NCBI GenBank assembly: GCA_905221605.1
Contig: CAJNDS010002129.1
Location: 62,001 to 126,000, forward strand
DNA from: Symbiodinium natans
Lineage: Eukaryota; Sar; Dinophyceae; Suessiales; Symbiodiniaceae
Reading direction: 5' to 3'
Length of the DNA: 64,000 bases
Position numbers and translations under genes: made by a program. Shown in pieces: positions 1-64,000 of this stretch; position 1 is the stretch's first letter, and every line of letters begins with the position of its first letter. A model generated the notes under the pieces. The model was given only the letters and a program-made list of their open reading frames with translations. It was not told the origin of the DNA and did not search any database.

Positions 1-1324
1 GAAAACATGGGCCTCGTGCAGCCCCTTGGACGACCCCTGATGACTTCCTGGTTCTTAGTAGGGAGGTCTAGTAACTCGAGGCGCCTTTTTGGGGTTATAT
101 GGGGTAGCTACTTCCTAAATTCCTTAATTACTGCAAAAACACTACGACTACGATACCCCGATACTGAGTGTCGACATCCAAGAAGCCTGCAAAGAACCGG
201 TGCGTGAGCAACATGAGAACGTAAAAGTTTGCTATGCTTTGGCAATGCTTTGGGTTCAACCCTCCACCCTGAACACAAAACCAGGTATCATCGGCCTGGG
301 TGGAGCTTGAACTTCAGGCAAAAGATCCGGTACATTTGTGCATCGGATGTCTCTGGAGCTTTTGCGGAGAAGTGGCCGGGCCGCGTGGGAGTTGAGTGAG
401 GGCAGACGGACCATGGAGGGATGTTTCACGACTCGTAGGACTCCTAGTAGTGCCTGGTTCCCTTTGTCGGTTGTATAGATTCCCTTCTGCACCCCTGGTA
501 TGCAAGAGAGGTTGCTTGGGAGACCTATAACCCTTACCCCCCAAACCTTAGGGTTTTGGTGCCAAGTCGCTATTTGACAGAGGTAGCCAGAAGGATTCAA
601 GAGGCGACAGGAGGCCGGTAGCAAGCATAGCGGCATAGCGCTTGTGTACGGCCTGTATGTATCTAAACCTGGTACGCCCGGCATGCCCCTTAAAACTCTG
701 CAGCACACACGGCATACCAGGAGGAACGGGGATGTGGGGGCGTGTGGATCCTACGTTTCCCCCGTCCCCCCATGTCCACGTCTCCGCATTCCAGATGTGA
801 CTCTACTCCACAGTATAGGGTAGCGAGTTTGGCTTGGGCGAAGTTGAACCATGTCGATGGCCCTTGCGGTACCCCATGAATGGCAAGAAACCGAACGTTG
901 CGTTCTACGATTCTACCTACGACCCTCGGCACCTGAAACACCAAACGCCACATCCTGGGTTACCGAAATAGTTAGTTCTCTAGATCATGACCCTTTTTGG
1001 CAGACCCTGCCGTAAGCAGAGCAGGGAACCCCCAAAACGGGACAACCATTTTCAGAACTGACCATACCAGGTTGGGTCTAGGACCCAACGTCGAGCCCCA
1101 GAAGACGGTGGTCAACGGCTCGGTGGTGCCTTGCCGATGAAGGGTGCATACGAGCTGCGCTTGTGATCCTCCTATTCAGAGGGGTCCCCTATCCCAATTT
1201 CTAAGCCACCAGCGTTTAGGGCCCAACCACGGCTTGTGAGTATTTGCAGAAGCTTCGAGACCCAGAATGCCTCAACGTGCTTAAAAGTAGGTGTGCCCGG
1301 AACCCCACAGACTCACGGACTCAG
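1..1324. other. unassigned DNA
   Basis: No coding segment, RNA or repeat array is recognisable here. The short open frames on both strands lack convincing amino-acid texture. Positions 49-60 (GGTTCTTAGTAG) match the end of a palindromic element found complete at 42,874-42,971, so a decayed fragment of that family may lie at the left edge. Confidence 0.4.
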
Positions 1325-1384
1325 CCTAAACCCTAAATAACCCCTAAGCCCTAAACCCCAAACCCTAAACCCTAAACCCTAACC
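1325..1384 (-). repeat. telomere-like CCCTAAA array
   Basis: Short interstitial run of CCCTAAA with variants (CCCTAAG, CCCCAAA). It ends 16 bases before an AG that opens a coding-like segment, so it probably lies at the 3' end of an intron. Confidence 0.85.
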
Positions 1385-1400
1385 ATGCCATGGCCTTCAG

Positions 1401-1499
1401 GTGGACTTGCGCGTCGCAAAGCAGCGAAGGGCCAGGCGTCGGGCGGCCAGGAAGGCTGAGCGACTGGCAGAGCAGATGGCCTCAAGCGACGAAGCTTGA
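1401..1499 (+). CDS. candidate exon, basic helical segment
   Basis: The segment starts after TTCAG, following a CCCTAAA run, and is open for 32 codons to TGA at 1497-1499. The peptide is rich in Arg, Lys and Ala (VDLRVAKQRRARRRA...) and would form a basic helix. A TTTAGGG array follows at 1519. The product is not recognised. It could be a last exon, or the stop may lie past an unrecognised donor. Confidence 0.4.
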   Translation: MDLRVAKQRRARRRAARKAERLAEQMASSDEA

Positions 1500-1515
1500 C
1501 TCGCCTGGGCACTCC

Positions 1516-1550
1516 CCTAGGGTTTAGGGTTTAGGGTTTAGGGTGTAGGG
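1516..1550 (+). repeat. telomere-like TTTAGGG array
   Basis: Four TTTAGGG-type units downstream of the 1401-1499 exon candidate, with a further two units at 1600-1617. Confidence 0.85.
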
Positions 1551-2487
1551 GTTTTAGGGAGGCGGGATATTATCGAGGCGGGCGAAGTCTCCTGGAAAAG
1601 GGTTTAGGGTTTAGGGTCCCCCAACCCTCATCCTAAAGGTTCATGCGTACCCTGTCTTCCGGCAGTTGTTGCGTATGTCCTGCGCATTGGTTTTTACTGC
1701 GTGTTCGGATGTGACTTGAAAACTGTGAGCTGGGAACAACAGTGATGTTTGTACCTCCAGTGTTTGCACGCTTCTATCTACAAGTGTCCTGGCTGTTCCT
1801 GTAGGCTTTAGGGATGTGGTAGGTGAGTGGGGATTATCGAGGTTTCTGAGGCTTTTCCGTTATTCCTGGGTTGCTTCTACCCTTTTTGAGTGTGGTTCCT
1901 ATAGGCCACCTGGAAAGCCTAAGATCCAGAGTAGGCACCTTCTTCCCGGTTTCTTAGGGTTTAGGTTCGGAGAAGCCCCTTATAAACCGAAAAGGGCACC
2001 CACTGTTTGTACTCCTAGGTTACTCTTCGGTCTAGCCCGAAACCCTGAACCCAGTTGTACCCTTCAGAGTGAACCTTCCTTATTCATATTCTCATTTCAT
2101 TGTATCTCTGGCACTCCTCTGACAACCGTACTGGATCACTCCGGTGTTTCTGGTAGACCGCACAGTATAGAAGGATTGGTATAGGGGCGCCGTGCTCTTG
2201 TGGCTGCCTTGTACCCCTAGCTGTTCCTGAACTCAGTGGCCCATGACCCATCCTCTGAGCATCCCGTTGTGACATACTGAACTTGGGCTTTTCAACCACC
2301 GACCTTTTCCCCGCAAACGCATGCGAAACGGGCGGGGAAAAAATGCCCAGTCGTTTCTCGTCGTGCCTCGAAGGCGTCCCTGCGATGCGGACTCGCCCCA
2401 GCTGTGGGGAAAAAAGGAGGAAAAAAACCTTAAACCCTAAAACCTAAACCCTAAACCCCAAACCGGACTGGGTCTACACCTCCACAG

Positions 2488-2565
2488 GCGAAGGACCCGC
2501 GGAAGAAGCTTCAGCCGAAGGAGGAGGACGGCAGGAAGAAGCTCGGGAAGGCTCCCAGAGAGTGA
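2488..2565 (+). CDS. candidate exon, charged
   Basis: Opens after CTCCACAG, downstream of a CCCTAAA run at 2429-2464. It encodes 25 residues rich in Lys and Glu (AKDPRKKLQPKEEDG...) and ends at TGA. An inverted-repeat element begins two bases later. Function unknown; coding status is judged from composition and the acceptor only. Confidence 0.35.
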   Translation, partial: AKDPRKKLQPKEEDGRKKLGKAPRE

Positions 2566-2566
2566 C

Positions 2567-2698
2567 CTCGGGATTGTTCCCCCTTATACGAGCGGGGTTT
2601 CGGGTTTAGGGTTTAGGGTCCTTCATAGGGATTATAATAGGAGGGGGGGGTCCTTTCATCCCTATTGAGGACTATTAGTATAGGGGGGAACATCCCAA
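2567..2698. mobile_element. MITE-like element, family A, split by TTTAGGG units
   Basis: The ends are inverted repeats: GGGATTGTTCCCCCTTATAC at the left and TATAGGGGGGAACATCCCAA at the right. This matches the family seen complete at 57,681-57,791. The left arm is interrupted at about 2594-2620 by a GGGTTTCGGGTTTAGGG run, as if telomere-like units had been inserted into the element. Confidence 0.6.
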
Positions 2699-2976
2699 TC
2701 TTTACCCTATTTTTTCCTAAAGGTTGCTATTCTGATACATGATAACATCTTCTTACCATAGGTTGCACTTATCATTGTATTTTATGGTGACTGTAAGATT
2801 CTCGGGGAGGAGGTATCTTATGCTGACTGTCAGATGTCGGGGCGGGGCTTCAGTGGGGTTCGAGGCTCTCTGCGGCCTGCTTGTTTGCGTCTTTCCGCGT
2901 TGTGGTTCTTGCAACAGTCTGCTTGAGTCGTCTCGCGGCTGCTCTGTAATGTGGGAATCGCCTTGGACTTTTTTTT

Positions 2977-3008
<32 letters not shown>

Positions 3009-5148
3009 GGCCCTAGCTGTGTCCAAGCCTACATCTCAGACTGAAGCATGCCCACTGAGGGAAACTGAGCAGGTGCGCGTCAAGGATCCTCGAAGACATC
3101 GGCCCAGAACAAAGATCGAAGAGGGCAAAGAGGAGCCGAGAGCCTTTTGGCAGAGTCGAGTTCAGAGGCAGTGTACTTGTTAACGTGTATCTTCACGGGC
3201 GTTGGTCATCCCCACATGTTTCTCATTTGAAACCAAAGTGGCCCAAAAGACCACAATTTTGAATAGCCCCCTACATTAGATCCTGAGGCCTACCAATGTT
3301 AAGCTCCACATCCCTCAACCCCCAATAGCCTTGAAAGAACCCGAGGTGCGGGAAGCGCAGGCTCTTTAGACTCAAAGTTTAGGGTTTAGGGTCAATCCTG
3401 TCCTGAAGGACCTAAAATATCCCGAAGTCCTAAGCTCTGGGCAATTTACATTAATACTTGGCATGTTCGGTTTCGCTAGTTTCGGGCTTGGGCAGGCAAT
3501 CTCAGTCATGAGCGCATGATTTGCTACGGCCGCTACTATTCGTTCTACCAATGCCATACTACTGTTGCTTATTTTTCTTCGGCTTTTAGGATTGCTCATG
3601 AACAAGTTCCCATTTACATTTCTGCACAAAATACGTAACGCAACCGCGGCAAACCAGCCGGTCTGAGTCTCAGTGTTGACGAGGCTCCTTTCCTACAAGT
3701 TCCCTACTGTATCCTTTTTTTGCTTTTACCAAAATTTGCGCCTTAACACTAAGCAAAAAGGCTTCCTTTTCATTCCCAGGTAGCTTAGGGGAGTTGGTTT
3801 CTTCCCAGAGGCAAAGGCCGCAAACCCCATCAGGAGTACCATCTGCATCGCAAGAAGCGGCGCCGGCTACGGGTGCCCCGCGCTGACCATTGGGTCATTG
3901 GCTTGGCATGTGGGTCGAAAATGCTAGTTTAGGGCCAGGCTTCAAGATTCTCAGGTTCAGATCCCAGGCGTTTGCATTGCAAGGGTCCGCCTTGAACATC
4001 CACAAGCCTCCACGACCCTACAGTTAACTCCAGAAAGTTGGAACATCATCATCCCAATACTCTTAAGGTAAAGTATAGGGAAACCATGCACTAACCATCC
4101 TAAGTTCATGTTCCAACTTTCTGGAGTTCACTATAAGCCCACCTTGCCCGGATGTCGTTTCCACCCATCAAGCCCCCGAGCCCTGCTCAGGGAAAGAACG
4201 GCGCCATGTTTTCAACATTTTTAATACGGCTTCGAACACCACCCCGCCTGCTGGTAGTCGGATATGTTTAGGTCTACCAGTTCGTGGCAAGCGCCTCAGT
4301 CGAGTTGCGATTTAAGGGCTTCGGGAACATCTATCAGGAAACGGGGCCTTTTGTTGGCGCAAGACTGCGACTTGCCTTGTTTAACTTAGCAGCGAACCAG
4401 AGATTCACGCTGTCTTGGGGTTGGGGGATGGATACTGAGGTGCACACCGACTTCGCCCATTCCTTCCGATTTGACATGAGTGCTCTGGCCTTCATCCATC
4501 GGAACTCGAAGGCGCGCGGGCCGGGTCTACTGCAAGGTTTAGGCTGACCGGTTTTTCGGCCCACATAACAGGAATGTGGGTTTAGTCTGGGATTAAATTA
4601 GCTTAATTGGCTGAAGTCGGTAGTCCTTCTTGACAGTTGACCCATGGACTGTGATTCGCAATTCGGTCGGGCGTTTGCGCTGACAAGTCGGGAGTGGGGG
4701 ACTCACACAGAACATGCCCGGAGAGTCTTGCCGAAGGCGCCGTATGTACACAGCACAGGGGACATACTGTTGAGTTTGCCCCACTCCCCTGCTATGAGCC
4801 TTCCCTCTCTCTCTCTCTCTCTCTCTCGCCGGAAAATGACCTGCAGGACCAATTGATGCAGGCATGCCGGGAGGCCGGGGTGGACGAAACAGTTGCTCAC
4901 AACAACCCTGCGTCTTGAGTTCAACATGCAGACTTGGCGAACAACACTTAGTGGCCGAATTCATGCAGTGCGGCCTACCAGCTGCAGCAAGCCCCGGTTT
5001 TGCATTCAGGGAGTTGTGCAGCGTCCAAGACACAACCCATCACCACCCTCAGCCATCCACGGCAAATCATCAGCCCCACACCATCGTAACTCCAGCCCTC
5101 GTCCATGCGTCCTCATCCAACCCTGAACCCTAAACCACCGACCCGGAG
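2640..5148. other. repeat-poor stretch without recognised gene
   Basis: Contains a TG microsatellite (2974-3006), a short TTTAGGG run (3377-3392), a CT microsatellite (4806-4828) and a pair of inverted copies of CCAACTTTCTGGAGTT around 4030 and 4115. Several open frames exist on both strands but none has a convincing product. Confidence 0.4.
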
Positions 5149-5235
5149 ACCTGGACCCCGACAATGACAGAGGAAGGCCTCAGCGATCAAGGGTCCCGGA
5201 AAGTTCTCGCCGAGCGCCCCTTGAGCCGAAGTTGA
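5149..5235 (+). CDS. candidate exon
   Basis: Starts after CCCGGAG, just downstream of a short CCCTAAA run, and is open for 28 codons to TGA (TWTPTMTEEGLSDQG...). A TTTGGGG/TTTAGGG run follows at 5515. A second frame through the same bases is also open, so frame and function are uncertain. Confidence 0.3.
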   Translation, partial: TWTPTMTEEGLSDQGSRKVLAERPLSRS

Positions 5236-5607
5236 GGGTTTTCCTTAGCTTCAGATCACAGAACTCGGCGGTTCTTTCCTGTAACTTTAGGTTCTTTCTC
5301 AGGCTTCTTAAGAAGGTAGCTAAAGTCAGATTGGAATGCCAGGTGCCAAAGTGTAGACTAGAGGAAGTGCAGGCTAGCTTTACTGGTAGGAACAATTAGG
5401 TTCTAGGCTTTTCCCCTTCCAGATATAAAAGATGGCTTTGGGGGCTGCCATTTCGGGATCTTCTTTCGGGTTCCTACCAAGCAGACTCTCGTTTTCAAGC
5501 CTGCGCTGCTAGCTAGGGTTTGGGGTTTTGGGTTTTGGGTTTAGGTTTCGACTGCTTGTAGGCATCCCTCAGTCGGCCCTCTGAGGTTTGTCCGATCACT
5601 GCCGGAG

Positions 5608-5681
5608 GCTCATGGGCGAGTCAGGCGATGCGTTGCTGGGCGAGGCTGTGCCCAAGCTGCAGGGCATCAGACCCTTATTCA
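5608..5681 (+). CDS. candidate exon
   Basis: Follows CCGGAG and encodes LMGESGDALLGEAVPK... It could end at a GC donor (GCAACC) that runs straight into CCCTAAA repeats. The upstream array is in the opposite (TTTAGGG) orientation. The coding texture is good; the splice sites are weak. Confidence 0.33.
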
Positions 5682-6392
5682 GCAACCCTAAACCCTAAAG
5701 CCTAAACCCTAAACCCTGAACCCCAACCCCTAGCTTTTGGTGTTGTTTTATTCGGCGTCTCCTAGGGTGTCCTGGAGTGTTTTGTCGTTCCGGTGATTCA
5801 GTGATCATGCTTTCCGAAGAGCAGCTGCGTCCGGGGTCCTAGAGAGAGGGAGAGCGGGAGAGAGAGAGAGAGGGCTTATCTTCGGACCGGACCGCACCCG
5901 AATCCTCCTGGTCATCTTGCCCACGCTCAGTGCAGAAGAAGAAAGAGAAGAAGAGGAGAGAAGAGAGTGACAGAGGGGCCTTCGTTGCATGTTTGGGAGG
6001 TTCCGGCATGACATGACCTGCTTGATACCATGCCCAGTGCGCAACTCCACATATAATAATATACCGACACCGCGGAGTTTCCAGCTGGGATCCCTGATCA
6101 ACGATCCTCCCCTAGACCGAAACTCTAACACTTGTCCGGAGGTGGTGTTTTGTGATATTGTTAGGGGGGCGGGCAGGTTGTGTATCTTGTGTGGCTGTTT
6201 TGCTGATGATGGAGCACCCCAGAAGTCGTGCATTTTAGTAAACTTTCACTAGCACGGATGTAGGTGAGAACGAGCAAAAAAAAAGCAACGGCCCTTGCGA
6301 TTTAGGATGGAGAGGCTGGAGAGGATGCAGCGTCTGAGCAAGGGGAACAGGCCGAGGTGGGCGCCGCATTGCGAGCATTGTAGACTCTCTCT

Positions 6393-6513
6393 ACTTGGAG
6401 GTTCATGGGTGCTTATTGAACTTAGGATGATAAGTACCGGTACTTACACGGTAAGTTAACCCGAATTCAGGTACCACACGACCCTACTTACAGCTGGCTA
6501 TGAGCCTTCAAGT
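6393..6513. mobile_element. MITE-like element, family D
   Basis: Inverted ends ACTTGGAGGTTCATGGGTGC and its diverged complement at 6495-6513 flank about 80 bases with further self-complementarity (TAAGTACCGGTACTTA). Related pieces occur at 6836-6970, 21,926, 22,204, 22,379, 27,738 and 38,010. Confidence 0.6.
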
Positions 6514-6530
6514 CCTGGGTTGTGAGGGTT

Positions 6531-6583
6531 CAGGGTTCAGGGTTTAGGGTTTAGGGTTCAGGGTTTAGGGTTTTGGGTTTAGG
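6531..6583 (+). repeat. telomere-like TTTAGGG/TTCAGGG array
   Basis: Six or seven units alternating TTTAGGG and TTCAGGG. Confidence 0.8.
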
Positions 6584-6696
6584 GGAGTCCGGTGTAGGCT
6601 GCCAGACATGCCAGAGAGCCCTGGTTCAACAGAGGGGTTTAGAGGGATTTGTGCATGAAAGCCTTCAGGTTGACAGGCCAGGAGACCTCACGAAGG

Positions 6697-6822
6697 TATA
6701 TATATATATATATATATACATATCCATATGTATACACATATATATATATATACACATATACATTTACATTTACATTTTTATATACATTTACATATGCATA
6801 TACATATACATATAGAGAGAGA
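6697..6822. repeat. TA/TACATA microsatellite
   Basis: A (TA)n tract grades into TACATA and TTTACA units and ends in (GA)n. It is open in several frames only because of its low complexity. Confidence 0.9.
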
Positions 6823-6835
6823 GAGAGTTGCTTGT

Positions 6836-6970
6836 TGGAGGTTCATGGTACTTAGTAACTTAATTAGAACTGCGCTTATATCCCAATATAACCCTGTTAG
6901 GGAATTTAAGGGGCGAATATGTGGGTTATGACTGCACTAATAATGGGTTACTAAGTACACTGAACCTCCA
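6836..6970. mobile_element. MITE-like element, family D
   Basis: Left end TGGAGGTTCATGGTACTTAG and right end CTAAGTACACTGAACCTCCA are inverted repeats of about 24 bases. Total length is 135 bp, with no coding capacity. It starts 11 bases after the preceding GA microsatellite. Confidence 0.7.
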
Positions 6971-7056
6971 CGTAGAGTTTGTATAGTCACTAGTACAAGG
7001 CCCATGGCATCATTTAGGGCGCTTGCGGAGGGCACGAGATCTCCTGTTGGCGCCGG

Positions 7057-7144
7057 GGTTTAGGGTGTTTAGGGTCATGGTTTAGGGTTTAGGGTTTAGG
7101 ATTTAGGGTTTAGGGTTTAGGGTATAGGGTTTAGGGTTTAGGGT
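7057..7144 (+). repeat. telomere-like TTTAGGG array
   Basis: About twelve units, mostly TTTAGGG with single-base variants (ATTTAGGG, TATAGGG). Confidence 0.9.
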
Positions 7145-7190
7145 CGCATTTGGGCTTTGGAGTTGTCTGGTTCAGGGTCTTGGGCTTCAG

Positions 7191-7257
7191 GAGGCCAACA
7201 AGCCGGAGGTTGCGTCCGCGGAGGAAGAGGAGGAGCATGCGGAGGCTGCTGGACTCC
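7191..7257 (+). CDS. candidate exon, acidic
   Basis: Lies between GGCTTCAG and a GT donor that begins GTAAACCCTAAACCC, so the presumed intron starts directly with telomere-like sequence. It encodes an acidic helix (EANKPEVASAEEEEE...). Function not recognised. Confidence 0.45.
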
Positions 7258-7329
7258 GTAAACCCTAAACCCTAAACTCCAAACTCCTAAATCCCTAAAC
7301 CCCAAAACCCCAAACCCTAAACCCAAAGC
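7258..7329 (-). repeat. telomere-like CCCTAAA array
   Basis: Degenerate CCCTAAA/CCCCAAA run immediately following the 7191-7257 exon candidate. Confidence 0.85.
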
Positions 7330-7380
7330 ACCAGCAGAAGCCAGGGTGTGTTTGAGTTTCAACTCGGCTTCTGCTTCGAG

Positions 7381-7446
7381 ACAATCGGGTTCTGTGATTC
7401 TGTGGGCAAACTCCCGGAAAATCCGTCAGATCCACCAAAGCACGAG
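7381..7446 (+). CDS. candidate exon with GTAGGC donor
   Basis: Twenty-two codons in phase 0 between TGCTTCGAG and GTAGGC; the peptide is TIGFCDSVGKLPENPSD... A second frame is also open. The donor is better than most in this region. Function unknown. Confidence 0.4.
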
Positions 7447-7749
7447 GTAGGCCCTTTGGTCATTGCATATGGTTCCTTAATTTTGGGGTTTAAGAGGATT
7501 ACGGTTTAGGGTTTAGGGCTATTTGGGGTTTAAGAGGATGGTTTTTAGGGCTTAGGGCTGTTTGGGGTTGAAGAGGATCATGCTAAGAGGGTTTAGGGCT
7601 TAGGGTTCGGAAGAAAAGCTCAGAGGGTGTTAAGGGCAGGGTCTTAAGCGCCATCCTAGAGTAGGGTTTAGGTTTAGGGTTTAGGGTTTAGGGTTCAGTG
7701 TTTTTGAGCATGAGAAGCCCCCCCAAGACGCCCCACCCACAAATGATAG

Positions 7750-7821
7750 GAAGCGCAGCAGCAGCGGGAGGAAGAAGAGGAAGCTGAGAGGCCCCCGCAC
7801 TTCGTGGCACATGTGGTTGCG
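7750..7821 (+). CDS. candidate exon with GTTTAGGG donor
   Basis: Starts after AATGATAG and encodes 24 residues (EAQQQREEEEEAERPPH...). It ends exactly where a TTTAGGG array begins, so the telomere-like repeat itself supplies the GT donor. Confidence 0.45.
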
Positions 7822-7898
7822 GTTTAGGGTTTAGGGTTTGGGGTTTAGGGTTTAGGGTTTAGGGTTTAGGGTTCAGGGTTTAGGGTTTAGGGTTTAGT
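7822..7898 (+). repeat. telomere-like TTTAGGG array
   Basis: Eleven units in one orientation with rare TTTGGGG and TTCAGGG variants. It directly abuts an exon candidate. Confidence 0.9.
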
Positions 7899-7966
7899 GT
7901 TGCAACTGATGTTTCGGTGGTGAGGGCACCCTCGAGGAAGCAGGGCTCCTCGGTGTTTTTTTACAG

Positions 7967-8019
7967 CCGGGCATGAAGCAGTCCAAGGGCACGAGGATGC
8001 ATCAGTCCCCAGTTGCAAG
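7967..8019 (+). CDS. candidate exon with strong acceptor
   Basis: Preceded by TGTTTTTTTACAG, a good polypyrimidine tract and acceptor, and followed by GTTGCT. Two frames are open: GHEAVQGHEDASVPSCK or PGMKQSKGTRMHQSPVA. The second would be in phase with the preceding candidate at 7750-7821. Function unknown. Confidence 0.45.
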
Positions 8020-8104
8020 GTTGCTCCACTTCGTTTGAGGCGCATGAACCATTGAGCTGGCTTCCCTCTTCAAATGCACGACTCCTAAACCCTATTTGGG
8101 GGTT

Positions 8105-8346
8105 CGTGGGTATTTATATAAAAAAATATAATCATTAATTAATTTACAACCTTTATCTAGGGTACTTATAACCCTACTTGAAAGTACCCCTAAGCCCAAA
8201 ACCCTAAACCCTACTTGTAAGTAACCCTAAACTTATAACCCTACTTGAAAGTACCCCTAAGCCCAAAACCCTCAACCCTACTTGTAAGTAACCCTAAGCC
8301 CGAAACCCTAAACCCCCCCCAAAACCCCAAACCCTCAACCCTAAAC
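8105..8346 (-). repeat. CCCTAAA-derived repeats with duplicated TAACCCTACTTGAAAGTACC block
   Basis: A block TATAACCCTACTTGAAAGTA followed by CCCCTAAGCCC is present twice (8167 and 8234), mixed with CCCTAAA units. Parts resemble the family D ends. Confidence 0.6.
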
Positions 8347-8357
8347 CTGCCAAAAAG

Positions 8358-8435
8358 TCTTGGAGGAGCCGCCAGATCCGCGAGGCCGAGTCAGAGCAGC
8401 GCCGGCGCATGCAGGCGGATGTGGGGCTCAAGGGG
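8358..8435 (+). CDS. candidate exon, charged helix
   Basis: Follows CAAAAAG downstream of CCCTAAA units and encodes SWRSRQIREAESEQRRR..., a charged helix. It ends at GGGTTTAGGG, the start of a TTTAGGG array at 8434-8477. Function not recognised. Confidence 0.4.
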
Positions 8436-8477
8436 GTTTAGGGTTTAGGGTTTAGGGTTTAGGGTTTAGGGTTTGGG
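8434..8477 (+). repeat. telomere-like TTTAGGG array
   Basis: Six perfect units downstream of an exon candidate. Confidence 0.9.
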
Positions 8478-8619
8478 GACGTATAAACCGGCGTTCGTCG
8501 CGAGGCCTGGATGTAAAAAGGCCAACCCCTACACAAGAACCACCATTCGTGGCAGGTTTCAGGGGAGGAGTTGCGCGGGGAGGAGTTGCGCGTAGGACAA
8601 ACCCTAAACCCTAAACCCT

Positions 8620-8925
8620 TCTTGTTGGCTTGGATCCCCAGGCAGGCCTTGAAATACTCCATGCTCGGGGGTTCCCATGGCTCAACACTCGGACTTTTCC
8701 ATCGAAGCGAAACAAGTAGCTGTCATGCAAGGCTCTTGTACAACTTGGCCTCTAAGCTTTCTTGTGTTATGTGTAGTGCTCTGCACTTACGGTGTCGATG
8801 TACATCGTAACTGTGGAACTTCGTTCTCACACATGGCTCAAGGGTCTCCTTTCCGCAGCCTTCCCTTGGAGCCAGAGGACGATGAGCGGCAGGATGTTGG
8901 CCTCGGCTGGGAGAGGGTTTCCTCA
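8620..8925 (-). repeat. 3' LTR of the copia element
   Basis: 306 bp, identical to the other LTR except that a 10-bp segment (AAAATGGCGT) is absent after 8879. In element orientation it begins TGAGGAAACC and ends CCAACAAGA. This is TG at one end, but not the usual CA at the other. Confidence 0.92.
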
Positions 8926-8935
8926 CTCCTCCTCT
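8926..8935 (-). other. polypurine tract
   Basis: In element orientation AGAGGAGGAG immediately precedes the TGAGG start of the 3' LTR, the expected place for the plus-strand primer of reverse transcription. Confidence 0.75.
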
Positions 8936-9006
8936 GTTGTGTCGCCAGGCTCAAACAGCCCAACAATCCAATTTCATCTCTCCAGCCATGCCAACAAAAT
9001 TTGCCT

Positions 9007-10719
9007 TCATTCATTCTTCCAGCGGTGAATCCACTGCGAAATACGATGCTTTGTGTTGATGTCGCTCCACTGCAGATGGGTCTTGAAGTTCAACTCCTTC
9101 CTCCTCCACAGGTAGAGCACGAACTTGAGCTGCTTGGTCGAGGGAAGCACTCTAGAAGGGAACTGGCCACTTGCGAGGTTTGGTGCCAACCGATTGGCGA
9201 GTACCTCCTTTTGTCCTGTCACACAAAGGCCTTCTTCACGGAGTGCCGCCTTGATTTCCTCAACTCTCATCAGCATAACTGTATCTACGCACACTCGTGC
9301 CCTCTCCTCCTCACTTCCTGGCTCATCCCAACTGCTTGTTGCACTCGTAGCCGGAGATGCCAGTAGCTCATCTAAAAAGGTCGGACGATTCGGTGTGCTC
9401 GCATTTGCCTCTAAAACGGCCTGGGTCCTTGTAGGCGTAGCTGGTATCATGGATGTAGCTGGAATCGTGGATGTAGCTGGAATCGTGGATGTAGCTGGAA
9501 TCGTGGAGGTAGCTGGACTCGTGGATGTAGCCCCTCGCATAGTTTCCCCCTCCAATCCTAGCCTCTCAATCTCTTGCACAATTGCTCGCTGGGTAGCCTC
9601 TTGCAGCTTCTGTAGCTTCCGAAGTCTTCGTGGTCCCGTCCCTGGAGTCCATTCTGCCATTCCAGAACCCAACCATTTCAAAGCTTCCCAGACTGCGACC
9701 ACCCCAGCTATTGCCAGCAACACTAGCAACCATCCCAACATATCCCAGTCAACTGACAGCGCTCCACCACCTGATTCTTTTTCAGCCTTAACTCCTGTGA
9801 CCAACAAGCAGCACACCAGGGCCAAAAGCACTCGGGCAGCAATCCTTGAGCTCGAAGGGGTCATAGTTGGCGAACTCACATCTTCAACCACCCCCCATAG
9901 GCTTAGGAGGTCTCCAATTCTCTGGGCCGCCAATGGTTTCGTCAGAAGATCCGCCCTTTGGAACTTCCCAGCACAATGTTGTATGGAGAAGGTCTCGGCA
10001 TCCAGTTGCTCTTGCATCCAGCCTGCCTTTATACGAAGATGTCTTGTTCTCCATCCCCCATTTCCGGTTGAAATCGCCAACGCCGAAGTACTGTCGGTGT
10101 TTACAGTTCTTGTTGACACCCGCATGTCCACATCCTGCAGTAAAGCTTCCACCCCAAGGGTTGCGACCGCGCCGTCCAACAGGGCAATGAGTTCGCTCTC
10201 CGCCGTGGAGAGCGAGATCACGGGTTGACGACCAGAGCGCCATACTATTGCCGATCCGCCCCAAAACACCACCCAACCTGAGTGTGATCTTCCAGATTCC
10301 GGGGCGTATGCAGCATCACAGTACAAAGAAAGGTCTGTGCCGTCGTAAGCGATTGTCAGCTGCCGTCCCAATGTTCGCTGAAGGTAACCCAAAGTTTTGG
10401 TTGCAATAGCTATCACCCGAGCAGGTGCCTTCGTCGTCAAAGCCGACATTAGTGAGGTCGCAAACGACAAGTCAGGGCGACTCCTCTGGGAAACCCATAG
10501 GAGCTCACCAGTGAGCTGTTGGGCAAGGTGGACGTCGAAGTCGTTAGGCGGAGAATCACTTTCCAACACAGCAAACGATGCTGTATCCTTGCTCAGCGGG
10601 ATTCGGTCCTGTTGGGTGGCAGGTATTCTTCTTGCCCTCAACAATTCCCTGATGTAGGCCTCCTGGGTGATGCCGAAAGACTGCTGTCGTCCTTCTTGTA
10701 GGCATATTTCCATTCCCAA
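9007..10719 (-). CDS. copia polyprotein, C-terminal part: RT end, RNase H, membrane and SAP-like tail
   Basis: 570 codons continuing the RT frame after an in-frame TAA at 10,756-10,758. RNase H is at residues 128-262 with acidic residues D135 (YCDAAY), E176 and D209, then HCAGKFQRADLLTKPL, the usual end of a copia polyprotein. About 300 further residues follow: hydrophobic segments near 293-311 and 327-347, a charged coiled-coil-like stretch (364-388), tandem PATSTI repeats (402-428) and a SAP-like helix-turn-helix (MRVEEIKAALREEG..., 483-512), ending in a basic, Trp-rich tail. Most copia polyproteins stop after RNase H, so this tail is an accessory module, perhaps for membrane or chromatin attachment. 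That role is inferred. Confidence 0.85.
   Translation of the reverse strand: MGMEICLQEGRQQSFGITQEAYIRELLRARRIPATQQDRIPLSKDTASFAVLESDSPPNDFDVHLAQQLTGELLWVSQRSRPDLSFATSLMSALTTKAPARVIAIATKTLGYLQRTLGRQLTIAYDGTDLSLYCDAAYAPESGRSHSGWVVFWGGSAIVWRSGRQPVISLSTAESELIALLDGAVATLGVEALLQDVDMRVSTRTVNTDSTSALAISTGNGGWRTRHLRIKAGWMQEQLDAETFSIQHCAGKFQRADLLTKPLAAQRIGDLLSLWGVVEDVSSPTMTPSSSRIAARVLLALVCCLLVTGVKAEKESGGGALSVDWDMLGWLLVLLAIAGVVAVWEALKWLGSGMAEWTPGTGPRRLRKLQKLQEATQRAIVQEIERLGLEGETMRGATSTSPATSTIPATSTIPATSTIPATSMIPATPTRTQAVLEANASTPNRPTFLDELLASPATSATSSWDEPGSEEERARVCVDTVMLMRVEEIKAALREEGLCVTGQKEVLANRLAPNLASGQFPSRVLPSTKQLKFVLYLWRRKELNFKTHLQWSDINTKHRISQWIHRWKNE
9437..9530 (-). repeat. 18-bp coding minisatellite in the copia tail
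   Basis: Five copies of an 18-bp unit (GTAGCTGGAATCGTGGAT on the + strand) encode the PATSTI peptide repeat. The unit length keeps frame. Confidence 0.85.
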
Positions 10720-10755
10720 AAACCTCAGTGGTTGGTGCTGGGATATCAGCTGCAG

Positions 10756-13700
10756 TTACGTTGTCTCCCAAAGACTCTGAATCGCTCGTGCCAATGCAGT
10801 GATTGTCTCTTGAGCACCACATAGGAGAAAATCATCCACATAGATCACTACCACAGCAAGCAGTGCCCCAGCTGGACCAGTGACTGTCCACCATGCCGTT
10901 ACTGCCTTGCCTCGTCGTAGTTGGAGCACGGTGTCGTTCATGGAAACGGTGAGGGATGCCAACTCATGATCCCGGTATGTACCCCACAGCCTTGGCGATT
11001 CCTTGAGTCCATAGAGTGCCCGGATCAGACCCCACAGCTCGAACTCTTCGATCAGCTCCAGACGCTCCAGCAGCTTGGGTGGCTGTACCACCACCACGGG
11101 ATCTCTAGGTGACCTTCCCATAGGAGTTTTCAAGAAAGCCGTCACCACATCCAGGATCCCCACTGTCCACTGATTCTTGCACGTCAGTGTTAGCGCTGCT
11201 CGCACCGCCTCAGCTGGGGCTGCTTCAGTGTAAAGATCCGGGTTGCTGTTCACCGCCATATTGCCACAAACCACCAGTCTGGCCTTTCGCTTGTACCATG
11301 TGGAAGGGTCGCGGAGGTCGGCCTTGTCATTTGGCTTCACCGTGTAGACGAACTTGGTAGGGAGCCGTTGTACTCCCCGCTTCTGCAACCAGCTCGCCCT
11401 TAATGCAGTGCCCTTCTTCAACCTCTCTATGGCATGCTCAATGCTTTGGACCTCCTTGCGAATTGCTGGCAGCCATGCATCGAGCGACTCCATGACTTCA
11501 CGAGGATCAACATTGTGCACCACATCCAAAGGGGCCTTAAGGGAGGCCAGCAGCTCCTCAATTTCACTGGTGTAGCCCACCTCGGCCTTGCTCAACGACG
11601 GAACTTGAGGACCAAAGAGACCATTCGCATTCCCGCCAAGGTTTACCTTGCCATCACCAACTTCCATGAACATCTCCCAATCCTTTTGATCCCATCGTTC
11701 TTGGCTATCTCCATGTTCTGCCCATGTTGGTTCCAAAGCTGTCCCGGTCGCGTCGGCCATGGAGACTGCAGGCATCGGAAAGTAGTATTCTGGTAGTTGG
11801 GATAGAGGTGGTTGGAAACCCAACTCTTCGAGCTCCTTGATCATGGGGTAGTCCATGTGTCCATGACAGTGGGGGGTATATCCAATGACAACAACTCGAT
11901 TTCCCTTCCACTCCATCACCTCATGGGCTCTTCTTGGCGAAAACACGATGCTCTTCCCCTTCACGAGCGGGTGAACACATCCAAACGCTTGGATACCTCG
12001 AACATCAAGTCGCTGACTGAGCTCACCTTGCACCACATCACCAGGCTGCAACTGAACCCATACTCCCCCTCCTACTTGTGGACAAACGATCGGAACCAGG
12101 TAGTTCTGCGATGTGGCATCATTGTTGCTATCCTTGTGAACCTCCCGCTGTGTATTGGTGGAGAGCAAGACCGCGGTGAACGTCGCCTCGGGCACAGATC
12201 GTCGCAGGATTCGGGTAAGGACCTTGGTGAGGTAAGGATGTTCAGCAGTGGTCTTCATCATCCCAACTACACCTCCATGACGGTAAACCCCGGACTTGAA
12301 GTTGTCAAGGAGGCCCTCATTGAACCATTTCTCCACCATCTCCATGTCCAGGTCCTGGTCATCGGTCTCCATGACGTGCCTTGCCTCCTCCTCAAGTGAT
12401 CCCGGGCTCACCCTCTCGACCATTGCAACCCTTGGTTTTACATCCGCCGGATGAGTCTTCTCTCTCAGCCTTGTGGATGGCTTGAGGGCTTCTTCTGCCA
12501 TTAAGGTCGTTGTAGGTTCACCGGGGTCGACAAGGTTGGGCCTCACATGGAAGGTGTGGAAGAAAGTTTCTCCTCTTCCCTCCTCTTCAGGTAAGAAAAC
12601 CACATGGCCTCGATCCAGTAACCCACTCAAGCCCACGTATTTTCCTTTCATCCAACGAGCATCAAAGGTATCGGCACTCCTCCTCGGACCAAGGGCTGTA
12701 TAGGGTCGCTTCTTCACATGGACAGGCGTTCCAAATGGAGCCAACAACGAAGACCTCCATCCCAAGACCCTTGCCCGCTGTTCCGCAGTTGCAGTTTCGG
12801 CTGCAGATGGCCAAAGTCGAACAGGTAGCTCCCCTGCCATCAACATTGTGCGAACCCTGTCCTTCACCCAGCGAACTGTTGATTCGGCATGGCCATTGGA
12901 TTGAGGAATTCCTGATTCTGCCCATGTAGACCTGATCCCTTGCTCTCGTAGCCAAGCCTTGAAGCTCGCCGAGTAGTACTCTCCTCTATCGGAATGGAAA
13001 CGAAGGACTGGTAATCCATGAGCCCCAAGGTACAGGATGACATCTTGAAGGGCTCCCTTAATCGTATTCGCCTTGTTGTTTGGAACACCCACCGCAAAGG
13101 TCAACGATGTCATCTCTGGGGGCCTGCAGTCACCATTCCTCATAGCAGCATGTCCCTTGGTAGCTTCTTCTTCCTCGGTCTCACCGACTTCCTCGGCCTC
13201 ATCATCGGCTTCACCGTCGGTCTTGCCCGGGTCCTCCTCCAGGTCCACCAGATTAAGGCCATTTCCTTCTTGATCCGCATCTTCATCCAAGGACGGCTCA
13301 TACTCCAGGACATCGTCGGGAAGTGGTTTTCCTGGTTCCTCCTCCAAGCGCTCTTGCTCCACATGATGTTCTGGTTCTGGCGAAGGTGTTAGGCCCTCAT
13401 TTGGTGGTGGATCTTTCCCTGCATATGCCCTGGCGAACTCCTTTGGGAAGATGTACTTCGCCACCAGCAGGTATCTGAGGTTGCACGCCGGTGTTCCCTT
13501 GGTAGCTGAGTCCAGACCTGGTTTCAGGGGCCCCGAAAGGTCTGAAGTGAGGACGTAGCTGTCGGGGTGATGAACCCGTGCATGGCGCTTTCCAGTTCCT
13601 CTTGCCATGACACATGTAGCACAGTCCCTCCTGTATGGGAGGTGAGAGGCGTCGACATGCGCCTTCCATTTTTCCGGGCTCATGGCATACACCTTTGGAC

Positions 13701-14268
13701 TTCTGGACCACATGTGGAACGCCATCACCAATGCCTTGACGAAGCCAGGGGACCACCGACTCTGATCCGGACCTCTAGGTTGTTCCTTTGGGACGTGGTC
13801 GCCGGTGATTCCCTCCAATCCTCGTAGGTAAGGCACGTTGGTTCCCAGCGTGGTACTCATTGAGCAGGCCGCCCCTGTACCTCCCTGGTCAAACGAAACC
13901 TCGAACATGCCCGTCTCATTCTTGAAGTCCTTCCAAAGGTTGGTTTCCCACAGGTAGTGGCGATTGTTGGTTGACTCGCCGAAGTGCATGTAGGTGGTCC
14001 TGGATGCTCGATCATGAACCCCACCTCCTTGTGTCTTAGCGCCCCCTTCGTCATCATCATCCTCCCAGCTGCCGCTACAACATACAGCCACAGCATTCTG
14101 CAAATTAAGGACAAGGGTTTCAGCGAGGGGGTCGTAGAGGTAGGTGCGAAAGATTTCCCATCTCTTCCAGGCGGTCCTCCGAACACCAAGTCCACCTTTC
14201 CATTCCTTGCTCCCCAAAGGAGCATTTCCCATGTAGGCGACGTTCCCAGCAGGTCGTGTCCTCGGCAC
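10756..14268 (-). CDS. copia polyprotein, central part: integrase, 2OG-Fe(II) oxygenase-like domain, RT
   Basis: 1170 codons, but the first ~90 are out of frame with the protein; real coding starts near 14,000. Integrase: zinc-binding H204, H209, C216, C219; catalytic D243, D427 (HSDRGE) and E462 (PQSNGHAES). A long acidic insert (about 285-370) separates the first two. Residues 640-805 resemble a 2-oxoglutarate/Fe(II) oxygenase: H711-x-D713, distal H782 and R791 nine residues later, with a GGGVWV strand between. RT: WYKRKARLVV, LDVVTAFLKT (D1040), ALYGLKESPRLW and YVDD (1143-1146). The frame stops at TAA 10,756-10,758 inside RT and continues in the same frame. The oxygenase domain is not a standard part of copia; its substrate is unknown. 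Confidence 0.88.
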   Translation of the reverse strand: MPRTRPAGNVAYMGNAPLGSKEWKGGLGVRRTAWKRWEIFRTYLYDPLAETLVLNLQNAVAVCCSGSWEDDDDEGGAKTQGGGVHDRASRTTYMHFGESTNNRHYLWETNLWKDFKNETGMFEVSFDQGGTGAACSMSTTLGTNVPYLRGLEGITGDHVPKEQPRGPDQSRWSPGFVKALVMAFHMWSRSPKVYAMSPEKWKAHVDASHLPYRRDCATCVMARGTGKRHARVHHPDSYVLTSDLSGPLKPGLDSATKGTPACNLRYLLVAKYIFPKEFARAYAGKDPPPNEGLTPSPEPEHHVEQERLEEEPGKPLPDDVLEYEPSLDEDADQEGNGLNLVDLEEDPGKTDGEADDEAEEVGETEEEEATKGHAAMRNGDCRPPEMTSLTFAVGVPNNKANTIKGALQDVILYLGAHGLPVLRFHSDRGEYYSASFKAWLREQGIRSTWAESGIPQSNGHAESTVRWVKDRVRTMLMAGELPVRLWPSAAETATAEQRARVLGWRSSLLAPFGTPVHVKKRPYTALGPRRSADTFDARWMKGKYVGLSGLLDRGHVVFLPEEEGRGETFFHTFHVRPNLVDPGEPTTTLMAEEALKPSTRLREKTHPADVKPRVAMVERVSPGSLEEEARHVMETDDQDLDMEMVEKWFNEGLLDNFKSGVYRHGGVVGMMKTTAEHPYLTKVLTRILRRSVPEATFTAVLLSTNTQREVHKDSNNDATSQNYLVPIVCPQVGGGVWVQLQPGDVVQGELSQRLDVRGIQAFGCVHPLVKGKSIVFSPRRAHEVMEWKGNRVVVIGYTPHCHGHMDYPMIKELEELGFQPPLSQLPEYYFPMPAVSMADATGTALEPTWAEHGDSQERWDQKDWEMFMEVGDGKVNLGGNANGLFGPQVPSLSKAEVGYTSEIEELLASLKAPLDVVHNVDPREVMESLDAWLPAIRKEVQSIEHAIERLKKGTALRASWLQKRGVQRLPTKFVYTVKPNDKADLRDPSTWYKRKARLVVCGNMAVNSNPDLYTEAAPAEAVRAALTLTCKNQWTVGILDVVTAFLKTPMGRSPRDPVVVVQPPKLLERLELIEEFELWGLIRALYGLKESPRLWGTYRDHELASLTVSMNDTVLQLRRGKAVTAWWTVTGPAGALLAVVVIYVDDFLLCGAQETITALARAIQSLWETT
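11854..12351 (-). other. 2OG-Fe(II) oxygenase-like domain within the copia polyprotein
   Basis: Residues 640-805 of the central frame. They carry the spaced facial triad expected of the double-stranded beta-helix family: HKD (711-713) and H782, then R791 positioned to bind 2-oxoglutarate. NYLVPIV and GGGVWVQL are strand-like. It lies between integrase and RT. The family includes DNA-acting TET/JBP and AlkB enzymes as well as protein hydroxylases. The sequence alone does not say which branch this is. Confidence 0.6.
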
Positions 14269-15740
14269 TGTCTGATGTCCACCTCCAGGACGATGGTTTC
14301 GCCATCATGGGCCTTAAAGAACTCCAGGTGTCCTTCCTCGCCCGCGAAGAGATGGATTGCCCATTTTTTCGCACTCAACAAGGCTCGCCGTTGAGATCTC
14401 GTCAGGTAGGTGACCTTCTTCAGGGTATCCCATCCTCCTCCTGACTCATTCGCTGGTATCAAACCATTGATGCACTCCCCCGGGACTTCTTGCAAGAATG
14501 GCGCATCACGAAGAGCTCGTAACACATGCTCACGATTCCCAGAAGTGGCGTAGCTTAGCATGTACTCGAACCAGGACTTCTCCATGTAGGAAGCCACCCT
14601 TGCGATCCGGTCCTCAGTCTCCAGGGTCTCATTCTGCAGCTGCTCTCGCTTTCGTTCCTCCAGTCGAGCTATCAATGCCAAAGCCTCGGCCTCACACAAC
14701 TGGGGGCACCCGGAGTTGATGTTCAATTTGGTGGTCTCACCTCCTGGGCCGACGAGGATGCACTGCTTAGGTGACCACTGCAGGGTGTATCCCAGAACCT
14801 TCACCAACTCTCCAAGTGGGACTATGGTTTGGACTTGCTCACCCCCAGGTCCCTTCTCTTCTCCAGGTGGCATAAGTAGCGATCCCGCTGTGCTCATTCT
14901 CATCTTGAGCGAGTGACTGCCTGCCAACTGAACCATCACCTCATCCGCCTTTGTCCACTCATCCCAGGTTGTGGCTGTCCGGAGTGCGTGAGTGGCCCCC
15001 GAATCCAACAGAGCTGAGGTCGTTGCCTGTACCGAGCAGACTCTGATATCCTTCACCACCAGCACCTTGGCAGTCGTTGGGGTTTTCTCCGGACTCTTTT
15101 CTCCATCCGAGGTCGGCGATACCACCTGGGCTTGCACAACTTGTTGGGCTGCCTGCATGAGGGTCTCAAGGGTCCAAGGCACGCCTTGGATTGGGAGGTC
15201 TCCACCGTCGCCTGGTGTTGCACTCACGGATGCGACCGCCGGAGCTCGGGATGAAGTCGACCCATCACCCATTGCCCTGGTAGTCGATGACGATGTCGTG
15301 GTTGCCTTGGGCCTCGCTCCCTGCTTGTTGACCAGACAATCCTTCTGTCTGTGGCTCTCCGAACCACACAGCAGGCACTTCCTTGACCGGGTTTCCCGAT
15401 CAAGGCTTCCCATGTTGTGCGAGAAGGAGCACTTAGCGCCCCTCCGGCACCCTGATGGCTTCATGAAGTAGCGGCACATATCAGCAGTCTTCTCCTTCTC
15501 CTTCTCCCTTTTGGGAGGTGTCGGTGCCTCCACAGCTCTCACCCTAGGGCCTGAGGTTGTAGATGTCGTAGTCGCCGTGGTTGAGGCAGCCAGGGTTTCT
15601 AGCTCTGCTTGCAAATGTCGCTGGTAGTCCTGAACCTGCTCCAAGGTGGGTTGGCCGTCAAGACGAAGACTCGTTCGGAGCATGGAGGTTCTGAAAGCTG
15701 CATCTGCAGAGCCGGCGATATGGGCTGAAGTTAAACCCAT
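13857..15740 (-). CDS. copia polyprotein, zinc fingers, protease and methyltransferase-like domain
   Basis: 627 codons. Residues 89-108 form a CCCH finger (C-x8-C-x5-C-x3-H); residues 122-135 a CCHC knuckle (CLLCGSESHRQKDC). LLDSGATH (D246) is the retroviral-type aspartic protease. Residues 460-583 resemble the core of a DNA cytosine-5 methyltransferase: HLFAGEEG (motif I), VLEVDI (acidic ribose ligand), GGPPGR at the motif IV position and FMIEHP near motif VI. The catalytic Cys of PPC is Gly525 here. After residue 582 the frame is lost; the protein continues one frame over at about 13,990. Upstream, the gag frame enters across a TGA at 15,747-15,749, probably a CGA to TGA change. Methyltransferase-bearing retrotransposons have been described in Symbiodinium. 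Confidence 0.85.
   Translation of the reverse strand: MGLTSAHIAGSADAAFRTSMLRTSLRLDGQPTLEQVQDYQRHLQAELETLAASTTATTTSTTSGPRVRAVEAPTPPKREKEKEKTADMCRYFMKPSGCRRGAKCSFSHNMGSLDRETRSRKCLLCGSESHRQKDCLVNKQGARPKATTTSSSTTRAMGDGSTSSRAPAVASVSATPGDGGDLPIQGVPWTLETLMQAAQQVVQAQVVSPTSDGEKSPEKTPTTAKVLVVKDIRVCSVQATTSALLDSGATHALRTATTWDEWTKADEVMVQLAGSHSLKMRMSTAGSLLMPPGEEKGPGGEQVQTIVPLGELVKVLGYTLQWSPKQCILVGPGGETTKLNINSGCPQLCEAEALALIARLEERKREQLQNETLETEDRIARVASYMEKSWFEYMLSYATSGNREHVLRALRDAPFLQEVPGECINGLIPANESGGGWDTLKKVTYLTRSQRRALLSAKKWAIHLFAGEEGHLEFFKAHDGETIVLEVDIRQCRGHDLLGTSPTWEMLLWGARNGKVDLVFGGPPGRDGKSFAPTSTTPSLKPLSLICRMLWLYVVAAAGRMMMTKGALRHKEVGFMIEHPGPPTCTSASQPTIATTCGKPTFGRTSRMRRACSRFRLTREVQGRPAQ
13992..14363 (-). 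other. cytosine-methyltransferase-like domain within the copia polyprotein
   Basis: The spacing FAGxxG ... LEVD ... GGPP ... EHP over about 115 residues fits a Rossmann methyltransferase of the C5-DNA type. The nucleophile position reads PPG, not PPC, so this copy should be catalytically dead if the assignment is right. It sits between protease and integrase. Confidence 0.6.
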
Positions 15741-15886
15741 CAGGCCTCAAACCATCACGGAAGGATCCGGTGGGGCCATGTTGACTGCTCTGCATCGAGC
15801 CAGCCACCGTGGCCAGCTTCGCACCACTCCCAGAACTTCGTCAAGACCTTCTCCGCTTGCGAATTCCGCTGGGTTTTGGGGCTTCT

Positions 15887-17587
15887 TCAGCACTTCTTCC
15901 CTCTCAGCACTTCCTCCCGGTTGGTTCCCGGCGGGAACAGCACCAGCAAGCGGAAAATCATCCTAGGGCAGCTTTGAGTCACTCGCTGACTCACCATGTC
16001 GGTTTTGAGCTCGGGCCCCATAGCAGAGAGGATCATTGACGACACCCTTGCATTCACTCTCACCCACCTTCCTCCACACAATTCGTCGGAGCTCCCTGGG
16101 GATATCTGAAGCCTTTCCAATGGTGTCGCCGCCAGCCACCTTGAATAGGTGGCATTCACCTTGCTCATGAGGGAGTTCCACCAGAGGCCTGAGTTCTCAC
16201 TCACATCCGCCATGATTGATGATGTCACCTCCAGCCAGTCCTGCAGCTGTAAAGCAGCCGCGCCTGCTCCGTCCTTCGTCTTCAACTCAGGCAATGGTGA
16301 CAGGGCCAGAGTGCCCGGCTTCACCTGCTCGGTGGTGGTTGGAGATGTTGCCCCCTTTGCCATGGCCTGTGCCTGCAAGTCCTGCAACTGCTTCATGCCC
16401 TTTGCCAGCATCTCCAATACCGGTGTCTCAGCTCTTTTTTCAGAAGATTCGGGTGGCGGTGTAGGGGACCTAGTCCGGGGCCCGAGCAGGGATTGCAAGA
16501 AGCCTGCGGGCTGTTGGGACTGTTCAAATCCCATCGTAGTCCTTCCCTGCCGCTGCTCCTGAGTCCTGTTCTCCTGAGGTTCTGATCTTCCTGATGTAGT
16601 TGCCGGGGGAACAGTCCGACTTGGAGGCTCGGCAGAAGGTCGTGCACCATGATCTGGATCAGTTAGGGGTACTCCAGGGCCTAATACTCCTCCTGGGATG
16701 AGGGGTTCATAGCCTGGAACTCGTCCAGGTACTCCCATGCTTGTTGACTCCCGGGTGATTTGAGGAGTAGATGGCCCTGTACCTTGCGCCCCATTTTGCA
16801 ATTCTCTTGCACTGACCAAAGCCTGCTCCAACTCCACGTTTCGCTGCTCAGCTGTCTGAAGCCTTTGCAAAATATCGCCGAGTTGCCTTTGGACTTCAGC
16901 TTGGATCGCCTCCTGCGGGATACTTGATGAGCTCGGCGGTGTGGGCGAGGTAACAGGTCGAGGCACTGGGCCCCGGATAGTGAACGCAGCACCTCCAGGG
17001 GGCGAGTGATGGGAGGCCTGGCTTCCTCCCAAGGGACTCGGATACATGTCGTTGCCCGCTACAACTGTCAGATATGAACTTAGCCTTGACACCCAGGCTG
17101 GCATCTCAAGACCAGCCAACCATTGCTGATTTCCCCCCAAAGTAGAGCGGGTTGAGCGGGGCGTCACAAAACCAGTCTGAGCTATCTGCCCACTCCCAGA
17201 AATCATTGTGTTGCGATCGGCTCCGCCGAGGTCAAGATTCGTCGTAGCTCTTCGGCCACCCGCCTGATCCTGCCTCGATGCGACTTCCCGGTCCAGCACA
17301 TTTCCAGCAGCTTGTAGTTCCGGCGAGGTCCCAGGTGGATCTGCAAACGATACTGCATCATCCATTGTACCATAGGTGCCCCTTTCTGCCTGCAGAATTT
17401 CAGCTCCAGACACTGTCGTCGATTCTTGTCCAAGTTGCTCGCTGCTTGGCGACAGAACATGCCCTGGATCCACACCATTCACCAGGGGCTCTTGCGGATG
17501 CACAGCACCAGTTTGGGCTAGCATAACCTCTTGTTGGCTTGGATCCCCAGGCAGGCCTTGAAATACTCCATGCTCGGGGGTTCCCAT
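15887..17587 (-). CDS. copia Gag-like N-terminal region
   Basis: 566 codons starting with ATG inside the 5' LTR (17,587) and reading out of it. The first 220 residues are Pro/Ser/Gly-rich and without clear structure; residues 223-264 are coiled-coil-like; residues 445-560 (LQDWLEVTSSIMADVSENSG...) match the helical capsid-type region of dinoflagellate copia Gags. The frame ends early at GKKC. The expected continuation (LKKPQNPAEFASGEGLDEV) is in the next frame, so a frameshift lies near 15,890. Confidence 0.78.
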   Translation of the reverse strand: MGTPEHGVFQGLPGDPSQQEVMLAQTGAVHPQEPLVNGVDPGHVLSPSSEQLGQESTTVSGAEILQAERGTYGTMDDAVSFADPPGTSPELQAAGNVLDREVASRQDQAGGRRATTNLDLGGADRNTMISGSGQIAQTGFVTPRSTRSTLGGNQQWLAGLEMPAWVSRLSSYLTVVAGNDMYPSPLGGSQASHHSPPGGAAFTIRGPVPRPVTSPTPPSSSSIPQEAIQAEVQRQLGDILQRLQTAEQRNVELEQALVSARELQNGAQGTGPSTPQITRESTSMGVPGRVPGYEPLIPGGVLGPGVPLTDPDHGARPSAEPPSRTVPPATTSGRSEPQENRTQEQRQGRTTMGFEQSQQPAGFLQSLLGPRTRSPTPPPESSEKRAETPVLEMLAKGMKQLQDLQAQAMAKGATSPTTTEQVKPGTLALSPLPELKTKDGAGAAALQLQDWLEVTSSIMADVSENSGLWWNSLMSKVNATYSRWLAATPLERLQISPGSSDELCGGRWVRVNARVSSMILSAMGPELKTDMVSQRVTQSCPRMIFRLLVLFPPGTNREEVLRGKKC

Positions 17588-17844
17588 GGCTCAACACTCG
17601 GACTTTTCCATCGAAGCGAAACAAGTAGCTGTCATGCAAGGCTCTTGTACAACTTGGCCTCTAAGCTTTCTTGTGTTATGTGTAGTGCTCTGCACTTACG
17701 GTGTCGATGTACATCGTAACTGTGGAACTTCGTTCTCACACATGGCTCAAGGGTCTCCTTTCCGCAGCCTTCCCTTGGAGCCAGAGGAAAAATGGCGTCG
17801 ATGAGCGGCAGGATGTTGGCCTCGGCTGGGAGAGGGTTTCCTCA
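17529..17844 (-). repeat. 5' LTR of the copia element
   Basis: 316 bp. Contains the promoter-proximal region by position, but no TATA box was recognised. It holds the start codon of the Gag frame. The following bases (GGTTATGCTAGCCC in element orientation) are where a primer-binding site should be; I could not match them to a tRNA. Confidence 0.92.
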
Positions 17845-17901
17845 ACCCTAAACCCTAAACCCTAAACCCTAAACCCTAAACCCTAAACCCTAAACCCTAA
17901 A
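17845..17901 (-). repeat. CCCTAAA array, right half of the copia target site
   Basis: Eight perfect units directly following the LTR. Its left half is 8599-8619. Confidence 0.95.
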
Positions 17902-17977
17902 GGCATGCTGGGCTTTCCGGGATTGGGAGATTCACGCGTGGCAAAGGCGCGTGCTCCCTAAATTGGACCAACCTCTG

Positions 17978-18230
17978 TGCTGTGCTGTGCTGTGCTGTGT
18001 TGTGCGCGTGGTGCAGCTTTCCTAAGTGCCTGCGTGCTTTTCTGCGTGCGTGCTTTTCTGCGTGCGTGCTGCGCGCGTGCGTGCGTTGCCGCGTGCGTGC
18101 TTTCCTGGGTGCGTGGGTGGGTGGATGGGCTGGTGGGTGGGTGAGAGTGCGAGATTGCGATTGCGATTGCGATTGCGATTGCGATTGCGATTGCGATTGT
18201 GATTGTGATTGTGTGTGTGTCTCTGTTAAG
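17978..18230 (+). repeat. microsatellite cluster (TGCTG, GATTGC, TG)
   Basis: GTGCTGTGCTG repeats, GCGTGCGTGC repeats, ten GATTGC hexamers (18,151-18,212) and a TG tract, followed by a G run at 18,241. Confidence 0.9.
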
Positions 18231-18324
18231 GGGAAGCTAGGGGGGGGGGGGTTAGTATAGAGGGGGGTAGTAGGGAAACCCATGAGTGTTTTTCTCGTGC
18301 CAGACCTGGCACGATCTCTTACAG

Positions 18325-18411
18325 CGAAGGCGGAAGCCGATGAGAGAGCCAAACTGCAGATGCACTTCGTGCAACAAGCAGCAGCTTGCCTGGGAGATCT
18401 TAGAGGGACAA
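18325..18411 (+). CDS. candidate exon with strong acceptor
   Basis: Preceded by CGATCTCTTACAG. The open frame reads AKAEADERAKLQMHFVQQ..., a helical segment, and could end at GTGCAC. Function unknown. Confidence 0.4.
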
Positions 18412-18870
18412 GTGCACAATTTTTCTGTGTGCGATTTAATTTAGCACGCGACGAGATGAGGTCAAGACCTATCAAACCTGAACTAGACCAGAGCGCGCGT
18501 AGCTTCGACCCAGAAAACGTGCGCCATGTGTAGACGCGAGTCTCGCGCCGGCGCATGCATATGCCGCAGCGCTGCACCCAAAAACAAGCCTTGCTCTCTC
18601 TGCATGGGGACTGCATGGATCCCCATAGAACGTGCATGGTAATTGTTGCTCTGTACCGTTTCAAGCTTACCACCGGCAGCTTTCATTTGAACAGCTCAGG
18701 AACAGCTCTTGAACGGATACGTGGTGCCTGCACCTGCAGCCATGTCCCCGAGACCTAGCATAATTTTGCTTGAGGACGTAGCCACTAATTGGAGATGCAT
18801 GAAGGGTGAAGCTTAATTGAGCTAATAACACCCTACAGATATCCCATGAACCTTGACCGTAGGCTTTCAA

Positions 18871-18940
18871 GTAGCAGCAGCAGTAGTAACAGTAGTAGCA
18901 GTAGTAGCAGTAGTAGCCGTAGCAGCAGTCGTCGTCGTCG
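18871..18940 (+). repeat. AGC/AGT trinucleotide repeat
   Basis: Mixed AGCAGT units followed by CGT units; low complexity in all frames. Confidence 0.9.
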
Positions 18941-19351
18941 GGTTTCCATTGCTAGTATCACCCCTAAAACTCTGGAACACGAACCCAACCACACCAAGGG
19001 GTGGGGTGAGGGAGGAGGGGGACAAGAGAAAATGGCCCTCGCCCCCCAATCCCCCCCCCCCCACCCCGACTGGTTTAGGGTTGTAGAGGGTCTTCGGGTT
19101 TAGGGTTTCTGGATTTAACGTTTCAGGGTTCTCGGGTGTTTGAGGGGTTTAGCGCTTGAGGATTAGGAGTTCTGGGTTTGGAGTGGGGGGGGGGGGGGGG
19201 GGGGCGAGAATGCAGCACACTACCATATGTACATTCGCCAATGGCAATAGTATGTACCCTATTTCATACACATTTTTGGATTCTCTACATCCCAAAAACC
19301 TCAACCGCTGGTTTGACTCTGCAAGTACTTTGAGTTAGGACGGTGCAGTCG

Positions 19352-20845
19352 AGATTGGACATGCTGCCCCCACTGCAGCAGGGTCCGGGACTCTCTCAGC
19401 TAAATCCTGCCGTGCAGCCCCTTGAAAGCAGTTGTAGTTTGGGGTTCGAGTCGCATGTACAAAGCCACTCCCTTGAGAGAATGGGCGTCGTGTCCCGCAG
19501 TCCCACCCAGAAGCTCATGCGACGACATTCCTGTTCTTCTTCTTCTTCTTCTTCTTGTTCTTCTTCTTTCGATTCTTCTTACTAGTATAGTTTCAATAAA
19601 TAGTATCACGCGCAGTTTAGACACACGACTCCAGCGATACATGTATGTAGTAACCGGGAGCTAAGGTAGTGCTCCTCGACTACCTAAAAGGCCCACGGAC
19701 CCGGAAACCTCACCGTTTACCTAGGGTTTCGGGTTAGGGCTTAGGAAACTCAACTCGAAGCATGGCCGTTTGTGGTTCCGAAGAGTCGGATACAACGGAT
19801 GGCGGTGGATTTGTGCTCTTCCAAATCCCCAAAAGCCTAAAGCCTAAACAAGCAACAAAAAGCTACAACCTAAAACCCTCAGCGACTCAGACCGAAGTCA
19901 GGATGGTGCCGACGAGATCGGACATGCCGCCCCCGGCACCCCCACGGCGTCCACAGCCACCCCACCTAAATCCGGCGATGCCGCCGCTTGGAAGCGGTTA
20001 ATGATATAGGAAAGCTTCACATTCGCGGAGGCAAGCCTGCCTAGCATCAAGGAAATCACGCTGCGTGCAGGCACTGACTACCATGGTCTAGTGGTCGCTT
20101 TCTTGGCGCTCAAACGAACTATGTCTCAGGGGGCATCCAGAGCTCAACTGTGCGCAACTCTCAGGAACACCAACAGCATGCACGGAAGATCCTCATGCAC
20201 TCTAGGCCACAATGCGTATAGCCTCAACCCAGGGCCTGAACGCCACAGCCTAAACCATTGAGCAACTCTGTCTTCGCCCGAATCAGTGCGGCCCACCTGA
20301 GGTCAGACGTTCTGCGTCCGGAATCCTTTCAGCAAAATCTGGCGATGCCCCTTGGCAACAGTCTCTGCCTGTGCGTTCATTCTAGGGAGCATCTAGAGCT
20401 GGCAGCGAGCCCACGACTGCTGCGGGTTCCCTGACACCCTCTTTAGATGGGTTTAAGAGCCTTGCCGCGACCCATGCTCGTTAAGCAAGCGCTCCATGGG
20501 CCGGGCTCCACAGAACTTCTGGACTGCGACGATTGTTGCACATGCGACTCCATCAAAAGCCGCAGTCGTTCGTTCATTCGTCCATGACAGTCTACAAGAA
20601 GAGCCCCCACCCCCACACCCCCTCCCCCAAATCTTTTTTGAAATAAATAAAAAAAATGTAAAAACAAATAAAAAAAAAAAACCCAAAAAATTATATGTAT
20701 TCATAACAAAAGAATAATGGTAATAACACAGAGCTCTCAGCCTCAGGATGGCGCCGCCGAGATCCGACATTCTGCCCCCTCTGCCCCAACAGCTTCCAGC
20801 ATCCTCCGCGCTGCCCCCATCGGTGCAGCCACTTGGCAGCACGTT
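19352..20845. repeat. four diverged copies of an ~85-bp segment
   Basis: Copies begin at about 19,352, 19,912, 20,294 and 20,756. Shared core: GAGATCGGACATGC, a C-rich spacer of variable length, then AATCCGGCGATGCC...CTTGGAAGC. In the + frame the ends read RSDMPPP and NPAMPPLGS. They may be duplicated exons or remnants of a dispersed element. A poly-A-rich patch (20,640-20,700) lies between the last two. Confidence 0.5.
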
Positions 20846-21055
20846 CGGAAATTTTAGGGTTTTGGGTTTATAGTGCTGCTTAGGCTTTTGGGCGTGCACG
20901 TGGGGGCAGAAAGGGGTTCAGGATTCAGGGTTCAGTTTGGGGCTCCAAGCTCCAAGTTTAGGACCTTGCCCTCCTGAACCCCCAAAGCCTTCTGTCTTTT
21001 GTCAAGTGCTTCGGGCCGAGTCTAGGACCTGTTGTGGGGTGTTGAGGTCTAGGGT

Positions 21056-21319
21056 TTAGAGTTTACACTGGACCTTCAGAGCCATTGTGACGGCTGAGGC
21101 AGCCCTATGTGCCCCCAGTTCAGGTTTGGCATCCACCGCAGCTTCGGCCAAATTTAAGAAGCGTCCTGCGGGAGATTGTGGGTTGTTGTGTGGGGTTTCC
21201 AGGTTGAGGCCTGAGATTTGGTCTCCTTTGTGGAAGGTTCCTGCGGCTTGAGCTGATACTGCGTCACAAGGTGTTCGGCCGCTTTGCAAAGTTGTGGAGG
21301 CGGCTGCAAACTCCCCCAA
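21056..21319 (-). CDS. candidate minus-strand open frame
   Basis: 87 codons (GEFAAASTTLQSGRTPCD...) with ordinary amino-acid texture. It is one of the few coding-like segments on the - strand. No domain is recognised. An overlapping frame is also open, so this may be chance. Confidence 0.25.
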   Translation of the reverse strand: MGEFAAASTTLQSGRTPCDAVSAQAAGTFHKGDQISGLNLETPHNNPQSPAGRFLNLAEAAVDAKPELGAHRAASAVTMALKVQCKL

Positions 21320-22002
21320 ACAAAGACCCTACGATGGCTGAGTAGATCACGCCGTCCGACGCCCCAAGCTCCAAGAAAGTCGCAACAAGCAACCAGCAGG
21401 CTGTGCATTTCAAAGGGTTCCCTCCATGCTCGTGGTTCAGCTGCGCGGGCTCCTGACGCCGCCTTGCACCTGGGGGCCAACCCTATGTTGTGTCATTGTT
21501 GGAATGTTTTCGGCCCTGCGCACCCCCCGCCGAACTTTTCTCTTCTGCGACCCCCGCTCCGGAACAGAACACAAAGACGACAAGATGTGCCCATGTGATA
21601 GTATTCTTCATCATTTGGGGGTCTACGAAAATAAGTCACCCCTAGTAGAGTCCTTTTGCCCATTACATAGCTAGCAGACACGTCCTCATATGGGGTGCTA
21701 AACCATGAATGAAGCGTGGTACCAACGCCAGCAATGCCAATTAAGGCTTTAGGTACGCGCCCGGGTGATATTTTCGGCCCGAATGCAAAGTTCAACCGCA
21801 CGACCCCAACAAAGAGAACCGGGTCAGCCTCCAGGCCAATCCCCCGAAGAAAAGCCTTTAAACAGAGGCCCTGTACACTCTCCAGCGTGAAAACATCCGT
21901 TAACTACAGGGCCTTCTTGGGGGTAGCACACTGGGAGGTTCATGGGCATGTATAAGTAGGGTTAGAGGTATGGCAGCTACAGTTCTAACCTTGTTTAGGG
22001 TT

Positions 22003-22100
22003 CTTACAACCCTAAACCCTGAACCACCCTGGGTGGTTCGATCTGAGTTTCCTTACAACCCTAAACCCTGAACCACCCTGGGTGGTTCGATCTGAGTTTC
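22003..22100. repeat. 49-bp tandem duplication with a palindrome in each copy
   Basis: Two essentially identical 49-bp copies; each contains GAACCACCC-T-GGGTGGTTC (9-bp arms, 1-base loop) and a CCCTAAA unit. They sit between family D-like ends at 21,926 and 22,204-22,227. Confidence 0.85.
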
Positions 22101-22228
22101 CCAGGTGCTCCAACGGAGCCTGCCCCTAATGATGGCATGCACACTGCGAAGTGGACTTTCGTTCAACTAGGTGGGAGGCAACCAAAAAACAAGCCCTCAG
22201 CCACCCATGAACCTTCAAGTACAGGGGC

Positions 22229-22327
22229 TTGGGATGTCCCCCATTCTACAAACAGGGCTTTAACTAGGGATTACAATAGGGTACGATAATCCCGATGAAG
22301 GGCCCTTAGTATAATTGGGAACAGCCC
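22229..22327. mobile_element. MITE-like element, family A
   Basis: Starts TTGGGATGTCCCCCATTCTA and ends in a diverged inverted copy at 22,310-22,327, with the internal GGGATTACAATAGGG shared by other members. Confidence 0.5.
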
Positions 22328-22401
22328 TAGCCCTAACCCTAAACCCCCAACGCCCGAGCTCTAAACCCTAAACCCCAACACCCATGAACCTTCAAGTACA
22401 G

Positions 22402-22476
22402 GGCCCATCCTCAGAACAAAGGAATGTTGCCATGGAGCTGCGGCAGCTGCTTCCCCGAAGGCCGGGCCCAAAAGAG
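22402..22476 (+). CDS. candidate exon with GTTTAGGG donor
   Basis: Exactly 25 codons in phase 0 between AAGTACAG and GTTTAGGG (GPSSEQRNVAMELRQLL...). Both splice sites touch repeats: a family D end upstream and a TTTAGGG-type run downstream. Function unknown. Confidence 0.48.
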
Positions 22477-23054
22477 GTTTAGGGCTTAGGGTGTAGGCTT
22501 TAGGCTTAGGGTTGAGGAAGAGCAGCTCACACCCCCAGCTCTCCAACCTAGTGGCTCTTAGTAGGGGAGTTTACAGAACCTTGCACTACAAAGAACCGTG
22601 AAGCAGAGAGCAACGGGCCTTGCAGAGTTCACAAGACCCGCAACCGTCAGTTTGAGCACTATGGTTTTTCCCTTTAGTGCGCTCAGAAAAAAGAAACCGA
22701 TAACAAGCAAAAACATACTTAGATTCATGCGGCGCCCTTGTGTTTGATGCTTTTCCTTTGGGCAGACTCAAAATCCCAATGAGCTTCGAAAGCCGAAACG
22801 CCCTAAATAACCCTAGTTAAGTCCTGAAGAACTGAACAAAAAATCCTTAAACCCCCAAACCCTCAACCCTAAGTCCCTAGGTCCCTAAGTCCCTAAGTCC
22901 CTAAGTCCCAATGAACTTCGAATCGGCCATGCCCCGATGCTTGCGGAGGGCCGGCGCTGTCGGAATCCGAGGCCTACACCCGCAGAATGCACCTGGGACA
23001 TCACATTGCATGGTCGTATGACTGTGTGTTAATTAGTATTTTGGCTATGTAGCA

Positions 23055-23140
23055 GTAACAGTGATTGTAGTACTATATAGTAGTAACAGTGATTGTAGTA
23101 TTATATAGTAGTAACAGTGATTGTAGTATTCAGAATTAGT
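23055..23140 (+). repeat. 28-bp tandem repeat, three copies
   Basis: Unit GTAACAGTGATTGTAGTATT plus 8 bases, AT-rich, with no coding potential. Confidence 0.85.
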
Positions 23141-23683
23141 AATCATAGTAATAACCGTAAGAATAGTAATGGTATTAGGGTTTGCAGGATGTACTTAAAG
23201 CCTAAGCCCGAAGCCCTAGAGTGGTAGGTGTGCCATATTTAGGCTTGGGTGGGCACGTCAAGTTTGCAAGCAGCGCATTAAACCTCAACCCCACTGAGTT
23301 AAAGCCCTCAAAAGCCCTAAGCTCGGAGACCACGGTAAGTCACATCATTCGAAGTTTGCAATCTTTTGGAGTCTTCGTGTTGGTTGGTGTGAGGGTTTGA
23401 AGGGGTGGCTACATGATGGGGTGACGTGAAGTCTTGTTTCAGTCAACCACTGGTACTAGTTCTTTCCATCAGGCTGGCTCGACCTAGGTGTGGTCTTACA
23501 CTTACTGGTTCTTAGTAGGGAATGAGGGAATGATCCTTGTCAGACCTTGGCAGCACAGAAGTCCGGGCGCAAAAAGGGTTTAGGGTCTAGGGAGCCGTGA
23601 TACCCCCTTCGCCTGCACAACCTCTGTGAGAGGCAAACTACCCCAAGGAGACCTGGAGCAAAAAGAGGGAATGCAACTTTAAG

Positions 23684-23774
23684 AAACCCTAAGCCCTAAA
23701 CCCTAAACCCTAAACCCTAAACCCTAAACCCTAAACCCTAAACCCTAAACCCTAAACCCTAAACCCTAAACCCT
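23684..23774 (-). repeat. telomere-like CCCTAAA array
   Basis: Thirteen units, nearly perfect. The segment to the next array (23,775-24,037) contains no recognised gene. Confidence 0.95.
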
Positions 23775-24037
23775 CACCGGGGGGGTGCTGAGTGTGGACC
23801 CTGATGCCAAGAGGTGGGACTGACACATCGGGTGACTTTCTCCTTGTGGATCATTGGGGAAGGAAGGTTGTCTCTACGTGGTTTTAAAGGGGTCTTATGC
23901 GGTTGGTTGTTCTTTGCTTTTGCGAACTTCCCTACATTGATCCACTTTTTACGCTAACTTTAAAAGCGCCCCATCCTTCGGAAGAAGTAGTGTTGCCGGT
24001 ATTGGTCCCTGCAATGTGGCCTGAGTGTCAGCTAGGC

Positions 24038-24160
24038 AACCCTAAACCCTAAACCCTAAACCCTAAACCCTAAACCCTAAACCCTAAACCCTAAACCCTA
24101 AACCCTAAACCCTAAACCCTAAACCCTAAACCCTAAACCCTACCCGTACCCTAAACCCTT
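24038..24160 (-). repeat. telomere-like CCCTAAA array
   Basis: About fifteen perfect units and one degenerate end. Followed at 24,166-24,250 by a short coding-like stretch and a TTTAGGG run. Confidence 0.95.
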
Positions 24161-25012
24161 GGACCCCGGACGGCCACGAGCTCCAACGAGGCAGCAACTG
24201 CTACTCCCAAACCCTCGGCTGCGGTGCACGTCGCAGTCCCAGCTGTCTTTTCTTTAGGGGTTTAGTGTTGAGGGTTTGAGGGTTTAGGGTTTAGGGTTTA
24301 GGCGGCTTATGTGGGTATGCGGTTCGCTCCAGGTTGAAAGGTTGCGTTGATGGATTTGGGGTTTCTCTTCGGGGGTTCCTGCCATTTGGGACTGCGATTG
24401 CTTGCAAGTTCCATTTGAGGCTTTTTGTCAGAGACTCCGTGAGCTTAGATGCAGGTGCCAAGAGCCTGTAGGACCTCTGGCTTCCAGACCGGAGAAGCCA
24501 GCCTGCCCACATTTGACACAGGCTTTATATTTACTGTTTTTTTGATGAGTGTATATAAGGTTCCTTTTTACTATTGGTGAGTGTAGATACCTGGTGTCCT
24601 TTTGGGGGGTACAAGAAATATAAACCCTGCAAATCTAAGCTGTCTCACGATATGATTCACGGCCTCGAGTCCGCAGTGCAAGAAATCTAAACCCTGCTTC
24701 ATTTAGGGTTTAGGGTGATCACCCAGAGTCGAACTCTGCAGCGAGTGTTTGTATTATGTCCTTAGTATGCGCCACTGTGCCCTGATGAAAGTTTTCCGTC
24801 TGCATAGAGGCCCTAGAATAATATGGTGTTTCAAGGGCCAGAATGAACCTCTGAAGCCCCTAAACCTTAGTGGTTCAAAACCCAACTTTTCAACTTTTGG
24901 CCTCTTACAAGGCAGTCTTACTCCGAACGTTTGAACTTTTCACCCTATGGGTATTTGGGAAGTAAGAAACGCCAAACCCCCCAAACCCTAAACCCCCGGT
25001 CGCGACGTCAAG

Positions 25013-25062
25013 GTGCCGCCAAGCATCCGCTACCCCACGGACACGAGCGCTGCCTCCTCAGA
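25013..25062 (+). CDS. candidate exon
   Basis: Between GACGTCAAG and GTGTAGGG; peptide VPPSIRYPTDTSAASS. A CCCTAAA run lies upstream. Short; function unknown. Confidence 0.33.
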
Positions 25063-25488
25063 GTGTAGGGCGGTCCCCGGATTCTGGGGACTCTTTGTGT
25101 TGATTTTGCTATATATTTCTATATGACTAAATTGCTATATTGCCAAATTGCTATATGACTACATGTAGGGAAGTTCAGGAGGTGCAACACTCAGACATAA
25201 AGGACATCGTCCACACATAATGCATGCAGGGGTGCAGATTTTGTAAGGTTTGCATAGGCTTTGGCTCCCCGAAGCTCGTTGAGCCACTTGCCCCCCCACT
25301 CTCTGGTGTGCTGCGTTAACGAAAACTGTACTTTGTTAGCCGAAAACTGTGATTCTGAAGACCATCGTCACCTCACATTCCACACCCCACACCCTGAGCC
25401 CCAAAGCCTTCCTCGACTTCCTACCCGAGCAAAGCCAAATGAAGGACCTGAAAGAATGGAACCTTCGAAGGCCCAACAAAAGCCCAAA

Positions 25489-25567
25489 CCCTAAACCCTA
25501 AGCCCTAAGCCCTAAGCCCTAAGCCCTAAACCCTAAGCCCTAACTAAACCCTAAACCCTAAACCCTC
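25489..25567 (-). repeat. CCCTAAA/CCCTAAG array
   Basis: Eleven units; a block of CCCTAAG variants is homogenised in the middle. Confidence 0.9.
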
Positions 25568-25582
25568 TTTGCCGGCCCCTAG

Positions 25583-25658
25583 GTTCGAGGGTATGGGCCA
25601 TATGGGCTGCAAGACTGGGCCGAGCCGGGCTTGGCTGGTGGGAAGCCTCGTGGCGAGC
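25583..25658 (+). CDS. candidate exon, Trp-rich
   Basis: Opens after GGCCCCTAG between a CCCTAAA array (left) and a TTGGGG/TTTAGGG array (right). One frame reads SRVWAIWAARLGRAGLG..., open to the array; another ends at TGA. The donor is uncertain. Confidence 0.33.
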
Positions 25659-25739
25659 GTTGAGCATGCTTATAGGGCCTAGGGCTTGGGGCTTGGGGCT
25701 TGGGGTTTAGGGTTTAGGGTTTAGGGTTTTTGCCAGGGG

Positions 25740-26640
25740 CACTCTCTGAGGAAGCTGTTTCATGTTCAAGGGTCTGACAAGGTTTGCCTGACATGCCCCT
25801 TAGAACCTAGACGTTTGTAGTAAACAGTGTAGGCTGAGCGGGTAAGGACTCGACGCAGATAGAGCAATCTTTGCCGTTCCCAACTATGCGAGAGTGTAAG
25901 AAACAACCTCGCCACTGACTCCAGGACCCCGCTGCAAGGCTTGCCGGGACACTTGGGTAGCCACTCCGACACGCGGGCCGCCGCCGTCGCCTTTACGGAA
26001 GGCTCTTTACCATGATAGCCCAGTCGAAGCTTGTAGCGTTGAGCCGAGTGGAAACTCCCTTCGAGGGTTCCCTATAGGCTTCGGTGATGCACGTGTTTCT
26101 TCGGCTTGCTCGCAGAGGATGGCTTACCAACTGCATGTCATCCCAAATCTGAGAATCACCCCTTGGGCATGGGAGGTAAAGAGGGCGGCAGCATAGGATG
26201 TGGCATTCTTGAAGACAGATGCTTGGTTGTGAGCGCTGGCCACGTACGCCACAGGTAAAGAAGGCTTAATGAATGCACCCTGAGGTTTAATTCTGAGAGC
26301 CCTACCCGAAACCCATGCAAACCAACAAGCCGGCTACCCGAGTGGTGCCCCACAATTCTCAGCGACGAGGCTGTGTCACCCCGCTGGCGCCGCGCTAGCG
26401 CAGTCGCCGATCTAACAGCGGGGCTTCAGTGACGAAAAGGGGATAGGGCTTGGACAACTCACGGGACAGGAGGCCTTGAGATATGCGTGGCTTATGGGCT
26501 CCAGGGCAGGTGGGCAGGCTTGGGCTGAAGGCTGTTTACAATATGTCACAATATGTCACGTAAACATTAAAGCCTGCGAGAAGCCCTTTATGGTCGAATG
26601 CGTTCGGTTTGAGCGCTTCATCTCCCAATGCCAGTAGACT
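25740..26640. other. unassigned, repeat-free stretch
   Basis: About 900 bases without telomere-like units, inverted repeats or convincing coding segments on either strand. Confidence 0.4.
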
Positions 26641-26644
26641 CTTT

Positions 26645-27335
26645 TCACCATTCCTTTTAATATAAAATTACTGGCCCGTTCGTATCTTTTCTATCACTAG
26701 TTAAAAATTGTAATCATAAAGGCTTAGGAATTTACTATTTATTATCTGGATTCATCTTTGGAATCTCCGGAACATTAATATCAGTCCTTATAAGAATAAA
26801 ATTATATTCATCAGGAAATAGGATTATATCTCCAGAAAACCAAAACTTCTATAATATAAGCATTACAATGTATGGCTTTCTTATGATTTTCTTTTTAGTA
26901 ATGCCTGGCTTGTTTGGAGGATTTGGAAATTATTTTGTACCTATCTTTCAAGGGTCTCCAGAAGTGGTATATCCTGGAGTCAATATTTTTTCTATCTTAA
27001 TTCTTTTACTTGCATATCTTTTCCTAATCCTTTCTATAATCTCAGAATTTGGAGGTGGTACAGGATGAACATTTTTTGCACCATTATCCACTTCTTGTAT
27101 GGCTTTCTCACCTTCAAGTACAGGAAATCTTATATTTGGATTATTAATCTCTGGTATATCTTCATGTCTTGCATCTCTTAACTTTTGGACAACAATTCTA
27201 AATCTGAGACCTTATTATCTGACATTAAAGACTGTCCCCATTATTTCCTTGAGCGTTCTTGATTACAGCTTTCATGCTTTTATTAACATTACCAATCTTA
27301 TCTGGTACACTTCTTGTAATATTCTCTGGCAACTA
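26645..27335 (+). pseudogene. cox1: nuclear copy of mitochondrial cytochrome c oxidase subunit 1 (NUMT)
   Basis: AT-rich insert, unlike its GC-rich surroundings. From about 26,694 it translates as the N-terminal third of COX1: NCNHKGLGIYYLLSG..., SPENQNFYN, FLVMPGLFGGFGNYFVP and ISEFGGGTG, then SPSSTGNLIFGLLISG. A TGA (27,066-27,068) stands where Trp follows GGGTG, and Tyr (TAT, 26,871) replaces the His expected before GF in the haem-ligand helix. Both could be unedited sites, since dinoflagellate mitochondrial transcripts are edited. An extra G at about 27,261 shifts the frame, after which LTLPILSGTLL is read in another frame. Similarity stops near 27,335. It is therefore a truncated, non-functional nuclear copy. 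Confidence 0.88.
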
Positions 27336-27528
27336 TGCCCGCGTGCGCATTTGGGTGTAGCCGTTTGGAGGTCCTGTTCAGGCTTTGCGTGGGCTCGGAT
27401 CAGTTTGCATGCCAGCATCTCGGACCCGGCAGGAACCTTCCAGAATACATCAACAGAACAAAGAATCAGTTCCTTTAGTCACAAAGCCCAGTCGGCAAAA
27501 CAGATACGCACCGAAACAACGTGCAAGT

Positions 27529-27580
27529 TCCCTAAACCCTAAATCCTAAACCCTAAACCCCAAACCCTAAACCCCAAACC
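27529..27580 (-). repeat. CCCTAAA array
   Basis: Seven units with CCCCAAA variants, just upstream of an exon candidate. Confidence 0.9.
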
Positions 27581-27585
27581 GATAG

Positions 27586-27677
27586 TTTCCGGAGGAGCTC
27601 GGCGACAAGCTCAACAAGGCCAAGGCCATGCGCGCTGCGGGTCGCTGTCAGCTGGCCGGCTGGCCCCAGATGTCGAT
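27586..27677 (+). CDS. candidate exon with GTTTAGGG donor
   Basis: From ACCGATAG to GTTTAGGG: FPEELGDKLNKAKAMRA... The CCCTAAA array on the left and TTTAGGG array on the right directly flank it. Function unknown. Confidence 0.47.
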
Positions 27678-27737
27678 GTTTAGGGTTTAGGGTTTAGGGT
27701 TTACAGTAGGGTTTAGGGTTTAGGGTTTAGGGTTTAC
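27676..27737 (+). repeat. TTTAGGG array
   Basis: Eight units with a short TTACAGTAGGG interruption. A family D fragment follows at 27,738. Confidence 0.9.
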
Positions 27738-28336
27738 TACTTGGATATTCATGGGTACTTCTAAGTAGGGTTAGATGCACCCGAAGTAAGGCGAAGCGAT
27801 AGTTAAGTTACCATACGTATATAACCCTCAAGCAGGATTTCTGCAGCGTTCAGGGATGCACTCGAGTAACCTTCGCGTGCCTTAAACAAACGGGCGACGC
27901 ATGTCCTTGGCTAGCTATCTTTTCCGTTTCTCGTTTGTGGTGTTTCAAGGTCTTTGGGCTGCAGAGAGATTTTTTCAGGTTTCAGCGCCCTTAGTTTGCT
28001 CCAGGAGGATTCAGGGGGTGTTGGAGCGACCTGCGACGCACTTCTTTATTCCCCGTCCTAGACCTCCATGCACGTGGCCTCGTATAAACCCACTCTAAAC
28101 TCGGGATCCTAAATGCTCGAGTTCGGCGTTGGGCGTCCCATCGTGTGACGTCACAAGTCCAAACACATCGAATTCCCACTGGGGCCTTAAGCCACAAGCC
28201 CGGGCCCATTCCCCCCTAGGAGTGCACAACCGACCCAACCGCACAGAATGCGGGCCCATTCTCCCTGGAGCGGTCAGAGAATCCCGCCGAGAGTCTCGCC
28301 TACCCGCATCCAGAGAATCTCGCGGATTATTTCAAG

Positions 28337-28463
28337 GGCTGTCTCGGAGAAAAGCAATGCCACAGAATCCTGCATTGAAGCAGACTTTGTGATTTGTCCC
28401 ACATCGGCAGGACTTCTCCCACGTAGATTAGCTGCAGGGTGGGGGGATGGTCGGATGAAATAA
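28337..28463 (+). CDS. candidate exon
   Basis: Opens after GATTATTTCAAG and reads AVSEKSNATESCIEADF..., open to TAA at 28,461; a GTAGAT donor at about 28,425 is possible. A competing frame is also open. Function unknown. Confidence 0.3.
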
Positions 28464-28531
28464 TAGTTTAGGTTTCAGGGCTCTTGTCACTGCACGCGCA
28501 TCCTAAACCCTAAACCCTAAACCCCCATCAG

Positions 28532-28603
28532 CCAAGCCAAAGGCCGCCGGGAAGACGTCTGCCGGGAAGCAGGCTGTTCAGGCCGCTCGGAACATAGGGA
28601 GAC
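28532..28603 (+). CDS. candidate exon, Lys/Ala-rich
   Basis: Between CCCCATCAG and GTCCAG; peptide KPKAAGKTSAGKQAVQAAR. Lysine/alanine composition resembles histone tails or chromatin proteins, but nothing specific is recognised. Confidence 0.38.
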
Positions 28604-28855
28604 GTCCAGACTGCCTCTGCGGCACAGGAAACCCTCAACACCGGTTCCCAAACAGCACCAAAAGTTCCGGTTTATAGGTTTACGGTTTCTATATCCCCCT
28701 TGGGGTTGTTAAATTTTTGTTTATATAAAGCCCAAGAGGACTTCAAGAGGATATTAAAGCATGTTATGTTTATTCAGGTTCTAAGGGGAGTACAGGTTTA
28801 CCCTTCTGACATTACGCTCAGGGGGGTAGGTTTGCCCACAGGCCCACAGGCATTC

Positions 28856-29250
28856 CTTCGCATGACGGGTTTGGGAAGGGTTCGTATGTTTGTTCATGCA
28901 AGTTCCCTTCGTGGCATAACCTAGAGAACACAATGCTCGCAGGACGGGTTTGGAAAAGAGTCTTATGCTTCTAGCGCAAGGTGTCTTTCTGGGCATGCCC
29001 CCCCCCCCCCAGTTGCAAACACAATACTTGCAGGACGGTTTGGAAAGGGTTCGTATGCCTGGGCATGCAGAAAAGCGCCACACATTCTTGTGTTTTTTTA
29101 AGGGCTCGCAATGAAAGTTCCCTTCATGGCCTGATCTTCTTTAAAACGCAAGCGGGCTCCACCAGATGCCAACACAACTCGCAGGACGAGGCGCAGCTCC
29201 CACAACCATTTGCAAACGCAATGCTCGCATGTTCCCTTCATGGCACCGGC
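28856..29250 (+). repeat. degenerate ~100-bp repeats
   Basis: At least three diverged copies of a block with CAATGCTCGCAGGACGGGTT, GGAAAGGGTTCGTATG and GTTCCCTTCATGGC. Their order varies and one copy has a C homopolymer. Possibly an old tandem expansion. Confidence 0.5.
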
Positions 29251-29493
29251 GCAGTCCAAAACCCCATGTGGCGCGGGAAAGGCAGCCCCTCTCCCCGCAA
29301 AAATGTTAAGAAGCATCTAGACCCCGCCCCGCAAAAAACACTAAGAACCATCCAGAACCACGGCAGAGAGAGAGAGCTTTAGAACCTTAAACCCTAAATG
29401 TCTGGAGCCCGAAACTGTTGTCGGGGGTTGTTGGGCTCGTGGCTTTGAGGACCCCGAGCCGATTTCAAAGGTCCCGCATTTCGGGAGGCAGGG

Positions 29494-30069
29494 CTAGGAA
29501 CGCAGGTCCGAGGTCCTCAAATGTGGTCCCATGGAGGTGAACTTTCTTGACACCTTTCCAAACTTATAGACCCACAGTTTCAGGGTTGTTTTGTTGACTT
29601 TGGGGCTCTGCAGCTTGGGTTTTTTCGGTGCCCTGAAAGGCAGCCATCGAAGTCTTCCGGGAAGAAGGTGCCCGAAGGCGCCATGGGGACACTGTTGGGG
29701 CTTCGAAGTTTCCTCCGGGGCAGCTTGCATCTTCAGCATAGCGCCCCAGGAGTCCAGCCTAAGGCCGTTAGGATCCAAAAGCTTCACTTGTGGCTGCGGC
29801 ACGATTGAAGCCATGGCTGCTTCGGTAACAATGAACTGACCAGGCTGTAAGTCGCAGTATTTGGGCGTGATGTCCCATTGCAGGTTGGAGGCGGATGAGT
29901 TCATTGCGATGTCAGCGCGCGCCCCAGTCAGATCTATATACCCTCCGAGCCGCAAGCGAGCGTTGAAGACGGAGAAGCGAGCCGGCTGCGTAGCCTTGAA
30001 ACTCTCACTTCGATTGCACGTGATGCAGTTTGCAGGTGTTTGCTTTCCGACCATAGCTCGTCTCATCAC
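29494..30069 (-). CDS. hypothetical open frame, 191 codons
   Basis: The longest clean minus-strand frame outside the copia element and minisatellite. It starts MMRRAMVGKQTPAN and includes RLRLGGYIDLTGARAD and PQPQVKLLDPNGLRLD. The middle third has normal protein texture; the C-terminus is basic. No domain is recognised. It could be an exon of a minus-strand gene or chance. Confidence 0.35.
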   Translation of the reverse strand: MMRRAMVGKQTPANCITCNRSESFKATQPARFSVFNARLRLGGYIDLTGARADIAMNSSASNLQWDITPKYCDLQPGQFIVTEAAMASIVPQPQVKLLDPNGLRLDSWGAMLKMQAAPEETSKPQQCPHGAFGHLLPGRLRWLPFRAPKKPKLQSPKVNKTTLKLWVYKFGKVSRKFTSMGPHLRTSDLRS

Positions 30070-30439
30070 GATCTATTGTATTGAGTCCCGACAACAGGGA
30101 GCTCCCCAAAACTGCAAGACCCAAGCCCGAGGACACGCCCCCAAGCCCGGATGCTAAAGGGCTCAGGGGTCTAAAAGGTCCGGAAGCACAGAAACGGGTG
30201 CGGAAATGGGCTCAAGGGTTTAGGGTTTAGGGTTTATTAGTTTACTAAGGGGTATAGTATAAGGACGAATCCCTAGAAGGGACCCTGAATCTTGTTCCCC
30301 TAAAAATCCCCTATGTATATCTTATATAGTCCCTATGTGCCTCAGTAGCCCCTCAATAACCCCTGAATGACCCTCAGGTCCCTTTTTGAGGATGCCCCCT
30401 TTAGCCCCTTAAGTTTCAGCCCTAAACCGCAGGTTTTAG

Positions 30440-30514
30440 GGGGAGGATCTAAGAGACACTCAGGAGTACCTCCTCAACACCGGCAAGGCGAAGAGCGTTG
30501 GTGCCCAAGAATAG
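30440..30514 (+). CDS. candidate last exon
   Basis: After CAGGTTTTAG, phase 0, 24 codons (GEDLRDTQEYLLNTGKA...) ending at TAG. A TTTAGGG run follows at 30,552. Function unknown. Confidence 0.45.
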   Translation, partial: GEDLRDTQEYLLNTGKAKSVGAQE

Positions 30515-30861
30515 AGGATCCGTTGGTGATATGGGGGGTTTCCACAACCTGGGGTTTAGGGTTTAGGGGTTTAGGGTATAGGATAATAAGAGTTAGGGAT
30601 ATGCAAGCTGAATCCTCCTGCGTTTAGTGCCCGTGTTCCCAAACTTAGGGCAGCTTTGAAAGCCAAATTGCTGAACTAGGAGGTTTTTTGCCTGGGCAGT
30701 GCTTGTGGCTCTGGTTACAGCAGACATTGCATTAGGTCTCTGGAATAGTTGGCCTCTAGATAAGTAGAAGCTTCCTCATTTCTTGCGAGGGCGGCTTGCA
30801 CAAGCATCTTTGCTGACAAACCTTGGCGCGTAGCTACCAAAACCCCACAATAGCTCGGCAG

Positions 30862-30982
30862 TTGCTTGCTTCGGGCCTCTTGCAGGTGTTTCTTCAGCCC
30901 ATGTCATCTTCCCCAGTGACCATCCATGTTTGCGGCGAACACGCGGACACAACTGCTCTTTCCGGCTTGCCAGCTTCAGAGT
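30862..30982 (+). CDS. candidate exon
   Basis: From TAGCTCGGCAG to GTGTAG: LLASGLLQVFLQPMSSS... and TIHVCGEHADTTALSG. An internal TCTTGCAG at 30,885 is an alternative start. Possibly the same gene as 31,383-31,701. Confidence 0.38.
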
Positions 30983-31382
30983 GTGTAGCCTTTGGTGCGT
31001 GTGTCTAATCCAGCCTCAAGCCGCAACACTCTCTTCAGTTCGTCGTTTTCAGATAGGCTAAATTCGGTGCATGTGCAGCATGCATACCAATGGTGCCACA
31101 CGAGTGCCACGCCTGCAGAATGATTGACTTGTTTTGTTCATGCCAGGCATGTGACATCCCGGCAGGGCTTTCTGTTCGGTGGCAAAAAAAGTATCTTTCG
31201 CTTCCAAAACCTGAAGCCCTTTTTGCCTTTCTGGGTTCCTTGTAACCAGCCATCGGAAGAAGCAGACTTTGTGCCTGGGGCTTCATGCAACCCGACTGTC
31301 TTACGCCCTACTCCATCAACCCCCCTGAGGTGCCCTCCCCAAGGTCGGGATGCCATGCCTTGCGCGAAGCCAATCTTTTCAG

Positions 31383-31701
31383 GACCGAGGGTGTATTTCT
31401 AGGCCTTTGTACGACTTTGCATCGGGTGACAAAAGGGATTGGCGCAAACATAATCCCAACTTAGAGAACCGGCCATCGTCCACAAGTGGAAGTTGGTTCT
31501 TCAAGCGCCGGGAGGTCGCCCAAGAATGTTGAAGGGTGGCCCCAAAGCTTCTTCGACAGACTAGCTCATGAAATGTTCAGGGGTCAACCGTTAGAGAGAC
31601 CGCAGATGCCCACTTGCACGCAAGGCTACCGACCCATAACATGTCCTCAGCCAGGTCCTAACAAAAAATTGACTCAGACATATGTGGGACACTTACAGTA
31701 G
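31383..31701 (+). CDS. candidate coding segment with a frameshift
   Basis: After CTTTTCAG one frame reads DRGCISRPLYDFASGDKRD..., rich in charged and aromatic residues, to TGA near 31,531. A second frame takes over at about 31,510 (NVEGWPQSFFDRLAHEM...) and runs to TAG at 31,699-31,701. Both halves have strong coding texture, so a single-base frameshift is likely, either a decayed gene or an assembly error. Function unknown. Confidence 0.45.
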
Positions 31702-32098
31702 CTTAGCAAAAACACGTTTCAACCCGAATCTTCTCAGGACCTGCTTGCAGCTGCGGAGGCAGCACCGCAGCCTGGCTAAAAGCCAAGGATCTGTAGCGCC
31801 TTCACAGTCCGAAACACGAAGCTCGGTGATTTCAGAGAGCTGCCCATATGGGGATTTTCAAAAAAAAGGGGTACCCCTTTTTTACCCTCAAAATACAGTA
31901 GCCCTTTTACGGGAACCCTGAACAGGGGCACCTTGGGATGTTCCCCTTTATCCTAGCAGTCCTTAATTTGTTATTATGACGTGGTGATTTCCCTCAGTTA
32001 GGGTCCGTTTGGGGGGTCCTTATTATAAGGCCCCCCCCCCCTTATTTAGGGTACTCAAGAAGGGACCATCATTTCGAGATCTGACCTTACCAATATCA

Positions 32099-32167
32099 AC
32101 CCTAAACCCCACCAAACCCTAAACCCTAAACCCTAAACCCTAAACCCTAAACCCTAAACCCTAAACC

Positions 32168-32206
<39 letters not shown>

Positions 32207-32238
32207 ACCCTAAACCCTAAACCCTAAACCCCAACCCG
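32099..32238 (-). repeat. CCCTAAA array with a CCCTCAA block
   Basis: About nineteen units. The middle six are all CCCTCAA, flanked by canonical CCCTAAA, showing local homogenisation of a variant. Confidence 0.95.
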
Positions 32239-32254
32239 ACCACTCTCCCCCAAG

Positions 32255-32320
32255 GTGCGCGGCTCTTGGCCGAGGCCCGCCGCGCAGGAAGCGCTGTTGA
32301 GGCCTCCGTATTGCTGCAGG
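32255..32320 (+). CDS. candidate exon
   Basis: Between TCCCCCAAG and GTTCAGGG: ARLLAEARRAGSAVEASVLL, helical. CCCTAAA repeats upstream and TTTAGGG downstream. Function unknown. Confidence 0.47.
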
Positions 32321-32523
32321 GTTCAGGGGTTGCTTCTTTAGGGTTTAGGGTTTAGCGTTTAGGGTTAACGGTTTAGGGTTTCGGGTTCCGGGTTTGCTAC
32401 TATTTGCCCTTAAGAATCCCAAACAGAAACAGATCAACATCCCAATACTGCCCCTGATTAGGAAGAATATTGTTAATTTCGGGTTCTTCTGGTTTTGGCT
32501 TTGGGGATGTGCCTGGTCAATAG

Positions 32524-32577
32524 CAGTAAGCAGAGCTGCTTGACGGGGAAAGCCTGCCTTCTGGCCAGCAAGAAAGG
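32524..32577 (+). CDS. candidate exon with GTTTAGGG donor
   Basis: After TCAATAG; peptide SKQSCLTGKACLLASKK, ending at GGGTTTAGGG. Function unknown. Confidence 0.38.
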
Positions 32578-32947
32578 GTTTAGGGATGCAGCGCTGGGGT
32601 TTTGGGATGTTTGGAGTTTAGGGCATACAGGTCTTCGGGCAAGTTCTTTCGAGTTAGGGTGGGGGATTTGCTTCTGCGTGCTCCCTGCGACCCCCTATGC
32701 TCTGAAGTCCCGCGGGCGAAGCTTCAGACCCCAGGCCGAATCCCTTGCTTTCCCCCTGTTTTGCGATTGCAAGGATGGAGTTGGGTTGGGCGTGCAAAAT
32801 GCTTTCGAATCAAGAAAGCATTGGGTGGCCCTGGTCTGGCTGGCATGCTTCTTGGCCCATGCTCAGCAAGGGCAAGGGGAAGACGCGCCGATGCACCCGC
32901 TCTCAGTCTCAAATCGGTAGGGCGTCCGATGGACCTTCCCAGGGCAC

Positions 32948-34920
32948 ATGGCCATGGTTTCGTATCGCTGGCTCTGCCTCGTTCTAGGCTACGCCTTGGT
33001 GGCCGGGTTGTGTCTAAAAGGCCCTCAAAATTCAACCCTTTCCATTCTTTTGCCATATAACCCTGTGAGGCTGGACGCCCGCTTGCAGAGACTTCCGTGT
33101 CCAAGGGGGACATCAACTCGGACAATAGCTCATCCAACGAAAGCGTCCATACCACTGAGGTTCCAGAGCCGATTGGAGAGCACCTGGCACGTGCTGCAGG
33201 GCTGAAGACCCGGATGCCGGTCTACCTTCAAACTGCCGCCGCCTTACTGAAACCTTTCCTCCTGGCCCTGGTCCTGGGGCCGCAACGGCCGGGTAAGAAG
33301 GAGCCCTGGCACAAGCCACTGCAGATCCTGATCCTGACCGTGGCTCCCTTCGTGGCCAGCTTCATCGCGGACTTTCGGATGACCTTTCACATGTGGTTCT
33401 TCATCGACGAGGAGGTGAAGCCCACGTTCCGCCTCCTTGGCACGCTGATGGTCATCGGCAACTCCCCGAATCTGGGCGTCTCACGCAGTTTCAAGTTCGA
33501 AGTTGAATGTGGAGTTAGTTACAAGACGGTGGGGGGAATAGGCGAGTGGCAAGAACACGTCCTCACAGACCCCCCCCCCTGCCAACGTCCGTTCGTGAGA
33601 AAGGTGCACTTCACTATTCTGTACCCTTTATATAGCAGTCATTCATGATTGCCGAAGGTTCAGTGAGTTCAGTGTTGTCTGGGCTTCGGGTGCTAGATGC
33701 CGAGTCTCGCTCCCACTGCCTGAGCTTGTTGCACAGAGACCAGAGGCAAAGCGAGAGACAGAGAGAGAGGGAAGAGTGTCGTCCAGTGCTAGTTGAACCG
33801 CCTGCACCCCATGGAACTATATGGAATCCAGGAATCTGGCAACGTCAAGCTGCATCGCCGGCTCGCTGATGCTGACATCAAGGGCCCATGGCTGGGCGAG
33901 GCAGGCGCAGCAACCACAGCATTCGGAGAATTCCGGGCCCCCGACCATCTCCGAACGTTTGCTGTCCATCTTATTGCCCTGCGTGACAATCGTGGGCAGC
34001 ATATGCTTCGTGGTCACGGTGTTCCCTCTCAGTCTTTTCCTGGTGTCCACGGTGGTTGCCTACTTTTACATCAGCCTCCCCTTGTTGTTCATGGCTGCCG
34101 TTTTCGGCTATCGCATCGGTCCATATGGAATGCTGGGCCTCATGAAGCTTCGGAAGGCAGTCACAGAGGTGTGCTGCCCGAAGCCAAGCGGTAGCTATGA
34201 ACTCTGCGACCTCCAACCGTCTGAGGAGGCACGAAGGGGCACTCCTCACACCTCCGCTCGACATGCACAGCTCTTGCTTCAGCGTTGCCCTGTGGCCAGG
34301 TGCTTAAGGCTTATGCAAAGGGGCTCCCAGAGGGTTTGGACTACAAGCAGATGTTTCTGGAAGACAAGGACAGCGGAAAGTCTGAGGGCGTCCACGCCAT
34401 GGTGGCAAGAGTTCAGGTTAAGGGTTGAGGGCTTAGGGTTCGGGGTTTTAGGGTTTATAATAGGGTTTATAATAGGGTTTATAATAGGGTTTATAATAGG
34501 GTTTATAATGGGGTTTTAGGGTTTAGGGTTTCAGAGGCAGGGGGATTCAGTCTGTTGTGAAAAGGTTTGGTCTCAAAGGCTTCAGGCCCAACCCTATGAC
34601 CCAGAGAAGATCTTGGGATTCGCTTCCCTCCTTTGAAGAAGGAGTGGGTCGAACTGACTGGCTCCACCTACGAGGGCTGGGCAGGATATTTCTTGCTCGC
34701 TGGCTGCACAGAGGACGGATCTTCAGAGTTCCCTGAACCCGGAACCCAGATTTCCATTTTGTATCTCAAACTGAGGCTCCCTGCGATTGCAGCCTTCTTT
34801 CCACTGGCCTCTTCAGTAGCGGTGCGGCTGTCGGTGCGCGATGGCTACTGGCCGGCGCTGGTCGACTCCTGGAACGACAGGCGCGGAGAGGGCCGCAGTG
34901 CTGTCATTCATGGTGTTTAG
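32948..34920 (+). CDS. five-exon membrane protein gene (model)
   Basis: Proposed exons: 32,948-33,020, 33,089-33,477, 33,793-34,228, 34,300-34,416, 34,639-34,920 (TAG). Introns 1 and 3 are short (68 and 71 bases) and begin GC; all end AG, and phases agree at every junction. The product starts with a signal-peptide-like MAMVSYRWLCLVLGYALVAG, then a Ser/Asn-rich stretch. Hydrophobic segments lie in exon 2 (LLKPFLLALVLG; LQILILTVAPFVASFIADF) and exon 3 (ILLPCVTIVGSICFVVTVF; LFLVSTVVAYFYISLPLLF). Exon 3 changes frame near 33,940 in a GC-rich run, so the gene is either decayed or misassembled there. Intron 4 carries a 12-bp TTTAGGG-derived repeat. No family is recognised. Single-exon alternatives are excluded by stops. 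Confidence 0.6.
34435..34534 (+). repeat. 12-bp GGGTTTATAATA array in intron 4
   Basis: Five copies of GGGTTTATAATA flanked by TTTAGGG units; a TTTAGGG derivative with a TATAA insert. Confidence 0.9.
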
Positions 34921-36623
34921 CTCCTAGACTCATAGAGATGGCTTCTACGCCTGTGGTGCCCCTGAATATGCTCCTTATACTCCCCAAATCCCAAGGTTGC
35001 AACTTCAAGGGTCCAAGGTAGAACTTCAAGACCTACGCGTTTTAAACGACAAACCCTAGGATGGGCTTTGTGGGTGGTCTGCTGGGTGGGGGACAACCCC
35101 ATCAGCCCCTCTTCAAAAAGGGTTTCGGCTTGGTAGCTGATGCCTCAAGTCTGAGTTCAAAGAAACGTGGCATTTTCGTTCTAAGGGTTTAGGGTTTAGG
35201 GTTAGGGTCTAGGGTTTAGGGTTTTAAGGGGAGTAAGACAAGAAAATTTTCGCAGTCCTTGGGCGAGGCATTGGAACACTTGGATTGACCACCTGCTGGC
35301 AACGGGCACCAAGGTGCGGAGAAGCAGTTGAGGGTGAATAGGGTGTGGGCTCCCGTTGAGTGGCGACGCTTCCGCGGTTCTATAAGCTAACAGAACAGGA
35401 GATACTGGGACGACCAACTTGTTGGGAATCGTGGGGTCAGATCACGTCTATTTGCGAACATGGGATTAATGCCTAGAACTTGTTTACAAGAATAGCTGCC
35501 CCCCTCTGCCCCCCCCCCCGAAAGAGAAAGAGAGACGGAGCGTCGCAGCCAATCCAATTCCAACCTGAACCCCCGTAAGTACCGTGGGGGGAGTCTGAAG
35601 CCTCGCTTGCCAATGCGCGCGCCTTTCCGCTCGAGAGTCAAAGGGGGTGCAGCAGGAAGAAGAAGAGCTGCGTCCCAACCCCAAGGCCCCTAGCCACAGT
35701 CAGGGAGAGGGAGACAGACAGGGAGGGGTAACTTCAAAGCTTCTTCAGGTCGTAGGCAATGCCAAAGGCGTTGCGCCCAGCAGCGTCTTGGTGGCAGAGG
35801 AGCCGGGTTTTGAGTTTTGGTGTTCATGACTTTCTCTTGCCAACCCCCCTCCTTCTCCTCTCCCCCTCTCCCCTTCTGGAATCGGACAATTTTTGTTTCT
35901 TCAGTAGTGCAGTCAAACCTTACATACTTTCTTCTATGTTTTGAGCGGCAAGCCTTTATGTCCTTTCACCGGCTACCTCGCCCAAAGAGGACAGGAAGGT
36001 TTTCCAATCAACATACAAGAGGACATGAAGGAAGGCGTTCCAACCAACAGACAAAGGAAACCGATGCTTTACGATTGAAATGCTGAGCTCTGTTTATGAG
36101 GGGGTTGTGTGTGTGTGTGTTTGTTTTTAGAGTGGAGGGCTTACAATGCGATGAGGCACGTTTTTGTTTTCACGCTCCTTACTGTTATTGGGTTTTTAGG
36201 CTCTCGGAACGGACCCTGTAGAGTGCGCAGAGCCCCGCGCTCGCTGGAAAACAGAAAGCCAAATGCGATGTAGGGTTTAGGGTTTAGGGTTTAGGAAGTA
36301 CATCGAATAGGGCATCCCCCGCGCCTTCTGCCCACCCTCCTCCCCTGCACTCCGAATCCCAGCTAGCGAAGGTTGCCACCATTACCTTGAAGTGTCCGAG
36401 AAGTGGCTGATGGTACTCAGCAACTTGATCTAGAATGCCGAAATCTGCACATGGAGCAGGGCTGTGATTTAGGGTAGAGTGGGTCCATGAGGTTTCAAAA
36501 TTGAAAAATAGGCTTTGTACAGTGGCTCTGAAGCCCAGAGAGTAGCACGATTGCGGTGGTAGAGCCGCTGGTGTTTCATCTGGCGCTGACTGCCGGCCTG
36601 TAACTGCTTTGCTGCGGCTCTGT
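34921..36623. other. gene-poor stretch
   Basis: TTTAGGG run at 35,184-35,221; a 30-base coding-like segment after TTTTCGCAG at 35,266 (SLGEALEHLD); a C run near 35,510; TTTAGGG at 36,269-36,296. No gene is recognised. Confidence 0.4.
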
Positions 36624-36764
36624 GGGTAGTTCTCTAAGTTAGGGTCCCTTTTAAGGGTCCTTTTCTGGGTCCTCTATAATGTGCTAACCCTAATTAAACC
36701 CTAAACCACCTGTATTGGTACTATATAGGGACCCAAGATAGATCCTTCATTTTGAGAACTACCC
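36624..36764. mobile_element. MITE-like element, family B
   Basis: Begins GGGTAGTTCTCTAAGTTAGG and ends TTTTGAGAACTACCC. Internal TTAGGGTCCC/GGGACCC are also inverted. An exon candidate starts 20 bases later. Related copies: 58,391-58,442 and 63,699-63,806. Confidence 0.72.
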
Positions 36765-36783
36765 GGGTGGGGATGAGAGTCAG

Positions 36784-36841
36784 TCCCTGAAGATGCCGCC
36801 GTTTTCAAGTCGCCGCGATCGCTCAAAAGGATCCGACCTGG
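36784..36841 (+). CDS. candidate exon with GTGAGC donor
   Basis: Follows a family B element; donor GTGAGC. Two frames are open (SLKMPPFSSRRDRSKGSDL or VPEDAAVFKSPRSLKRIRP). Function unknown. Confidence 0.4.
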
Positions 36842-36854
36842 GTGAGCCCCTCCA

Positions 36855-36937
36855 GGGCTTTAGGGTTTAGGATTTAGGGTTTTGGGTTTAGGGTTTAGGG
36901 TTGAGGATTTAGGGTTTGGGATTTAGGGTTTAGGGCT
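36855..36937 (+). repeat. TTTAGGG array inside a presumed intron
   Basis: About eleven units with TTTGGG/GATTTAGGG variants. It fills most of the 118-base interval between two exon candidates. Confidence 0.9.
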
Positions 36938-36959
36938 GAACTCTCATCATTTGCCCCAG

Positions 36960-37019
36960 CTGCACAACTGTGCCATCTTGAGGATGGCGAGCAGCGGGCG
37001 TAATTGCTCCAAAAGGGCC
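36960..37019 (+). CDS. candidate exon with good splice sites
   Basis: Exactly 20 codons, phase 0, between ATCATTTGCCCCAG and GTAGGAG: LHNCAILRMASSGRNCSKRA. It is in phase with the candidate at 37,201. Function unknown. Confidence 0.47.
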
Positions 37020-37200
37020 GTAGGAGTTGACCCATCAGTTTGGGGTTCCATGTGCTTCAAGAGTTGCTCGGTCAGTTTTGCTAAAAAAACACTTCCTTAA
37101 CCCCCTAAACCCTGTACCCCAAAAATATACCCTCTAAGTGGCTCGTCCAGTTATGCGGGTGCCAAAAATATGCCCTACAGTAAATCCTAAGCCCTTGCAG

Positions 37201-37260
37201 GCTGCGGAGGTGGCTCTGATCTTTGCCGCTTCGGAGTCGAAGATCTCTTTTTCGACCGGG
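37201..37260 (+). CDS. candidate exon
   Basis: Starts after AAGCCCTTGCAG: AAEVALIFAASESKISFSTG, then runs into a G homopolymer. Phase-compatible with 36,960-37,019. Confidence 0.43.
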
Positions 37261-37356
37261 GGGGGGGGGGAGGCTTCTGCAACGGGTTTGAGGTGAAGCT
37301 GCCTTGCCCGGTTGGCAGCGTACAGGACAGCTTGTACTCAGTTGTACCCGGTTGTG

Positions 37357-37398
37357 TTTAGGGTTTAGGGTTTAGGGTTTAGGGTTTAGGGTTTAAGG
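37357..37398 (+). repeat. TTTAGGG array
   Basis: Six perfect units, with no exon directly abutting on the left. Confidence 0.9.
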
Positions 37399-37456
37399 CT
37401 TTGTCAAGGCCCCGGTGCAAGCGTAAAAGCAGAGATAAAGCAGAGATTGCCCTGGC

Positions 37457-37644
37457 ATGGTTGACATCAGCCTTTCGGATGTCCTCCCCGACTTCTCTAA
37501 GCCCGAAGTCATAGGAAGTAGGAAACACCAGAGATCCAGACTCCAGAAATCACTTCACCGAACCGGATCCAACTTCACCAAACCCCCAAACTGCGTAACT
37601 TGGAGAGAGACCAATTGCGGGGAGTCCCTGAGTCTCGCAGCCAT
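37457..37644 (+). CDS. candidate first exon with GTGAGT donor
   Basis: ATG at 37,457; 62 codons to GTGAGTATG: MVDISLSDVLPDFSKPEV..., later SLHRTGSNFTKPPN. Donor consensus is strong. A family A element follows at 37,681, so the presumed intron begins within 40 bases of a mini-transposon. Confidence 0.43.
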
Positions 37645-37680
37645 GTGAGTATGAAGGTCGAAGACCTGATCTACCGAACC

Positions 37681-37780
37681 TTGGGATGTTCACCCTCATA
37701 CTAGTAGCAGCCCTTAACCGGGATTATAATCCCCTATGTTAATCCCAACTAAGGAGTGTTAATATAAGGGGGAACATCAA
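37681..37780. mobile_element. MITE-like element, family A
   Basis: Inverted ends TTGGGATGTTCACCCTCATA and TATAAGGGGGAACATCAA. Internal GGGATTATAATCCCC is itself palindromic. CCCTAAA units begin right after. Confidence 0.7.
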
Positions 37781-37826
37781 CCCAAAACCCTAAACCCTAA
37801 ACCCCAAATTCGTCCCCTTCACCCAG

Positions 37827-37877
37827 GCCCTGGATCGGACCGACTTTGCACTGCAGCAGCTCAGGCCCCTTGATTGA
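37827..37877 (+). CDS. candidate last exon
   Basis: After GTCCCCTTCACCCAG: ALDRTDFALQQLRPLD then TGA. CCCTAAA lies upstream and a TTTAGGG array at 37,898. Function unknown. Confidence 0.47.
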   Translation, partial: ALDRTDFALQQLRPLD

Positions 37878-37897
37878 AGCTATACTCGGAGGTTCAG

Positions 37898-37984
37898 GGT
37901 TTGGGGTTTAGGGTTTAGGATTGGGGTTTAAGGTGTAGGGTTTTGGGTTTAGGGTTTAGGGTTAGGGCTAGGGTTTAGGGGGTA
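37898..37984 (+). repeat. degenerate TTTAGGG array
   Basis: About twelve units with TTTGGGG, TTAAGG and GCTAGGG variants; a family D fragment follows at 38,008-38,045. Confidence 0.85.
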
Positions 37985-38174
37985 GGTTTGAACATATTTT
38001 GTAATGTTTCTTACTTATAAGTACCCATGAACCTCCAAGTAGGAGGAGTCGAAGCAGTAGCTTCAGCTCGGCAGTCATGTCATTGTGGGTTCCTACCTTG
38101 CTGGGTTTGGGCCGTGGTTGAGCATGGCATGGATCTCTGACACCCTAAGCCCTAAACCCTTCCACCGCGATGAA

Positions 38175-38252
38175 CCAACTAAGCCCCGAAATCGCCCTGC
38201 GATGCGGATTCGCCCCAGCTGTGCAGGAGGGAAAAAAACCTAAACCCTTGTG
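38175..38252 (+). repeat. segment shared with 2360-2445
   Basis: CCCTGCGATGCGGATTCGCC followed by CCAGCTGTG and a GGAAAAAA tract recurs at 2370-2445 with few changes. Both copies run into CCCTAAA units. Could be a dispersed element or duplicated intron end. Confidence 0.65.
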
Positions 38253-38564
38253 GGCCAAAGAAAAATCACGTGAGTCCGAGCCGGCTGCTTTTCGAGTTTG
38301 CGCTCCTTAGGCCACTTTCGCATGGCCTGAAATTCTCAAACCCTGAAGCAGAAGCCCTCAAAACGCCCTCAACTGTACAACTTTTGGTAGTTGACTAATT
38401 AAACTGCCCTTAATTGGGGAACCCTTACACCCTTATAGCATGGGGACCATTGCAACCGCCCTTAGATTATCAACCCTAAACCCGACTAATAATAAAAAAG
38501 ACAACTCTCCTAAGGACTTATAAGGCCCATTAAACCTCCCTTAGATGAGTAACCCTAATTCTTA

Positions 38565-38722
38565 TTCCTAAACCCTAAACCCTAAACCCTAAACTCTACC
38601 TAAACTATAAACCGTACTCCCTAAACCCTAAACCCTACTTCCTAAACCCTAATAGATGATAAACCCTCAGCCCTCATGCCTAAACCCTAAACCCTAGTTC
38701 CTAAACCCTAATTAAACCCTAA
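38565..38722 (-). repeat. interrupted CCCTAAA array
   Basis: Runs of CCCTAAA alternating with CTACTTCCTAAA and AATTAAACCCTAA segments; partly a higher-order pattern. Confidence 0.85.
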
Positions 38723-38724
38723 AG

Positions 38725-38797
38725 AAAGCCGTCGAGGTGCTTCAAAGGAGCCGAGGCGCTGCCCCTCGACACGCCGCTGCGGCTGCATCTTCTTACT
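38725..38797 (+). CDS. candidate exon
   Basis: Starts after CCCTAAAG: AVEVLQRSRGAAPRHAAAA..., ending at GTTGGGTTTAGGG. The AG comes from a CCCTAAAG variant of the array itself. Function unknown. Confidence 0.43.
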
Positions 38798-39310
38798 GTT
38801 GGGTTTAGGGGTTTTGGGGTTTTGGGTTTAGGGTTTAGGGCTTAGGGAATGAGGTACCTTATATCCCTCTTTTTTTCATACCAAGCCCTAGAAGCCCTCA
38901 AAAGTTCTTTGGCGGAAAAACACCCTCAAATCCTAAAAACACCCTCAAATCCTAAAAACACCCTCAAGCCCTAAAACCCTAAAACCCTGAAGCCCCTTAA
39001 GAGTTGAAGAGGCAGACGTCTCAAGGATCGCTCCCTGACAACTCCGACCCGAAAGCCGCAACACGCCGAAACCCTAAGCTTGGCGGGCGACAAAACAGAA
39101 CTGAATCCTATGGTTGGAACCATGAGCCCTCAGGGTTTAGGGTTTAGGGTTTAGGGTTAGTATTGTCCCTTGCCCTTGGTAAGTATGGGCCCTCATTCGT
39201 GTATATAAGGGTTGCAGAACAAGGAGCCCAAATTAAGGGCCCATACCTCGGATCCAAACCCTATGGTTGCGCTGGAGTGAAGCCCTGCTGTTGCAGAGAG
39301 GGCTTGCAGA

Positions 39311-39405
39311 AAACCCTAAACCCGAAGCCCTAAACCCTAAACCCTAAACCCTAAACCCTAAACCCTAACCCCCCCCCCCCTAAACCCTAAACCCTAGACC
39401 CTGAC
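39311..39405 (-). repeat. CCCTAAA array with C homopolymer
   Basis: About ten units broken by a run of 12 C. Confidence 0.9.
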
Positions 39406-39457
39406 CATTTCCTGGTACTCAAGGCCCGTGCGCTTCTGGGAGGACCGAGACTGGCGA
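39398..39457 (+). CDS. candidate exon with GTGAGA donor
   Basis: From ACCCTAG (array variant) to GTGAGATCC: TLTISWYSRPVRFWEDRDWR. A second frame (FLVLKARALLGGPRL...) is open beyond the donor, so frame is uncertain. TTTAGGG array at 39,526 downstream. Confidence 0.4.
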
Positions 39458-39525
39458 GTGAGATCCATGCGATCCCAACAGGCGGGGTCATGGCAAGGGC
39501 AGCCGAGGGCTTCTTCGGGCTTCTA

Positions 39526-39569
39526 ATATAGGGTTTAGGGTTTAGGGTTTAGGGTTTAGGGTTTAGGGA
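39526..39569 (+). repeat. TTTAGGG array
   Basis: Six units. Coding-like segments on both strands at 39,600-39,810 could not be resolved. Confidence 0.9.
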
Positions 39570-40252
39570 TTTCCGTGTGATTATATAAAGAACCATAAGG
39601 GAATATTATTAGCAGTGGATTAGAGTTTTGTGGGTTTTTAGGGGCGGTGTCTCGAAGCTGCTTTTCAAAAGGGGCATTGAAAGCTTCAAGGGCTGCAGCC
39701 TGGACTTCGCGAGCCCGTTGCGGAGGGAGCGGGCCCGGATTGCAGTCACACTGCTTCCACAGACTTTGAAGACACATGACGGCATCTTCGGAAGGTCTTC
39801 CTTACGCAAGGCACATCTGCTAGTCCCTTAAACTCCTGCATCCATTACCTTTTTTTGAACCGGACACGGACCTGAAAAGTTGAGATTCTGGATTTGGGAT
39901 ACGAAGGCAGGGTGTGTACTGCGTCAGACTTAAGCACCGGCTCTTGCCAGTGCCTTCTGGTGTCAATCAAGCAGAAGTCGGACGGCTCAGCTCTGCAATC
40001 CTCCGCTGCAATGTCCCTAAACCCTACACCCCAAACCCTAAACCCTAAACCCCAAAACCCCAAACCCCAAACCCCAAACCCTAAACCCTAAACCCAAACA
40101 CCTAACGCCCTAAGCGCATGTTTGGAGTCGCCCAGAAGCCCTCTGTGAGCTCTAAGCTCCAACTACGCCCCGTAAACCCCGACGTTCCCCCCCCCCCCCT
40201 CCTCCGCCTGCAACGCTTTTGAGCCCCTAACCCTAAACCCCAAACCCTCAAG

Positions 40253-40307
40253 GCCGTCCTAAACCCGAAGTTTTTCAAGCCTAAACGTCAGGTTCTGGCC
40301 CAGCGCC
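40253..40307 (+). CDS. candidate exon with GTAAGC donor
   Basis: After ACCCTCAAG: AVLNPKFFKPKRQVLAQR, donor GTAAGC; the frame stays open to a GGGTTTCG at 40,333 as an alternative end. Basic; function not recognised. Confidence 0.45.
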
Positions 40308-40817
40308 GTAAGCTCAGGGAGGCCGCTGTTTTGGGTTTCGTTTAGGGTTTGGGGTTTGGGGTTTAGGGTCATGGTTTTGGCCGAGGCTGAGTTGGGGGGT
40401 AGTATCTTTTCCTGGCAGTTGTCCGCCGTCCAGTTGCGAAAGGAATTAGAGTCCGGACCTCAACTATGCCAGTTCTTTTGCGGTTCGGAGCCTCAGGGCT
40501 TCAGAGGTTATGTGGGGTTCGACTTCGGTTCGGGTGCTGACTTGTGCGTGCGAAGTGGGGTCGTATAACCACTTCACTCGCCTGCAAAAGGCACAAGGGG
40601 CAATGCCCAACTCAGCAAGATCATAAGTTGCGAGCATGAGGCGGAACATACACAGGTACATGAGATGCTCGGCCCCTATGCCCTCTACACGCCATCGGGC
40701 TTAGGGGGCTTTGAGCACAGGAGCTTGATGAGCAATGGACGCAGGCGCAAACAGCCGCTGGGCCAAACCTTTTGAAGGATTTCCGGCCAGGTTTTTGTCA
40801 TAGAGACACCGGGGGAA

Positions 40818-40989
40818 ATGGCTACCACCTCGGGTTCGAGGCTTCACTTTGCGATCGCGTTTCTTTCCATGCTTCCTGCTGTTGAAGTCGTGCAAGCCTG
40901 GAAGATCCCCCTTATAAATCGAAGGGCCCATGACTCCAGGCTTTCCGGCGGCATGCAGGATAACACAGTAGCTCCGTATCATATGCAGG
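40818..40989 (+). CDS. candidate first exon with signal peptide
   Basis: ATG then MATTSGSRLHFAIAFLSMLP, a good signal peptide (basic n-region, hydrophobic core), followed by EVVQAWKIPLINRRAHDSR and a GTAATC donor. It would target the protein to the secretory route or, in dinoflagellates, possibly to the plastid. No family is recognised. Confidence 0.42.
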
Positions 40990-41193
40990 GTAATCATCAT
41001 AGCATTGCTTATTGAATAGCATAGTATGGCATTATCGCAGCAGCTGCATCGACATAACTAAGCCATGAGCCCCGAGCTCCGTGTGGTCCTATGCCGGAGC
41101 TCAGGCTCTGAATCGCATTCGCGCTTGCAGATTGCTGTGCAGACTCGCAGGCCATGTGGGGGAATCCCAGATGTGCAATCTTTGCCCATGATC

Positions 41194-41245
41194 TGGGGTT
41201 TAGGGTTTAGGGTTTAGGGTTTAGGGTTTAGGGTTTAGGGTTTGC
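41194..41245 (+). repeat. TTTAGGG array
   Basis: Seven perfect units. Confidence 0.95.
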
Positions 41246-41381
41246 AGGGGCTCTGGTGTGTGCATCCACTGGGTCTTTCCCAGCGCAGTCCCACATCAGC
41301 ATGCGTGGCTTGTGGCTTGTGGCCAGCCACTCTAAACTCTTGTGAGCGAGCCAGCGGAAGCGCCCCAGAAGGGACCCTCAT

Positions 41382-41614
41382 CTACTATTTGCTTAAGAAT
41401 CCCAAAAGAATTAAGAATAATGATCCCTAGATTACCCTTAAGAACCCCAAGATCATGAAGAATGATAATCCCCATAATATTACCCTTAGTAAGGAAGAGT
41501 CTTTTCATTTGTTTTTGGGTTTCTTAAGCAAGATAGTAGCAATTTTAATCCCTATATTACCCGTAATTAAGAAGGAATCCTCGGGGGGGGGGGGGGTTCT
41601 TAAGCAAGAGTAGC
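41382..41614. mobile_element. MITE-like element, family E, nested or duplicated
   Basis: Left end CTACTATTTGCTTAAGAATC; inverted copies at 41,519-41,541 and again at 41,594-41,614 (TTCTTAAGCAAGAGTAGC), the latter after a G14 run. An exon candidate starts about 10-30 bases beyond. Relatives: 32,398, 41,779, 44,809, 61,734. Confidence 0.68.
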
Positions 41615-41642
41615 AATTTGGATGAATGGCACGTGGCCGCAG

Positions 41643-41729
41643 GCTTCGGCAGCTCGAGGTGCCGCGACCTGGCAGTTGTGCTCGAGCGCTGCGAAGAAGC
41701 CTTGACCCTTGGCGCGAAACTGGCTGAGG
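41643..41729 (+). CDS. candidate exon with GTTTAGGG donor
   Basis: After GTGGCCGCAG: FGSSRCRDLAVVLERCEEAL... to GGGTTTAGGG. The frame is open back to the preceding mini-element. Good helical texture; function unknown. Confidence 0.48.
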
Positions 41730-42173
41730 GTTTAGGGTTTAGGTGTCTGGGGTTTAGGGTTTAGGGTTTAGGGTTTTTTTGGGGTTCTTGAGCAAAATAG
41801 TAGAAACTGGTTGAGGGTTTAGGGTCTAGGTGTCTGGCAGCAACCATGTGCTTTGCACTTAGAGATATCAAGTGCGCGCCGAACAACTGAATCGGACTAT
41901 GTCACCATGTCCTTGCTTCAGCGGATTGTCAAGGTCCCCATCAATATCAGTGGACAGCAAGGAGTTGATTTACATACTGAGCTGAAGGTGACCAAGGCAA
42001 AGGCTACAGGCTGTGAAGAGTGACGTCCTACGGTGTGGGAGATGTGACTCCAGGAAATCAAAAATCCTTTTTTCCAACCTGTCATGCGCGCATTGTGTTT
42101 GGAAAGGGGGGCGGGGTCTGCGCCCCGTGTATTTTGAGACCGTGGTTCAAGCTGCAAGTGCTTGCTGCCCCCC

Positions 42174-42515
42174 CCCCCCCCCACTCAGCTGCAAGAAATC
42201 CGTCCTGCGTATGGTGTTCGCAAATAAGGTTGCGGTGTACTTCCAAGTGCGGCACAGCCCAGGAGGGGATGGGCTCAGACAGCGGGGGGGAATGAAGTCT
42301 TCGGGTTTTACAGCCCGGAAGCAACAAGGTTAAGCGTTTTTTAGTGCACGGCCTCCTGCTTCAAAGTGCTGTGCAGCAAGAAGGCACGCACACAAAAGCT
42401 CTTGATTGAGTCCAGTACCTCTTTACGTAATATCATAATTGTAGTCATAATCATGATTTTATTATGGTAAATTGGTGTACTATATATATATATATATAGG
42501 TATTTTCTTTGGTAA
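42174..42515. other. C run and AT microsatellite
   Basis: C homopolymer at about 42,170-42,182 and (TA)n at 42,482-42,498; no gene recognised between 41,810 and 42,870. Confidence 0.6.
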
Positions 42516-42873
42516 TGTATATGTATATATACCATTGTACCATTATATCACATTTGCATGAAACGTGAGGTTTTTTTGTTTCGTCAGAAAAATCTTGCGG
42601 CTAGCACAGCCAAGAGTCTGTATGTAGCCCACAAACCTCTCTCGGAATGCATTCCGGCTTCGTCTTAGACTAAGTTGGGGACGGCTTTTGCTTCAGAGAC
42701 TCGTGGTGTAGTCAGTGTTGTCCTACTGTCGACGGCTACTTCCTTCGTTCAATACCACCCTAAACCCTAAACCCTCTACTCTACTGTAGGGTTCCAAGTC
42801 TCGGCCCGTAATATGGATCCCTTGTTATATAACCCTTATTTACACTATACGTAAGAAAGGTCCCTACAATGCC

Positions 42874-42971
42874 CTGGTTCTTAGTAGAAAATGAGGGAGT
42901 GAGGGCCCTATAAACACCCCTTAAGGGATAATCTAGGGTACCTCATTCCCTCATTCCCGACTAAGAATCAG
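42874..42971. mobile_element. MITE-like element, family C
   Basis: 98 bp. Ends CTGGTTCTTAGTAGAAAATG and CATTCCCGACTAAGAATCAG are inverted; the next GAGGGAGTGAGG/CCTCATTCCCTC also pair. A half copy lies at 23,508-23,535. Confidence 0.7.
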
Positions 42972-43140
42972 CCAGATAAAGAAGGGCAAGGGACCATACT
43001 CAAGGCCCTCAATTTGGTTATGTACCCCTTATATACTACAGAACCCTAAGCCCCAACCCTGAATACACACTACACATAAGGAAGGCCTCCCTGGAAACAA
43101 GCGTAAGGGACCATACTAACCCTAAACCCTAAACCCTAAG

Positions 43141-43235
43141 GGGCCATGGATTGCGGGTGGCTCCCTGAAGGACCTGGCAGATGATCGCCTAGCCGATGCA
43201 CGGTCTGAGGCCCTGTTCGATGCGGGGTCGCTTGA
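43141..43235 (+). CDS. candidate exon, acceptor formed by CCCTAAG
   Basis: The array CCCTAAACCCTAAG ends exactly at the AG that opens GPWIAGGSLKDLADDRLAD..., open for 32 codons to GTGTTG. A TTTAGGG run follows. One of the clearest cases of a telomere-like unit providing an acceptor. Function unknown. Confidence 0.52.
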
Positions 43236-43468
43236 GTGTTGTTTTTTAGTTTAGGGTTTAGGGTTTAGGGTTTCGGCTTTCGGGTTAGTGTTCCAAAAAA
43301 AGCCGTAATGGGCATGCACATCCAGGCCCGAGACCATAGTCGTGATGGAAGCATCTAAGTAAACCGACGGGAGGTTTTTTTCAGTTTCACACGTTTCCGC
43401 CGAAGCCCCTGATTTAGGGTTTAGCGTGTTAGGGTTTAGGGCTCAAATACTGAACCCCAAAATCGCAG

Positions 43469-43537
43469 GTGTTTCTGGATGCCGTGCTGCCTGTGCTGCT
43501 CGGGGAGGAAATGCGGGCGCTGGACCGCGCACCTTAA
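43469..43537 (+). CDS. candidate last exon
   Basis: After CAAAATCGCAG: VFLDAVLPVLLGEEMRALDR, then TAA. Function unknown. Confidence 0.42.
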   Translation: MFLDAVLPVLLGEEMRALDRAP

Positions 43538-43667
43538 ACCTGCAGTCTCCTTGGGCATGATTTATGGTTCAGAGTCTAGGGTCTAGGCCCTAGGGTCTAG
43601 GGTTTAGGGATAGTAGGGTTTAGGGTCAAAGGCCTTTCCCAGCTGACTCTCAGGAACTAAACCCTAA

Positions 43668-43792
43668 ACCGTGGCTCTGTGGGGTCCTGTGCACGAGGAG
43701 TCTGGCGGGCTGCCTGGGGCAGACGAGGAGGTGGCAGCCTTCATGCTGGGGGTCAAGTTCAGGGCAGACAGCATCATACCGGAATGCACGGA
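43668..43792 (+). CDS. candidate exon with GTGAGG donor
   Basis: Open from a CCCTAAA run with no clear AG: LWGPVHEESGGLPGADEEVAA..., ending at GTGAGG. The texture is strongly coding. The missing acceptor suggests that CCCTAAA units replaced or invaded the exon's 5' end. Confidence 0.45.
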
Positions 43793-44353
43793 GTGAGGAA
43801 CCCTAAGCTGAAGCCCTCTTCCGGCATGATTTCCTGAAGGTTCTGCGCGAGTTTTTGTTTGGGGAGGAAAGGTCCTAGGCCAGCATTTGGAGACTGGAGG
43901 TTTCAGGGTGTGTAGGCTTGTCATAGTGTAGGGCTTTTGGGGCTGTAGCCGGTTCAGATGGTTCTGATATGGAGTAACAGGGCTCGGTCGGCAATGTTTC
44001 ATCTGCCTCACGCCTTCAGATGCAAACCCATCCCTACCTGTAAAACTGAGGAGGTGCGCCTGCGTCTCATGCTCCAAGACCTGACACATCACAATGCAGC
44101 CTGGCTCACTAAACCCTAAACCCTAAACCCTATAACGCCAAGAAACGCCGTAATGGCTACATTGGTTGAGGAGTTGGAGGTTAGGAGTAAGCAAAGTGGA
44201 CCTTGAGCTGCAACATGCCAAGCACATTTGGCTGGTTACATCCCCTGTCATAGCCCGCTAAACCCTAAACCCTAAACCCTAAAGGCGCCCTACGCCCTAG
44301 GAGCCTTGCAATGTAGGGTAGTCACAAGCCGAAGCTCCTTGAGCCCTTTCAAG

Positions 44354-44395
44354 GAAGCGCTGCGGCGCGAGATTGAGGAGCATGGGTCATCCTGA
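44354..44395 (+). CDS. candidate last exon
   Basis: After CCCTTTCAAG: EALRREIEEHGSS then TGA. Short; function unknown. Confidence 0.38.
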   Translation, partial: EALRREIEEHGSS

Positions 44396-44711
44396 TTCGC
44401 GGGCTTCGGGTTTGCCAAAAAAGTGAAGACTCGAGCTTGTGGTTACTGGAGGGAATAGGAGATTAGGCTTCTGGGATTCTTGTGGTTACTGGAGGGAAGA
44501 GGAGATTGGGGTGCAGGCTTCTGGGATTCAGCACCAGGGGTTGGGGATTAAGGAGTCGGCATAGCTGAAAGAAGTGGTGTCAGATGAATTTTCCATACCA
44601 CGCACTCCTACAGCAAACCTTCATTTGAGGGTGGAGCATCCGAACTCGGAAACTAAACCCTAAACCCTAATTAAACCTTGCAAGCTAAGGAGGGTTGAGG
44701 GTTTATTTCAG

Positions 44712-44795
44712 CCCCGAACCCTGCTGGAGGAACAGCGGCAAGCCGGCTCTGCGAAGCGCACCCCGGGGGCAAGCAGCCCACTCTGGTTGTCATGA
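44712..44795 (+). CDS. candidate last exon
   Basis: After GGTTTATTTCAG, phase 0: PRTLLEEQRQAGSAKRTPG... then TGA. A family E element starts at 44,809. Confidence 0.43.
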   Translation, partial: PRTLLEEQRQAGSAKRTPGASSPLWLS

Positions 44796-44808
44796 AGATC
44801 AGCACTCC

Positions 44809-44905
44809 TTGCTTAAGCACCCCCCCAAAGAATCAAAAGAAGCAATAACCTCTAAATTACCCTTAAGGAAGATTGTTTGTATTTTCTGGGTGTTCTTAGG
44901 CAATT
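44809..44905. mobile_element. MITE-like element, family E
   Basis: Left TTGCTTAAGCACCCCCCC and right GGTGTTCTTAGGCAA are inverted; inner ATTACCCTTAAGG is shared with the 41,382 copy. Confidence 0.55.
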
Positions 44906-45092
44906 GGTAGCTTATGAAGATAATGAGCATTTGCTTGTTTCTTCCTTCCCCAACCCTACACCCCACATCCCAAAAGACACACACACACACACACACCAAT
45001 GCCAGAGAGACCTGCGAACCTGGCCCTGATGGGAGTGTGTTGCGCGACTGAACATGTTGGTTTCATGGTGGTTCTAAGCGAAGAATAGGCTT

Positions 45093-45214
45093 AATCCCCT
45101 CCCCCTAATATTAAACCCCCCCTACCCCCTGATATTAAAGACCCCCCCAATATACTATAATCTAACTACACTGGGGGGTATTTAAGATTAGGGGGTAGGG
45201 GGTTTAGGGTTTGG
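45093..45214. mobile_element. MITE-like element, family F
   Basis: CCCCCTAATATTAAACCCCC and CCCCTGATATTAAAG face TTTAAGATTAGGGGGTAGGG. Relative at 49,884-49,950. Possibly a TTTAGGG-derived palindrome. Confidence 0.5.
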
Positions 45215-45233
45215 GGATTAGGGTTGTTCAAAG

Positions 45234-45301
45234 GGGGTCCGTGAGGTCGTCAGGACCCAGGTGGCCACGCTGCAGCCGAGCTGCAAGAAGCACTGGCCTT
45301 C
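45234..45301 (+). CDS. candidate exon with GTTTAGGG donor
   Basis: After TGTTCAAAG, phase 0: GVREVVRTQVATLQPSCKKH..., ending at CGTTTAGGG. Sits between a family F element and a TTTAGGG array. Confidence 0.45.
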
Positions 45302-45302
45302 G

Positions 45303-45339
45303 TTTAGGGTTTAGGGTTTAGGGTTTAGGGTTTAGGGTG
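45303..45339 (+). repeat. TTTAGGG array
   Basis: Five perfect units directly after an exon candidate; four more at 45,551-45,578. Confidence 0.92.
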
Positions 45340-45380
45340 TGTGCTATTTACTCATCTTCTCAAACATTTCGGCTGTTCAG

Positions 45381-45425
45381 AGACTCTGTATCAAGCGCCG
45401 CCCTTCCGTCTTCGCGAGAACGACC
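45381..45425 (+). CDS. candidate exon with GTAAGT donor
   Basis: 15 codons, phase 0, between TCGGCTGTTCAG and GTAAGTC: RLCIKRRPSVFARTT. The donor is a perfect consensus. Function unknown. Confidence 0.47.
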
Positions 45426-45937
45426 GTAAGTCAAGTCAGGGACGTGCGCAGAAGGCACTTGAGATTTCCAGCGTGGCATGTTACAGAGCTGGGCGAACGT
45501 GACACCCCACTGGTTGCAATAGTATCACGAACCTGACCTTAAGCCCCAAGTTTAGGGTTTAGGGTTTAGGGTTTAGGGAAGCATGTGAACCTTTGTCCGG
45601 CTGTAGAACTCTCACTTGCCAACAGATCAGAATCGCTATCAGGCTCGTTTGACAGGGGCACACGACCACAGTCAACTCCACGACTTCTCCTCTTTGAGTC
45701 CAAGCCCCCTTTGACTTTGTTTCGGCTCACTTGAGCTGCCCGAAAACCGTGCCCCCCCCCCCCCCCCCCCAAAAAAAAGGCCTTCGCTTCGTTTTGAGAT
45801 GCCATCTGCATCTTTGCATTGTCATTGTTGATTTTTCTGGCTGTTGGTGGTAAAGCTTAGTTAAAGTCGAGACTTCTTTCGTTGGGGTTCACAAGAGAGA
45901 AAGAACGGTTTGCATTCCGGCCAAGGAGGCTGACCAG

Positions 45938-46039
45938 GTGCCATCGAAATCTGACGATGCGGTTTCAGCCGAGGCACGGCCTTGTTCCACGCAGTCGCGC
46001 GAGAGTTTCTCTTTTAAATGCTTGTCGTGGAACCTAAAA
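45938..46039 (+). CDS. candidate exon
   Basis: 34 codons in phase 0 at both ends, between GGCTGACCAG and GTACCT: VPSKSDDAVSAEARPCSTQS... The frame stays open for another 47 codons. Function unknown. Confidence 0.47.
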
Positions 46040-46339
46040 GTACCTGGAAGGCTGCCAAGCTTCGGGAATCACTGGTACAGGCCTACGCGGAGCTTTCACG
46101 ATGGCAGGACAGCGGGTACTTCAACTGGAGAACAAACCACATGTTCAGTCCAAACGCCGAAATGGTCTAAGTTCAGGGCTTAAATCGCCAATGAGTTGTG
46201 TGGGTGGAGGACTTCTTGCTCCGTTTGGGTTTTGCAATCAGACGCTGATGTGACACCACCGCCCTTGCTTGCTTAATGTCACGCCTAAGTACGCTAAGGT
46301 GAGCGTGACACAATAAATATAGTGCATATGTGTTATACA

Positions 46340-46362
46340 TAATTATACATATATATATATAT
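46340..46362. repeat. AT microsatellite
   Basis: (AT)n tract near 46,345; no gene recognised from 46,190 to 46,980 apart from CCCTAAA units at 46,890-46,940. Confidence 0.75.
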
Positions 46363-46990
46363 GTGTATACATTTGGCCTTGCCGTGTACTGGGGGTTCCG
46401 AACCTGTCGGCCTTCAGTGAACCTTGAAATCGAAGCTTCCATGCCCCAGGATCCTAAACCCTTTAACGCCCTAAACCCGACCCATCCTAAAGCCACCGAC
46501 GATAGAAAATGGCTGAGGTCCTGGCCCTATCAGTAGGGGTTAAAGATTCGGGTTGAGGCAAAGCCTCATGCAGCTGTCTTCGGGAGCCGTAGGCACATGG
46601 CTTCTAGCGAATGCTTTTTCCCGAAAGAAGGTCGCCCTCAATACTGCAAAGCAGGTTTCACATAGTAGGAATCCGGTTTCAAGCTGTAGGGCCTTAGACC
46701 GTTAGACCATAAAAGCTACTTGCTAGTGCGGAGTCCACAAGCCCAGAAGTTGCGAGTAGGAAAGTGATCCGGGCATCAGCGATGCTCTGCACCGCCACTT
46801 ATGCGGACACCCGGAAGCCATGAGAGTTTTTGGGTTTCAAGGCTTAAGGCGCTGAGAAGTGTGGAGAGCTTAAGGCTTTGGGGCTTTCAAAGTGTGGAGC
46901 CCTAAGCCCTAAACCCTAAACCCTAAACCCTAAACCCTATTGAAGGTGCATTGTTGAGTTGGAGTGGACCTTCTAGATTTCTGCCCTCAG

Positions 46991-47029
46991 GCACGTCCTG
47001 TCTTAGGAACAGAGCGAGGGCACTCACGG
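46991..47029 (+). CDS. candidate exon with strong acceptor
   Basis: After TAGATTTCTGCCCTCAG: ARPVLGTERGHSR, phase 0, donor GTGCGG. Probably the same gene as the next three. Confidence 0.42.
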
Positions 47030-47093
47030 GTGCGGACACGTCGCACCCAAACCGCAAGCCCTAAACCCTGCTAGGACCTCCAGGGTTGAACAG

Positions 47094-47140
47094 GGCCCTC
47101 TAGAGCAGGATGTCGTCACCATCCTAGACCCAACTGAGGG
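47094..47140 (+). CDS. candidate exon
   Basis: After GGGTTGAACAG: GPLEQDVVTILDPTEG to GTTTCGG. An inverted-repeat element begins at the donor. Confidence 0.43.
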
Positions 47141-47141
47141 G

Positions 47142-47240
47142 TTTCGGAAAATGGGGGACCACCCTTTTCTGGGGTGGTCCCCAGATCAAGGATTGGAGTA
47201 TTGGGGGTGGTATATCAGGGGTACCCCATTTCTGAGAAAG
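47142..47240. mobile_element. inverted-repeat element at an exon edge
   Basis: TTTCGGAAAATGGGG faces CCCCATTTCTGAGAAA; inside is a strong hairpin GGGGACCACCC/GGGTGGTCCCC (47,156-47,184). Confidence 0.55.
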
Positions 47241-47396
47241 GCCACCTTGTCGAGTCTGCACTCGATTCCTCCTAAACTCTACAACCCTCAAGCCCCTGGT
47301 CCCTGAAACTCTGCGGAACTGAGACCCTTCCACCCCCTCAACGATCCGAAAGCCGCCGAAGCCCCATCCCCGTGTATGCGGCGGCTGCGCGTTCAG

Positions 47397-47480
47397 GACG
47401 CGCTGCCACGCCAGCAGTGCCCAGCACAAGGACGGCTTGCACAGCAATCCTGTGTTTGGGAGGAAGGGGTCGGAGTGCAG
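47397..47480 (+). CDS. candidate exon with GTATAC donor
   Basis: 28 codons, phase 0, between CTGCGCGTTCAG and GTATAC: DALPRQQCPAQGRLAQQSC... An upstream-extended alternative frame is also open. The next exon follows after 105 bases. Confidence 0.45.
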
Positions 47481-47585
47481 GTATACTGGGGGGGTTCTGA
47501 AGATTAAGGTCCCTTTTTGGGATCCACTTTTTAAAAGGTGCCGCCTTAAATGGGCACCCTACTCTGGGAAACTCCCCACTTGCAG

Positions 47586-47642
47586 CAGGGTTTATCATCG
47601 TTGCAGCCTCTGCCGGGTCTGCTTGCAGAAGGGCTTGACTAG
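47586..47642 (+). CDS. candidate last exon
   Basis: After ACTCCCCACTTGCAG: QGLSSLQPLPGLLAEGLD then TAG, in phase with 47,397-47,480. It closes the gene suggested by the three preceding exons. Confidence 0.47.
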   Translation, partial: QGLSSLQPLPGLLAEGLD

Positions 47643-48336
47643 TTGAGGGCGCCATGTGGAAACATCGGGATTTTGCCAGGGCTGGCGCCTTTGGAGCCCT
47701 AAATGTTGAAGGCCCTAAGGCTTTGTGGGAGTAGGGGGGGAGCACGAATCCACTCGTCCATACTCGAGTGATATACTCGAAATGCAGAAACGTGGTCGCG
47801 GTGTTCATCAATGAAGTCAGCGATTTCCCATCGAACTTGTTTGGCAATAGATTCAGACGTACAAACCACAGGAAAAGACTTGCTCCGCTCGATTCAAGAT
47901 TGGATTCGCCAGGACTGGGGTGCTGCAACCAACGGCGCATGTAGGGAGATAGAAAAAGCAGCGCGACGCCAGAGGATGTGCAGGTCAGCAACGACGTAGC
48001 TTCTGACTCCTCTACGACTTCTAGCAATTAAGCAACCAAGCCTTTGAACATTGAGGTGGCAATTGGGATGCGCTCAGTTCTCCAAAAGCAAAGGGCCTTT
48101 CAGGGCCCCGGTTAACTATCCCGATACTTCGGCTGCCCAGAGAGCATGTGTTCTTCCTCACGTGAAGTCAGGGTTCCTTTCTCCTAAACCCCAAAAACTA
48201 AGCCCTGAACCCCTAAAACCCTAAACCCAAAAACCCTTCAATCCTGAAGAGGGTTTTCATGTCAAGGCCGTAGGACCCCAGCACGTCCCATTCAGGTTGT
48301 AAAAAAAACCCAACTCAGGGAGTTGAGAGAGCTAAG

Positions 48337-48371
48337 GGTGCATCCAGAAAATTCTGTGCTGACTAAGAAGG
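48337..48371 (+). CDS. candidate short exon with GTTTAGGG donor
   Basis: After GAGAGAGCTAAG: VHPENSVLTKK, ending at GGGTTTAGGG. Only 35 bases; function unknown. Confidence 0.35.
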
Positions 48372-48688
48372 GTTTAGGGCTTAGGGCTTAGGGTTTAGGT
48401 GTCCGATGGGTGGCAGACCCAAAGCCCTCATTGTTTTAGCCCCTTAGCAAATGGGGCTCATTCACGTGAAAGTGCAATCCGATAGCTCTTCTGTAGCAAG
48501 ACTGACTCCAGGACCCTAAGCCCCAAACCATCCTAAACCCTAACCCTCTGTACCAAAATTCCCTAACCCTAGGCGGGTGGCAAGAAAATAGAAGAATATA
48601 AGGATAACTAACCCTACACCCTCAACCCGAGTACCCTGCCCAGAACCCCAGAATGCAAACCTCGGAAATCCCCACTACCCAGCCCAAG

Positions 48689-48754
48689 GCCCTGGGAGCT
48701 GCGGAGCAAGGGTTTACTTTGCTGAAGGTCCTTGGCCACACCAGCAAGGCGCGC
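48689..48754 (+). CDS. candidate exon
   Basis: After CCCAGCCCAAG: ALGAAEQGFTLLKVLGHTSK..., running into an 84-base TTTAGGG array that offers the donor. Confidence 0.45.
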
Positions 48755-48838
48755 TTAGGGTTTAGGGTTTAGGGTTTAGGGTTTAGGGTTTAGGGTTTAG
48801 GGTTTAGGGTTTAGGGTTTAGGGTTTAGGTTTTAGGGC
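48755..48838 (+). repeat. TTTAGGG array
   Basis: Eleven near-perfect units. Confidence 0.95.
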
Positions 48839-49155
48839 CAGTTTAGGGTTAGGCTTGAGACCCTCAGAAAGCACAGCACTAAAGCACGAGTAGTTGCTCC
48901 TCAGTTGCAGTCTGCTTTTGGAGGACATGGTTTGTTTGAAAATCTGGGGCGTGATCCGCTTGCAGTTCGGCTGAAGCACGCGCACTTTTTCAGATGCCAC
49001 CCATTCGGGGTAGGCTGCAAGAAAGCCGTGACAGAGCCTGCAAGTGAGGAAGGTCGGTTCAGCAGTGCTTCCAGTTGTTGGGCTGATAGGAGAGTTTTTA
49101 GCCTGTCGCTGGCGCAATAGATACCATAACAGCATCTCCTTGCAGCCCCACTAAG

Positions 49156-49291
49156 AAGCGCTTGAACTCGCAAGCCCGGCACTCTTAAATCATGAAGAGT
49201 CCGAAGCCTCGCCCACTTTCTGGGAGGTCGAGGAGATGGCTGCCTTGCTCAAGGCATGGGGTCTTCAGGGATCTCAGAAGGGGCATGTAAT
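49156..49291 (+). CDS. candidate exon with GTAAGC donor
   Basis: After CCCCACTAAG: ALELASPALLNHEESEASP..., then WEVEEMAALLKAWGLQGSQ, to GTAAGC. One of the longest and best exon candidates (45 codons). Function unknown. Confidence 0.52.
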
Positions 49292-49587
49292 GTAAGCTTA
49301 GGGTTGAGGGTTTAGGGTCCGAATGATTCCTTGATTTCCCTACTAAGACTTCAGCAAGAAAGGCCTCGTCCGTCCAAGTTGTGAACAAGACAACTCTTTC
49401 AGCCCTCAACGCTGATGTGAATTGTTGGGGCTTTGTTTTCGTCGTGCTCCTGTTGAAGTGCTTGAGACGTTGCGGCCCCTTCGTTCCGAGCTGGTGGAGC
49501 ATCGTGGCAGGTTTGTGACTGCCTTTTGGCCCTCGGCAAGGGGAAGACAGCGGCAATGCGCGGGTGCCTTTGGGGCACGCAGACGGG

Positions 49588-49741
49588 CTAAACCCTAAAC
49601 CCGAAACCGGAAACCGGAAACCCTAAACCCTAAACCCTAAACCCTAAACCCTAAACCCTAAACCCTAAACCCTAAACCCTAAACCCTAAACCCTAAACCC
49701 TAAACCCTAAACCCTAAACCCTAAACCCTAAACCCTAACCG
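49588..49741 (-). repeat. longest CCCTAAA array in the window
   Basis: About 22 units; 49,618-49,739 is essentially perfect. The left end has CCGGAAA variants. It is interstitial: ordinary sequence lies on both sides. Confidence 0.97.
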
Positions 49742-49883
49742 AGCCCCCGAACTCATCATATCTTGAAGCACAGGCTCCATAAGGCCCCTCTCCTGGTTTG
49801 TTGGCATCGGTGCTTCAACTATAAGGAGTAAGGAAGACCTACCCCTAAAATCACATATTCCCATGATAGTTATCTTAGAGTAT

Positions 49884-49950
49884 ATGCGGGGGGGGGGGGG
49901 GAATTTAATATTAGGGGGGGTAGGGAGTTTAATATTAGGGGGAGGGGATT
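49884..49950. mobile_element. family F fragment with G run
   Basis: G14 followed by AATTTAATATTAGGGGGGGG and a second TTTAATATTAGGGGG; matches the 45,093 element. Confidence 0.45.
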
Positions 49951-50194
49951 GCAGCATAGTAGGGGCCAACAAGGGCCTGCAACTTGAGTTAACCTGAATA
50001 CCGACCGATTGGCAGAGGCTCGGTGGCTTGGTGGGGTTGATATTTTTGGACCGAGGCTTTACCCTTTTTGCTGGAAACACAAATCGGCTGCAAACTACCT
50101 TCTGTCCCAACCCCGACATTCCACACCCCTGAACCCTAAACCCCTAAAACCCGAAAACCCTAAACAATAAACACCCTCGAACTCTCCATCCAAG

Positions 50195-50257
50195 GCAGGA
50201 GGCCGCGCAGCAATGCCGCGAAAGCGGGGATGTCTGGGCGCAGGTCATGGCACTCCA
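50195..50257 (+). CDS. candidate exon with GTGCGG donor
   Basis: After CTCCATCCAAG: QEAAQQCRESGDVWAQVMAL... The frame remains open through 50,375 (TAA), so it may be longer. CCCTAAA lies upstream. Confidence 0.47.
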
Positions 50258-50663
50258 GGTGCGGGACTGGTCCAGGGATCGTCAACTAACTTCTATCTCA
50301 GGCCATCTGCGGCTCGTCGTCCCTAAGTACAACTCTGGCCGTTACCAGGGCCTTCTTCGACCAGGGGCCTACCAATAAATGACCTTCTCGTCGAATAGGT
50401 GGCTTGTCAAAGCAACAGCACACTGATGTCTACCTGCTTGAACTTCAAGGTCCGATGGTCATTGTTGTCTATACGGCTTGGGCCTGCCCCGATGAGGGCT
50501 GACCTTGAGGTTTGTGGCGGTTGGCATTCAAGACATGCGCATGTCTTGCCGCAGCCCTTGATGCTTGTTTGTTCAATTTGAGTGTCGTGGTCTCAAAGCA
50601 GGACTGTTTGTGTGTGGTGGTTGGGGGACCACAGTTGCAGAGTCGACGCAGGGAGTAGTTTAG

Positions 50664-50798
50664 GTCGGCACGAGAAGCGTGCGTCGGCTCCTGCTCGCCA
50701 TGGCGCAGCTACAAGACTGCCTGGATGCCGTAGGTGCCGTGAAGGCTGCCGTGGAAGCTGGCCAGGACGAGGCAATGGGTTTGCCACCTAAACCCTGA
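50664..50798 (+). CDS. candidate last exon
   Basis: After GTAGTTTAG, phase 0: VGTRSVRRLLLAMAQLQDCL..., then DAVGAVKAAVEAGQDEA, to TGA; CCCTAAA units follow. Alternatively an ATG start at 50,700. Confidence 0.45.
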   Translation, partial: VGTRSVRRLLLAMAQLQDCLDAVGAVKAAVEAGQDEAMGLPPKP

Positions 50799-51155
50799 AC
50801 TGTAAAACCCCAAACCCTAAACCCTTAACCCCAAAACCCTAAAGGTTCCATGCCACAGGCTCGGGATTTGAGGTTGTCGTCGGGGGCTCTGCCTCTTCAC
50901 CTCAAGGTGAAGCCCTGACGCCTTGCCAACTCTTTAAGCCCACATCCTGCAGCATCAGACCTGCTGGATGTGTCAGCATGATTCTCCCGCTGCATGCTTG
51001 TGACTGAGGGCTTTGAGTAAGGACTGCGGCAGGTGTTGCAAATTTGGCCTTCAGCATGGGCCGCTGCTTTTTTTATGTAGACGCGCGCAGGAGGGAAGGT
51101 CTCGACGCCCCACCCCCTCCCCCACGTTCTTCTGAGCCTGCGGTGCCATCTTCAG

Positions 51156-51208
51156 GTGCGAAAGGCCGTGCAGTCCCAGAACCGCAGCTTGGCTTTGTTC
51201 GATCTGGG
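51156..51208 (+). CDS. candidate exon
   Basis: After GCCATCTTCAG: VRKAVQSQNRSLALFDLG, donor GTGCTAGGG leading into a TTTAGGG array. Confidence 0.43.
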
Positions 51209-51220
51209 GTGCTAGGGCTG

Positions 51221-51284
51221 CTAGGGTTTAGGGTTTAGGGTTAGGGTTTAGGGTTTAGGGTTTAGGGTTTAGGGTTTAGGGTTA
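51221..51284 (+). repeat. TTTAGGG array
   Basis: Nine units, one lacking a T. The following ~390 bases are AT-rich without a gene. Confidence 0.93.
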
Positions 51285-51717
51285 AAAGGGTAGGCAAGAT
51301 AGATGGCTTCGACAAAATGAAGGTAGGGTCTCAAAACAGGTGGCGAGGAACCCAAGATGAAACCTGGCTTCATACGGTACCATAGCAACACATGTAGTAT
51401 GTAGCCTGTATTATGTACTATATAGTCTACAATATATAACATGCACTGTACAACGTTGATTGTATACTCGAATATACAAACAACAACCTGGTGTAGCATA
51501 ACAATACGAATAATAGCAATAATGGTCACAATAATATACTCGATACTATCTAATGTTTTACTTTCTTATTCAAGATGTTTTCGCATGCACGGGCAGGCCA
51601 TCATACGGCTTTCAGGATCGGAAATTCTCCCCATGTCCTCTCTTCCTGGCTCTGCAAGTCCTGAGCCCTCAGCATGAACCCCCAACATGCACGCTTTAGG
51701 GTTTAGGGTTTAGGGTT

Positions 51718-52974
51718 TCCCTACCCATGGGAGTCCGGATGCAAAACGGGTTTCCCTACTTTCAGGTGTTGCCGGCAGTCTCCTCAGTCCGTGCATAAAA
51801 AGGGTTCCCTGAGAATCTCCAAGCCTCCGAGGCTTGCTTTCAAGGGTGGCCGATGAGGTCCCTGGTGACGCACTGGGCTTGGGGTTCAGCATTCGGACCC
51901 TAAACCCTAAACCCTAGACCCTAAACCCTAAACCCTAACCGCATATTGTGGTGGGTATTCGTTTGGCTTTCCGCGGCATGTTTCGGTTGGCTTCCTTCCA
52001 CATCGGTGTTGTGCTGTCTCAGTTTGGCTCTCAAGGAATTTAGGCTCCCACGTTGTGACCGCGGCCTGCCTCTCCACGGTTAGGGTGTTAATGGGTTTTA
52101 TAAGGGGCTGGGAAGGTTTAGGGTTTAGGGTTCAGGGTTCAGGGTTTAGGTTTAGGGTTTGCAACGCGCCAACTACAGGTTCAAATCACTGAGTAGTTCG
52201 TTGGGACGGTGAGAACTGATCGCCACAACCCTTTTGAATCCTAGGTTACTGGGCAACCTAGACATTTTGTCACGGAAAAATGGTTCCCTGCAGCTTCATC
52301 CCAGGGTGTCAAGGTGAACCCTAAACCCTAAAAACCTGTGGCGGGCTTTGTGAGCCTTTTGAGGCTAGGTTCTCTTGTCACCACTACCGCGCAAAATCAA
52401 GCGTAACAGATCCCTTTGAAGGTGGAGCTCCAACAGAGTGTGTGTGTGTGTGGTACCTTTCGTCATTCGGGCTGTGGGGTTTCAGCTGGGTATCGAGCGC
52501 ACAAGTCTGATCACAAAGGGGCACCCATTGTGTTGAGAGGGTACTCGGCAGCCAGGAAGTTTAAGTTAAGGCTTTGGGCCTGGGCAGGTCATCAGTCTGA
52601 AACGAGTGCTACGTGTTGCAGAGACTTGGATGATCTAAGGGCCCCCACGGCTCACCTCACTTATCTGATAAGAGAGCATGTTACGGTTAATATGAGATGA
52701 CAACATAGAGCGTCAAATACATAGCATAGAGCATAAAACAGACAACTCATAGCATAAACCAATTATTTTACTTCGACGAACATTGCACCACAGAATGCTG
52801 CATATGGCACCTCGCATGTCATCTGTGTTATGTTCAGATGACAAGTCATATTGCACATAAGATTGGACATTATACATTGGATAGATAAAAAAAAACAAAT
52901 ACACATAAAATATGCTGTTTGTTCCCCACCCTCGGTGTGGGGTTGTTAGAATTTAAACTCAACTCTTCTCCTGC
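51718..52974. other. unassigned stretch
   Basis: CCCTAAA units at 51,897-51,940, TTTAGGG/TTCAGGG at 52,108-52,160, a possible 20-base exon (52,294-52,313) and AT-rich DNA at 52,680-52,920. No gene is recognised. Confidence 0.4.
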
Positions 52975-55137
52975 CCAACCCCAGGGTGCCCAACCCCAGA
53001 GTGTCCCTGGAGTGGCCAACCCCAAGACAGTTCCCTGGAGTGGCCAACCCCAGAGTGTCCCTAGAGTGCCCAACCCCAAAGTGTCAGTGGAGTGCCCAAC
53101 CCAGAGTGTCCCTGGAGTGCCCAACCCCAGAGTGTCCCTGGAGTGCCCAACCCAAGAGCGTCCCTAGAGTGCCCAACCCCAAAGTGTCCCTAGAGCGCCC
53201 AACCCCAAAGTGTCCCTGGAGTGCCCAACCCAAGAGCGTCCCTGGAGTGCCCAACCCCAAAGTGTCCCTAGAGCGCCCAGCCCCCAAAGTGTCCCTGGAG
53301 CGCCCAACCCAAGAGCGTCCCTGGAGTGCCCAACCCCAAAGTGTCCCTAGAGCGCCCAACCCCAAAGTGTCCCTGGAGTGCCCAACCCAAGAGCGTCCCT
53401 GGAGTGCCCAACCCCAAAGTGTCCCTAGAGCGCCCAACCCCAAAGTGTCCCTGGAGTGCCCAACCCAAGAGCGTCTGGAGTGCCCAACCCCAAAGTGTCC
53501 CTAGAGCGCCCAACCAAAGTGTCCTGAGTGCCCAATCCCTAGTGCCCAAAAGTGTCCCTAGAGCGCCCAACCCCAGAGTGTCCCTGGAGTGCCCAACCCA
53601 AGAGCGTCCCTGGAGTGCCCAACCCCAAAGTGTCCCTAGAGCGCCCAACCCCAAAGTGTCCCTGGAGTGCCCAACCCAAGAGCGTCCCTGGAGTGCCCAA
53701 CCCCAAAGTGTCCCTAGAGCGCCCAACCCCAAAGTGTCCCTGGAGTGCCCAACCCAAGAGCGTCCCTGGAGTGCCCAACCCCAAAGTGTCCCTAGAGCGC
53801 CCAGCCCCCAAAGTGTCCCTGGAGCGCCCAACCCAAGAGCGTCCCTGGAGTGCCCAACCCCAAAGTGTCCCTAGAGCGCCCAACCCCAAAGTGTCCCTGG
53901 AGTGCCCAACCCAAGAGCGTCCCTGGAGTGCCCAACCCCAAAGTGTCCCTAGAGCGCCCAGCCCCCAAAGTGTCCCTGGAGCGCCCAACCCAAGAGCGTC
54001 CCTGGAGTGCCCAACCCCAAAGTGTCCCTAGAGCGCCCAACCCAAAAGTGTCAACCCAAGAGCGTCCCTGGAGTGCCCAACCCCAAAGTGTCCCTAGAGC
54101 GCCCAACCCCAAAGTGTCTCTGGAGTGGAGTGCCCAACCCCGTCCTGGGTGCAAAACCCCAAAGTAGTCCCTAGAGCGCCAGCCAACGTGCCTGGAGCGC
54201 CCACCCAAGAGCGGTCCCTGTGCCCAACCAAAGGTCCCTAGACTCCAACCCAAGCGCCCTGCCCAACCCAAGAGCGTCCCTGGAGTGCCCAACCCCAAAG
54301 TGTCCCTAGAGCGCCCAGCCCCCAAAGTGTCCCTGGAGCGCCCAACCCAAGAGCGTCCCTGGAGTGCCCAACCCCAAAGTGTCCCTAGAGCGCCCAACCC
54401 CAAAGTGTCCCTGGAGTGCCCAACCCAAGAGCGTCCCTGGAGTGCCCAACCCCAAAGTGTCCCTAGAGCGCCCAACCCCAAAGTGTCCCTGGAGTGCCCA
54501 ACCCAAGAGCGTCCCTGGAGTGCCCAACCCCAAAGTGTCCCTAGAGCGCCCAACCCCAAAGTGTCCTGGAGTGCCCAACCCAAGAGCGTCCCTGGAGTGC
54601 CCAACCCCAAAGTGTCCCTAGAGCGCCCAACCCCAAAGTGTCTCTGGAGTGCCCAACCCAAGAGCGTCCCTGGAGTGCCCAACCCCAAAGTGTCCCTAGA
54701 GCGCCCAGCCCCCAAAGTGTCCCTGGAGCGCCCAACCCAAGAGCGTCCCTGGAGTGCCCAACCCCAAAGTGTCCCTAGAGCGCCCAGCCCCCAAAGTGTC
54801 CCTGGAGCGCCCAACCCAAGAGCGTCCCTGGAGTGCCCAACCCCAAAGTGTCCCTAGAGCGCCCAGCCCCCAAAGTGTCCCTGGAGCGCCCAACCCAAGA
54901 GCGTCCCTGGAGTGCCCAACCCCAAAGTGTCCCTAGAGCGCCCAACCCCAAAGCGTCCCTGGAGTGCCCAACCCAAGAGCGTCCCTGGAGTGCCCAACCC
55001 CAAAGTGTCCCTAGAGCGCCCAACCCCAAAGTGTCCCTGGAGTGCCCAACCCAAGAGCGTCCCTGGAGTGCCCAACCCCAAAGTGTCCCTGGAGTACCCA
55101 ACCCCAGAGTGTCCCTGGCGCCCAACCGCAGAGTATC
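52975..55137. repeat. minisatellite with 26-bp unit in 78/79-bp trimers
   Basis: Three 26-27-bp variants recur in order: TGGAGTGCCCAACCCCAAAG..., TAGAGCGCCCAACCCCAAAG... and TGGAGTGCCCAACCCAAGAG..., each ending GTCCC. The array has about 80 units; 54,120-54,260 is degenerate. Because 78 is a multiple of three, long open frames appear on both strands (about 26-residue peptide repeats). A real protein is possible but not supported by any start, splice or composition signal outside the array. Confidence 0.95.
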
Positions 55138-55175
55138 TCCACCCAGAGAGGATGTATGCATGTCTGTATGTGTAT

Positions 55176-55190
55176 ATATATATATATATG
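55176..55190. repeat. AT microsatellite
   Basis: Short (TA)n just after the minisatellite. No gene recognised from 55,190 to 55,700. Confidence 0.8.
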
Positions 55191-55710
55191 TACTATGTAT
55201 CATGGCGTATGTTACACGTTATGCGTTATTTATGGCTGCTGTCCTGCTCCTCGCGTCACAGGGGATCCTCTTGTCATTATTTTGGAACTACACAGATGAC
55301 CAGCCTTGTTGATGCCGCATGGAGGAGCAAGCTGGCAGATGACATATAAACCCAGGAGTGAGTACTCAACTGACGATACGTATTCTGAGCCGCCGAGAGC
55401 GCAGGAAACCCTAGCCCGAGGCCGGGGGTCAGTGAGAAACTCGGGATGTGGTCTAAACCCCTCCCCTCCCCCGCCCCCCTCCACCATAGCCCACACTATG
55501 CAGCGTGACGCAAATTTCACCGTCTAAGTTCGCATATCCATGTGCGCAAGACTGAAAGACTTACCCCGAGCCATCGGATTTGGGGGTCATCTTGGCAGAT
55601 TTCACTGCAAGATTTCAAAGCATGGAGAGGTTCTGAGAGCCCTCTGATTCTGCAAGCAGAAGTCTCTCCCAACCATGCGCCCGAACCCGAAAACCCTAAG
55701 CCTAAACCAG

Positions 55711-55823
55711 AAGAAACATGAGGAGGAGCAGCCATCGGAGTCGATCGCTGCACCTGTTCCTGAGCAGCTCAACCGAGCCCAGCAGCTGCACTTGGTGGAA
55801 GAGAAGCACTATGAGATGTTCAA
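55711..55823 (+). CDS. candidate exon, Glu-rich helix
   Basis: After GCCTAAACCAG, phase 0: KKHEEEQPSESIAAPVPEQL..., then NRAQQLHLVEEKHYEMFK, to GTGTTCTGG. Among the most convincing exon candidates. The presumed intron begins with the 8-bp duplication of a family A element. Function unknown. Confidence 0.55.
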
Positions 55824-55832
55824 GTGTTCTGG

Positions 55833-55922
55833 TTTGGGATGATACTCACCGTCCTGAATAGTGATTATACTGGGGGTGTACTATATTCCCTCTTAAGGAC
55901 TGTCAGTAGAAGGACATCCCAA
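55833..55922. mobile_element. MITE-like element, family A, at an intron start
   Basis: TTGGGATGATACTCACCGTC faces GACTGTCAGTAGAAGGACATCCCAA (inverted, diverged). Flanks GTGTTCTGGT and GTGTCCTGGT are direct repeats with one mismatch, a probable target duplication. The left flank is the GT donor of the preceding exon. Confidence 0.65.
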
Positions 55923-56299
55923 GTGTCCTGGTTTACAAAGGATCTAGCCTTGGGCAAAAAGTTTGGGGTCGTTGGGGCTCCTGAGGTCCTTAGGTGGAGT
56001 GTCCGTGGCACGAACTCACTGGAAGGCCTACGAAGGTTATCCTCAACCCTAAGCCCTAAGCCCTAAACCCTAAACCCTAAACCCTAAACCCAATTAATTG
56101 AGAGCCGGCATGGAGCTTCCTGGCCGAGCCGTTAGGCTCTACCCGCGACTGGAAACCTGCACGTTAAAGACTCAGCCAAACGCCCCAAGAAGCTTGCAGC
56201 CACTGTGTGAAAGTCTCCGTAACAGTGTAATGCTATAAGAATGCTGCAATAGATTCACATATGTAATGGTACATTACGGTTACTCTATGAACATAACCA

Positions 56300-56335
56300 T
56301 AGACGAATATATATATATATATATATACATATGTA
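56300..56335. repeat. AT microsatellite
   Basis: (AT)n near 56,308-56,328; CCCTAAA units at 56,046-56,092 upstream. Confidence 0.8.
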
Positions 56336-56576
56336 TGCATTTAATGGTACAAGCTCCCCGAGTCTTGCATCTCCTGTTCCAGGTCACCTTTCGTGAGTCA
56401 ACTGAGGCTGGCCTCTTTGCTGTTTGCTGTCCTTTGTGTCGGGGAAGACAAGCAGCTAGGGGCTCAACCAACGAGGCTCCCGAATGCCGTGACATGAAGC
56501 ATGAATAAGGCCAGAGAACTTGCAACGTCGCAAAGTGGTTCCATCACTCTATCAATGGGTTCACCCTCAACCGCAG

Positions 56577-56645
56577 GCCCCAGACCTCCTGCGCAGCCTA
56601 CTACATATCCTTGACCCCCAATCTACAAAGCCACTCTACAAGCCG
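56577..56645 (+). CDS. candidate exon with GTGAGC donor
   Basis: 23 codons, phase 0, between CCCTCAACCGCAG and GTGAGC: APDLLRSLLHILDPQSTKPL... The frame stays open beyond. Function unknown. Confidence 0.47.
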
Positions 56646-57192
56646 GTGAGCATTTACTTGGATGGAACGGAAAGCCCGAAACCAAAGCAGAATCCCCAAT
56701 CCCCCCCCCCCCCGCCCGGCTCGCAAGCTCCGAGCTGGAACCCAAGCCCCCTCAACCCCTAAACCCTAAACCCCAAAACCCTAAACCTTGCTGCCGAACA
56801 GAATCCTTGAATACCTTAGCGAGTGCGCGAGTCGAAACCTTGGTACCTAAACCCTAAACCGAACCACTCAGCTGTGCGGGTACCTAAACAGGAAACCCTC
56901 CCCAAAACCCTGAGCTTTTTCAGCTCAGCCCTCTCGCGCTGCAGGGTCCCAACTCGCCATCAAGCACGCGACACGCCGGCACATGCGCAAAGCAGCTTTT
57001 CAGGGTAATTTCAAGGAGAGCTCAAAAACTCATTCGTGTGAAAAATATTGAAAAACTCGAATAACTAATCGTATAATGCTATAATTAGGGCCTTGTAGGG
57101 TTCAGGATTTTGTGGTTTGGGATCCTCTTGCTCGGCTCTGGTCCCGTCTCGTCTAGAGGCTGGTCGCTGCATCATCATGGTACCACGGGTGC

Positions 57193-57280
57193 AGGGTTTA
57201 GGGTTTAGGGTTAAGGGTTTAGGGTCGGTTTAGGGTTTAGGGTTTAGGGTTTAGGGTTTAGGGTTTAGGGTTTAGGGCTT
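57193..57280 (+). repeat. TTTAGGG array
   Basis: Twelve units with a TTAAGGG and a CGGTTTAGGG interruption. Confidence 0.93.
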
Positions 57281-57680
57281 AATTCCCAAGCGCATACCAT
57301 CTGGCCGCAAAAGCCCCTTCGAAGCGTCAAGTTCAAAAGAAACTACCACCGTTGTTTTTTGCTTCGAGATGCCCTGACAGCTTGATGGCCTGACTGGGAC
57401 TTGACGCGCAGACGCAGGCAGTTCGACATCGAAGCCCAGAATTCCTTAAACCCTAGATTTAAACCCTAAACCCTAAAGAAAACCCTACCCCCCCCCCCTG
57501 GGCGTATCTCAGGACTGGGGCGCTCTCACCTGCTCGGCGAGTGCTTGCAACCTGACAGCGGAGTTTTTAGGGCTTCGGGCTCGGGTGCCTCGAGATGTGA
57601 ACATCGCGGATGACCAGGGTTTAGGGTTTCGGGTTTCCTTTTTTGTTGGGGGGGGTCGGCTTTCTGACAATTCCCTAAGC

Positions 57681-57791
57681 TTGGGATGTTCCCCCTTGTA
57701 CTAACAGTCCTCAACAGGGATTATAATGGGGCTTAATAGGGGGTACTATAATCCCTATTAAGGACTGTTAGTATAAGGGGGAACATTCCAA
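57681..57791. mobile_element. MITE-like element, family A, best copy
   Basis: 111 bp. Ends TTGGGATGTTCCCCCTTGTA and TATAAGGGGGAACATTCCAA are inverted for about 30 bases; ATTATAATGGGG/TATAATCCC pair inside. Flanked by 8-bp direct repeats CCCTAAGC (57,673-57,680; 57,792-57,799). The 8-bp duplication suggests a hAT-type transposase. No coding capacity. Confidence 0.8.
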
Positions 57792-57810
57792 CCCTAAGCC
57801 CTAAGCCAAG

Positions 57811-57885
57811 AGAAAAATGAACTCGAGGGTCCGGCAGCTCCTTCGAAGCCTTTGCTGAGATTGAGGCATGCGATTAAGAGCCAGA
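57811..57885 (+). CDS. candidate exon after a mini-element
   Basis: Begins after CTAAGCCAAG, 19 bases past a family A element: KNELEGPAAPSKPLLRLRHA... No clear donor. Function unknown. Confidence 0.4.
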
Positions 57886-57985
57886 AAATACATCTTATAT
57901 TAGAATCATAAGAAATAATAAAGAAGATTAGATACCAACAAGTTCTAAATCACAATAATAAAGTATTGCAAATCGTATAAGCAAG

Positions 57986-58085
57986 TTATGATGCTATGCG
58001 ATTCCCATGAGGCACCGCCACTTGTGGAAGTTCGCGGGGACAAGTCGGCCAAAGACACCGAAGCTTCGGCAAAGATCGAGAGGAG
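57986..58085 (+). CDS. candidate exon with GTTTAGG donor
   Basis: After TATAAGCAAG: MMLCDSHEAPPLVEVRGDKS..., then AKDTEASAKIERR, to GTTTAGGATTTAG. Good texture; function unknown. Confidence 0.5.
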
Positions 58086-58390
58086 GTTTAGGATTTAGCC
58101 TCGTGACCCTTGATTTGGGCTAGGAACTTGCAGGATCGCACGCGCCCGTAGCATAAGCCAGCAGCCATCGCAACCCTAAACTCTAAACCCTAAACCCTAC
58201 TTCCTAAAGTCCGAGTGAACCCTAAACGAGTTCTGCCAACATCTGCGAGCCCCCAATTCCTGCACCCTGTACAAGGCAGGGACGAACCCTTTGGCCAGGC
58301 TCGCGTTCCAACTCCCCGGAAACGAAATCTGCAGCTCCACAGCGCCCCACACGGATATAGTAGAATGGTGTAATAACATGAAAATAATGT

Positions 58391-58442
58391 GGGTAGTTCT
58401 GAAGTTCTCTAACTTAGGGACCCTAAGAAAAGAGAACTACCC
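58391..58442. mobile_element. family B hairpin, 52 bp
   Basis: GGGTAGTTCTGAAGTTCTCT and AGAGAACTACCC with inner TTAGGGACCCTAAG; a short, nearly complete palindrome. Confidence 0.7.
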
Positions 58443-58483
58443 ATATGCCACAATCGTATATTGGTACAATGCTGCAAGCTCAG

Positions 58484-58591
58484 GAGAAATCCAGCCGCGA
58501 CGGCGGCCGTCCCTGGCCCTGCTTTAAGGCTTTTAGGGATCGAAGCCCTGCTTGGGACGGGTCCAACGGCCTCACCGTGACTTTAGCATGA
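58484..58591 (+). CDS. candidate last exon
   Basis: After GCAAGCTCAG, phase 0, 35 codons: EKSSRDGGRPWPCFKAFRDR... to TGA. A second frame ends earlier. Lies 41 bases past a family B element. Confidence 0.43.
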   Translation, partial: EKSSRDGGRPWPCFKAFRDRSPAWDGSNGLTVTLA

Positions 58592-59227
58592 GGCTGTCTG
58601 GGATCGATGAGGGCTGGCCGCGAGATCTCACCTCCTGATTCAGGGAGTTCCCCCTGAACCCTAAACCCTAAACCCTAATTAAACCATCTAAACCCTAAGT
58701 CCCGAGATGCACTTGACGAACCTCGACCTCGCCTGCCTCGCGCCAGTGTGAGAGTCAAGGCCCTAAACCCCCCCCCTAGGCAGGTGGCAAAAGCAAAAAC
58801 TAAAAGCCTACGCCCTGTTGCCGAGGTGAAGGGGTGGGGTACCCCCACATCCCAAACCTCCTAATGTTTCTGTTCTTAGGGCTTAGGGTTTAGGGTTTAA
58901 AAAGAAGGGGTTTAGGGTTTAGGGATGTTTAGGGTTTAGGTGTAGTCCTGAGTCCTGTGGGGGGCAGGGAGAGAAAAGGAAGTGAAGGGGGAGAGGGGGG
59001 GGGTCCGCAGCTAAGGCAAGTCCGTGAACGCTGCCCTCCTCTGGCGCGAAGGAGAGGATGAACTGATGGAACCCTGGGACATAAAACAGGTCATGGGTGC
59101 CCCGACCCGCAGTAAGGGGAAGGGGAGGGGGGCAGGATTGGGTGGGGGCGGGGCGGGCGGGGGGGGGGGCTGTAGAGTTATGATTCATATGATTCGCATA
59201 AGTAGCATAAGTTATAAAAACAGAGTT

Positions 59228-59290
59228 ATGTATATATATATGCACATATATGTATGTGTATATATATATATAGATGTATATCTGTATATC
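59228..59290. repeat. AT-rich microsatellite
   Basis: TATATA/CATATA tracts; a G-rich tract precedes it at 59,140-59,170. No gene recognised from 58,600 to 59,960. Confidence 0.75.
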
Positions 59291-59971
59291 GCGCAATGAG
59301 TATAATTAAAATAATTAATCTGGTTCGCATAATTAGAATAATTCATTTACCGCGTATGATTGAGTATGTATGCCTCTGAGTCCAGGATACGTAGAGATGA
59401 TTTGCTTATGCACTGGCTCGGCCCGAGATCTTTGCTTCCGGCATTCCAGGGTTTAGGGTTTTAATCAAAAAGCAGGGTTTTGAGGGGCTGGCTTTGTCCA
59501 ATCCCGGGGTCCCCAGTTTGAAATGCGGGAGTCGAAATTGCACCCCTAAAGCCGACACCAAGAAGTCCGGCCTCAAAAGGTTTCAAGGTTTCTTATGCAG
59601 GTCGAAGCATTCGACCTGAAATGACTGTCCCTGGTGCTGGCGCTGATATAAGGGCCACTCATTGCAAGACTGACCCAACAGGCCGCATGGATTCGGCGTC
59701 TTGCGCTCCAAACCTCGAATCCCCAACTCAACAATCACCTCGAGCCCCATGCGCATCTGAAGAAGCACGGGCTTCAAAAGAGAAGCGAGAGAGAAAGGGA
59801 TGGAAGGGAAGAAGAACAGAGAAGACAAGAAGAAATAGAGCGAGGGGGATACCAATGGACCACCAAAACTCAAAACACCAAAACCAGTAAGCCCGAAACC
59901 AACAAAAAGCCTAAGCCCTAACACTGTGTGTCCCTAAGTCCTCGACATCCAAAACCCTAAGCCTGCCCAAG

Positions 59972-60033
59972 GTTTTGACCCCAACAACATGGAGAAGCAC
60001 AAGATGACAACAGATCAGGCCAGTGGCCTCGAG
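59972..60033 (+). CDS. candidate exon
   Basis: After AAGCCTGCCCAAG: FDPNNMEKHKMTTDQASGLE, donor GTTTCGG. CCCTAAG units upstream and TTAGGGC array downstream. Confidence 0.47.
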
Positions 60034-60058
60034 GTTTCGGATGGCTTCGCTTCGCCAT

Positions 60059-60167
60059 TAGGGCTTAGGGCTTAGGGCTTAGGGCTTAGGGCTTAGGGCT
60101 TAGGGCTTAGGGCTTAGGGCTTAGGGCTTAGGGCTTAGGGCTTAGGGCTTAGGGCTTAGGGTTTGGG
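60059..60167 (+). repeat. homogeneous TTAGGGC array
   Basis: Fifteen perfect copies of the variant TTAGGGC with a single canonical TTTGGG at the right end. Confidence 0.97.
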
Positions 60168-60620
60168 ATGGCTGAATTACACAGGCAGGGGCGAAAGCCC
60201 GCAGGGGCTGTAATCGCAGGCAAGCATGTGTCACTTCTCTCAATCATGGCCTCTTTGCGGCAAGATGGACAAACCCCCACCCCATTATCACAGAGACCCT
60301 TCGTACCCGTCCCAGACTGATGTGAAGAGGGATTCTTTTTAATTTAGGGGTTAGGGTTTAGGGTTTAGCTGAAAAGCGTCAGCGAATGCAGGTCAGATTC
60401 CAAGGGCGGCCTCAACCAACAACCAATAGGGGAGGAGAAGATTCAATATGATTCCTGGTAGCCCTGGTAGAGGCCTTTGGGCCGTTGGTTCGTTCATGGA
60501 AGTCAGTCCTAGAAACCCGACTTGCCCTGGACAGGTCCATGCCATGCCGAGGGTAACAACCAAGAGTGGGAGCACACACCCCTAGATGCGGACACCCACA
60601 CCCCATGACTCGGCACCCAG

Positions 60621-60779
60621 GTCGGACAGGGCGAGGCCATTTCCACCAATGCACGCGCGCGAGCCCGGGCCAGCATGAGCTCCTCGCCACGTGTTCGTGT
60701 TGCAGGGGATTGGGCTCCCAGCCTGTATGCAGGAAGTGATTCGGTACCTCTCACTCTCAAGATGCTCGGAGGCGAATAG
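60621..60779 (+). CDS. candidate coding segment
   Basis: After ACTCGGCACCCAG, phase 0, 52 codons: VGQGEAISTNARARARASMS..., then RVRVAGDWAPSLYAGSDSV, to TAG. A GTACCT or GTGATT donor could end it earlier. Function unknown. Confidence 0.43.
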   Translation, partial: VGQGEAISTNARARARASMSSSPRVRVAGDWAPSLYAGSDSVPLTLKMLGGE

Positions 60780-60838
60780 TTGAACGAGCTTGGTACTTGC
60801 AGCAGTGTTTTCTACCAACATGGAGCCTCACTCTGCAG

Positions 60839-61010
60839 GCAAGCTGATCTCACTGCGCGCACGCACAACTCCACCTCGAACGACGGAATCATGTCAACGC
60901 ACGAAACAAGACACGCACAAGATACAGGGGCAGGCTGCGTGACCGATTCATCCTGCTCGAGAGCTGTGATTGTTTGGTGGGATCCGTCTTCAGCGCAAGG
61001 GCTGCAGTAG
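60839..61010 (+). CDS. candidate last exon, 57 codons
   Basis: After GCCTCACTCTGCAG: QADLTARTHNSTSNDGIMST..., then CSRAVIVWWDPSSAQGLQ, to TAG. Good acceptor and texture; probably the same gene as 60,621. Function unknown. Confidence 0.47.
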
Positions 61011-61058
61011 AAGACAAGTCGTGTGCCAGACGCGCTGGCAAGTTCCAGGATAGAGACG

Positions 61059-61181
61059 TACCCAGACCCCTGGGAGGATCCAAAAAATAGAACCCCCAAA
61101 TAGTACCATATACTACTATTGGGCCATTCTTAGGAACCCTCAAGGGGATCTAATTTTTGGATCCTCCCAGGGGTCTGGGTA
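61059..61181. mobile_element. MITE-like element with 32-bp terminal inverted repeats
   Basis: Left TACCCAGACCCCTGGGAGGA... (61,059-61,090) and right (61,150-61,181) match in inverse orientation with one mismatch over 32 bases. 123 bp total. No clear target duplication. Distinct from families A-F. Confidence 0.85.
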
Positions 61182-61299
61182 GAGAAGACAGCGTTGACCT
61201 CATGAGGGCTAGGTGCGGACGACCTGTGTTTCCCCCTTACAACTGGGCCCTGACCTCTCTTGACCCCTCCACCACATGAACCCCGAACCACCAACCCTG

Positions 61300-61446
61300 T
61301 TAGGGTTTAGGGTTTATAGGGTTTTAAGGGTTTATAGGGTTTACAGGGCTTATAGGAATTATAGGAATTATCGGAATTACAGGAATTATAGGGTTTATAG
61401 GGTTTATAGGGTTTATAGGGTTTATAGGGTTTATAGGGTTTAGGGT
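61300..61446 (+). repeat. GGGTTTATA array, TTTAGGG-derived
   Basis: Nine-base unit GGGTTTATA, with a central block of AGGAATTAT units, flanked by TTTAGGG. Confidence 0.9.
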
Positions 61447-61728
61447 TAAAGAACCCGGGAGGAAGCCCCAGGTCGCCAACAGCTCAACGTCATTTTTTCC
61501 TGGACCCTGGAATCCGGCGCCCCCGACCTTTATGGTCAAATAGGACCCTAAACCCTAAACCCTAAACCCTAAACCCTAAACCGTTAGAATTCATTGAATC
61601 AGGGACTCGTAAATCAACTAGCTATGTTTTTTGCTATTTCTCGGCAAGTTTGCGGGGATCGATGTCGGAGCTCAGGGAGTCCAGGGCTGGGCCGCGGCTG
61701 ACGAGCCCTAAAACCCTAAACTGCTCTT

Positions 61729-61836
61729 TGCTTTGAGAACCCCCGCGTACAAAGATACTCTTCCTCATAATAAGGGTAATACAGGGATTAATGTTTTTCT
61801 TTTTTTTTGGAGGGGTTCTTATAAGCAAATAGTAGT
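61729..61836. mobile_element. MITE-like element, family E
   Basis: GCTTTGAGAACCCCC faces GGGGTTCTTATAAGCAAATAGTAG. Inner ATAAGGGTAATACAGGGATT corresponds to the 41,382 copy. Confidence 0.55.
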
Positions 61837-62284
61837 AAAGCCTTAGGCAGATGCCAGCGGTTCATTGTGTCGCCGGGCTTTGTGCCTTGTCGGCAATGAA
61901 GTTGTGGCAGGAATTTTGGGAGTTCTGGAAGTGCTCGCCCCAAAACGTTTGTTCTTGCTTCTTGTTTTAATGTTGATTTTTTGGTGCGAAAACTTTGGTT
62001 TTGGACATCTGCATCTTTAACGCCAAGACACAAGTCAACGCAGGTACTTTGCCAGACCTGGGGTTCATAAGGGTTTAGGGTTTAGGGTTTCGGGTTTGAG
62101 GTTTAGGGTTTAGGGTTTGAGTGCCTAAACACCTGCCTATTCTAATTTTGAGCATGTGCCAAACCCAAAAACCCTGACTCTTAGAATGGGAGTTGGGGGT
62201 GTACCTTTTTTGGGGTGTCGGGTTTAGAGGGTTTAGTGTTTCATATACGGGCAAGAGAAGCTGCGGAAGTTATAGTTCCTATAT

Positions 62285-62350
62285 ACCCTGGGTTTAGGGT
62301 TTAGGGTTTAGGGTTTAGGGTTGAGGGTTGAGGGTTGAGGGTTTAGGGCC
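62285..62350 (+). repeat. TTTAGGG/TTGAGGG array
   Basis: Four TTTAGGG, three TTGAGGG, one TTTAGGG. A G14 run lies at 62,478. Confidence 0.92.
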
Positions 62351-62704
62351 CCCAAAGAACCCCCCTAAGGTCCCTTACAGGGGTCCCTCCTTTAGTCCCT
62401 TGGCGTACATTCGAGGATCAGCTGTCGGGATTCATCATCCTACTCCACTGCTTCAGTGTCGGCATGGAGGCTGATTTGGGGGGGGGGGGGGGTTACCCGT
62501 TTGGGAGTTTGGGGTTTAGGGTTTAGGGTTTAGGGGTTGAAACAGCCCGAAAGCTAGAAGCCCCAGAACTTTCGCAGCAAAGTTGCATTTGCCATGGCTC
62601 ACACCGAAATTGCAATAACCCGGCAGCCCACGCCGCAATCCCAAGACCCTAAAAACCCTAAGCCCTAAACCCTAAACCCTAAACCGTGCGTGTTCTCCCT
62701 ACAG

Positions 62705-62812
62705 CTGTGGAACGATTGCCAGGCAGATCAGCGGGCACGCGATCCCGTCAACGCTTGCGGCGGCTGGTGGGCCGCTGTCCTAGAGCGATTTGTGGACATA
62801 CTCTCGGGGTCG
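62705..62812 (+). CDS. candidate exon with consensus splice sites
   Basis: Exactly 36 codons, phase 0 at both ends, between GTTCTCCCTACAG and GTAAGAATT: LWNDCQADQRARDPVNACGG..., then WWAAVLERFVDILSGS. The best-defined isolated exon in the window. CCCTAAA units end 20 bases upstream. Function unknown. Confidence 0.57.
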
Positions 62813-62869
62813 GTAAGAATTGCTAATGGTATTGCCTCATGGCCCCTGTATATTTATTCTGTAATAACC

Positions 62870-63366
62870 TCCCCCCCCCCCCCAAAAGAAAAGGAAACAC
62901 AAAAAACTGTTCCAGCTTTTTCAGGCCCCTACAGTACGCGCAAGAAGTTGTAGTTTAGTGGCGAACATGCAGCACCGAGTTTTGAAGCCGACCCCCATGA
63001 ACATTTGCGCATCGAGAGTCGATAAGGCTTTTTGTTGCCCAATCTCCTCCACGTAGCCAGAAACCCTAAACCCTAAACCCTGAACCCTCCTGAGAACTAT
63101 GTAGGTCCCAGCTTCTGAACCGAGAGCTGTGGCTGTGACGTCAAAGATAACAAGAGTTGAATGACCTAATATAACTTTACATGTAATAAATGTCTTACTC
63201 TTTTTGTTATACGGAAGACTCAGAGTCGGCCCTTATTCCTCTTTTTGTGGGCTCTCAGCCACTTTAAACCAAAAAAGGTTTTATAAGGGTCGGAATAGTG
63301 ACTAGTCTTCCCTGATGGTCCCTACATAATTACATTGGAATCCCCCCCCCCCCCCCCCCCCCCCCC
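62870..63366. other. C homopolymers, no gene
   Basis: C runs at 62,872-62,883 and a 24-26-base C run at 63,341-63,366; CCCTAAA units at 63,061-63,088. Confidence 0.6.
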
Positions 63367-63698
63367 GCAAACCCCTGTTCTAATCGTTAAGGCTCCTCTA
63401 CCCTGCTTATTCCCAGGTTGCTGTCGAGAAGGTTGAGAGTCGGCGGAGAGCGAGCTACTAGTTTCTTGAGTCGAAGTCCGCAAAAAAAGAGGTAGAGATA
63501 GAAAGGTATAGCCGGTGCCTCAACCCTAAAACCTAAAAACAAGACGCCAAAAAGGGTGAGAACGAAGTATTTGATGTCGGGGCCTCGAAAGTCCTGCCAT
63601 CACAAGAATCTTGGACTGGTGACCCCCGCCTCAAACACGAAGACATCCCTTGTAGAGCGCGAGCTTCTCCATCATCTTGGAGGCAATTGCCTGCGTAT

Positions 63699-63806
63699 GG
63701 GTAGTTCTCTAAATTAGGGCCCCCTTTTTGGGGGGTCCTTCCCTATAAGGGTGCGACCTTACAGATAGGGGGCCCAAAGAGGGACCCCGAATTTGGAGAA
63801 CGACCC
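63699..63806. mobile_element. MITE-like element, family B
   Basis: GGGTAGTTCTCTAAATTAGG faces GAATTTGGAGAACGACCC; GGGCCCCC/GGGGGCCC also pair inside. Confidence 0.65.
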
Positions 63807-64000
63807 TTTTGCAGGATGGGTGTAGTGTTGAGGGTCTCCTGCCCACAAGGTGACAATGCAGCGCCTTGGCAGCACAGGTCTGTGTGATCTGGCGCGGGGC
63901 GCGTTCGAGAAAGATGTGGGAATCGAACCGAGCACTACAACCGCAGGTCCCAAACTATGTTTCGGCTCCAAGTATACACGGAATCCGTATGTTGCAGCAT

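Follow-up and report, generated by a model that had tools for sequence, protein, structure and literature searches.

Does a dinoflagellate retrotransposon encode, within one polyprotein, both a methylator and an oxidiser of DNA bases? The question was raised by a 64,000-nucleotide stretch of Symbiodinium natans DNA (the window), in which a first-pass annotation had read FAGxxG, GGPP and EHP between the protease and integrase of a copia polyprotein, and HxD, H and R between integrase and reverse transcriptase (RT). The reading we favour as fairly probable is that of a Ty1/copia lineage, from Symbiodiniaceae where the host is named, whose Gag-Pol carries an Fe(II)/2-oxoglutarate (2OG) oxygenase and a C5-methyltransferase-like domain devoid of the catalytic Cys, each with a putative role. 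What is new here is that a Copia lineage has a conserved oxygenase built into its polyprotein, along with a degenerate companion of methyltransferase-like type.

A Ty1/copia element with two additional domains

Region 8,623-17,844 of the window, on the minus strand, is a complete Ty1/copia LTR retrotransposon. It has LTRs, an RT of the RVT_2 type and the order protease, integrase, RT and RNase H, the last recognized by homology with P0018, a predicted protein of 2,857 aa. All the motifs reported by the first-pass annotation were found on the minus strand where it had placed them, and their coordinates bear out the order protease, methyltransferase-like domain, integrase, oxygenase and RT.

8,623-17,844, minus: complete Ty1/copia element, 9,222 bp, from LTRs, domain order and homologues
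17,532-17,844, minus: 5' LTR, 313 bp, TG...CA
15,887-17,590, minus: gag open frame between two stops, reaching upstream into the LTR (tblastn with P0018)
15,417-15,476, minus: CCCH zinc finger (PF18044, E 2.5e-7)
15,336-15,377, minus: CCHC-type motif, after the CCCH zinc finger
14,988-15,008, minus: LDSGATH, which we take to be the aspartic protease active-site motif
13,810-14,375, minus: methyltransferase-like domain, with GGPPGR and without the catalytic Cys; frame change near 13,962-13,974
14,331-14,354, 14,163-14,180 and 14,001-14,012, minus: its motifs HLFAGEEG, GGPPGR and IEHP
12,883-13,659, minus: integrase zinc-binding motif and D...D...E core, with an acidic linker
13,612-13,659 and 12,883-12,897, minus: integrase zinc motif and NGHAE
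11,803-12,372, minus: Fe(II)/2OG oxygenase domain
12,121-12,138, 11,917-11,934 and 11,875-11,904, minus: its motifs HKDSNN (holding H-x-D), RRAHEV (distal H) and GNRVVVIGYT (holding R)
10,801-11,376, minus: RT (RVT_2, E 4.5e-13), residues 965-1156 of the 10,756-14,268 frame
10,828-10,842, minus: RT motif YVDDF
9,924-10,374, minus: RNase H region, approximate bounds transferred from P0018 by tblastn
9,007-9,830, minus: C-terminal extension, with hydrophobic segments (9,793-9,828 and 9,688-9,738) and a SAP-like motif (9,226-9,291)
8,926-8,935, minus: polypurine tract AGAGGAGGAG, preceding the 3' LTR
8,623-8,925, minus: 3' LTR, 303 bp, TG...CA

The methyltransferase-like domain does lie between protease and integrase, as had been proposed, and occupies two reading frames rather than the single one assumed, because of the frame change near 13,962-13,974. 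The integrase matches Pfam rve at E 0.0014, below the cutoff of that profile. Beyond RNase H, Pol runs on to the two hydrophobic segments and the SAP-like domain (PF02037, E 5e-5, 23.3 bits for a cutoff of 23.9), and P0018 aligns there too.

Relatives and conservation of the additional domains

Three protein searches retained 17 of 1,054, 19 of 363 and 18 of 1,583 candidates and gave 53 distinct proteins, many of them short or partial predictions, the window's own P0001 included. Wherever the source names the organism it is Symbiodinium, save for one Amphidinium carterae protein; taken alone, these names would make a Symbiodiniaceae dinoflagellate the probable host of the window. Relatives with both domains, which the first-pass annotation had suggested looking for, do exist: both profiles are matched by 22 of the 53 proteins, the oxygenase alone by 26, the methyltransferase-like domain alone by four and neither by one. 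Protease, methyltransferase-like domain, integrase, oxygenase, RT and RNase H stand together, each more than 75% covered, in six predicted polyproteins (possibly spliced models), and the domain order is the same in the relatives retaining both additional domains.

Among aligned proteins longer than 1,300 aa, excluding pairs at 90% identity or more, the median pairwise identity is 0.464 for the methyltransferase-like domain, 0.467 for the oxygenase, 0.520 for RT and 0.564 for the protease. The corresponding values are 0.315 and 0.317 for two linkers and 0.492 for the spacer between protease and methyltransferase-like domain, so that the contrast of domain with spacer is clear for two of the three spacers. 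Chance occurrence of the motifs was rejected, with 22 of the 53 retrieved proteins matching both profiles and the domain identities exceeding those of two linkers. Distances in the oxygenase correlate with those in RT and in integrase (r 0.85 each), and distances in the methyltransferase-like domain with those in protease (r 0.93) and integrase (r 0.95). The two additional domains correlate with each other at r 0.74, RT and RNase H at r 0.60 for comparison; none of these correlations was reached in 2000 permutations. From these identities and correlations, both domains look old, inherited along with the element and under constraint.

Filtering of near-identical sequences reduced the oxygenase domains from 30 to 25 and the methyltransferase-like domains from 25 to 19, of which 20 and 15, respectively, were then aligned. 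The oxygenase alignment omits P0010, P0013, P0027 and P0028 for brevity, and P0017, itself incomplete; the other omits P0030, P0033, P0034 and P0035, incomplete across the domain. P0033 has integrase and RT with only 15% of the oxygenase columns, reflecting either domain loss or a gap in the gene model. Two distant oxygenase relatives, P0052 and P0053 (301 and 235 aa, one of them from A. carterae), have no match to the methyltransferase-like profile and could represent a host-gene version of the oxygenase domain or one from an older element. No match was obtained in viral contigs searched with both domain profiles, in bacterial and archaeal genome contigs searched with the oxygenase profile, or in phage records searched with the oxygenase domain of the window.

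Putative functions of the two domains

Computation establishes the presence, order and conservation of these domains as well as the predicted fold of the oxygenase, and the element may edit chemical marks while copying itself. The first-pass annotation had compared the first domain to a base methylator. Its likeness to C5-methyltransferases is seen in the motif order, judged against motifs I, II, IV and VI of a Rossmann-type catalytic lobe, and, weakly, in the fold; its activity is unsupported because the catalytic Cys of motif IV is replaced by G, D or S in all 26 proteins, and an ordinary active C5-methyltransferase was rejected on this ground. Pfam PF00145 has no match at E <= 1 in any of the 15 aligned sequences, and a search of solved structures by sequence, with the domain profile as query, gave no match. 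In hhalign, the profile scored P 0.0079 with DNMT3A (motif IV in register, 12 columns), P 0.18 with M.HhaI (motif I in register, 11 columns) and P 0.24 with DNMT3L, against P 0.16 and P 0.38 with the unrelated controls AlkB and PHD2, so that only DNMT3A does better than both controls.

Among the best 1,000 Foldseek matches, the structure closest to the model is DNMT3L, at a marginal Z. Like DNMT3L, the element would thus have a C5-methyltransferase-like lobe without the catalytic Cys; unlike it, the domain sits in a polyprotein, and the sequence match is not significant. The domain may act as a pseudo-enzyme of the DNMT3L type, binding a cofactor, DNA or a protein partner.

These observations bear on the reading in which both domains are active and paired, cytosine being methylated and the resulting 5mC then oxidised in element cDNA or target chromatin. 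The motif order, best matches to C5-methyltransferases on one side and to the TET-like dioxygenase NgTET1 on the other (both among the best 1,000 Foldseek matches), and the presence of both domains in one predicted polyprotein speak for such a pair. The missing Cys (26 of 26 proteins) argues against it, as does the spacing: in P0018 the modelled lobe is followed after only about 40 residues (1,235-1,277) by the integrase zinc motif, which leaves scant space for a target-recognition part such as ordinary C5-methyltransferases have. Moreover, the CpG observed/expected ratio is 0.61 in this one copy and 0.593 in the remainder of the window, at face value a close agreement, whereas CpG depletion is reported for SymbioLINE-Dnmt elements in the accessible text of PMC5890265. 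Altogether, we regard paired activity as very improbable.

According to the same accessible text, SymbioLINE-Dnmt and SymbioDIRS-Dnmt3 are LINE and DIRS elements of Symbiodinium with a C5-methyltransferase domain, whereas the abundant Copia elements are stated to be without any DNMT domain (PMC5890265). The element described here is likewise a Symbiodinium retrotransposon, with a methyltransferase-like domain in place of a C5-methyltransferase one. As far as that text goes, the LINE and DIRS domains were found through PF00145 and conserve the key residues, in contrast to the absence of both Pfam match and Cys here; ours is the kind of domain that a Pfam-based survey would miss.

For the HxD...H...R domain, the oxygenase-like assignment was borne out by a predicted double-stranded beta-helix, the fold of the Fe(II)/2OG oxygenase superfamily. 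The H-x-D/E...H triad and the 2OG-binding Arg are kept in 46 of 46, 46 of 46, 40 of 40 and 39 of 39 of the proteins covering each residue. The observations that the first-pass annotation had named as contrary to its proposal, lack of a fold match and lack of motif conservation, are absent for this domain, and for its partner the fold match is marginal. We consider it likely that the oxygenase is a competent Fe/2OG enzyme, and give about even chances to a nucleic-acid substrate.

Oxygenases of this kind include oxidisers of DNA, of RNA and of protein. The solved structure closest to the model is NgTET1, and FTO, AlkB and ABH2 are also top matches, all among the best 1,000 Foldseek matches. Pfam gave no hit in any of 20 domains, and hhalign with NgTET1, one member of TET/JBP, gave a weak score; assignment to TET by sequence alone failed. 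With a narrower oxygenase profile, solved structures searched by sequence gave only weak matches without apparent relation, and P0053 as query gave none.

A protein hydroxylase of the PHD/P4H kind, acting on Gag, integrase or a host chromatin protein, is rather unlikely in our view: NgTET1, FTO, AlkB and ABH2 fit the model equally well or better (best 1,000 Foldseek matches), and a polyprotein of RT and integrase would better suit a nucleic-acid substrate. The hhalign score with PHD2 is only weak. None of the 20 element domains is hit by the P4H/PHD-like Pfam family 2OG-FeII_Oxy_3; only P0053, a distant relative, matches it, with 16.5 bits where the gathering cutoff is 27.

A functional precedent exists for an RNA m6A/m1A demethylase that would shield element RNA. 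In the accessible part of PMC9289625, Ty3/Gypsy elements of the orchid Phalaenopsis have an ORF for an ALKBH5-like 2-ODD of the AlkB type, functional in vitro, and the 15 additional domains surveyed across 121 plant genomes occur in Gypsy-type elements only. That FTO and AlkB-type structures rank high within the best 1,000 Foldseek matches also favours this substrate; no sequence match was found to E. coli AlkB, the sole AlkB-family member compared by sequence, and we hold an RNA demethylase to be unlikely. In both the orchid and the Symbiodinium elements, an LTR retrotransposon encodes an Fe/2OG oxygenase domain whose triad is intact; that LTR elements capture oxygenases is therefore no novelty in itself. 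They differ in that the element here is a Copia with the oxygenase inside the polyprotein, while the orchid domain lies in a separate ORF, has clear homology to plant ALKBH5 and is described, in that part of the article, with no mention of a methyltransferase-like domain. Oxygenase capture is thereby extended from Gypsy to Copia, outside plants.

Fungal DNA transposons and Helitrons such as Kyakuja encode TET/JBP enzymes, according to the accessible part of PMC12730594; a 2025 survey of fungi found, in its available text, no TET/JBP-like retrotransposons. Both those carriers and our element are mobile and encode an oxygenase with a fold resembling TET; as presented there, the fungal carriers are DNA transposons, unlike the element described here, whose oxygenase is at most a candidate member of TET/JBP. 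A search of mostly freely accessible literature turned up no dinoflagellate or Copia element described as carrying an oxygenase; an earlier paper on heat-activated Symbiodinium Ty1-copia, cited in the available text of PMC11453091, may describe such domains.

The extra domains could also lack enzymatic function and serve as spacers or structural portions of Pol that retain old folds, as a methyltransferase-like domain without its nucleophile and the possible lack of an oxygenase in P0033 would suggest. All four cofactor residues of the oxygenase are nevertheless retained at 38-72% identity to the domain of the window, and we find such a purely structural role improbable.

Returning to the favoured reading of an active oxygenase beside a Cys-less partner, the element protease would cut Gag-Pol and leave the oxygenase beside integrase or RT, or still joined to one of them, and thereby near element RNA and cDNA. 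Binding iron and 2OG, the oxygenase would oxidise a base of this RNA or cDNA, or of host DNA close by, either inside the particle or where integration takes place, and so might counter or rewrite a silencing mark. With thymine (to 5hmU), existing host 5mC or RNA m6A as target, no methylating partner would be needed. A more specific version, in which thymine or host 5mC is hydroxylated in element cDNA or at the insertion site, the methyltransferase-like domain serving as a DNMT3L-like recruiter, would make this a TET/JBP-like retrotransposon and a partial source of 5hmU on Symbiodiniaceae repeats; we judge it quite unlikely. In the accessible text of PMC11071213, the function of 5hmU is called unknown and the base is enriched on most repeats in Breviolum, with Maverick elements, rather than Copia, showing the strongest enrichment. 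A link between the oxygenase and 5hmU is conjectural; the conserved oxygenase of this Copia lineage offers a concrete candidate enzyme for the 5hmU question.

Condition of the window copy and its surroundings

The window copy aligns with P0018 as three blocks (tblastn), with frame changes near 15,902-15,923 and 13,962-13,974, and has in-frame stops at 15,747-15,749 (TGA) and, just past RT, at 10,756-10,758 (TAA). The two stops would argue against indel errors as the sole cause. The LTRs differ solely by one 10-nt indel. With near-identical LTRs around a broken interior, the window copy is therefore an already defective copy recently mobilised, or else reflects gene conversion or an assembly error.

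No target-site duplication is apparent in the sequence directly flanking both LTRs. Short TTTAGGG/CCCTAAA arrays (3-16 units) are dispersed across the window, at least 35 in number; one, at 17,846-17,901, abuts the 5' LTR, and a few units adjoin the 3' LTR, so that telomere-like repeats may have been the insertion site of the element. Elsewhere in the window, a minus-strand open frame of 353 aa (53,792-54,853) consists of repeated GVGHSRDTLGLG-like units and is probably a tandem repeat.
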